Shown here: one piece after another, positions 1 to 36,584 of the stretch
How the letters are laid out: every line of letters starts with the position of its first letter
Numbering within the stretch: the stretch's first letter is position 1
From: an uncultured Roseibacillus sp.
GTDB lineage: Bacteria > Verrucomicrobiota > Verrucomicrobiia > Verrucomicrobiales > Akkermansiaceae
Direction of reading: 5' to 3'
NCBI GenBank assembly: GCA_937949965.1
Contig: CALFBF010000074.1
Span: 1 to 36,584 of the forward strand
DNA: 36,584 nucleotides
Notes under the pieces: model-generated
The model's input: only the letters and a program-made list of their open reading frames with translations
Told to the model about the DNA's origin: nothing
Databases searched by the model: none
Position numbers and translations under genes: made by a program

Positions 1-296
1 AGACCCTGCCAATGAATGCAGAGATGCTACTTACAGTATCAATGGCTCCTCTTCTCCTCATCAGTAAAACGCCACGGCCCACACATACTTAAGTCATAAC
101 TACTTGACCAAGAATTACTTACAGCAATTAAACCCTTTTGAAAGAATTCAAAAATTCGTTCTCTTTAAAAAATCTGAAGGATTCCCTCTCTCGCCGCCGT
201 TTTCCTAGCAGATCATCTGAAGAAAATCTTCCTCATATTCGTCCTGCTTTAGCAAGGTAACCAATAACGATTTTCTTCACTAATCCCACCCACACT

Positions 297-983
297 ATGA
301 AACTTCTCTTTCTGGCATTCCTTCTCTGCTATCACTCGGCATGGGCTGGTCCTTTCCTCAACATCGATCGCTTGGGAGAACAGCTTGGAGGCTGGGAATC
401 TAAGGGAGAACGAGCGGCAGACTACGAGCGATCTGGCTCCAAATATCGTTCATGGAAGCCAGAGGTCACTCCCATGATGGGCGGGGGCATCTTCATCTCT
501 ATGCGTATTGATCATCTCCGGGGACTCTTTGCCTCGGACGATCACGCCTCACTGCAGGTCACCCTCGATGCCGAAGGCAACATCGTCGCGGCACAATCTT
601 CGATGGCATTTCAGGGTCGCAAGATCACTTCAGACGCCATTCATTTGGGCGTTTCCGCAGGAACGAAAGTAACCGGTGTCGATCAGGTCGCCAAAGTCGG
701 AACCGATCTCCTTGCTAATCTATCCTCCAAGCTCCTACGCGAGAATGTAGCAGAACCTGGGCGGGTGACCTTTCCGGCGGTGATTCACCACAACTACAAT
801 ATCCTCTGCCTTTCTACCGGAATCATTGAACCCGAAAGAGAGGGCCTAGAAGTCGCCGAACCCACTCCTCTCTCTTCTCCAGAAATCCCAAGCCACCCGA
901 CTCAAGAGCCTCTCAAGGTCAAAGAAGATAAGAACACAGTCCGCAAAACGGGGAAGACGACATCTCTCCCAACTGGTCCTTGA
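297..983 (+). CDS. Putative secreted protein of unknown function
   Basis: 228-aa ORF with an N-terminal signal-peptide-like stretch (MKLLFLAFLLCYHSAWAGP) and a charged, Pro-rich C-terminal tail; no family recognised. Confidence 0.7.
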   Translation: MKLLFLAFLLCYHSAWAGPFLNIDRLGEQLGGWESKGERAADYERSGSKYRSWKPEVTPMMGGGIFISMRIDHLRGLFASDDHASLQVTLDAEGNIVAAQSSMAFQGRKITSDAIHLGVSAGTKVTGVDQVAKVGTDLLANLSSKLLRENVAEPGRVTFPAVIHHNYNILCLSTGIIEPEREGLEVAEPTPLSSPEIPSHPTQEPLKVKEDKNTVRKTGKTTSLPTGP

Positions 984-1068
984 TGCCGCCTTTCAAAAAC
1001 CCCATAATTCATCTCGCTTCTTTTTATGCGAATAAACTAGCATTAAGGGACGTCGAATTTCGGTAACC

Positions 1069-1653
1069 ATGAAGAAACTCATCTCTTTCAGAAATCTGGC
1101 CCTCACGGTGAGCAGCTGCACGCTCGCGGTTGTGGTATCCTGTACTCCTTATCAACAACAAGGAGCCGCAATCGGTGCTCTTGGTGGTGCAGGTCTCGGA
1201 GCGATTGCAGGTGATGACACTGGCGATGTCCTTACTGGAGCGGCCCTCGGGGCTGCTGCGGGAACTGGCGTTGCCGCCTACCGCGAAGAACAAACTCGTC
1301 GCAGCCGCAGTCGTCAGCCCTTCAACAACAACGCTGCACCCTCACAACAAACAGCACCTCCCACGCAGCGTCCTAGCTATCAACCGCCGCCGCGAACCGC
1401 TAATCCACCACTCCCACAAACCTCGCGGACAAGCTCAGGCTCCTACCCCGTTGCCACTCCGAGCATCAAGCCGAACACAGTGATCTCTCCTTACCCACCC
1501 TACAACGTACTTGATACCACCGGTGCGAAGTCAGGAGACAAGTTGTGCGATCCCTCCACCATCCCCATCGATCCTGCCACAGGGAAGCAATACACCGACC
1601 CACGCACTGGGCTTCCTGACGTCAAGCGGGGGAAATACTTCATCGTCCCCTAG
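1069..1653 (+). CDS. Glycine-zipper-containing putative lipoprotein
   Basis: Signal peptide ending in VVVSC (lipobox-like), then glycine-zipper GAAIGALGGAGLGAIAGDDTGDVLTGAALGAAAG and a Pro/Gln-rich tail. Confidence 0.75.
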   Translation: MKKLISFRNLALTVSSCTLAVVVSCTPYQQQGAAIGALGGAGLGAIAGDDTGDVLTGAALGAAAGTGVAAYREEQTRRSRSRQPFNNNAAPSQQTAPPTQRPSYQPPPRTANPPLPQTSRTSSGSYPVATPSIKPNTVISPYPPYNVLDTTGAKSGDKLCDPSTIPIDPATGKQYTDPRTGLPDVKRGKYFIVP

Positions 1654-1698
1654 CGGAGGCGACGGACTCGGCGGCGTCCTATAGGGCTCCGTTATTCA

Positions 1699-2023
1699 TT
1701 ATGTGAACAACTCAATATCCTCTAGGTCGCGCAGAGTGACCTTTCTTATAATATCGAGAAAATCTCTCATGTAAGCGGCATTCGCAGAAGTATCTCGGAC
1801 AGCAGCATACAGCCGGCACTGGAGGCCGTTCTTAGTAATGCGACGCTGAGAAACATAGTCCCGATCGAGGTAGGGCTGAATAGCCCAAGTCGGCAAAGTA
1901 GCAATCCCACGCCGACTCGTAACGAGCTGCAATAAGGCAACCGTTAGCATGGCAGTTCTACGCTCCGGATTCACCCCAGCAGGTTGCAGCACTTGCTCCT
2001 CTAACAAGGGGCGGTGCAGTAGG
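1699..2023 (-). pseudogene. Truncated LysR-family (MetR-like) substrate-binding-domain fragment
   Basis: Minus-frame translation VLQPAGVNPERRTAMLTVALLQLVTSRRGIATLPTWAIQPYLDRDYVSQRRITKNGLQCRLYAAVRDTS...FLDIIRK resembles the C-terminus of LysR/MetR regulators; no N-terminal HTH and no start codon of its own. The frame runs into the rsgA 3' end. Confidence 0.65.
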
Positions 2024-3169
2024 TTACCAGTCGCCTCGTTCTTCTTTATCGAGTTCGACCCGGTCTTCCCAGTTGCGTGCTTTGATCTTGCGGTCACGCT
2101 TAGCCCAGCGTTCGGTCGCCATCTGCCGTTTCTTCTGACGCCTCTTGAGTTCTGCGATTTCGATTTCGAGATTGAGAAAACTCTCGTAGCGAGCGGGGTC
2201 GAGCTCACCGCTTTCAACCGCAGAGACGATTGCGCAACCGGCATCACGCTCGTGCTTACAATCGGCGAAACGACACTGGAGAGTGAGTTCTTCGATATCG
2301 AAGAAACTCTCGCGAAGGGTCGCTTCATCAGTCCACATCTGGACCTCGCGGATACCGGGATTGTCGATGAGCATCCCTCCCGAGGGAAGGAGAACAAGCT
2401 CTCGCCAACTGGTGGTGTGACGCCCTTTGCCCGTCACCTCGTTCACCTCTCCTGTGAGAAGATCCTCGCGATCAAGAAGTTGGTTAACGAGAGTAGACTT
2501 TCCCACCCCGCTGGAACCTACCAGCGCCAGAGTCGTTCCGGGGGTGAGATAGTTTTTCAGAACTTCCAAGCCAGTGCCTTCCACCGCACTCGCGCCGTGG
2601 ACTTCGACTTGAGGATCAATCTCCTTCACCTCAGCAACAAGAGCAGCCATCTCGGCTTCCGTCACTAGGTCGGCCTTATTGACTAGGAGGACACCGCGAG
2701 CGCCGCTTTTGCCAATGAGGATCAGATAGCGCTCGAGACGTCTCACATTAAAATCTGCCACCGCATCGGTGACCACAACTACCACGTCAACATTAGCTGC
2801 AATGACTTGTTCTTCCGAAGAATTGCCTGGTTTCTTGCGTGAGAAAGTTGTCACTCGCGACAATTGAGCGCGGATGATGTGTTCATCATCCTCTCCCTGC
2901 ACCTCCACCGCAACCCAGTCCCCTACGGCAGGTAAATCGGCATCGCAATCAGCCTCGTGCCACACTTTGCCACCGGTGACGACTTCGAGCTCTTCCCCGG
3001 TTTCCAGCCAAGCTCGGAAATTAATCTTGGTCTCTTCTACCAAGCGAGCGGGGATCCAGCCCTGCTTACGGTAAGGTTCGAATTCTTTCTCAAACTCTTG
3101 ATTCCATCCTATCTCCTCCAAAGTCACTTCCGGGAGATTAGCAAATTCAGCGCTATACGAAAGAGCCAT
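2024..3169 (-). CDS. rsgA: Ribosome small subunit-dependent GTPase A
   Basis: Circularly permuted GTPase motifs (NKADLV, GSSGVGKSTLVN, DNPGIRE) followed by the Cys/His zinc motif CRFADCKHERDAGC. Confidence 0.93.
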   Translation of the reverse strand: MALSYSAEFANLPEVTLEEIGWNQEFEKEFEPYRKQGWIPARLVEETKINFRAWLETGEELEVVTGGKVWHEADCDADLPAVGDWVAVEVQGEDDEHIIRAQLSRVTTFSRKKPGNSSEEQVIAANVDVVVVVTDAVADFNVRRLERYLILIGKSGARGVLLVNKADLVTEAEMAALVAEVKEIDPQVEVHGASAVEGTGLEVLKNYLTPGTTLALVGSSGVGKSTLVNQLLDREDLLTGEVNEVTGKGRHTTSWRELVLLPSGGMLIDNPGIREVQMWTDEATLRESFFDIEELTLQCRFADCKHERDAGCAIVSAVESGELDPARYESFLNLEIEIAELKRRQKKRQMATERWAKRDRKIKARNWEDRVELDKEERGDW

Positions 3170-3277
3170 TCCTCATGCTACCTCAACTCCATTGAGCAGA
3201 CACCGCGCCGAACATTCTTTGTGGATGAAGTGAACCTCTGACTTGGTTTTTCCCAAAACGAGGCCATTCTTTACTCA

Positions 3278-4198
3278 ATGCGCTGGTTTGCCCTCCTTCT
3301 CTTCCTGCCTCTCTTCTCTTGTGGAGTACAATCCGAAGCCGTTCCCCCGCCTTCCACTTCCTTTCTAACAGCTAACGACGGTAAACGGCTCCCGCTCCAG
3401 CACTGGAACCTTAAGGCTAAGCCAAAAACAGTCGTGATTGCGCTCCATGGGGTCGAAGGAGCGAGTCAGGACTTTCAAAACCTCGGAAAGACTCTTTCCC
3501 AGAAATCCCCCGACACCAGTCTCTACGCGCTCAACTTGCGAGGAAGCGGCTACGATCCAGATCCTCATAACAAAGGCAATATCTCTTCCCCTTCTCTCTG
3601 GATGGAGGACTTGGAAACGCTCCATAAGCAGCTTCGCAAGCGCCACCCCAAGGCCCGCTTCATCTGGATGGGTGAATCCATGGGCTCTCAAATCGTGCTC
3701 CATACTGCGGCCCAAGCAGAGACCTTGCCCGACGGCCTCATTCTCGTTTCGCCCGTCGTTTCACTCGATTTCATTCCTCCTCTTTTGGTTACCCTCCTCA
3801 AAACGGCTGCAATCTTACTTCCCGATTTGGGAATCTCGATGAAGACTCTCGCGGGGGGCCAACTCCCGAACACTCCGCATGGCGATCCCCTCGAACAAGG
3901 GCAGAAGAACCCCTATCACGTCCCTCGTTACCGACTGCGCTACCTCAACGCAGTAGCCACACTCTCGGAGTCGATGAAAGAGCAAGCCACCGCAATCCAG
4001 CTTCCCACCTTGATCCTCAACGGGGAAAAAGATCCTCTGACCAAGCCGGAAGAAGTTATCGAGTTTGCAAAAGCTTTTGCGGCCCCTCCCAAGCAGCTTT
4101 CCTTTGCGGAATCTCAACACCTTCTATTTTACGATCAGGAAAAAGAAGAGGTCATTGCAGCCATCCACGACTGGTTGCGACAGACCACAAAGCTATAG
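3278..4198 (+). CDS. Alpha/beta hydrolase (lysophospholipase-like), putative lipoprotein
   Basis: Signal peptide with lipobox LFSCG; GxSxG-type nucleophile elbow GESMGS; C-terminal LNGEKDPLT...H catalytic region. Confidence 0.85.
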   Translation: MRWFALLLFLPLFSCGVQSEAVPPPSTSFLTANDGKRLPLQHWNLKAKPKTVVIALHGVEGASQDFQNLGKTLSQKSPDTSLYALNLRGSGYDPDPHNKGNISSPSLWMEDLETLHKQLRKRHPKARFIWMGESMGSQIVLHTAAQAETLPDGLILVSPVVSLDFIPPLLVTLLKTAAILLPDLGISMKTLAGGQLPNTPHGDPLEQGQKNPYHVPRYRLRYLNAVATLSESMKEQATAIQLPTLILNGEKDPLTKPEEVIEFAKAFAAPPKQLSFAESQHLLFYDQEKEEVIAAIHDWLRQTTKL

Positions 4199-4232
4199 CA
4201 CTTTTCACTATAGTTTCCGTAGCGTTTTCCAT

Positions 4233-5024
4233 TTACTCCTCAGCAATAATCTCGCGGAAGCGTTTCACTGCTAGTGCAGTCCCGGACTCAGGATCGATAT
4301 CTACGATCATGCCACCTAGTTCGACAGGGCCTTTTGCAATTGGGAAGCGGGTAGGCATGCCAGTACGGAAACGCCAAACTACGCTATCAACCGCTCGCCC
4401 TAGAACAGAATGATGAGGTCCACACATCCCGGCATCTGTTAGCACCGCCGTGCCGCCGGGTAAGATTCGCTCATCAGCAGTTTGCACGTGAGTATGTGTT
4501 CCCACTACCGCAGAGACTTTGCCGTCGAGATGATGACCAAAGCCGATCTTCTCACTAGTGGCTTCGGCATGGAAGTCGACGAAGATCATCTTAACTCCCT
4601 CTTCTCGTAAGCGCTCGACTTCGGCAGTGGTTTTGGTGAAGGGATCTTCTAAAGGGGGTTGGATGAAGACCCGACCTTGAGCGTTAATCACCGCGACCTT
4701 TCCCTTAGCGGTATCGAGAACCACACTACCCGCTCCTGCTGTTCCTTCGGGCCAGTTGATAGGACGTAGGAGGCGGGGTTCGGTGAGGAAGTAATCTACA
4801 ATTTCTTTCTGATCCCAGACATGATCACCCGTAGTTACTACTGCAATCCCTGCACGAAGAAGATCAATGGAAAGCTTGGGAGTAATTCCTCGACCACCTG
4901 CGATATTCTCTCCATTGGCAATGACGAAGTCGATTCCCTCCTCCTGACGAAGGCTTGGGAGACGCTTATAAACGGCCTCCCGACCTGGTTCGCCTACAAT
5001 ATCTCCTAGAAATAAAATCCTCAT
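4233..5024 (-). CDS. YmdB-family metallophosphoesterase
   Basis: MRILFLGDIVGEPGR, NGENIAGGRGI, TGDHVWDQKEI, DFHAEATSEK, GTHTHVQTADERIL, DAGMCGP motifs; likely start at the internal ATG (5024) rather than the ORF start at 5054. Confidence 0.9.
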   Translation of the reverse strand: MRILFLGDIVGEPGREAVYKRLPSLRQEEGIDFVIANGENIAGGRGITPKLSIDLLRAGIAVVTTGDHVWDQKEIVDYFLTEPRLLRPINWPEGTAGAGSVVLDTAKGKVAVINAQGRVFIQPPLEDPFTKTTAEVERLREEGVKMIFVDFHAEATSEKIGFGHHLDGKVSAVVGTHTHVQTADERILPGGTAVLTDAGMCGPHHSVLGRAVDSVVWRFRTGMPTRFPIAKGPVELGGMIVDIDPESGTALAVKRFREIIAEE

Positions 5025-5296
5025 TTCCTCGCCCATCCAACTAAGAAAACCCATCTCATCAGGCTTCGCAATCCTTATACGAAAGGGTATTTCTAGTAAT
5101 TTTCATCTTCCAAACTCCTGCCTTCGGAAAATCGAACCATTTCCCAAGACCGAATTCTCCTTTTTGCGGTAATACGGTAATAAAAAGGCCGCCATTCATC
5201 ACAGCGACCTTTAGTAAAGTTCAACCAAAAAGCTGTATTCTATTACTCATCAAGAAGTAACAGTGATAAATCCAAATTCTCGTAATCGAAGGTATC

Positions 5297-7654
5297 CTAT
5301 CTCCGACCCTTTATCGCCTCTATCGCTCGTTCAGCGTAGAAAGAGAGATCTTCGTTAGAATCCTTAGTGAAGGGTCGAATCAGTTCAAGAGCCCAAGCCT
5401 CGGAACCACGGCCAAGCGCTCCTATGAATTCTTTCTTCTCGCGCTCATCCTTCAGTTCGCTGGAGACTGCCGTCCACATTGCCTTTTTCTCGTAATTCAC
5501 CAAGTCGACCTTGCCAACGAGGAACTTAACCAAAGAGTCAAAAGCGTATGAACGCAGGAACTTATCACTTTCGCCACGAAGAGCTTTTAGGTGAGTTTCG
5601 AATAAAGAGGTATCACGCCAATTGGCTAAGGCAGCGTAGGCAGCCACTCTGAGAGTATTCTCGTCGGAAGCCAAAGCGGCACTGACAGCACCCTTGGCCT
5701 GGGGATCGCCACTTGCACCGAGTAAACGAAGGAAGGTTTCTTTAGGTTTGGAGTCGAGAGAATTCTCAAAAGCCTTTAGCAAATCCCTGGCTACACGTGA
5801 GTTATTGGTCTTACCTTCTAGGTGCCTCTTTACTGCTCTCTCGGCAGCAGAGCGAACATCTGGTGAGTCGGTAGTTGAAATAATCCGATAGAGAACATCC
5901 AGATGATCGGTCTCCACATTCTGCCCAGTTGCATTCAGGGCTGCTACAACGGAGCCATTATCCTCTCCATCGGTAGCATATTTGAGTAAGAAGGGCATTG
6001 AAGACTCTTCTCCTCGCTTACCGACCACCTCGAAGAGTTTGGTCCGGATCTGCTCGCTGAGATTCGTCGAGGAAGCGAACTCCGCAACTCGTTTATCGAG
6101 ATCAAAACCATTGGTAGTGGAACGACCGAGATAAAGAGTTTGGTAAACCGCTCCTTTTTCGGGGTCAAAATCAACACTAGAGGCTGCGGCTAAGAAACTC
6201 TCTACATTTTTCTCCGATAAAGGAATCTCTGTTACCGTCGGATCAGCAGCTTGTGCCATCAGTCCTTCCAACTCTTTCTCCGCATCACGAGTTCCCATCA
6301 CATCGACAAGTAAAACGGTGGTTACGACAATGGCGACTCCGAGAACAGAAGCTGCAGCAATTTTAACAGCAGAATTTCCCTTAGCAGACTTACCAGGAAT
6401 CGCTTGCGAGGTCGCCCCGCCAAGTCCGGAACTGAGGATTTGTCCCGTTTGAGAAGAAGGAGCGCCAATCGAAGCACTCACTTGTCCAGTGATTGCGGAT
6501 ACTGGCCCCGTGATCACCCGGCTTGTCTGAGCTCCGGTGATTGGGGTGGGAGCACCACCCGGAGGGGTAATGGGTTGTGGAACCACTACTGGGACCCCGC
6601 TGGCTTGCGCATCTGTAGTCTCACTAGCAGCGGCCGAACCTAGTACAGGTCCAGTCAGAAGTTTGGCCCGGACAGGAGTCGCCCCCTCCCGCGCCCCAGA
6701 CTGAACGGGAACAGGCCCAGTGAGATGGCTTGAATCTCCCATTGAAACGCGGGGAGATCCTGCGTTGAGACTACTCGCGGATACTGTTTCTACCGCAACG
6801 GGCGCAGTCTGAGGAACTGGCTGTTCGAAAGAGAGAAAACGTTCGAGTGCCTCGCGAGCGTTACGAGGACGGTCGTCGGGAGCACGCGCAATGTGCCACT
6901 CAACCCATTGGCAGACCCAATCGGGAAGATCTGGCCGATAGTCCTTAAGAGGGTGAAAATCATTTTGCAAATGAGCGGCCATCACCTGAGGCGCAGTCTC
7001 GGCATCAAAAGGATATTCCCCAGTTAAACAGAAAAAGAAAACACAGCCGAGAGAATACATGTCGGTGCGTTGATCTAGAGGAACACGTTCGAATTGTTCG
7101 GGTGCCATGAAATGAATCGAGCCGAAGACGGCGTCGCCGTGGTCGATCGTTTGTAAAGAAGGTTTGGCGGAAAACTTAGCCAAGCCGAAATCCACAAGCT
7201 TAACTTGGAACTTACCAGAAGGCAGCCAAGTAACCATTACGTTGGAGGGCTTAATATCGCGGTGAACAAGATCAAGCTCTTGCGCCGCGATGAGGGCCTC
7301 TAGACACTGGACGGCAGTTTCGCGAAAATCCTGCCAAGTCATCGTCCCCCGCTCGACCATCTCATCGAGGGTCCGACCAGATAACAACTCCATGACCACG
7401 TAGGGACCGTCACTATCTACCCCGGCATCGTAAACGGTGACAATATGAGGATGCTGCACTGAACAAAGAGCGGTCGCCTCCTTGAGGAGTGCTTTGGTGG
7501 CGCCATCTTCTTCGTCATTGGCATCAAATCCTTCTTCGGTAAGGACTCGCTTGATGGCGACTTCCCGATTTAAGTTTTTGTCGTAGGCACGATAAACCGC
7601 CCCAACTCCTCCTTGGCCGATTTTCCCCCTGATTTCGTATCGTTCTTCGCTCAT
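5297..7654 (-). CDS. Serine/threonine protein kinase with low-complexity linker, one TM segment and C-terminal HEAT-like repeats
   Basis: GQGGVGAVYRAYD, AIKRV, HRDIKPSNVM, DFGLAKF, MAPEQF kinase motifs; TM segment AVKIAAASVLGVAIVVTTVLLVDV; repeat-like alpha-helical C-terminus. Confidence 0.93.
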   Translation of the reverse strand: MSEERYEIRGKIGQGGVGAVYRAYDKNLNREVAIKRVLTEEGFDANDEEDGATKALLKEATALCSVQHPHIVTVYDAGVDSDGPYVVMELLSGRTLDEMVERGTMTWQDFRETAVQCLEALIAAQELDLVHRDIKPSNVMVTWLPSGKFQVKLVDFGLAKFSAKPSLQTIDHGDAVFGSIHFMAPEQFERVPLDQRTDMYSLGCVFFFCLTGEYPFDAETAPQVMAAHLQNDFHPLKDYRPDLPDWVCQWVEWHIARAPDDRPRNAREALERFLSFEQPVPQTAPVAVETVSASSLNAGSPRVSMGDSSHLTGPVPVQSGAREGATPVRAKLLTGPVLGSAAASETTDAQASGVPVVVPQPITPPGGAPTPITGAQTSRVITGPVSAITGQVSASIGAPSSQTGQILSSGLGGATSQAIPGKSAKGNSAVKIAAASVLGVAIVVTTVLLVDVMGTRDAEKELEGLMAQAADPTVTEIPLSEKNVESFLAAASSVDFDPEKGAVYQTLYLGRSTTNGFDLDKRVAEFASSTNLSEQIRTKLFEVVGKRGEESSMPFLLKYATDGEDNGSVVAALNATGQNVETDHLDVLYRIISTTDSPDVRSAAERAVKRHLEGKTNNSRVARDLLKAFENSLDSKPKETFLRLLGASGDPQAKGAVSAALASDENTLRVAAYAALANWRDTSLFETHLKALRGESDKFLRSYAFDSLVKFLVGKVDLVNYEKKAMWTAVSSELKDEREKKEFIGALGRGSEAWALELIRPFTKDSNEDLSFYAERAIEAIKGRR

Positions 7655-7859
7655 GAATTATTAATCCCTCGTGATTATTAAATCATACCAAATAAAATTA
7701 CCAAAGTAAATCATGGCTTATCAAGTCACCCAAAAAAGATGACAAACAAGGCATTTAAAGGGTCGCTGGGTTCTTTTTTAGAGGTAGCACTATGACGTCC
7801 TAACGTTTTTCACATGATAGAACTTTCCAAAAGCAGCGTTTCTTTCGTCAAGATTCGTC

Positions 7860-10283
7860 ATGAAAAGATTTTCCAAGACTCACCTCTGGCACCAACTTCT
7901 TGTTACCGTTGTCGCCATACAAAGTCCATTTGTGACTTTACTTGAGGGCGATGAGCATGAACTTCCAGAACTGCTAGAAGACACTTTGGCCTTCTATTGT
8001 TACGACTGCCATGGTGGCGGAATCACTGAGGGGGGCTTAGATCTAGAGGAAACCCCTTTCAAACTCTCTGATCCCCATAATCGTGAAAAATGGATTCACG
8101 TCTTTGATCGTATTCAATCCGGCGAAATGCCGCCTAAAGAAGAAGAGCAAATCGAAAATGAGGAAAGAGAAGCTTTCCTCGCAGCACTACAACCTCAACT
8201 GCTAAACGCTGAAAATAAAGACATCCGGAATAAAGGACGAGCACGGGGGCGACGATTAACCCGAGTGGAATATGAAAATTCTATCCACGATCTACTCGGT
8301 ATCCGGATTCCTCTCATCAGTCTCCTTCCGAGCGACGAAACAGACGGCAGTTTTCAAACTATCGCTCAAGGGCAACAGCTCAGTCACTTCCACCTCAGCA
8401 AATACCTAGAAGCTGCAGACAAAGCTCTCACCGAGGCCATTAAGCGCAGTAAAAACGACGGTAGTAGTTTCGAACAATACTTCAGTCCTCATAGCATTGC
8501 AGGGTCTGTTCCACGTTACTACGAAAACTATCGTGGCCCTCAAAAGAAGGGAAAACGCATCTACGCTTGGGCTCGCGCAATTGGATTCAACGGGAGCATG
8601 CAACCAACACGAGTCCCAGAATCAGGTTGGTACCGTATCCGGCTTGAAAACGTAGAGGGAATTAACGTTAACGACAACGGAGTTGTTTGGGGAACCCTGA
8701 AGACGGGAGCAGGCACCTCTGCACAAGCTCATCTGGAGCTTGCAACCCTCATTGAAGCTACTACCCAACCTAAAGACATTGTCTGTGAAACTTGGATTGA
8801 AGAAGAAGATCTCCTCGTGATCGAGCCTAACCGAGGGGGACAACCCAAAGTAAGACGTAAAGGCCCTCGTCCAGAAAACCCTAGACAACGTCGCGTCTAC
8901 TATCATGACCGAGATTTAATAGCGGAAGGATATGAAGCAATTGCCTTTGATAGTATTGAAATAAAACGCATCTACCCTGGGGGAACTCAAAGCCAAGTGC
9001 GAGAGAAACTCTTCCCCGGGGTGGTCTTCAAAGAAAATGAGCCTCAACTCATCGATCCCCAACAAGAGATTGAAAGCTTGATCACTCTCTTTGCAGAAAA
9101 GGCCTTCCGGCGACCGGTAACAGCCCAACAAATCCGCCCTTATCAGCAACTTGCGGTAAAGCGTTACCTTGAGTCAAAAGATCCCTTCCAAGCGCTCCAC
9201 GAGGGGTATCGGGCCATTCTTTGTTCTCCTCGTTTTCTCACCTTTGTCGAACCAGTAGGAAAACTTGATGACCATGCCATCGCGACTCGCCTCAGCTATC
9301 TCTTGTGGTCCAGCACACCCGATCAAACTCTGCGCAAACTTGCCGATAACAAAATACTTTCTCGTCCCAAGGTGCTTAAAAAAGAAATCTCACGCCTTTG
9401 GCAACATCCTCGCTCACAAAACTTTGTTGAAAACTTTACTGACCAATGGTTGCGATTAGCGGAGATTGATTTCACCACTCCTGATCCAAGGCGGTTTTAT
9501 AAATTCGACACTGTTTTACAGGAATCGATGTTACTGGAAACCCGTGCCTTCTTTCGCGAACTAATCCAAGAAGACCTTCCGATTAATCATCTTATTGATT
9601 CTGATTTTGCGATGCTGAACACGCGGCTCCAGAGACACTATCACCAAGAACATTTAAAGGTAAAACCGGGTAAAGGCATACAAAAAGTAAAAGTTGCCCC
9701 CGAAGACCGCAGTGGATTGGTCACTCAAGCCTCCATTCTGAAAGTCACCGCAGACGGGTCGGTCACCTCCCCTATCTTACGAGGAGTTTGGATTGGAGAA
9801 CGTATCCTCGGGTTGCACATCCCTCCTCCCCCCGCCAATGTTCCTGCTATCGAGCCCGACATACGAGGAGCCGTTAGTATTCGCGATCAGCTAGAGAAGC
9901 ACCGTGCCGATCCTTCCTGCGCCGCGTGCCATACCAAAATTGATCCTCAGGGTTTTGCGCTTGAAAGCTTCGATCCCATCGGGGGCTTACGCGAATATTA
10001 CGGACGAAAAAACGACTCTGTAAAAGTCGATCCCAGTGGACAGACCCTCGACGGGCTCTCTTTCCCCGATATCGAAGGTTGGAAAGCGATATACTCGCAA
10101 CGTCCTCGTCTGATTGCCAAAGCCTTTGTGAAGCAGCTACTCGCTTACGGCACCGGGGCCGAGATTGGCTTTAGCGACCGCCGAGCCATCGAGAGAATCC
10201 TAGACAAAGCGAAAGACCAGAACTACGGCGTCCGTTCTCTTATCGAGGCTGCGATTAGCAGCGACATATTCCTCACCAAATAA
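7860..10283 (+). CDS. DUF1592/DUF1587/DUF1588/DUF1585-type planctomycete-like cytochrome c (PSD) protein
   Basis: Two CxxCH heme motifs (CYDCH, CAACH); RRLTRVEYENSIHDLLG, RRPVT, RLSYLLWSSTPD, RGVWIGERILGLHIPPPPANVPAIEPD, LAYGTGAEIGFSDRRAIE blocks. Confidence 0.92.
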   Translation: MKRFSKTHLWHQLLVTVVAIQSPFVTLLEGDEHELPELLEDTLAFYCYDCHGGGITEGGLDLEETPFKLSDPHNREKWIHVFDRIQSGEMPPKEEEQIENEEREAFLAALQPQLLNAENKDIRNKGRARGRRLTRVEYENSIHDLLGIRIPLISLLPSDETDGSFQTIAQGQQLSHFHLSKYLEAADKALTEAIKRSKNDGSSFEQYFSPHSIAGSVPRYYENYRGPQKKGKRIYAWARAIGFNGSMQPTRVPESGWYRIRLENVEGINVNDNGVVWGTLKTGAGTSAQAHLELATLIEATTQPKDIVCETWIEEEDLLVIEPNRGGQPKVRRKGPRPENPRQRRVYYHDRDLIAEGYEAIAFDSIEIKRIYPGGTQSQVREKLFPGVVFKENEPQLIDPQQEIESLITLFAEKAFRRPVTAQQIRPYQQLAVKRYLESKDPFQALHEGYRAILCSPRFLTFVEPVGKLDDHAIATRLSYLLWSSTPDQTLRKLADNKILSRPKVLKKEISRLWQHPRSQNFVENFTDQWLRLAEIDFTTPDPRRFYKFDTVLQESMLLETRAFFRELIQEDLPINHLIDSDFAMLNTRLQRHYHQEHLKVKPGKGIQKVKVAPEDRSGLVTQASILKVTADGSVTSPILRGVWIGERILGLHIPPPPANVPAIEPDIRGAVSIRDQLEKHRADPSCAACHTKIDPQGFALESFDPIGGLREYYGRKNDSVKVDPSGQTLDGLSFPDIEGWKAIYSQRPRLIAKAFVKQLLAYGTGAEIGFSDRRAIERILDKAKDQNYGVRSLIEAAISSDIFLTK

Positions 10284-10296
10284 CTCTTATCACCTC

Positions 10297-11574
10297 ATGG
10301 CAAGATTCCACATTCATACGGGGGCGCAGCTCTCACGCCGCCACTTCTTACGCAATGCCGGCATTGCTATGGGTCTCCCTTTGTTGGATGCCATGACCCC
10401 AGCCTTTGCTGCCGCACCAACTCGTGCACCTAAACGTTTCGTAGGTATCAGTCTGTCGTTAGGGCTTCATAGCCCCAACCTCGTGCCTTACAACGCCGGT
10501 CGCTCATACACCCCATCGCGTTACCTCCAGTCAGTACAGGATTTACGAGACGACTTCACTGTTGTTTCAGGCACGTCTCATCCCGGCGTAGGTGGCGGCC
10601 ATCGTGCGGAAGCTTCTATCTTCTCCGCCTGCCCAAACAAGAACGATGGTGCCCGCAACACGATTTCTCTCGATCAACTCATGGCAAAGCATCTTGGTCA
10701 CGAAACTCGCTTCCCTTCTCTCGTCCTCAATACCGGTCATGAGAAGAGTCCCTCCTACACCGAGAATGGCTCTATGATTCCGGCGACAAACGATCCGGTT
10801 GCGCTCTTCGAGCAACTCTTCATCGACGACGAACCAGCAGTGCGTCACCGACGTAGAGATCTGCTGCGCGAAGGCAAAAGCGTCATGGACATTATCGGCG
10901 CTGAGGCCAAGGCCTTGCAGCGCGAAGTGGGAGCTGGGGATCGAGAAAAACTCGACTCTTGGTTCACGAGTGTGCGGGAACTCGAACAACGGCTTGAAAT
11001 GAATCAAGCATGGGTCGAGAAACCCAAGCCCAAGGTCAAAAGTCGTCCTTCCAGAGCTGACCAAGACAACGCCGCGGACATCAAGCGCGCAATGCTCGAC
11101 TGTATCGCGATGGCTATCCAAACGGACTCCACCCGCTTTGTCACCCTCCACTGCACTACGAATGCGACCCGCACCATTGACGGTGTCGATGAGAACTATC
11201 ATGGGTTGAGCCACCACGGGCTAGACGAGGACAAGCTCGAACAGCTCGCTCGCGTCGAACAAGCGATGATTAACTCATGGGGCAACTTCCTCCGCCAACT
11301 CAAGGAAAGTCAATCTAACGGACGCTCCCTACTCGACGACACCATGGTCCTACTGACCTCGAATCTCGGCAATGCCTCCTCGCATAATAACCGCAACATG
11401 CCGGTCCTCTTTGCTGGTGGAGACTTCATCCACGGTCAACATCTAGCATTTGACCAAGAAGATAACTACCCCCTACCCAATCTCTACCTCAGCGCGCTGA
11501 ATTCCATTGGCATTATGGAAGACAACTTCGCAACGAGTACTGGTCGCATGAAGGGGCTAGAAATGAAAGCCTAA
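10297..11574 (+). CDS. DUF1552 domain-containing protein with Tat-type leader
   Basis: Leader LSRRHFLRNAGIAMGLPLLDAMTPAFA; follows the DUF1592 gene by 13 bp; SIFSACPNKND / HHGLDEDKLEQLARVEQAMI / NLGNASSHNNRNMPVLFAGG blocks. Confidence 0.9.
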   Translation: MARFHIHTGAQLSRRHFLRNAGIAMGLPLLDAMTPAFAAAPTRAPKRFVGISLSLGLHSPNLVPYNAGRSYTPSRYLQSVQDLRDDFTVVSGTSHPGVGGGHRAEASIFSACPNKNDGARNTISLDQLMAKHLGHETRFPSLVLNTGHEKSPSYTENGSMIPATNDPVALFEQLFIDDEPAVRHRRRDLLREGKSVMDIIGAEAKALQREVGAGDREKLDSWFTSVRELEQRLEMNQAWVEKPKPKVKSRPSRADQDNAADIKRAMLDCIAMAIQTDSTRFVTLHCTTNATRTIDGVDENYHGLSHHGLDEDKLEQLARVEQAMINSWGNFLRQLKESQSNGRSLLDDTMVLLTSNLGNASSHNNRNMPVLFAGGDFIHGQHLAFDQEDNYPLPNLYLSALNSIGIMEDNFATSTGRMKGLEMKA

Positions 11575-11668
11575 GGGGGCGTTGCCCGAACAAGTGCTCC
11601 AATCTCACTTCTCACAACAACGGAGACTTGCCCTCAATCTCAAAAAGGCGTATCCGTCCTCAACCGAT

Positions 11669-12268
11669 ATGTCCCTTCCTGCTATCACCCAAGTCGCCGG
11701 CACTGCCGTTCCCGTCCTCGGAACTGACATCGACACCGATCGTATTATTCCTGCTCGCTTCATGAAGTGTGTCACCTTCGATGATCTCGCAGAAGGCATG
11801 TTCTATGACGTAAAAGTAAATCCCGAAACTGGTGAAAAAACAGATCACCCGCTTAACGATTCTAAGTACGATGGGGCCTCCATTATCCTCTCAGGATCCA
11901 ACTTCGGATGCGGCTCCTCACGAGAGCACGCTCCCCAGTCTATCTATCGCTCCGGCTTCCGCGCCATCATTGCAGAATCATTCGCAGAAATCTTCTTCGG
12001 CAACTCAACCACCCTCGGTATGCCTTGCGTCTGTGCAAGCCACGCTGACATCACAGCCTTAGCCGATTTCGTAGCGAAAATGCCCAAGACCCAGATCACA
12101 ATCAACCTCGAAACGCTCAAGGTTGAATACGCAGATCAATCCTTCACAGTCACCCTTCCTGACTCTGCCCAAAGCGCGCTCACCACTGCTAAATACGATC
12201 CGCTAGCTGAGTTGTTAGAAAATAGCGAAGCGATTGCAAAAACTGCCGATGGACTTGCTTATGTGTAA
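11669..12268 (+). CDS. leuD: 3-isopropylmalate dehydratase small subunit
   Basis: GTDIDTDRIIPARFMK, SGSNFGCGSSREHAPQSIYRSGFRAIIAESFAEIFFGNS motifs; start taken as internal ATG at 11669 rather than TTG at 11582. Confidence 0.92.
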   Translation: MSLPAITQVAGTAVPVLGTDIDTDRIIPARFMKCVTFDDLAEGMFYDVKVNPETGEKTDHPLNDSKYDGASIILSGSNFGCGSSREHAPQSIYRSGFRAIIAESFAEIFFGNSTTLGMPCVCASHADITALADFVAKMPKTQITINLETLKVEYADQSFTVTLPDSAQSALTTAKYDPLAELLENSEAIAKTADGLAYV

Positions 12269-12359
12269 CGACACAACGAGAACAAAACTACAGACCTAGT
12301 CCTCATTCGTCTTGCAGGGTAAACTCCAAGCCACTTGATGCGTCTCTTCTTAAGAGATA

Positions 12360-12776
12360 CTAAAGGCGATGCCAACGAGTTGTTTTACCAATTAAGGATA
12401 CCCCGATGAAAGCACGAATGACGACGGTGTCATTGCCTTCGGGCCAGAGAGTGGCTCGATAGATATCTCCCTCGGAAGCATCATAAATGCGGCCACCTTT
12501 CCACTTTTTCCCCTCTTTGGAAAAGCCATAGAGAACACAGATCCCCTTCAGGGGACGGCTACGCAGCTTCCGATTTGGGTTCAAAGAATCAGTGGTCCAT
12601 TTCTTATTTTTCCAATCGACGAGGTAGCCATGAAGGCTGCCATCAACGAGCTTCAACTCGACGGTTGCTTTGCCATCATCGCCACGCCAACGGCCTTCTA
12701 AACTCTCTCCCCTAAGGAAGGAAGTACTTGAGAAAAAAGAGCATAGGACGAGGACAGAAAGTATTCTTGCGAACAT
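12360..12776 (-). CDS. DUF2147-like small secreted protein
   Basis: Signal peptide, then SLEGRWRGDDGKATVELKLVDGSLHGYLVDWKN...GGRIYDASEGDIYRATLWPEGNDTVVIRAFIGVSLIGKTTRWHR. Confidence 0.75.
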   Translation of the reverse strand: MFARILSVLVLCSFFSSTSFLRGESLEGRWRGDDGKATVELKLVDGSLHGYLVDWKNKKWTTDSLNPNRKLRSRPLKGICVLYGFSKEGKKWKGGRIYDASEGDIYRATLWPEGNDTVVIRAFIGVSLIGKTTRWHRL

Positions 12777-12836
12777 ATTCGTATGAGAAATCGTATTTGA
12801 TTACCGAAAATAAAATGGTCGTAAAAGAACAATTAC

Positions 12837-13451
12837 TTAGTTCTGAGGCAAGACCTCAACCAGCTTTTGGGCGACATCTTTAAGAGCCGCTTTGGTGTGA
12901 CTAGTGCTAGAGAGATAGCCAAAGGTCTTCGAAACTAAACTCCCTTTTCCAGTCACGCCTCCGGCAATCGCACGCGACTCGGCATAGAGACGTTCTTTGC
13001 CTCTTCCTGCTAATATTTCGGTCTCGGCACTTGCTCCCCCATTATCCAAAGGAACAGCAACAATAGAAAGCACTGCATTGGCAAAGACATTAGCACCATT
13101 GAGACCAGTGATGGCTGAACGCACAGTGTAGGCATCACTAGCAGGGGCATCGATGAGGGCGTAACGAGCACCAAAGGCTGTTTTGAGCTCCCCCTCATAA
13201 TAAGCGATCATCTCTTGCCGTTTCTTCTCGGAGAAGGATTCCTTCTCAAGCTGAAGGGTGACGGGCGCAATGTAGGCTTTCTTGAACTTGGTGGTAGCGA
13301 GTTTAGGACTCTTATAAATCCGAATTTTGCCATCTTCCTGCAACTGTTCTGGATTTGAGAGGAAGGAGGTATTAGTCGGAGTGGTAGAAGCACAGGATGC
13401 GAAGAACAGCACCGGTAGAATTGAGAGAAAAGCAAGGAGAGATTTTTTCAT
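12837..13451 (-). CDS. DUF3313-like putative lipoprotein
   Basis: MKKSLLAFLSILPVLFFASCAS lipobox leader; FLSNPEQL...KKAYIAPVTLQ; start at the internal ATG (13451). Confidence 0.75.
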   Translation of the reverse strand: MKKSLLAFLSILPVLFFASCASTTPTNTSFLSNPEQLQEDGKIRIYKSPKLATTKFKKAYIAPVTLQLEKESFSEKKRQEMIAYYEGELKTAFGARYALIDAPASDAYTVRSAITGLNGANVFANAVLSIVAVPLDNGGASAETEILAGRGKERLYAESRAIAGGVTGKGSLVSKTFGYLSSTSHTKAALKDVAQKLVEVLPQN

Positions 13452-13569
13452 AGCGGTATACTTCTCTGAGAGAACTGACCTTAAGAAAAATTCCCCCAAA
13501 TTCAAAGAAGCTATTCTGATACTTGTCAACAAAGAGCCATCCCCTCCGAAATTGCGCGTGGGAACTAGA

Positions 13570-13743
13570 CTAACGAAAAGAAACTAACGAAGGAAGAGCG
13601 ACCGGCTTGCAGAGAGCCTTGCGAGAATTGGAGCTGCGAGCGCACTTTTTACAGAAAAAACAGGGGTCCAGGAGAAGCTTGGCCAAACGATCAGGATGCT
13701 TGGCGATATCATCCTTTTTCCAGTCACAAAGAGTCTTGGCCAT
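13570..13743 (-). CDS. Small Cys-rich protein, possible zinc-binding
   Basis: MAKTLCDWKKDDIAKHPDRLAKLLLDPCFFCKKCARSSNSRKALCKPVALP: a CxxC plus additional Cys in a Lys-rich small protein; start chosen at 13743. Confidence 0.6.
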   Translation of the reverse strand: MAKTLCDWKKDDIAKHPDRLAKLLLDPCFFCKKCARSSNSRKALCKPVALPSLVSFR

Positions 13744-13768
13744 GTCGACAGCGCAATGATTTTTTTGA

Positions 13769-14182
13769 TTAAGATTGAGCTTCGATCGCGACTGCAATGT
13801 CGGACCAATCAGCACGACTATTTTCGAAGTAAGAATGCTTTGCTGATTGACTCAACTGCTCAAACGAGTTCCATACCAAATCCAAAGGAAGAGTCTTCTC
13901 CTCGTCGCCAGCTGTGACACGAAGCAAAAACGACTGCTCTAATTGACGACGAAACCGATGCGTCCAGAGGTAATCATGATGAGCCAGTTGACGACGATTA
14001 CGCAGGAAGACATCGAGAAGCTCCACTGGATTCTCTCCCGCCCGCTTTGCTACCATGCGAAGCTCTAGCAAGACGTCGATCACACGGGATAACTTGCGTT
14101 GACTCACCTCTGCGACTTTCTCATCCAGACAAGCCTGAAGGGAATCGCAAATGGGAACACAAAAAACAGTCACAGTCGACAT
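13769..14182 (-). CDS. Hypothetical protein
   Basis: 137-aa ORF 25 bp upstream of the small Cys-rich ORF on the same strand; no family recognised. Confidence 0.6.
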   Translation of the reverse strand: MSTVTVFCVPICDSLQACLDEKVAEVSQRKLSRVIDVLLELRMVAKRAGENPVELLDVFLRNRRQLAHHDYLWTHRFRRQLEQSFLLRVTAGDEEKTLPLDLVWNSFEQLSQSAKHSYFENSRADWSDIAVAIEAQS

Positions 14183-14269
14183 GAGATAAACTTGGGAGTG
14201 ATTTAGTAAAAAAGCAAGAGGTAATTGAGAATGAGTCGCAATAACAACTGACTTCTTTTTAATTACTCG

Positions 14270-14300
14270 CCAAAAAAAGGCCCCCTTTCAGAGACCTTCG
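14270..14300 (-). terminator. Possible Rho-independent terminator of the Dps-like gene
   Basis: Minus strand reads AAGGTCTCTGAAAGGGGGCCTTTTTTT: 6-bp stem (one G-T pair) followed by a T tract, about 50 bp after the Dps-like stop codon. Confidence 0.5.
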
Positions 14301-14348
14301 AAAAAAATTGAGACTGTAGGCTGACGATTCGGTTGAATCGAATCGAGC

Positions 14349-14816
14349 TTACTTGAGATGCGACTTCAGCATCCAGAGAGTCTTGTTGTGGATACGGAGA
14401 CGCTCGATGAAGAGGTCTTCGGACTCGGTATCGCCAGCTTCCCCGGAAACGGTTCGTCCGTTTTTCGCATTTGCGATCAAGGTCTCGTGGTATTCGACAA
14501 GGTTAGCGACATAGTCCTTAGCAGGAAGACGGCGTTCCATGCTGCCGACTTGGCTCATTCCGGCAAGCATATTGAGACCACCAGGGGCATAGGCCTCGAG
14601 GGTGCGCAAGTGCTCGGCGATGTCGTCGATCGCGGTGAAGAGTTCTTCGTATTGTCCCTGGAAGGCGACGTGCAATTGGAAAAAGTCTGGTCCTTCCACA
14701 TTCCAGTGCGCGAGGTGGGTCTGAGCCATCAAGGCATAGCTGTCGGCAAGGAGAGTCTCCAATGCGGCGACGACTTGGGTGTTGGTATCGGTGTTTGTAG
14801 TAGCGGTCATGCTCAT
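14349..14816 (-). CDS. Dps/ferritin-like DNA-protection protein
   Basis: TLLADSYALMAQTHLAHWNVEGPDFFQLHVAFQGQYEELFTAIDDIAEHLRTLEAYAPG is a Dps ferroxidase signature; start at ATG 14816 rather than 14960. Confidence 0.93.
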   Translation of the reverse strand: MSMTATTNTDTNTQVVAALETLLADSYALMAQTHLAHWNVEGPDFFQLHVAFQGQYEELFTAIDDIAEHLRTLEAYAPGGLNMLAGMSQVGSMERRLPAKDYVANLVEYHETLIANAKNGRTVSGEAGDTESEDLFIERLRIHNKTLWMLKSHLK

Positions 14817-14960
14817 GGCTTCGAAGATGCACTGTATTGGCAAGTCTGCAAGGAACACTCGCGGCAAAATATCATTTTCTTTGTATAGAATCCGATATTG
14901 AGATTCAGTCTCACCCTGATATTTATGAGAAAACTCTAGAACAAAACTATCTCTCCTCAA

Positions 14961-15866
14961 CTACTCTCCAGTAACGGCTAGACTCTGAGACATGACCGCT
15001 TCGCGACAAGTCGTTTCGCAGTAACCATCCCGTGGTTCTTCACAGGAAAGGCAACAGAAGTAGCGCTCATTGCAGCGTGTGTAGGTGCAATTAATCTGAC
15101 GATCACAGGGCTCCTGACACCACTTGCATCTGGCGATCACTTTGGCCCCTTCGGTATGATTCACCTCCACCCCAATACGTTCATCAAAGACATAACATTT
15201 CCCTTCGAAACCTTCACCTTGAACCTCACTATCTTTGCCATAGGTCACGATCCCGCCATGGAGCTGATAGACATGTTCAAATCCTTCCCGTTTCAGAAAA
15301 CCGCTAAACTTTTCGCACCGGATACCACCCGTGCAATAAGTCATGATTTTCTTCCCCGCTAGATCCTCACGGCGCTCGCGTACCCACTCCGGCAAATCGC
15401 GAAAACTGGGGACGTCTGGTAAGAGAGCTCCTTCAAAACGTCCCATCTCCCATTCATAATCATTCCGCGCATCAATGAGCACGGTATCTTCATCCTGCAT
15501 CATCTCCCGCCATTCGCTCGGGCTCAGATAATCCCCAGTGACTTCGGTGGGAGAAAAGTCTTCTTCGCCCAGCCCCAGAGTGACGACTTCTTCGCGAGCC
15601 TTGACTGACAGCTTGGGAAAGGCGTGTCCCTCGGAAGGATCAACTTTCCACTCCATCCCCTGAGTCACGGGGTGCTCATCCATTATCTGTTGGTATTCAC
15701 GAGTAGCCTCTATCGGGCCAGAAACAGTGCCATTGATCCCCTCGCGAGAAACAATGATGCGCCCCCTGAGCCCCAGTCGCTGACAAAGGTCCCATTGCCA
15801 CTGACGATAGCCGGCGACATCCTCGATCTCTTGATAAAAGTAGTAGAGCAGAATCCGAAAATTCAT
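14961..15866 (-). CDS. trhO: Rhodanese-fold tRNA uridine(34) hydroxylase
   Basis: YceA/TrhO architecture: ISREGINGTVSG, DARNDYEWEMGRFEGA, rhodanese loop YCTGGIRCEK, Cys-rich C-terminus. Confidence 0.92.
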   Translation of the reverse strand: MNFRILLYYFYQEIEDVAGYRQWQWDLCQRLGLRGRIIVSREGINGTVSGPIEATREYQQIMDEHPVTQGMEWKVDPSEGHAFPKLSVKAREEVVTLGLGEEDFSPTEVTGDYLSPSEWREMMQDEDTVLIDARNDYEWEMGRFEGALLPDVPSFRDLPEWVRERREDLAGKKIMTYCTGGIRCEKFSGFLKREGFEHVYQLHGGIVTYGKDSEVQGEGFEGKCYVFDERIGVEVNHTEGAKVIARCKWCQEPCDRQINCTYTRCNERYFCCLSCEEPRDGYCETTCREAVMSQSLAVTGE

Positions 15867-15922
15867 GGGCCGCCCTTATGAACGCTCTTCCTCGGAAACG
15901 CAAGGTGGGAGACCCACTCCTC

Positions 15923-17692
15923 TTACTCAAACCAAGCACACTCATACCCCCCGAGAGTCCAGTCCTTCTCAATAAGCCCCTTGCGGCGGCGAAGAAGGTT
16001 CCGGCTGGGTTCGTGGCCCAGATGAAGGGTGACCCAATCCTTTTCGAGAACGAGATCATCAGCTCCGAAGTTAAACACACACAGCACCTTATGGGTTTGA
16101 TCGAGAGAGCGCCGGAAGATAGCAAAGAGATTCCCCTCAGTTGGCACAATCGTCTGCGGGGCATCAGGGTGAAAGGCAGGACAAGCGCGACGCACCCGTA
16201 GCAAAGAAGCGTAAACGTTGGCAATCCAGCCTGATTCGCAGGTGGGATCATCGAGGCGCTCTTCCACCTCATTAAGATTCACGCGACGGCGATTGATATC
16301 ACGACGTTCGCCCCCCTCTTGTTCCGGTCCTTGCGACCAATTGTGTTCTCCGACAATGGAATGAAAGTAGACCCCGGGAATACCCGCGAGGGCTAGCATG
16401 ACGGCTTGCGAACAGATAAAACGACGAGCCCCGAGTTCGGGATTGTCTAACACCTCAAGCGCACTGCGGTAGGTCACATTCATCTCGTAGGGAGCCTTGC
16501 CGCCATCTGGCAGAGAGCGATAGCTCACCAATCCACCACGTGCTTGCACTTGCGCAATCATCCAATCGAGTTCCCCCTCCGGAACGAGACCACTCAAGGG
16601 GCGCACTCCCACTCCATCGTGACTGGCAGTAAAGTTAAAGTAAGTGCAACCCGGAGGAAGGGAACCGAGCCCACTCGCCCACTTCTGCAAATGCTGGGAA
16701 TCCCCTCGCAACAGGGCATGTAAGAGCAGCGGAGGGAGCGCGAAATTATAGACCATCTGGGCCTCATCACCACCTCCGAAATAAGAGATATTTTCCTCAT
16801 GAGGGACGTTGGTCTCGGTCAGCAAAATCACATGCGGCGAGACAATGCTAAGCACGTCGCGGAAGAGCTTAATGATCTCGTGAGTCTCGGGCAAATGGAT
16901 GCAAGTGGTATCCTTCTTTTTCCACAAAAAGGCGACGGCATCGAGACGCACAATCCGCGCTCCCCGCGCGACATAATCTAACAAGATGTCGAGAAAGTCG
17001 AAAAGCACGTCGGGGCTCTCCCAGTTCACATCTACCTGATCGGCGCTAAAAGTGGTCCAAACATGCTTGGTGCCACGAGGAGTCTCGGTGGGAGATAACA
17101 AGGGATGCGGACGAGGGCGAGTGACCTGCTGCAACCAATCCTGCCCCGGCTCCTCTTCAATAAAGTAACGGTCGTAAGGAGCTATCCCACGCACATAGTT
17201 CTGAAACCACGAGCTCTCGCGCGAACAATGATTGAGGACCAGATCCACCATCAGCTTGTAGTCTCGCCCAATGCGCTCGACCTCTAACCAAGTCCCCATC
17301 TCCTCATCGACTTCGCGGTAATCAATCACCGAAAAACCACCATCCGAGCTCGAGGGCGAGAAGGGTAAGATATGGATGCCATTAACGGCATCTCGCAAGC
17401 GGCGATCGCAGAAATTCTTTAAGGTAGCGAGAGGCTTCTCTCCTGGACGGTGGATCATATCACCGTAGGCGATGAGCACGACATCCTGCTCCGTCCAATT
17501 AATGGCCTCGGCACCTATCTCGTAACCATCGCGCGGCTGCACCCCATAACGGCCAATGAGCATGTAGAGCCGATCCGCAAGGGCGTCTGCCTGCTCTGCC
17601 CCGTAGAGGCGAGCGAGACGGAGCTTAATACGAGAGAAAGTAGTGCGGCGGACGAGCTTCATTCGCCCCTCAAAGAGCAAATCCCGCACCAA
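15923..17692 (-). CDS. GH13_18-type sugar phosphorylase (sucrose / glucosylglycerate phosphorylase-like)
   Basis: NGIHILPFSPSSSDGGFSVIDY, MVDLVLNHCSRESSWFQNY, RLDAVAFLWKK, LLTETNVPHEEN, FNFTASHDGVGVRP, GIPGVYFHSIVG blocks. Confidence 0.9.
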   Translation of the reverse strand: MVRDLLFEGRMKLVRRTTFSRIKLRLARLYGAEQADALADRLYMLIGRYGVQPRDGYEIGAEAINWTEQDVVLIAYGDMIHRPGEKPLATLKNFCDRRLRDAVNGIHILPFSPSSSDGGFSVIDYREVDEEMGTWLEVERIGRDYKLMVDLVLNHCSRESSWFQNYVRGIAPYDRYFIEEEPGQDWLQQVTRPRPHPLLSPTETPRGTKHVWTTFSADQVDVNWESPDVLFDFLDILLDYVARGARIVRLDAVAFLWKKKDTTCIHLPETHEIIKLFRDVLSIVSPHVILLTETNVPHEENISYFGGGDEAQMVYNFALPPLLLHALLRGDSQHLQKWASGLGSLPPGCTYFNFTASHDGVGVRPLSGLVPEGELDWMIAQVQARGGLVSYRSLPDGGKAPYEMNVTYRSALEVLDNPELGARRFICSQAVMLALAGIPGVYFHSIVGEHNWSQGPEQEGGERRDINRRRVNLNEVEERLDDPTCESGWIANVYASLLRVRRACPAFHPDAPQTIVPTEGNLFAIFRRSLDQTHKVLCVFNFGADDLVLEKDWVTLHLGHEPSRNLLRRRKGLIEKDWTLGGYECAWFE

Positions 17693-17817
17693 CCTCCAAT
17701 GAGAAAAATACTACGGGCGGCCTCATCTAACTAGACAGCTGTTTTTCTCCCATTGTTTCCTCGTTAGAAATCTGTCTTCATCGGCACTCATAATCAGCCC
17801 TCACTCCTTAATCTATC

Positions 17818-18582
17818 GTGTATCAATCCCTCGAAGCCGAACTTCATGACCTCTTTTGGGAAACCGAAGGTCCTGCAGCAGAACTCCCCTTGTTGCGGAA
17901 ATTCTTAACACAGCATCCGGGCCGCGCTTTGGAACTGGGTTGTGGTTCGGGACGGCTTCTTCTCCCACTCCTAGCAGAAGGCTTTGAGGTTGCGGGGCTC
18001 GATAATGCCCCCGAGATGATTGCGCTCTGCAAAGAAGCGGCCAGCAAACAGAATCTCGATCCCACGCTACATAGTTGCGACTTATTCCTGCTCTCAGCGC
18101 AAGAACGATTTCAATCAGTAACAATTCCAGCCTTCACCCTACAGCTCCTTCCCGATCCCATTGCCGCCGTGCAACGGATCGGACAACTCTTACCCTCGGG
18201 TGGCGGGCTCTACTTCTCAGTCTTTTACCCTTGGGCTGAACTCGAGAATGAACTTCCCGAAAACGAGTTCTATCCCGATCACAGTCTCGATCTAGGTGAC
18301 GACAACGAGGCCCAACTCACCACCAAGCATCAACTGGATCGGCAGGCCCAAATCCTCACTCGCACCCACCTCTATCAAATCAAGAAAGGCCCAGAGGTGC
18401 AGCGCGAGCACCAATCGACGCAAACTATCCGCTACTGCGAAGACCGTGACTGGGAACATCTGTTAGACGCTACCGGCTTTGAACTTACCGCTACTTACTA
18501 TGACTTCGAACCCACTCTCGATGAGTCCTCAGACCAAGCAGAAACAGCGGGTGTCACGACCTTCTGGGCCGTCAAACGGTGA
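17818..18582 (+). CDS. Class I SAM-dependent methyltransferase
   Basis: GTG start; motif I ALELGCGSGRLLLPLLAEGFEVAGLDNAPEMI; post-motif FTLQLLPDPIAAVQRIGQLLPSGG. Confidence 0.88.
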   Translation: MYQSLEAELHDLFWETEGPAAELPLLRKFLTQHPGRALELGCGSGRLLLPLLAEGFEVAGLDNAPEMIALCKEAASKQNLDPTLHSCDLFLLSAQERFQSVTIPAFTLQLLPDPIAAVQRIGQLLPSGGGLYFSVFYPWAELENELPENEFYPDHSLDLGDDNEAQLTTKHQLDRQAQILTRTHLYQIKKGPEVQREHQSTQTIRYCEDRDWEHLLDATGFELTATYYDFEPTLDESSDQAETAGVTTFWAVKR

Positions 18583-18585
18583 CTG

Positions 18586-19437
18586 TTATCCTTTGAAGGC
18601 AAAGGCGGGAAGCCCCTTCACTCCCAGGCCTTTAATCACAAAAAGACGACCAGCATCTTCTTCCTCAATACTCTTATGGATGCCAGTTGTGACGTAGAGT
18701 TCATCGAGGTTTTCTCCCCCCCAGGTGCACGCGGTGGTCTCTACACAAGGCAGCTCTACGCGCTGAACTTCTTCACCGGAATCGACATCAAATCTCGCAA
18801 CACATCCCCCATGACAAAAAGCGACCCAGACCTTCCCTTCGGCATCCATCACCATGCCATCTGGTGAAGAGTCAATATGACCCGTGTCTACTACGACACG
18901 ACGATTGCTCCACTCTCCGGTCGCCGAATCATAGTCGTATCCCCAAATCTCACGTCGAGGGGTATCGATGTAGTAAACTCGTGAGCCATCCGGGCTCCAA
19001 GCTAAGCCGTTAGAATTCGTCACTCCGCCAAAGACCTCGCGCACGCCGAAGTTACTGTTCATCTCGTAGAGAGAAGCATCTCCCTCTTTTTTGACTAACG
19101 AAATGGTGCCGGCAAAAAAACGGCCATCAGGCGAACACTTGCCATCATTGAAACGGTTATCGGTCTTTTCCTGTTCCGGATCGGCGATCGGCTTGAGCGT
19201 GCCATCCTCAGCGAGCAACTGAATACCGCTATCACCAGCGATGAGAAAGCCCCCCTGTTCGCGAGGAACGACGGTGCCCACTCGCTCGCCAATAGGCAAG
19301 ATGGTCTCGGTTCCATTCTCTGGTTCAAAACGAATGACCGCGTGTCCCTCGATATCCACGTAATAAAGAGAGCCTTGCCACCAGATCGGACCTTCACCCC
19401 ATTTTGCACGATATTCCCCTGCCAATGTTATTTCCAT
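18586..19437 (-). CDS. SMP-30/gluconolactonase/LRE family protein
   Basis: AKWGEGPIWWQGSLYYVDI, NRFNDGKCSPDGRFFAGT, SNGLAWSPDGSRVYYIDTPRREIWGYDYD, DGMVMDAEGKVWVAFCHGGCVARFD, TACTWGGENLDELYVTT. Confidence 0.93.
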   Translation of the reverse strand: MEITLAGEYRAKWGEGPIWWQGSLYYVDIEGHAVIRFEPENGTETILPIGERVGTVVPREQGGFLIAGDSGIQLLAEDGTLKPIADPEQEKTDNRFNDGKCSPDGRFFAGTISLVKKEGDASLYEMNSNFGVREVFGGVTNSNGLAWSPDGSRVYYIDTPRREIWGYDYDSATGEWSNRRVVVDTGHIDSSPDGMVMDAEGKVWVAFCHGGCVARFDVDSGEEVQRVELPCVETTACTWGGENLDELYVTTGIHKSIEEEDAGRLFVIKGLGVKGLPAFAFKG

Positions 19438-19548
19438 CCCTCTCTGCTAACCTCTCGCCCCTCTTCCGACAAATCCCAAAACCAGTCTTTGACCGAATCA
19501 GAAATTGAACTCTGTCAGCATCTCGCTAGCATAGAAGGACTCCCCGTT

Positions 19549-20556
19549 ATGATCCTCCGCCAAATACTCCCCCTCATCGCGCTCCTTTGCGCGACGCTCT
19601 GTGCACCAATTTTGTCGGCACAAAGCACGGAAGCATGGGAGAACGTAGTGGTTGGAGGCGAAAACTACGTCACCGTCAGTAGTATTAAAAAGTTTTATGG
19701 TTTCGAGACCATGCGACCTTCGGGTTCCAAACTCATTCTAGAAAAAAAGAACGTTCGAGTGGAGTTCTTGGTCGGACAACAAGACGTCTGGATGAACGAA
19801 ATCAAGTTTGTCTTCTCCTTCCCCGTTAAACGCTCAGGAAGCCGCTATCTCGTCCACCGCATTGATCTCGTTAAACTGCTCGACCCGGTGATGCGACCTT
19901 ACAAATCAGGTCGCACGGCCTCGCGTATCGACACCGTGATCATCGACCCTGGTCATGGCGGTCACGATCCTGGCACCACCAGCCCTCACGGCAACGGAAG
20001 CGAGAAAGATCATGTTCTCAATCTCGCAAAAAAACTCTCGACCGAGCTTCGCAAAAGAGGATTCAAAGTCGGACTGACCCGCAGTAGTGATAAGTTCCTC
20101 AGCCTGCAACAGCGGGTCGACTTCGCGAATAAGTACCCCAATGCCATCTTTATCTCTCTCCACTTTAACTCTGGCGGGGGAGGAAAGGCTCACGGGATTG
20201 AAACCTTCACCCTCTCGCCCAAAGGAGTAGCTCACTACGGGCGCGGTTTGAAAGCCTCCGATTTCCGAGAAAAACCAGGCAACAATAACGACTCTGCCAA
20301 TATTGCTCTCGCTACCGCGATTCACTCGACCGTCATCAAGAACACTGCTCGCCGTGATCGTGGGATTCGCCGCGCTCGTTACTCCGTCATCACCGGAGTA
20401 AAACATCCTGCCATTCTCCTCGAAGGAGGGTTCCTTTCCAACCGCACAGAAGGCAGCCTCATCCGTCGCGAAGAATATCAAGATCGGCTTGCCTTCTCCA
20501 TCGCACAAGCGGTCGTGAAGTATAAACTCGCCACCGAACGCCCTACACGGCGCTAG
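19549..20556 (+). CDS. N-acetylmuramoyl-L-alanine amidase (Amidase_3) with extra N-terminal domain
   Basis: Signal peptide MILRQILPLIALLCATLCAPILSAQ; IIDPGHGGHDPGT, E after GNGS, SLHFNSGG, ILLEGGFLSN catalytic motifs. Confidence 0.9.
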   Translation: MILRQILPLIALLCATLCAPILSAQSTEAWENVVVGGENYVTVSSIKKFYGFETMRPSGSKLILEKKNVRVEFLVGQQDVWMNEIKFVFSFPVKRSGSRYLVHRIDLVKLLDPVMRPYKSGRTASRIDTVIIDPGHGGHDPGTTSPHGNGSEKDHVLNLAKKLSTELRKRGFKVGLTRSSDKFLSLQQRVDFANKYPNAIFISLHFNSGGGGKAHGIETFTLSPKGVAHYGRGLKASDFREKPGNNNDSANIALATAIHSTVIKNTARRDRGIRRARYSVITGVKHPAILLEGGFLSNRTEGSLIRREEYQDRLAFSIAQAVVKYKLATERPTRR

Positions 20557-20639
20557 TCCTGCCGACGTTTCGTCTTCCTTGGCGAAAATCTTGCGCAAGT
20601 GTTTTGCGACTCGGCGCAGATCGTCCTACTAGCGCTCTC

Positions 20640-20712
20640 GCTTTTCCCAGCGAAGAGTTGAGAAAATAGGGAAGCATTCTCTTAGAATGAAGCTACCAGA
20701 AGTCCCCGAAAT
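20640..20712 (-). repeat. Degenerate partial copy of the inverted-repeat element (left arm)
   Basis: Minus strand CATTCTAAGAGAATGCTTCCCTATTTTCTCAACTCTTCGCTGGG aligns without gaps to 26089ff CATTCTTAGTAAACGCTTCCTAATCGCCTCAACTCTCTATTGGC; upstream part matches AGGGTACCTCCGATAAC mostly by transitions; no matching right arm seen. Confidence 0.45.
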
Positions 20713-20881
20713 CACGAGTATCTGATCACTGAATACGGAGGCGAGATCGAAGATGTCGTTAATCGGACCTTGCACCCGCAAAATACACGTTAACCTTTTG
20801 CTGAGAATCAGCATTTGCATCTGTCTTACTACTCTGCCTCCCACTCTGACTCTTCATTACGTCTCCTTCTTTGCTATTCCG

Positions 20882-23800
20882 ATGCGTCTCACCACTCTTC
20901 TCCTTACTAGCTCACTCGCTCACGCGGAACTGAGTTACAACTACGACGTTCGCCCCATCCTTTCGGATAAGTGCTTTCTCTGCCACGGCCCTGATGAGCA
21001 AAAGAACGGAGCGGGACTCCGGCTCGACAATGCGGCGGCGGCCTTTGCGGCACTGACGGAGTCAGACGGCTTTGCGATCGTTCCTGGCAAGATAGACGAG
21101 TCGGTTGCTTGGCATCGTATCGTATCCACGGAAGCGGATGAAATCATGCCTCCGCCGGACTCCAACTTAGTGATGACTCCGGAAGAAAAGGAGATTATCC
21201 GCAAATGGATCGAGCAAGGGGCTCCCTACGAAAAACACTGGGCCTTCGAAAATCTTCCTTCAAGAATAGCAGTGCCAGCAGTGACCGACACCAACTGGCC
21301 CCAAGGCAAGATTGATCACTTCACGCTCAAAAAGATGGAGGAACAAGGCCTCGCTCCCTCACCTGCAGCTGATCCCTTGCGTTGGCTGCGGCGAGCCTCC
21401 TTTGACTTGACCGGCCTCCCTCCCACTGAGGAAGAAATTAAGACCTTCTCTGACGCGGCATCAGCTGACCTAACAGCAGCTAAAGAAGCAGCTACTGATA
21501 GACTGCTCAGCTCCTCATCCTACGGTCAACACATGGCCATCGGCTGGCTCGATGCCGCCCGCTATGCCGACTCCTACGGTTATCAATCTGATAAGCTCAA
21601 CACGCAATGGCCTTACCGAGACTGGGTAGTAAAGACCTTTAACGAGAACCTCCCTTACGACGACTTTCTCACTTACAATATTGCCGGAGATCTCCTTCCC
21701 GAAGCCACTCGCGAGCAGAAGTTGGCCACGGCCTTCAATCGACTTCATCGGCTCAACAACGAAGGAGGTGCTATCTTTGAAGAATGGCGCACCGAGAACA
21801 TCGCGGATCGAGTGCACACCTACGGCACCGCAGTCTTGGGCCTCACCTTCGAGTGCACACGGTGCCATGACCACAAGTATGATCCCCTCACGATGACGGA
21901 TTACTACTCCCTCTTCGCCTTCTTCAATTCCATTGATGAGAACGGGATGTATGACCGCACCGAGCGTGTTCCCTCCCCCACTCTTTTACTTCCCGACAAG
22001 GGACAAGAGAAAACACTCGCTCGTGCGCAACAAAAACTCACTACCGCTCGGAAAAATTACGAACAGCAAATTCAAGCGAGCAGCGCCGACTTCGAAGCTT
22101 GGTTAACTACTGCCGAACCTTCTCAAGTAGGACTATCAATGCCGACCATCGGACTCGATTTCTCACGAGGAGAAATCACTGATGAGCGAGCAAGCTTTGC
22201 CGAGGGAGATCACTCTCCATCCACCCCTCTCGACTTCAAGCCTTTCCACCCTTCTCGCCCGCAGGTGCAAGCATTGGCTCTTGATGGTGATCGTTACCTC
22301 AGCTTTGCAGATGTGCCTTCATTCGATCGCTGGACCCCATTTACAATCGCAATCACTCTTCACCAAACTCAGACCTCCAGCCATCGCAGCGTCCTCGCCC
22401 ATCACAGTCGTGGCACCGACGCAGGCTTCAACGGTTGGGATCTCACTTTGGAAAACGGGCATGTAGAATCTCGGCTCTACCGCGTATGGCCTGGTAATGG
22501 AATGGGTGTACGTAGCCTAGAGCCAATTCCCACTGACGAAGTGCAACACCTCACCGCGACTTGGGACGCCTCCGACCAAGCAACTGGACTGCGACTTTAC
22601 CTCAATGGAGTGGAACTCGCGACCGAAGTTCTCCGCGATAAAAAAGTCAAAGCAGCAGGAGTGGTCACTCAACATGGTGGCAAACTTGGCCTCGGTTCTC
22701 GCTGGCGCGATGCCGGACTAGCGGGAGCCTTGTTGCAAGACTTCGCCTACTACGATCAGGCTCTCACTAGCATTGAGATTGCGCGCTTGAGCGAACACAG
22801 CGAAGTCCCTCACAATTTCGTAGTAAATAATGCCGACTGGCACGCGCACTACACCCAGCGGATCAATGAGAGTAACCAGCAGGCTCAACAACAAGTGATC
22901 AAAGCGGTGCAGGAACTGGTCGCAGCCGAGGAACCAATCAACGAAATTCCCGTTATGGAAGAGCTCGCCGAACCTCTGCCAGCCTACATTCTCGACCGCG
23001 GCGAATACAATGCACCGAAGACACCCGATAAAATCGTCGGTCGTAACACCCCCGAGACGCTCATGCCCTTCCCCGAGGATGCCCCCCGTGATCGAGCGGG
23101 CCTTGCTCAATGGACCGTTCACCCCGATAACCCCCTCACCGCGCGAGTCTTCGTCAATCGCATCTGGGCCAGCTTCTTCGGAATCGGCCTCATCGACACT
23201 CCTGAGAACTTCGGTCTGCAAGGAGCCCTCCCCTCCCATCCTGAGCTGTTAGATTGGTTATCACGCGATTTCGTGAACCAAGACTGGGACATCAAAGCGC
23301 TCTGCCGCAAAATTGTCCTCTCCGCCACTTATGGTCAGGACTCTCGCAATCGACCTGAGCTCGTGGAGCGAGATCCCGAGAACCGCCTCCTCGCGCGTGG
23401 GCCTGCACACCGTCTCGCGGCCGAACAAATTCGAGACCTCGCTCTCGCCTCCTCCGGGCTTCTCAATCCCGCCGCAGGTGGCCCCCCAGTCTCACCCTAT
23501 CAGCCCGGCAAAGATTTGTGGCGTGAATCTAACGGAATGTCGCCGCCTTACGAACAGTCCGTCGGGGAAGACCTCTACCGCCGCTCACTCTACTCGGTCT
23601 GGAAGCGCACCGCGCCACTCCCGAACATGCTCACCTTCGATGCCGGCACCCGTGAAGTCTGCGCTGTCGCTCGCTCACGCACCAATACTCCGCTGCAGGC
23701 CCTCGTGCTGCTCAACGATATTCAGTTTGTAGAAGCGGCCCGTCACCTCGCCCAAGAAATTTACCATAAAGACCCTTCGGAAACCATTCGTCGGGCTTTT

Positions 23801-24021
23801 CTAAGGCTTACCGGACGACCTAACACCGCCGATGAGGAGAAGGTTCTCTTGGGGCTCTACGAAAGCGAACTGCAGCGCTTCGAAGAAGAACCCGAAGCGG
23901 CCAAAAAGCTCCTTTCTCTCGGCACAAGTGAGGTTGACTCCAAACTCCCATCCGCACCACTCGCGGCCAGCACCATCATTTGCCAGACCATCCTCAACCT
24001 CGACGCAACCATTTGGAAACG

Positions 24022-24025
<4 letters not shown>
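20882..24025 (+). CDS. PSD1 / DUF1549-DUF1553 heme protein with internal LamG-like domain
   Basis: CxxCH motifs (CFLCH in the N-terminal PSCyt1 block, CTRCH); [38 protein letters not shown]-type [37 protein letters not shown]; start taken at ATG 20882. Confidence 0.92.
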
Positions 24026-25506
<1,481 letters not shown>

Positions 25507-25510
25507 ACTG

Positions 25511-26032
25511 ATGCAATTCCAGAAGTTGGCACCTCGTTTCCCTTTTATAGTTACGCTCAGTATCGGCTTCCTAGCATCACTCGCTACAGCCGACGAAAAA
25601 CCTTTCACAAAGAAGGCTCGTAATACCCAAACAGGCAAAACATTCGAAGCGGCTGTGCAAAAAACACTCATCGAGCTCGGCTATGAAGTGACTACACAAC
25701 AACAAGTCGGAACGCGCCCGAACGGAAGTCGCCATCTCATCGATCTCATTGCAAAAAAAGAAAAACGCTCTTTGCTCATTTCCCTCAAGTGGCAACAAAG
25801 TTCGGGAACTGCTGAGCAAAAGATTCCCTACGAAGTCATCTGTCTCTCGGAAGCCTTAAAGCAAGCTCGTGGCACCTACCACGCTGCTTACCTCGTTCTA
25901 GGAGGTGAGGGTTGGACTCTTAAAAAATTCTACCTCTCGGGAGGACTTGATCGTCACCTCAATCTCCAACAAGAAATCAAAATCCTGTCCCCAGAAGATC
26001 TGTTAGCCCGTGCCAAGAACGGAAAATTGTAA
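25511..26032 (+). CDS. PD-(D/E)XK nuclease-like protein with apparent N-terminal signal peptide
   Basis: TGKTFEAAVQKTLIELGYEV (helix with E), HLIDLIAKKEKRSLLISLKWQQSSGTAEQKIPYEVICL resembles a PD-(D/E)XK core (D...SxKxQ variant); N-terminus MQFQKLAPRFPFIVTLSIGFLASLATA is signal-like. Confidence 0.55.
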   Translation: MQFQKLAPRFPFIVTLSIGFLASLATADEKPFTKKARNTQTGKTFEAAVQKTLIELGYEVTTQQQVGTRPNGSRHLIDLIAKKEKRSLLISLKWQQSSGTAEQKIPYEVICLSEALKQARGTYHAAYLVLGGEGWTLKKFYLSGGLDRHLNLQQEIKILSPEDLLARAKNGKL

Positions 26033-26061
26033 CTACTAAGAAGCATCGACATTACAATCAC

Positions 26062-26261
26062 TTAAGATTGCCTCAGATAACTCCATTCTTAGTAAACGCT
26101 TCCTAATCGCCTCAACTCTCTATTGGCTTGAGGACACCTCTGATAACCTCATTCCGAGGAAATTTGGAATCATTTTTTCCCGAAAGCAGGTTACCGGAGG
26201 CACCCTTGAGAAAGTTTGAAATGATCTTTTCTTGTAAGCTGCTTGCCGGATGAGTTCTTAA
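26062..26261. repeat. Nested TTAA-bounded inverted-repeat element (copy A)
   Basis: Outer arms TTAAGATTGCCTCAGATAACTCC... and ...GCTTGCCGGATGAGTTCTTAA; inside, a second arm pair GAGGACACCTCTGATAACCTCATTCC / AAGCAGGTTACCGGAGGCACCCTT. Inner right arm matches copy B at 42 of 45 positions. Confidence 0.8.
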
Positions 26262-26746
26262 AACGGAATATCGTCTTCTTCCTCTTGAAAATCACTCGGC
26301 GGAGAAGATGGTTCAGGACTATTAGAGGGTGCTGACATTCCTTGAGAAGATTCTCCCCCTCCAGATTGCTGGAAGCCTGCAGAACCTCCTTCCCCTTGGC
26401 TCTGACCTCCCGGTCCACCAATAAATTGCATCCCTTCTCCAACCACCTTCAGCTTACTGCGCTTTTGACCAGAGCTCTTATCTTCCCACGAGTCTAGCTG
26501 GAGACGTCCTTCAATAAAAACTTCGCGGCCTTTTCCTAAATATTGACTCGCAAGCTCGGCCTGACGTCCCCACATGGTGACATCTACAAAGGTTGTTTCC
26601 TCAGTGCGTTCACCTCCTTCTCCTCCGCTACGGTAGCGATTGATGGCCATGCCTAGATCCGCTACCGCAGTTCCTTTAGGAGTGTAACGGAGCTCTGGGT
26701 CGCGTGTAAGACGCCCCATCAAATAAACTTTATTGAGATTAGCCAT
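26258..26746 (-). CDS. ssb: Single-stranded DNA-binding protein
   Basis: MANLNKVYLMGRLTRDPELRYTPKGTAVADLGMAINR OB-fold start; acidic tip EEEDDIPF. Confidence 0.96.
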   Translation of the reverse strand: MANLNKVYLMGRLTRDPELRYTPKGTAVADLGMAINRYRSGGEGGERTEETTFVDVTMWGRQAELASQYLGKGREVFIEGRLQLDSWEDKSSGQKRSKLKVVGEGMQFIGGPGGQSQGEGGSAGFQQSGGGESSQGMSAPSNSPEPSSPPSDFQEEEDDIPF

Positions 26747-26818
26747 ACTAGAGAGATGCTAGCGAGAAGCTGTTCGTATGCACAAGAGAAAAATCGAGCT
26801 CTTATCCGATTCGCCTGT

Positions 26819-27106
26819 TTACGAAAGACGTTGGTAATGCTGAAGATGCACGACCTCGTTTAATTTGAGACGAGTCTGGATCTTGGTAATGACATCTGGA
26901 TTTGCTTCAAAAATATAATTCACGTAATGACCTCCGTCTAAGTCACGTGCATTATAAGCAAATTGACGACGGCCAAGTTGCTGAATCTCATCCAGCTTGG
27001 CACCGGCTTCTTCCATCTCTTTGCCCACGCTACTGACGAGGTCATCTGCCCCTTTGTCATTCCCCTTCGTGTTCAACACTATCAGACCTTCGTATTTCCT
27101 GCTCAT
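26819..27106 (-). CDS. rpsF: 30S ribosomal protein S6
   Basis: MSRKYEGLIVLNTKG...GRRQFAYNARDLDGGHYVNYIFEANPDVITKIQTRLKLNEVVHLQHYQR; start at ATG 27106. Confidence 0.93.
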   Translation of the reverse strand: MSRKYEGLIVLNTKGNDKGADDLVSSVGKEMEEAGAKLDEIQQLGRRQFAYNARDLDGGHYVNYIFEANPDVITKIQTRLKLNEVVHLQHYQRLS

Positions 27107-27692
27107 CGTTGCTCGGCTGTGGCTTCGGTTTTTTTTTAACGTTAAAATAATTGGCTGCGCGCGAAACGCCAGCCGAAGCGGCAAGCTGCACGGCTAACAC
27201 GGCAGTTGCAAGCGTGTTTTGCAATTCTTCGCGTTCATTTTCACGAAATTTTCCCAAGACATGCCCTACAAGTGAATTCGATCCTGCAGAACCCACTCCC
27301 ACCTTGAGACGAGGAAACTCTTTGGAGCCCAAACTCTCGATCAATGACTTGATTCCATTATGCCCGCCGTCGCCTCCATTCGCGCGAAACTTCAAAGACC
27401 CCAGAGGAAGCGAAACATCATCGTAAACAACAAGAATCTGCTCAGGGGTCCAGCGATAGAATCTAGCAAGACTCGCAACCGAACGGCCACTCAAGTTCAT
27501 AAACGTAGTCGGCTTGAGCACGGTCACCGAACCGATCTTGGCAACCTCGCCTTCCCACTTCCGTTGCGTCTCGAACTCACCGTCTTCTCCGCGAACCCAA
27601 AGATCGAGAACATCGAAGCCGATGTTGTGTCGGGTCCCGTCGTAATCTCGACCAGGGTTCCCCAGTCCTACTATGAGTTTAATCTCGCTCAC
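27057..27692 (-). CDS. pth: Peptidyl-tRNA hydrolase
   Basis: IVGLGNPGRDYDGTRHNIGFDVLD, LKPTTFMNLSGRSV, VVYDDVSLPLGSLKFRANGGDGGHNGIKSLI, RLKVGVG; GTG start. Confidence 0.95.
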   Translation of the reverse strand: MSEIKLIVGLGNPGRDYDGTRHNIGFDVLDLWVRGEDGEFETQRKWEGEVAKIGSVTVLKPTTFMNLSGRSVASLARFYRWTPEQILVVYDDVSLPLGSLKFRANGGDGGHNGIKSLIESLGSKEFPRLKVGVGSAGSNSLVGHVLGKFRENEREELQNTLATAVLAVQLAASAGVSRAANYFNVKKKPKPQPSNDEQEIRRSDSVEHEGE

Positions 27693-27726
27693 CTATCTGT
27701 CTTATTCTCGCAAATCGAATCGGAAA

Positions 27727-27757
27727 CAAACAAAAAACCCGTCTCCTAAGAGACGGG
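27727..27757 (-). terminator. Rho-independent terminator downstream of rplY
   Basis: Perfect hairpin CCCGTCTCCTAAGAGACGGG (27738-27757) followed on the minus strand by GTTTTTTG. Confidence 0.85.
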
Positions 27758-27795
27758 CTTCTTTTGAAAAATTGAGAGAATCAATAAGGAGAAAT

Positions 27796-28422
27796 TTACT
27801 CAGCAGCTTCGCCTTCGGCCTCAGCAGCCGCCTCGTCACCTTCAACTCCTTGGCTCTTAGCAACACGAGTTTTGACAACGATGGCGATGACGACATCTTC
27901 TCCGAGTCCAGCTTTCACACCCTCAGGAAGAGCGAGATCTTTCACCTGAAGGCTGTCTCCAATCTCCATGTGCTCGACATCCGATGCCAAAGTCTCAGGA
28001 AGGTCTTTAGGCAGACAATTGATGTCGATCCCGTAGAGCTGTTGTTCGAGAATTCCGCCTGACTTCACCCCTTTAGGCTCTCCGTTCAATACCACAGGAA
28101 GGTGAGCGGTAATCTCAGTTGTCTCACTAACCGCAAGGAAATCAGCGTGAACGATTGAGCTGGAAAGAGCATCATGTTGGATATCCTGAACGAAAGCCAA
28201 TTGGCTTTTGCCAGAATCTAACTCCAAGTTCACCAGGAAACTATCGGAAGCGCTGGCAGCCAAAAGCTCACGAAACGCTTTGGCGTTAATTTTAACGTTC
28301 AGGTTTTCTGCTCCACCGCCGTATACGACGGAAGGAACCCATCCCTCCTTACGCATTTGCTTAAGGAGTCCGGAACCAGTCCGTTTGCGGTCTTCTGCTT
28401 TCAGTGTTGCGGTCTTTGCCAT
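27796..28422 (-). CDS. rplY: 50S ribosomal protein L25 (general stress protein Ctc type)
   Basis: LKAEDRKRTGSGLLKQMRKEGWVPSVVYGG; VHADFLAVSETTEITAHLPVVLNGEPKGVKSGGILEQQL; acidic Ala/Glu-rich tail. Confidence 0.94.
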   Translation of the reverse strand: MAKTATLKAEDRKRTGSGLLKQMRKEGWVPSVVYGGGAENLNVKINAKAFRELLAASASDSFLVNLELDSGKSQLAFVQDIQHDALSSSIVHADFLAVSETTEITAHLPVVLNGEPKGVKSGGILEQQLYGIDINCLPKDLPETLASDVEHMEIGDSLQVKDLALPEGVKAGLGEDVVIAIVVKTRVAKSQGVEGDEAAAEAEGEAAE

Positions 28423-28502
28423 GGCTTCTTGATGTTAAAAAATTGAGGCGCGCAATTGATGCTGGTCAGTCATTCATCACGCTGGGGCGGCGGTGATTAC
28501 AC

Positions 28503-29444
28503 CTAGGGGCCCTTGATGTCAAAGAGAGAACTTACTGATTTTCCTTCGTGAATACACATTATCGCTTCTCCAAAGAGAGGCGATAAGTCAACGACCTCGA
28601 CCTTTCCTTGATTGGAGACCGGTGTCGAGTTGGTCGTGAGCAGCTTCTCAATGGCAGATTCTTCAATCCTTCGACGGCCTAAATCTCCCAGAACGGCGTG
28701 AGAAACTCCCGCGAAAATACGGTTTACCCCATTCGTTGCTAAGATTTTGGCCGCTGCGCAGAGCGTTCCTGCGGTCTCCGTCATATCATCGACCAAGAGG
28801 ACATCTTGTCCTGCGACCGAACCGATTAAATTCATGGCCTCCACCTCGGTAGCGCTGACACGGTGTTTGGCAACAATGGCTAGCTCAGCGCCCAAAAGAT
28901 CGGAATAGGCACGAGCAAGCTTCACCCCTCCCACATCGGGGGATACCACAGTCAGAGAAGAAGGGTCGAGCCCTTTACGCAGCTCACGCACGGCACCGAT
29001 GAGAGCTCGCTTAGCATAGAGATGATCAACCGGGATATCAAAGAACCCCTGAATCTGCGCGGCGTGCAGATCCATCGTAACCACTCGTTGCACACCAGCT
29101 GCTGTTAAGAGGTTCGCCACGAGCTTCGCGGTGATGGGTACTCGGGGTTGGTCCTTTCGATCCTGCCTCGCATAACCAAAAAAAGGAATGACGGCGGTAA
29201 TATTACCTGCACTCGCCCGGCGCGCAGCATCTACCGTGATGAGTAGCTCCATCAGATTATGGTTCGTCGGCGGGCAAGTGGGCTGAATGATGAACAAGTC
29301 TTCCCCTCGAATGTTCTCGTTAATTTTGACGAAAGTCTCTCCATCAGGGAAAGAGTCTACCTTAACGTCAACTAACTCTTGCCCGAGAAAACGGGCAATT
29401 CCCTTCGAGAGCTCATCGTGAGCAGTTCCTGAGATTAACTTCAT
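28503..29444 (-). CDS. prs: Ribose-phosphate pyrophosphokinase
   Basis: MKLISGTAHDELSKGIARFLG; FPDGETFVKINENIRGEDLFIIQPTCPP; FFGYARQDRKDQPR; VVTMDLHAAQIQGFFDIPVDHLYA; VDDMTETAGTLC. Confidence 0.96.
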   Translation of the reverse strand: MKLISGTAHDELSKGIARFLGQELVDVKVDSFPDGETFVKINENIRGEDLFIIQPTCPPTNHNLMELLITVDAARRASAGNITAVIPFFGYARQDRKDQPRVPITAKLVANLLTAAGVQRVVTMDLHAAQIQGFFDIPVDHLYAKRALIGAVRELRKGLDPSSLTVVSPDVGGVKLARAYSDLLGAELAIVAKHRVSATEVEAMNLIGSVAGQDVLLVDDMTETAGTLCAAAKILATNGVNRIFAGVSHAVLGDLGRRRIEESAIEKLLTTNSTPVSNQGKVEVVDLSPLFGEAIMCIHEGKSVSSLFDIKGP

Positions 29445-29499
29445 GGATATTGCGGGCGCAGTGTGCCCAAAGACAACCAATTGACAACTACGGAACGAC

Positions 29500-29667
29500 T
29501 TAAGGGTACCTCCGATAACCTCATTCCAAGAAAATACTCCCAAATTCCCTCAACTCTTTGTTGATTCGAAATCTGAAGAACTCGTTCAACAGGCCTTCAA
29601 ACCGCCTCGATTTGAGAAAGTTTGGAATTATTTTTTCCCGAAAGCAGGTTACCGGAGGTGCCCTTAA
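29500..29667. repeat. TTAA-bounded inverted-repeat element (copy B)
   Basis: Arms TTAAGGGTACCTCCGATAACCT and AGGTTACCGGAGGTGCCCTTAA match as inverted repeats at 20 of 22 positions, with weaker pairing continuing inward to about 55 nt per arm. Confidence 0.85.
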
Positions 29668-29678
29668 CCTCGCTCTTG

Positions 29679-31091
29679 CTACTTAGCACCCTTGCTGAAG
29701 AGGACTGCTGGGATAGTTTTGAGGAGAATTTTAAAGTCCGACCAGAGAGACCAGTTGTCGATGTAGTCGAGGTCCATTTTCACCCAATCATCGAATTTGG
29801 TAATCTGGTTGCGACCACCTGCTTGCCATGTGCAAGTGATTCCGGGTCGCACACTGAGACGGCGGCGGTGCTCCATTCGTTCGAACTTATCAACCTCATA
29901 AATAGGCAAAGGCCGTGGACCGACAAGGCTCATATCTCCTTTGAGAACATTCAAGAGTTGAGGAAGTTCATCGATACTCGTTTTCCGTAACCAAGTTCCA
30001 AATCCAAAGACTCTCGGATCCTTATCCAGCTTAAAAACAGGACCACTCATCTCATTTCCAACGTCTTTCTTAACATCTGCTAAACGAGCCTCGGCATCAG
30101 GAACCATGGTTCGGAACTTATAAATCATGAAGGGCTTACCGTAGCGTCCTGCCCTCTTCTGCTTGAAAAGAATACCTCCTGTAGGGCTTTTCAATTTGAT
30201 TCCGATTGCGGCTAACAACCAGAGAGGAGAACTCAACATAATAATAATAAGAGCTCCAACCTTATCGAACAATGTCTTTGCAAAAAGCGCCCAAGATAGC
30301 TCTGGCGTTGAGCGTAACACCAGCATCGGTTTGCCTGCCATTAAATCAAAATCAGGGCGTGCAATCTGAGTGCGAATGAATCCAGCAGAAATCCAAGCCT
30401 CCACCCCTTGGAGTTCACAAACCTCGATTGCCTTAGCCAACTGCCCAAACTCGGTATGACGGGCTAAGAAAAGCACTCGTCCTACAGATGCTGCTTTGAT
30501 TTTTGCCTCAAAATCTTCGAGAGAAATTTCTCTCAAATCAAGTCGCTCAACAATCTTCCAACCAGCTTGTATTTCCTCAGATGTTTCACTTAAAAACTCC
30601 TCAATTTCTTGATCTCCGCCAGCAAGGATAACAGCCTCTTTCGCATCTTCTGCCCGAACAGCATGCATCACTACACTGCGGGTAGCAGCTTCACGCAGCA
30701 ATAAGAAGACCGAAGCCAAAGGCACTCCAATACCTAGAATTAAGCGGCTAGAAACTGAGATTTTCCAAAAGATAACGAGTAGTCCAACCACCAACCCAAC
30801 GATTACCAAAGCCTGTAGTAATTGAATAATCGAGGTCTTAAGACGCTTTCGAAGCGGGTTTCGGTAAAAGCCAAAAATCTCTAGCACAATGGGTAGAAAA
30901 GGAACAATAATGAACAAGACCCAGACTAAGTCTGAAAGCCCCCCCTGTAGATCGTTCATCGAGCCCATTCCAAATAACCCTCGAATCGGATCACGTAAAA
31001 GAGCCGCAACCCAAAATGACAAGCCAATCAGAACTGCGTCAACAAGCTGCAGAATCTGTATTGAAAGACTTTCTCTCTTACCGTTCTCCAT
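29679..31091 (-). CDS. Polyprenyl glycosylphosphotransferase (bacterial sugar transferase family)
   Basis: N-terminal TM helices; SPTGGILFKQKRAGRYGKPFMIYKFRTMV; LRKTSIDELPQLLNVLKGDMSLVGPRPLP; RLSVRPGITCTWQAGGRN. Confidence 0.94.
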   Translation of the reverse strand: MENGKRESLSIQILQLVDAVLIGLSFWVAALLRDPIRGLFGMGSMNDLQGGLSDLVWVLFIIVPFLPIVLEIFGFYRNPLRKRLKTSIIQLLQALVIVGLVVGLLVIFWKISVSSRLILGIGVPLASVFLLLREAATRSVVMHAVRAEDAKEAVILAGGDQEIEEFLSETSEEIQAGWKIVERLDLREISLEDFEAKIKAASVGRVLFLARHTEFGQLAKAIEVCELQGVEAWISAGFIRTQIARPDFDLMAGKPMLVLRSTPELSWALFAKTLFDKVGALIIIMLSSPLWLLAAIGIKLKSPTGGILFKQKRAGRYGKPFMIYKFRTMVPDAEARLADVKKDVGNEMSGPVFKLDKDPRVFGFGTWLRKTSIDELPQLLNVLKGDMSLVGPRPLPIYEVDKFERMEHRRRLSVRPGITCTWQAGGRNQITKFDDWVKMDLDYIDNWSLWSDFKILLKTIPAVLFSKGAK

Positions 31092-31114
31092 AATCTTTAT
31101 CCGGCACTAAGTTC

Positions 31115-33085
31115 TTATTTGAGAGCGGCTCTCCACTCGATAACCGGAACTGGCTGCGACTGAATACGCGCTCCTTCTAAAAAAGCAATCCGTTGTCGAA
31201 TTGATTTCAAAGTAGGAGCACCCCAACCTGTTCTCGAGAAATTCCTGCGATGACTCTCGGCAAAAGCGGCTTCGGCTTCTTCGAACAAAAACAAAGCCTC
31301 CTCAGGACGGCGGCTTAGACGAGCCTCTTCACCCCGAAGATATAAGTGCCACCCGACTCCAAAAATAACTCCATACTTATTCTCTCTCCGAGCTGCCGCT
31401 TCTAAAGCTTTAAGATGATGTTCCTCCGCTTCCTCAAAGAGACCCAACTCATCCAGTGTGCGGGCGTAACTCGTTAAACTCTCCGCATCTAGGGGATGCC
31501 TCCCAACCACTCGACCCCAATCTTCTTTCGCCAAACTGAAATCAACTTCTCCGGCAATTGCACGTCTCAGTGAATCTCTCGCTACCAGTCTCAAAACATC
31601 GAAAGAAGGAGCCCCTTCACTATATTCCCTCCGCGCCTCTCGAATCCCTCTTCCAGTATCTTTCGCATTTTCCAACTTTATAAAATCATTGATGGCCAAA
31701 ATCTCATTCTTGCCGGCATAAAGGGAATATGCTCCAACAAACAAGACAGCCAAACAAGTAACCTCCTTTGACCATCGCAGGCTAAATTTTATTCGCGTTA
31801 ATCCATCAGGTTTTTGGTTTTTCTGGCAATTACTAGGCCGAGAGCAAGTAATCCCTCCGGCAGCTACCATCGCAAAAGCCATCAGATTAGGAGCGATATG
31901 CAAATTAAAGTCGAAAGCAGCACGGATACATTCTGCCACCAACACGCCGAGTGCAGCTGAACGCAACCAAAGTCCATTCAAAGAACGTTCACTATACACC
32001 TCTGAATCCGTCTCTCTTTTCTTCAAGAGAAGAAAACCCACTACCATCACAAGAACAGCAACAGCTAAAAAACCGATCAATCCATAATCTGCCAAAAGCT
32101 GCAAATAATCCGAATGCGCCATTCTCGCGTTCCCGTACCACCCACCCAGACCATAGAAGAACTTGGGAAACAAATAAGAAAAACTATGAGAACCCATTCC
32201 CATAACAGGGCTTTCGGACCAAATACTAAAGGCTATTCCTGCCATTCCTAGACGCCCACTCTTTGCACCTACAACGGAACCCTCACCTCCACGGTTTTCA
32301 AGAATCTGCTCCCAAAGAAAAACACCTCCGAACACCACCGCAAGCACCACACCAAACAATAGTGAAAATTTCCAGAATTGTCTTTTTGCGGTTTTCTCTT
32401 TGTTACCCATTTCAAATAAAACAACGATTACACTAGCTACTATAGCAACCGCAAACCCCCCTCTCGAATTCGTTAGAAAACAAACAAACATTCCAAGACC
32501 AAACGTCAAAAGCAGAAGAAGCTTAGTCACTGGCGTCCTTTGCGCTATGCCTGCCGCCAAAACAACAGGACAGGCAATCTCCAGAAAACCGGCCAAATAA
32601 TTGCGGTGATAATAGAATCCACTCACCCCTAAGACATCAAGTCGCTGCGAGCTCAAAAAAGCAAATCGCTCATCGACTTGCCATTGATAAACAGCAACCA
32701 CAGAATTCCCAATCACCAATAAAATAAAAAAGCTAAGTAGTAGTCCGCGTCCCGCTCGGCACTGGAGCGCCGATGATGCCGCGAGAAAAACCAACGAACC
32801 CGACGCAACTAAAAACAAATCTATTCTAGCCAAATCCCACACAGGAGAAGCGGCTCCTCGAAAGAGAAAATACCCAACCACTAATGAGAGAATCCCTATC
32901 ACTGGAATGTCATTTCGCCTCGGGCCGAACGCTACACAAATAATAGAGCCAAGCGCCAATGGGGACATCACCAAAGCAAGCCTCGGGATCTGAAAACCAG
33001 TCGCCACCACCCCTGCATAGAGAAAGCCAACCAGCACAATCAGCCACCCCAACATCGAAATCTTCTTATTCTGTACCTCAACCAT
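31115..33085 (-). CDS. O-antigen ligase/polymerase-like membrane protein with soluble TPR-like C-terminus
   Basis: Multi-pass membrane protein with Wzy_C-like block NSRGGFAVAI...MGMGSHSFSYLFPKFFYGLGG...AHSDYLQLLADYGLIGF; C-terminal helical repeat ARTLDELGLFEEAEEHHLKALEAAA. Confidence 0.87.
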   Translation of the reverse strand: MVEVQNKKISMLGWLIVLVGFLYAGVVATGFQIPRLALVMSPLALGSIICVAFGPRRNDIPVIGILSLVVGYFLFRGAASPVWDLARIDLFLVASGSLVFLAASSALQCRAGRGLLLSFFILLVIGNSVVAVYQWQVDERFAFLSSQRLDVLGVSGFYYHRNYLAGFLEIACPVVLAAGIAQRTPVTKLLLLLTFGLGMFVCFLTNSRGGFAVAIVASVIVVLFEMGNKEKTAKRQFWKFSLLFGVVLAVVFGGVFLWEQILENRGGEGSVVGAKSGRLGMAGIAFSIWSESPVMGMGSHSFSYLFPKFFYGLGGWYGNARMAHSDYLQLLADYGLIGFLAVAVLVMVVGFLLLKKRETDSEVYSERSLNGLWLRSAALGVLVAECIRAAFDFNLHIAPNLMAFAMVAAGGITCSRPSNCQKNQKPDGLTRIKFSLRWSKEVTCLAVLFVGAYSLYAGKNEILAINDFIKLENAKDTGRGIREARREYSEGAPSFDVLRLVARDSLRRAIAGEVDFSLAKEDWGRVVGRHPLDAESLTSYARTLDELGLFEEAEEHHLKALEAAARRENKYGVIFGVGWHLYLRGEEARLSRRPEEALFLFEEAEAAFAESHRRNFSRTGWGAPTLKSIRQRIAFLEGARIQSQPVPVIEWRAALK

Positions 33086-34664
33086 TTCCCTGCAGTAAGA
33101 GCTCTCCTCCGTTAATATTCCCTTTATAAGTTCCGCTAAGGATCAGCCCAGCCTTCGTAAGGGATTCTTCAAACTTGACATCCTTCCTAACAAGACTTTC
33201 GTGCACAAAGACTCTTCGCCCTTGCTGTATGTGCTGCCCCACTAAACGGTAAAATTCGTCCGTTCTTCGGTCACCCACTTTCACCACCGAGACTTCCACC
33301 TCAACCGCGTATCTCACATACCTGGCATGGACCGAGTTCAGCGTTCCCATGAGATAGATATCTCCTGCCCGGGCTTCCCCCCGGACAAGCCGAGAGGTTT
33401 GATCGTGATAATCATTCTCTTTGCTCGCCAAAAAAAACATCCCTCCAACGTAATTTGTCACTAAGAGAGCCCCCCCTAAGAACCAAATTTGACGACAAGG
33501 AAAGCGCGGCAACCATAAAGCGAGCGCAAGCCACACCAAGGGAAGCCCTAACAACCACATCTCGGGATTCCCTGGCTCAAAAACAATGATCATAACAAGG
33601 TAACACCCTAGACCTGCCAATACCGCCCACTTTTCAGAACTGTTAGGCAGTTCACCCTTCCGCACACTACGCCAAAGCATTTTCCCCGCAGTTCCAATCA
33701 GAAAAACCACGGTAAACACTCCTAGCAACCAAAATAATATCCAAAGAGAAGAAGTGCCATCAACCATCATTTTTTCTTCCGCTAAGAAACGATAAGGAAA
33801 GAGCTCTTTAGAGAAAAACTCGTAAACTGGCTCCGAGGCCATCAGCACATTGCCTCCCAGTAGACTAACCCCCAATCCAATTGCTCCTTTGGGTAAAGAG
33901 CTAAGCCGAAAAGGTCGTTTCTTACTCAGTTGTTTGCGATCCACTTTGAGTTCTTCCTCAAAAAAATCTGAAAGTTCTCCTCGCTTGGCAAGCGACACCT
34001 TTCTTGTAGGCAAAGCATCTGCGCTCACCTCGCAAACCGAGTAGAGAAGAAGGCCCACCCCGGCACTCACTAAACCCGCAAGCCACTGCCTCTGTATGAA
34101 TAAATCAACCAATCCAATCACCAAAAGCGGTGGTCCTAGCGCTCGGTGAATATTCAAAGCCACCACCACGACAACAGCGTACATAACGCCTCTCACCCAA
34201 GGGCGCCCCCCCTTCCAAAGGAAAAAAAGAGCCAGTACAGAAAGACATCCTAACCACCCCATAGCATAGACTTCTACCTCCCGCGCATAGCGCCAAAACC
34301 CATAGCTGAAAGCGAGACACACCGTCCAAGCTAAGCTCTGCCAATTCCCTGCACCCGTTAACTTCTTAATTAAAAAGTAAAATACGAAAAGGGAACCAAC
34401 AGCCATCACGCCACTGAAAACAGCCAAAACTTCAAACGAACGCTCTTGCTTAGAAAGGACAAAAATCCCTTTTGCCAAGGGGTGATACAGTCGGTGGTTA
34501 GGATGAAATAACTGCCCGTAAGGAAGTTTTTCCACCTCCAAAGCATAGGTAAATGCGTCCTCCGCTTCAGTCCGATTCTCAATAGGGGGAAGACAGAAAA
34601 CACCCAATAGAACGAGAACAACTAAGCTAAAAGAAAAACTTCGCTTCTTGAACGAGGCCATCAT
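33078..34664 (-). CDS. Multi-pass membrane protein, GT-C-fold glycosyltransferase-like
   Basis: Many hydrophobic helices; first extracytoplasmic loop with acidic motif NRTEAEDAFTYALEVEKLPYGQLFHPNHRLYHPL and a soluble C-terminal segment, as in GT-C-type transferases; assignment by topology, not clear family motifs. Confidence 0.6.
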   Translation of the reverse strand: MMASFKKRSFSFSLVVLVLLGVFCLPPIENRTEAEDAFTYALEVEKLPYGQLFHPNHRLYHPLAKGIFVLSKQERSFEVLAVFSGVMAVGSLFVFYFLIKKLTGAGNWQSLAWTVCLAFSYGFWRYAREVEVYAMGWLGCLSVLALFFLWKGGRPWVRGVMYAVVVVVALNIHRALGPPLLVIGLVDLFIQRQWLAGLVSAGVGLLLYSVCEVSADALPTRKVSLAKRGELSDFFEEELKVDRKQLSKKRPFRLSSLPKGAIGLGVSLLGGNVLMASEPVYEFFSKELFPYRFLAEEKMMVDGTSSLWILFWLLGVFTVVFLIGTAGKMLWRSVRKGELPNSSEKWAVLAGLGCYLVMIIVFEPGNPEMWLLGLPLVWLALALWLPRFPCRQIWFLGGALLVTNYVGGMFFLASKENDYHDQTSRLVRGEARAGDIYLMGTLNSVHARYVRYAVEVEVSVVKVGDRRTDEFYRLVGQHIQQGRRVFVHESLVRKDVKFEESLTKAGLILSGTYKGNINGGELLLQGNG

Positions 34665-35398
34665 AAACGAGTCCTATAGAAGATAAAATTGGGAACTGCT
34701 TTGATAATACTCATAATAAAAAACCACCACCCTGGAGCATAATAAGACTTACTTCCCCCTTTTTCTAGAATCCGCAAAATCTTTTGCGCAATCACTTCTG
34801 GCTCGGAAAACAAAGCGTTCTTTTTGATCTGCTCAGTCATTGGAGTATTGACAAAACCAGGCTTCACCAAAGCCACTTTCACCTTCCGATTTTTGAGATA
34901 ACAGCGATGCCTGAGAGCATTCGCGAAAATCTCTAAAGCCCCTTTTTGGGCACCATAGAAACCATTCGATTGGCGTCCGCGATCACCCGCTACTGATCCC
35001 ACCAAAACTAACTGCCCCCCATCGTCATTTTCTCCCAATTTTTCTCCAATGAGCCGTCCTAAAAAAGCAGGTACTGTAAAGTTGACCAACACATTCTGAT
35101 TCCAATCAACCAGCGATGCAAACTCATCACTTAATACCCCCGGTAGAATGACAGCCCGGCACAGATCGTTCCTCTTCTCAATCCACTCCCCTAATTGCTG
35201 ACACTTCTCAACAGCTCCAAAATCAACAACCCGAGTCTCAACCTTAGCCGCGCCTCTCACTTCAGCCTCCGCCGCAACCGTTGCAAGCCTCTCTTTGTTT
35301 CGACCGATCAGATACAGCCGCCATCCTTTCGAAGCGCACTCTTTCGCTAAGGCCGCACCTATCGCCGAGGTTGCACCAATAATTAAAACTGCATTCAT
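34661..35398 (-). CDS. SDR-family oxidoreductase, DprE2-like
   Basis: MNAVLIIGATSAIGAALAKECASKGWRLYLIGRN Rossmann motif; NGFYGAQKGALEIFANALRHR (YxxxK); VKPGFVNTPMT; adjacent to DprE1-like gene. Confidence 0.85.
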   Translation of the reverse strand: MNAVLIIGATSAIGAALAKECASKGWRLYLIGRNKERLATVAAEAEVRGAAKVETRVVDFGAVEKCQQLGEWIEKRNDLCRAVILPGVLSDEFASLVDWNQNVLVNFTVPAFLGRLIGEKLGENDDGGQLVLVGSVAGDRGRQSNGFYGAQKGALEIFANALRHRCYLKNRKVKVALVKPGFVNTPMTEQIKKNALFSEPEVIAQKILRILEKGGSKSYYAPGWWFFIMSIIKAVPNFIFYRTRL

Positions 35399-36584
35399 CG
35401 TAGCATTCTCTCCCAAAACTCTGAAGTAATCTTCGGATCCCTCATTTGCTCTAAGCGCTCCCAAGCGGGGTAGCTTTGTCTGAAAAAATCTGCATCCATG
35501 CGGGCATCCTTAGCAGGATACAAGCGGCCACCAGCCTCCCTCACGATATCATCCATTCGCTCAAAAAGCGCTAGGGTTTCAGAACCTTCCATCGGAAAAT
35601 CCATCGCCAGAGTCCATCCCGCCATTGGAAAAGAAAGCCAACCTGGAGATTGTTGAACGCCAAACTTTTTCAACACAGACAAACAAGCTCCCTGACCAGA
35701 ATCCGTAACAATCTTCTGTAAGCACGCCAACACCTCCCTTTTACCTTTTGGAACAACACATTGATACTGCAAAAATCCGCGCCTCCCGTAGAGACGGTTC
35801 CAATCTCCAATCCCATCCAAAGGGAAAAAATATGAATGAAAAGGCTGCCTGAAAACACCTTCTCGACGAGTAACGGAGTAGACACGGTTAAAGGCCCGAA
35901 TCGTCGATCTATTCAATACGAAATGGGGAGCTTCAACAGGCACTTTCACCGTTTGGCCAGAGCTCCGCGGCATTTCCCCCTCCACAAACCGTCCCCCCAT
36001 AGCCACTCCTTGGCCAGTCTTACTACTAGCCATATCGAGCCAAGCTACCGTCATCGGAAAGTCGCGATCCATCTCTTCGAGAATCTGCATTCCCTCATCT
36101 AGACTCCCAAATCGCCTCGACTCTTGCTCCACCAATCCTTGTCCAACCAGAGAATGCATCTTGATAGTCACTTCTACAATCACTCCAGTTAGACCAAGGC
36201 CCCCAATAGTCGCTTCGAATAATTCTCGATTCTGCTCACGACTGCACAACAACCAGCCATGCTGCGAATGGAACAGCTTAAAACTATCTACCCAATACCC
36301 AAAAGTCCCAGCTTCATGATGATTCTTACCATGAATATCGTTAGCTACAGCCCCTGCGACCGTCACATATTTGGTGCCTGGCACAACCGGCAAAAAATAC
36401 TTCCGAGGCACACTCCACGCTAAAATGTCGCTCAGTGAACACCCGCCCTCGACAGTCAAAAGAGCAGTATCGGCATCAAAACTCAACAAGCCTTGACAGC
36501 GGCACAACGAAACCATCGCACCCCGTTCCGCAGAAAGAAGCGCGCTGTCGCCGTAACTCCTCCCCTTCCCAACTGCCAAATAAC
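35395..36584 (-). CDS. FAD-linked oxidoreductase, DprE1-like (5' end beyond window)
   Basis: GKGRSYGDSALL FAD-binding motif; VPGTKYVTVAGAVANDIHGKNHHEAGTFGYWVDSF; frame stays open to the window edge so the N-terminus is cut off. Confidence 0.85.
   Translation of the reverse strand, partial: YLAVGKGRSYGDSALLSAERGAMVSLCRCQGLLSFDADTALLTVEGGCSLSDILAWSVPRKYFLPVVPGTKYVTVAGAVANDIHGKNHHEAGTFGYWVDSFKLFHSQHGWLLCSREQNRELFEATIGGLGLTGVIVEVTIKMHSLVGQGLVEQESRRFGSLDEGMQILEEMDRDFPMTVAWLDMASSKTGQGVAMGGRFVEGEMPRSSGQTVKVPVEAPHFVLNRSTIRAFNRVYSVTRREGVFRQPFHSYFFPLDGIGDWNRLYGRRGFLQYQCVVPKGKREVLACLQKIVTDSGQGACLSVLKKFGVQQSPGWLSFPMAGWTLAMDFPMEGSETLALFERMDDIVREAGGRLYPAKDARMDADFFRQSYPAWERLEQMRDPKITSEFWERMLR

What the first reader, a model, noticed from the sequence alone, without database searches (positions are those of the whole stretch)
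33078..36584. DprE1/DprE2-like pair coupled to a GT-C-like membrane protein: candidate polyprenyl-phosphate-pentose glycosylation locus
Three consecutive minus-strand genes overlap by 4 bp (35395-35398 and 34661-34664), implying tight co-expression. In mycobacteria DprE1 and DprE2 epimerise decaprenylphosphoryl-ribose to decaprenylphosphoryl-arabinose, the donor for GT-C arabinosyltransferases. A DprE1/DprE2 pair feeding a GT-C protein outside Actinobacteria would suggest an undescribed arabinofuranosyl decoration of an envelope glycan or protein.
Basis: partly seen in the sequence, partly recalled or inferred. Interest (0 to 1): 0.75.

Follow-up and report, generated by a model that had tools for sequence, protein, structure and literature searches.

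The report
Sugar-lipid epimerase and transferase gene cassette
A Verrucomicrobia bacterium (Roseibacillus-type) carries, inside its exosortase/exopolysaccharide gene cluster, the two enzymes that in tuberculosis bacteria turn a lipid-carried ribose into arabinose, next to a membrane protein that probably hands that sugar to a surface glycan or protein; similar pathways are known in other bacteria, so this is an interesting new variant, not a new principle.

Summary
DprE1-like (35395-36582, cut off by the contig end), DprE2-like (34661-35398) and a membrane protein (33078-34664) overlap by ATGA. DprE1 matches solved mycobacterial DprE1 (E~1e-103) and keeps nine of twelve active-site residues checked; the benzothiazinone-target Cys387 is Ala. 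The membrane protein models as a GT-C glycosyltransferase (pLDDT 84; best solved match ArnT).

The window is a whole contig, so nothing lies to its right. Three other Roseibacillus genomes fill that in: exosortase, EpsI, polyprenyl-phosphate phosphoribosyltransferase (PPPRS), SLOT, Wzy/TPR ligase, sugar transferase, prs. The slot holds DprE1-DprE2-GT-C (R. persicicus, window), nothing (R. ishigakijimensis, cassette elsewhere), or an unrelated membrane protein in a genome without DprE. In 388 phylum genomes, 26 of 27 with DprE1 also have PPPRS; the exception is this assembly, which also lacks an exosortase although it has PEP-CTERM proteins, so a gap is likely.

Best reading: a swappable epimerase plus GT-C cassette that turns polyprenyl-P-ribofuranose into an arabinofuranose donor for a surface glycan. 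Such three-component systems are published outside Actinobacteria (PMC11127046). New here: the exosortase setting, the phylum, the GT-C family. Donor sugar, acceptor, phosphatase and flippase are not shown.

The parts
35395..36582 (-). DprE1-like FAD oxidase (polyprenyl-phosphoryl-ribose 2'-oxidase), 395 aa, N-terminal ~37 aa cut off by contig end
   Evidence: NF053785 E 2.5e-87; 34.6% identity to the mycobacterial DprE1; R58, Y60, H132, W230, R325, Q334, Q336, K367, K418 kept; Y314F, N385T, C387A
34661..35398 (-). DprE2-like SDR reductase, 245 aa, ATG start inside the DprE1 stop
   Evidence: adh_short; NF053786 E 1.6e-34; invariant SVAGxRGRxSNxxYGxxK and conserved C-terminus; always adjacent to DprE1
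33078..34664 (-). GT-C-fold membrane glycosyltransferase, 528 aa, family not in Pfam or NCBIfam
   Evidence: invariant N-x-x-E-A-E-D-A after TM1, AlphaFold pLDDT 84.4/pTM 0.87, Foldseek best ArnT 5F15 E 1.2e-4, TM 0.52
31115..33085 (-). O-antigen-ligase/polymerase-like protein with C-terminal TPR, overlaps GT-C by 8 bp
   Evidence: Wzy_C E 3.6e-18, TPR_12
29679..31091 (-). Exopolysaccharide polyprenyl glycosylphosphotransferase (initiating sugar transferase)
   Evidence: Bac_transf E 2.5e-64; TIGR03025 353 bits, over its cut-off
28503..29444 (-). prs, PRPP synthetase (would supply PRPP); part of the syntenic prs-rplY-pth-rpsF-ssb block beside the locus in all four Roseibacillus genomes
   Evidence: sequence reading and synteny; housekeeping neighbour, not a dedicated part

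Best explanation
It is an epimerase plus GT-C cassette in the slot of an exosortase-type exopolysaccharide locus. Proposed mechanism: a UbiA-family PPPRS (lost in the assembly gap to the right) puts ribose-5-phosphate from PRPP on a polyprenyl phosphate; an unidentified phosphatase removes the 5'-phosphate; DprE1 oxidises C2 and DprE2 reduces it with inverted stereochemistry, giving polyprenyl-phosphoryl-D-arabinofuranose; a flippase turns it outward; the GT-C protein transfers the arabinofuranose outside the membrane to the glycan (or protein) that the ligase and sugar transferase of the same operon build. Shown by sequence: gene order, overlaps, family of each enzyme, conserved active site of DprE1, GT-C fold, linkage and co-occurrence with PPPRS. 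Inferred: substrate, product, direction of transfer and acceptor.
For: DprE1 active-site conservation and match to solved DprE1. DprE1-DprE2 adjacent in all 25 non-window loci examined, with PPPRS, often fused to a HAD phosphatase, directly upstream in 8 of them. PPPRS profile: 8J8J E 7e-55, next family 1.5e-9; NCBIfam best hit for all three Roseibacillus copies is decaprenyl-phosphate phosphoribosyltransferase, below cut-off. Phylum survey: 26/27 DprE1+ genomes have PPPRS versus 127/361 others (p 1.4e-10); by genus 13/13 versus 75/185 (p 1.6e-5). Gap explanation: G000 lacks both PPPRS and exosortase but has 24 PEP-CTERM hits, at least 14 over the cut-off. Cassette unity: the trio is conserved in two genomic settings, inside the locus (R. 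persicicus, window) and detached (R. ishigakijimensis). GT-C fold. Precedent: PMC11127046.
Against: The PPPRS is not in this assembly; its presence is inferred. Roseibacillus PPPRS copies have NDxxN where Rv3806c has Asn73...Asp77, and mutation of Asp77 cost 82% of activity in M. tuberculosis (PMC10994848). No dedicated phosphatase or flippase lies in the locus; only a single unlinked GtrA gene per genome. Outside Roseibacillus the GT-C family mostly lacks DprE neighbours. Co-occurrence tests are not corrected for relatedness. DprE2's best NCBIfam model is a generic SDR.
Confidence: 0.66

Rival explanations
1. The DprE1/DprE2 pair makes the arabinose donor, but the adjacent GT-C uses another polyprenyl-phosphate sugar (hexose, or plain ribofuranose), and the arabinosyltransferase is encoded elsewhere.
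For: GT-C relatives sit in exosortase/EPS loci without DprE in Kiritimatiellota, Lentisphaerota and Verrucomicrobiota; closest solved fold is ArnT, not Emb/Aft; GT-C fold does not fix the donor.
Against: In Roseibacillus the GT-C follows DprE1-DprE2 in every genome that has them, also when the trio has moved; the genome without DprE also lacks this GT-C. All 11 genera with the GT-C have PPPRS, so even the relatives could use a pentofuranose.
Confidence: 0.2
2. The pair acts on a different polyprenyl-linked or free sugar, i.e. it is an oxidase/reductase pair outside the DprE pathway.
For: Identity to mycobacterial DprE1 is only 31-39%; Y314F and N385T changes; best DprE2 model is a generic SDR; Asp77 to Asn in the partner PPPRS.
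Against: Catalytic and flavin-site residues kept across the phylum; constant pairing and PPPRS linkage.
Confidence: 0.1
3. The cassette is decaying or silent in this organism (PPPRS really lost, gene remnant at contig end).
For: PPPRS and exosortase not found in the 90.6% complete assembly.
Against: All frames are open and overlapping; many PEP-CTERM proteins remain; the contig stops inside DprE1, so absence is expected from the break.
Confidence: 0.04

Closest known systems
Three-component pentofuranosylation systems (Citrobacter youngae O1/O2; PPPRS, flippase, GT136), PMC11127046
   Same: PPPRS making polyprenyl-P-ribose, optional epimerase changing the pentose, GT-C acting outside; gain or loss of the epimerase differs between close relatives; the paper assigns DprE1/E2 homologs to Araf-containing glycans.
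   Different: No MATE flippase gene seen in the Roseibacillus locus; PPPRS not fused to a phosphatase; the GT-C has no Pfam or NCBIfam model and was not compared with GT136 directly; sits in an exosortase/EPS locus with a Wzy-like ligase.
Mycobacterial decaprenyl-phosphoryl-arabinose pathway (Rv3806c, Rv3807c, DprE1/DprE2, Emb/Aft)
   Same: DprE1/DprE2 and DPPR synthase homologs, DprE1 active site.
   Different: Cys387 is Ala, the GT-C is not Emb/Aft by sequence, no arabinogalactan-type envelope expected, no phosphatase gene in the locus.
Pseudomonas paraeruginosa pilin arabinosylation (TfpW plus unlinked Araf genes), PMC12369383
   Same: Gram-negative Araf transfer by a GT-C protein using ubiA-type genes.
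   Different: There the acceptor is a pilin and the transferase gene lies with the pilin; here the genes lie with EPS and exosortase genes.
Exosortase/PEP-CTERM (EpsH/EpsI) exopolysaccharide loci, PMC1569441
   Same: EpsH, EpsI, EPS sugar transferase and Wzy-like ligase in one locus, many PEP-CTERM proteins in the genome.
   Different: PPPRS and the DprE1-DprE2-GT-C cassette inside it; no paper joining the two appeared among the listed results.

Membership tests
DprE1 | Sequence family match to decaprenylphosphoryl-ribose oxidase over full length | tested here: met
   NF053785 E 2.5e-87 over 42-430/449, PDB DprE1 E ~1e-100 to 1e-105; below the 500-bit equivalog cut-off
DprE1 | Active-site residues R58, Y60, H132, W230, R325, Q334, Q336, K367, K418 | tested here: met
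   all kept in the window protein; Y314 and N385 are replaced
DprE1 | Cys387, benzothiazinone target (not required for catalysis, own knowledge) | tested here: not met
   Ala in the window; Cys in L128 and L129 only
DprE2 | SDR with DprE2 model match, S-Y-K catalytic set, pairing with DprE1 | tested here: met
   model match below cut-off (120 of 250 bits) and second to a generic SDR model
DprE1/DprE2 epimerase system | Converts polyprenyl-P-ribose to polyprenyl-P-arabinose | not testable with these tools
   needs biochemistry
Three-component pentofuranosylation | PPPRS (UbiA) gene | tested here: inconclusive
   absent in this fragmented assembly, present directly upstream in R. persicicus and in the matching place in two further Roseibacillus genomes
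Three-component pentofuranosylation | Flippase | tested here: inconclusive
   one unlinked GtrA-family gene in each of four genomes; none in the locus
Three-component pentofuranosylation | GT-C fold transferase | tested here: met
GT136 / Emb / Aft / TfpW | Sequence relationship of the GT-C | tested here: inconclusive
   no Pfam or NCBIfam hit, no PDB sequence hit to any arabinosyltransferase; fold nearest ArnT, AftB rank 29; GT136 and TfpW sequences not compared
Exosortase locus | Exosortase and EpsI beside the EPS genes | tested here: inconclusive
   met in three relatives, beyond the contig end in the window

The most novel reading that the evidence does not exclude
The pentofuranose-decorated glycan made by this locus is the partner or anchor of exosortase-processed PEP-CTERM proteins, so that swapping the DprE1-DprE2-GT-C cassette changes the coat onto which these proteins are sorted. 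PPPRS beside exosortase-EpsI in all three Roseibacillus genomes where that region is readable is compatible with this but does not show it.
Probability: 0.1. Interest if true: 0.8.

Novelty: new variant of a known kind. Interest (0 to 1): 0.5.

Why it matters
D-arabinofuranose is rare outside mycobacteria, and the glycan partner of exosortase systems is unknown (own knowledge). Four close genomes with the same backbone locus and a different content in one slot (epimerase plus GT-C, empty with the cassette elsewhere, another membrane protein without epimerase) form a natural experiment: the model predicts arabinose in R. persicicus and R. ishigakijimensis, and ribose rather than arabinose in the DprE-free species. 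It also gives a GT-C family without a Pfam model and a DprE1 clade whose members mostly lack the benzothiazinone-reactive cysteine.

Tried and rejected
Searching this genome for the missing PPPRS with the Pfam UbiA model found only three genes, read as CtaB, MenA and EboC (the EboC one has NCBIfam EboC as best, sub-threshold hit); with a PPPRS protein and a profile nothing. Searching for the far side of the gap with an upstream membrane protein of R. ishigakijimensis found nothing, so the gap could not be bridged. PDB sequence search with the GT-C found only meaningless hits. The idea that the G003 slot protein is a diverged copy of the GT-C was rejected (HMM score -1.5). Plasmid records hold no relative of the GT-C. 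The idea that prs is a dedicated part of the pathway was rejected: it belongs to a conserved housekeeping block in all four genomes. A literature search for decaprenylphosphoryl plus arabinofuranose plus Verrucomicrobia gave no papers.

Full report
OBSERVATION. The operon continues leftwards: the GT-C stop overlaps the ligase start by 8 bp, followed by an EPS initiating sugar transferase and then the prs-rplY-pth-rpsF-ssb block (gene names by sequence reading). The window is the whole contig C74 of a 2.73-Mb, 166-contig, 90.6% complete genome, so DprE1 is truncated and nothing can be read to its right.

FAMILIES. DprE1: NCBIfam decaprenylphosphoryl-ribose oxidase E 2.5e-87; solved mycobacterial DprE1 structures E about 1e-105 to 1e-100 by profile, next family 1e-12. 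Mapped on the mycobacterial sequence printed, R58, Y60, H132, W230, R325, Q334, Q336, K367 and K418 are kept; Y314 is Phe, N385 is Thr and Cys387, the benzothiazinone target, is Ala. Among the 13 DprE1 proteins of the phylum compared, only two (L128, L129) have Cys387. DprE2: SDR with the expected catalytic set and a conserved hydrophobic C-terminus; DprE2 model E 1.6e-34, second to a generic SDR model. GT-C: no Pfam or NCBIfam family; 16 relatives from the genome collection share N-x-x-E-A-E-D-A right after the first membrane helix. AlphaFold model pLDDT 84, pTM 0.87; Foldseek best hits are ArnT (E 1.2e-4, TM 0.52), ALG12, OST subunits, ALG9 and Pmt4, with AftB at rank 29. This shows a GT-C fold, whose known members use polyprenyl-phosphate(-type) donors; it does not show the sugar.

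WHAT LIES TO THE RIGHT. In R. persicicus (L019/L023; named through) the order is GTs, exosortase (PF09721 E 1.7e-31), EpsI-like DUF3485, UbiA protein, DprE1, DprE2, GT-C, ligase, sugar transferase, prs. The UbiA protein belongs to the phosphoribosyltransferase branch: NCBIfam decaprenyl-phosphate phosphoribosyltransferase is best, below cut-off, and the profile of seven such proteins hits 8J8J at 7e-55 against 1.5e-9 for the next family. The own genome contains no such gene and no exosortase, yet has 24 PEP-CTERM hits, at least 14 over Pfam's cut-off; both missing genes are neighbours of the break in relatives. I therefore conclude an assembly gap, by inference.

GENUS COMPARISON. The Roseibacillus genomes share the backbone exosortase-EpsI-PPPRS-slot-ligase-sugar transferase-prs as far as readable. 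Slot contents: DprE1-DprE2-GT-C in the window and R. persicicus; empty in R. ishigakijimensis, where the same trio stands after a glmS-like gene on another contig; an unrelated 601-aa membrane protein in G003, which has no DprE1 and no such GT-C. The trio moves and is lost as a unit. Pairwise identity window to R. persicicus: sugar transferase 83%, DprE1 65%, DprE2 59%, GT-C 45%, ligase 44%: the proteins expected to face the glycan diverge fastest.

PHYLUM SURVEY. Of 388 genomes, DprE1 (E <= 1e-30) occurs in 27 (13 of 198 genera), PPPRS (E <= 1e-15) in 153, the GT-C in 28 (11 genera). 26 of 27 DprE1 genomes have PPPRS against 127 of 361 others (Fisher p 1.4e-10); by genus 13/13 against 75/185 (p 1.6e-5), and for the GT-C 11/11 against 77/187 (p 9e-5). 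These tests ignore relatedness within the phylum. DprE2 is adjacent to DprE1 in every one of the 25 non-window loci drawn by the DprE1 searches, and PPPRS, several times fused to a HAD phosphatase, adjoins in 8. Two genomes (L021, L121) have HAD-PPPRS, DprE1, GtrA, DprE2 and a GT-C in one run, a fuller version of the same pathway. Outside Roseibacillus the GT-C family sits mainly in exosortase/EPS loci without DprE; one locus (L035) has a DprE1 about 3 kb away on the other strand, without a DprE2 seen. No PPPRS was found within those GT-C stretches.

MECHANISM. Shown: gene order, families, active-site conservation, fold, linkage. Inferred: PRPP to polyprenyl-P-ribose-5-phosphate (PPPRS), dephosphorylation (enzyme unknown), C2 epimerisation (DprE1/DprE2), flipping (perhaps the single unlinked GtrA), transfer by the GT-C to the glycan assembled by the locus. 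Weak points: PPPRS of all three Roseibacillus genomes carries NDxxN instead of NDxxD, a change at the position whose mutation cost 82% activity in M. tuberculosis (PMC10994848); no phosphatase or flippase in the locus; acceptor unknown.

KNOWN WORK. Kelly et al. 2024 (PMC11127046) established PPPRS-flippase-GT-C systems as a widespread route, with optional epimerases, and assigned DprE1/E2 homologs to Araf glycans. Pilin arabinosylation in P. paraeruginosa is documented (PMC12369383). Exosortase-EPS linkage goes back to Haft et al. 2006 (PMC1569441). I found no paper joining the two within the library searched, which lacks most subscription journals. Hence: new variant of a known kind.

Noticed in passing
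L019:10295-11188, L144:9516-10412, L145:9815-10702: Roseibacillus PPPRS proteins have NDVxN in place of the NDxxD motif kept in the other phylum members checked and in Rv3806c (Asp77 to Asn).
   Followed up: partly
L021:6053-11569 and L121:4273-11586: Two family members carry HAD-PPPRS, DprE1, GtrA-like, DprE2 and a different GT-C as one compact run, a better experimental model of the full pathway.
   Followed up: partly
L128:3877-11772 and L129:7678-15541: HAD-PPPRS, DprE1, DprE2 followed by ~1450-aa membrane proteins (L128: DUF2298 plus PMT domains); these two DprE1 proteins keep Cys387.
   Followed up: no
L145:10672-12477: Unrelated 601-aa multi-pass membrane protein without Pfam or NCBIfam match occupies the slot in the Roseibacillus genome lacking DprE1/DprE2.
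   Followed up: partly
L020:7319-12810: In R. ishigakijimensis the DprE1-DprE2-GT-C cassette stands alone directly behind a glmS-like gene, away from the exosortase locus.
   Followed up: partly
L111-L117, L119, L122, L127: DprE1-DprE2 pairs without any PPPRS or related GT-C nearby, among housekeeping-looking genes; the genomes have PPPRS elsewhere.
   Followed up: partly
window 7860-11574 and 20753-25506: Two gene pairs that look like DUF1553/cytochrome and DUF1501 proteins typical of Planctomycetes and Verrucomicrobia (from reading, not searched).
   Followed up: no
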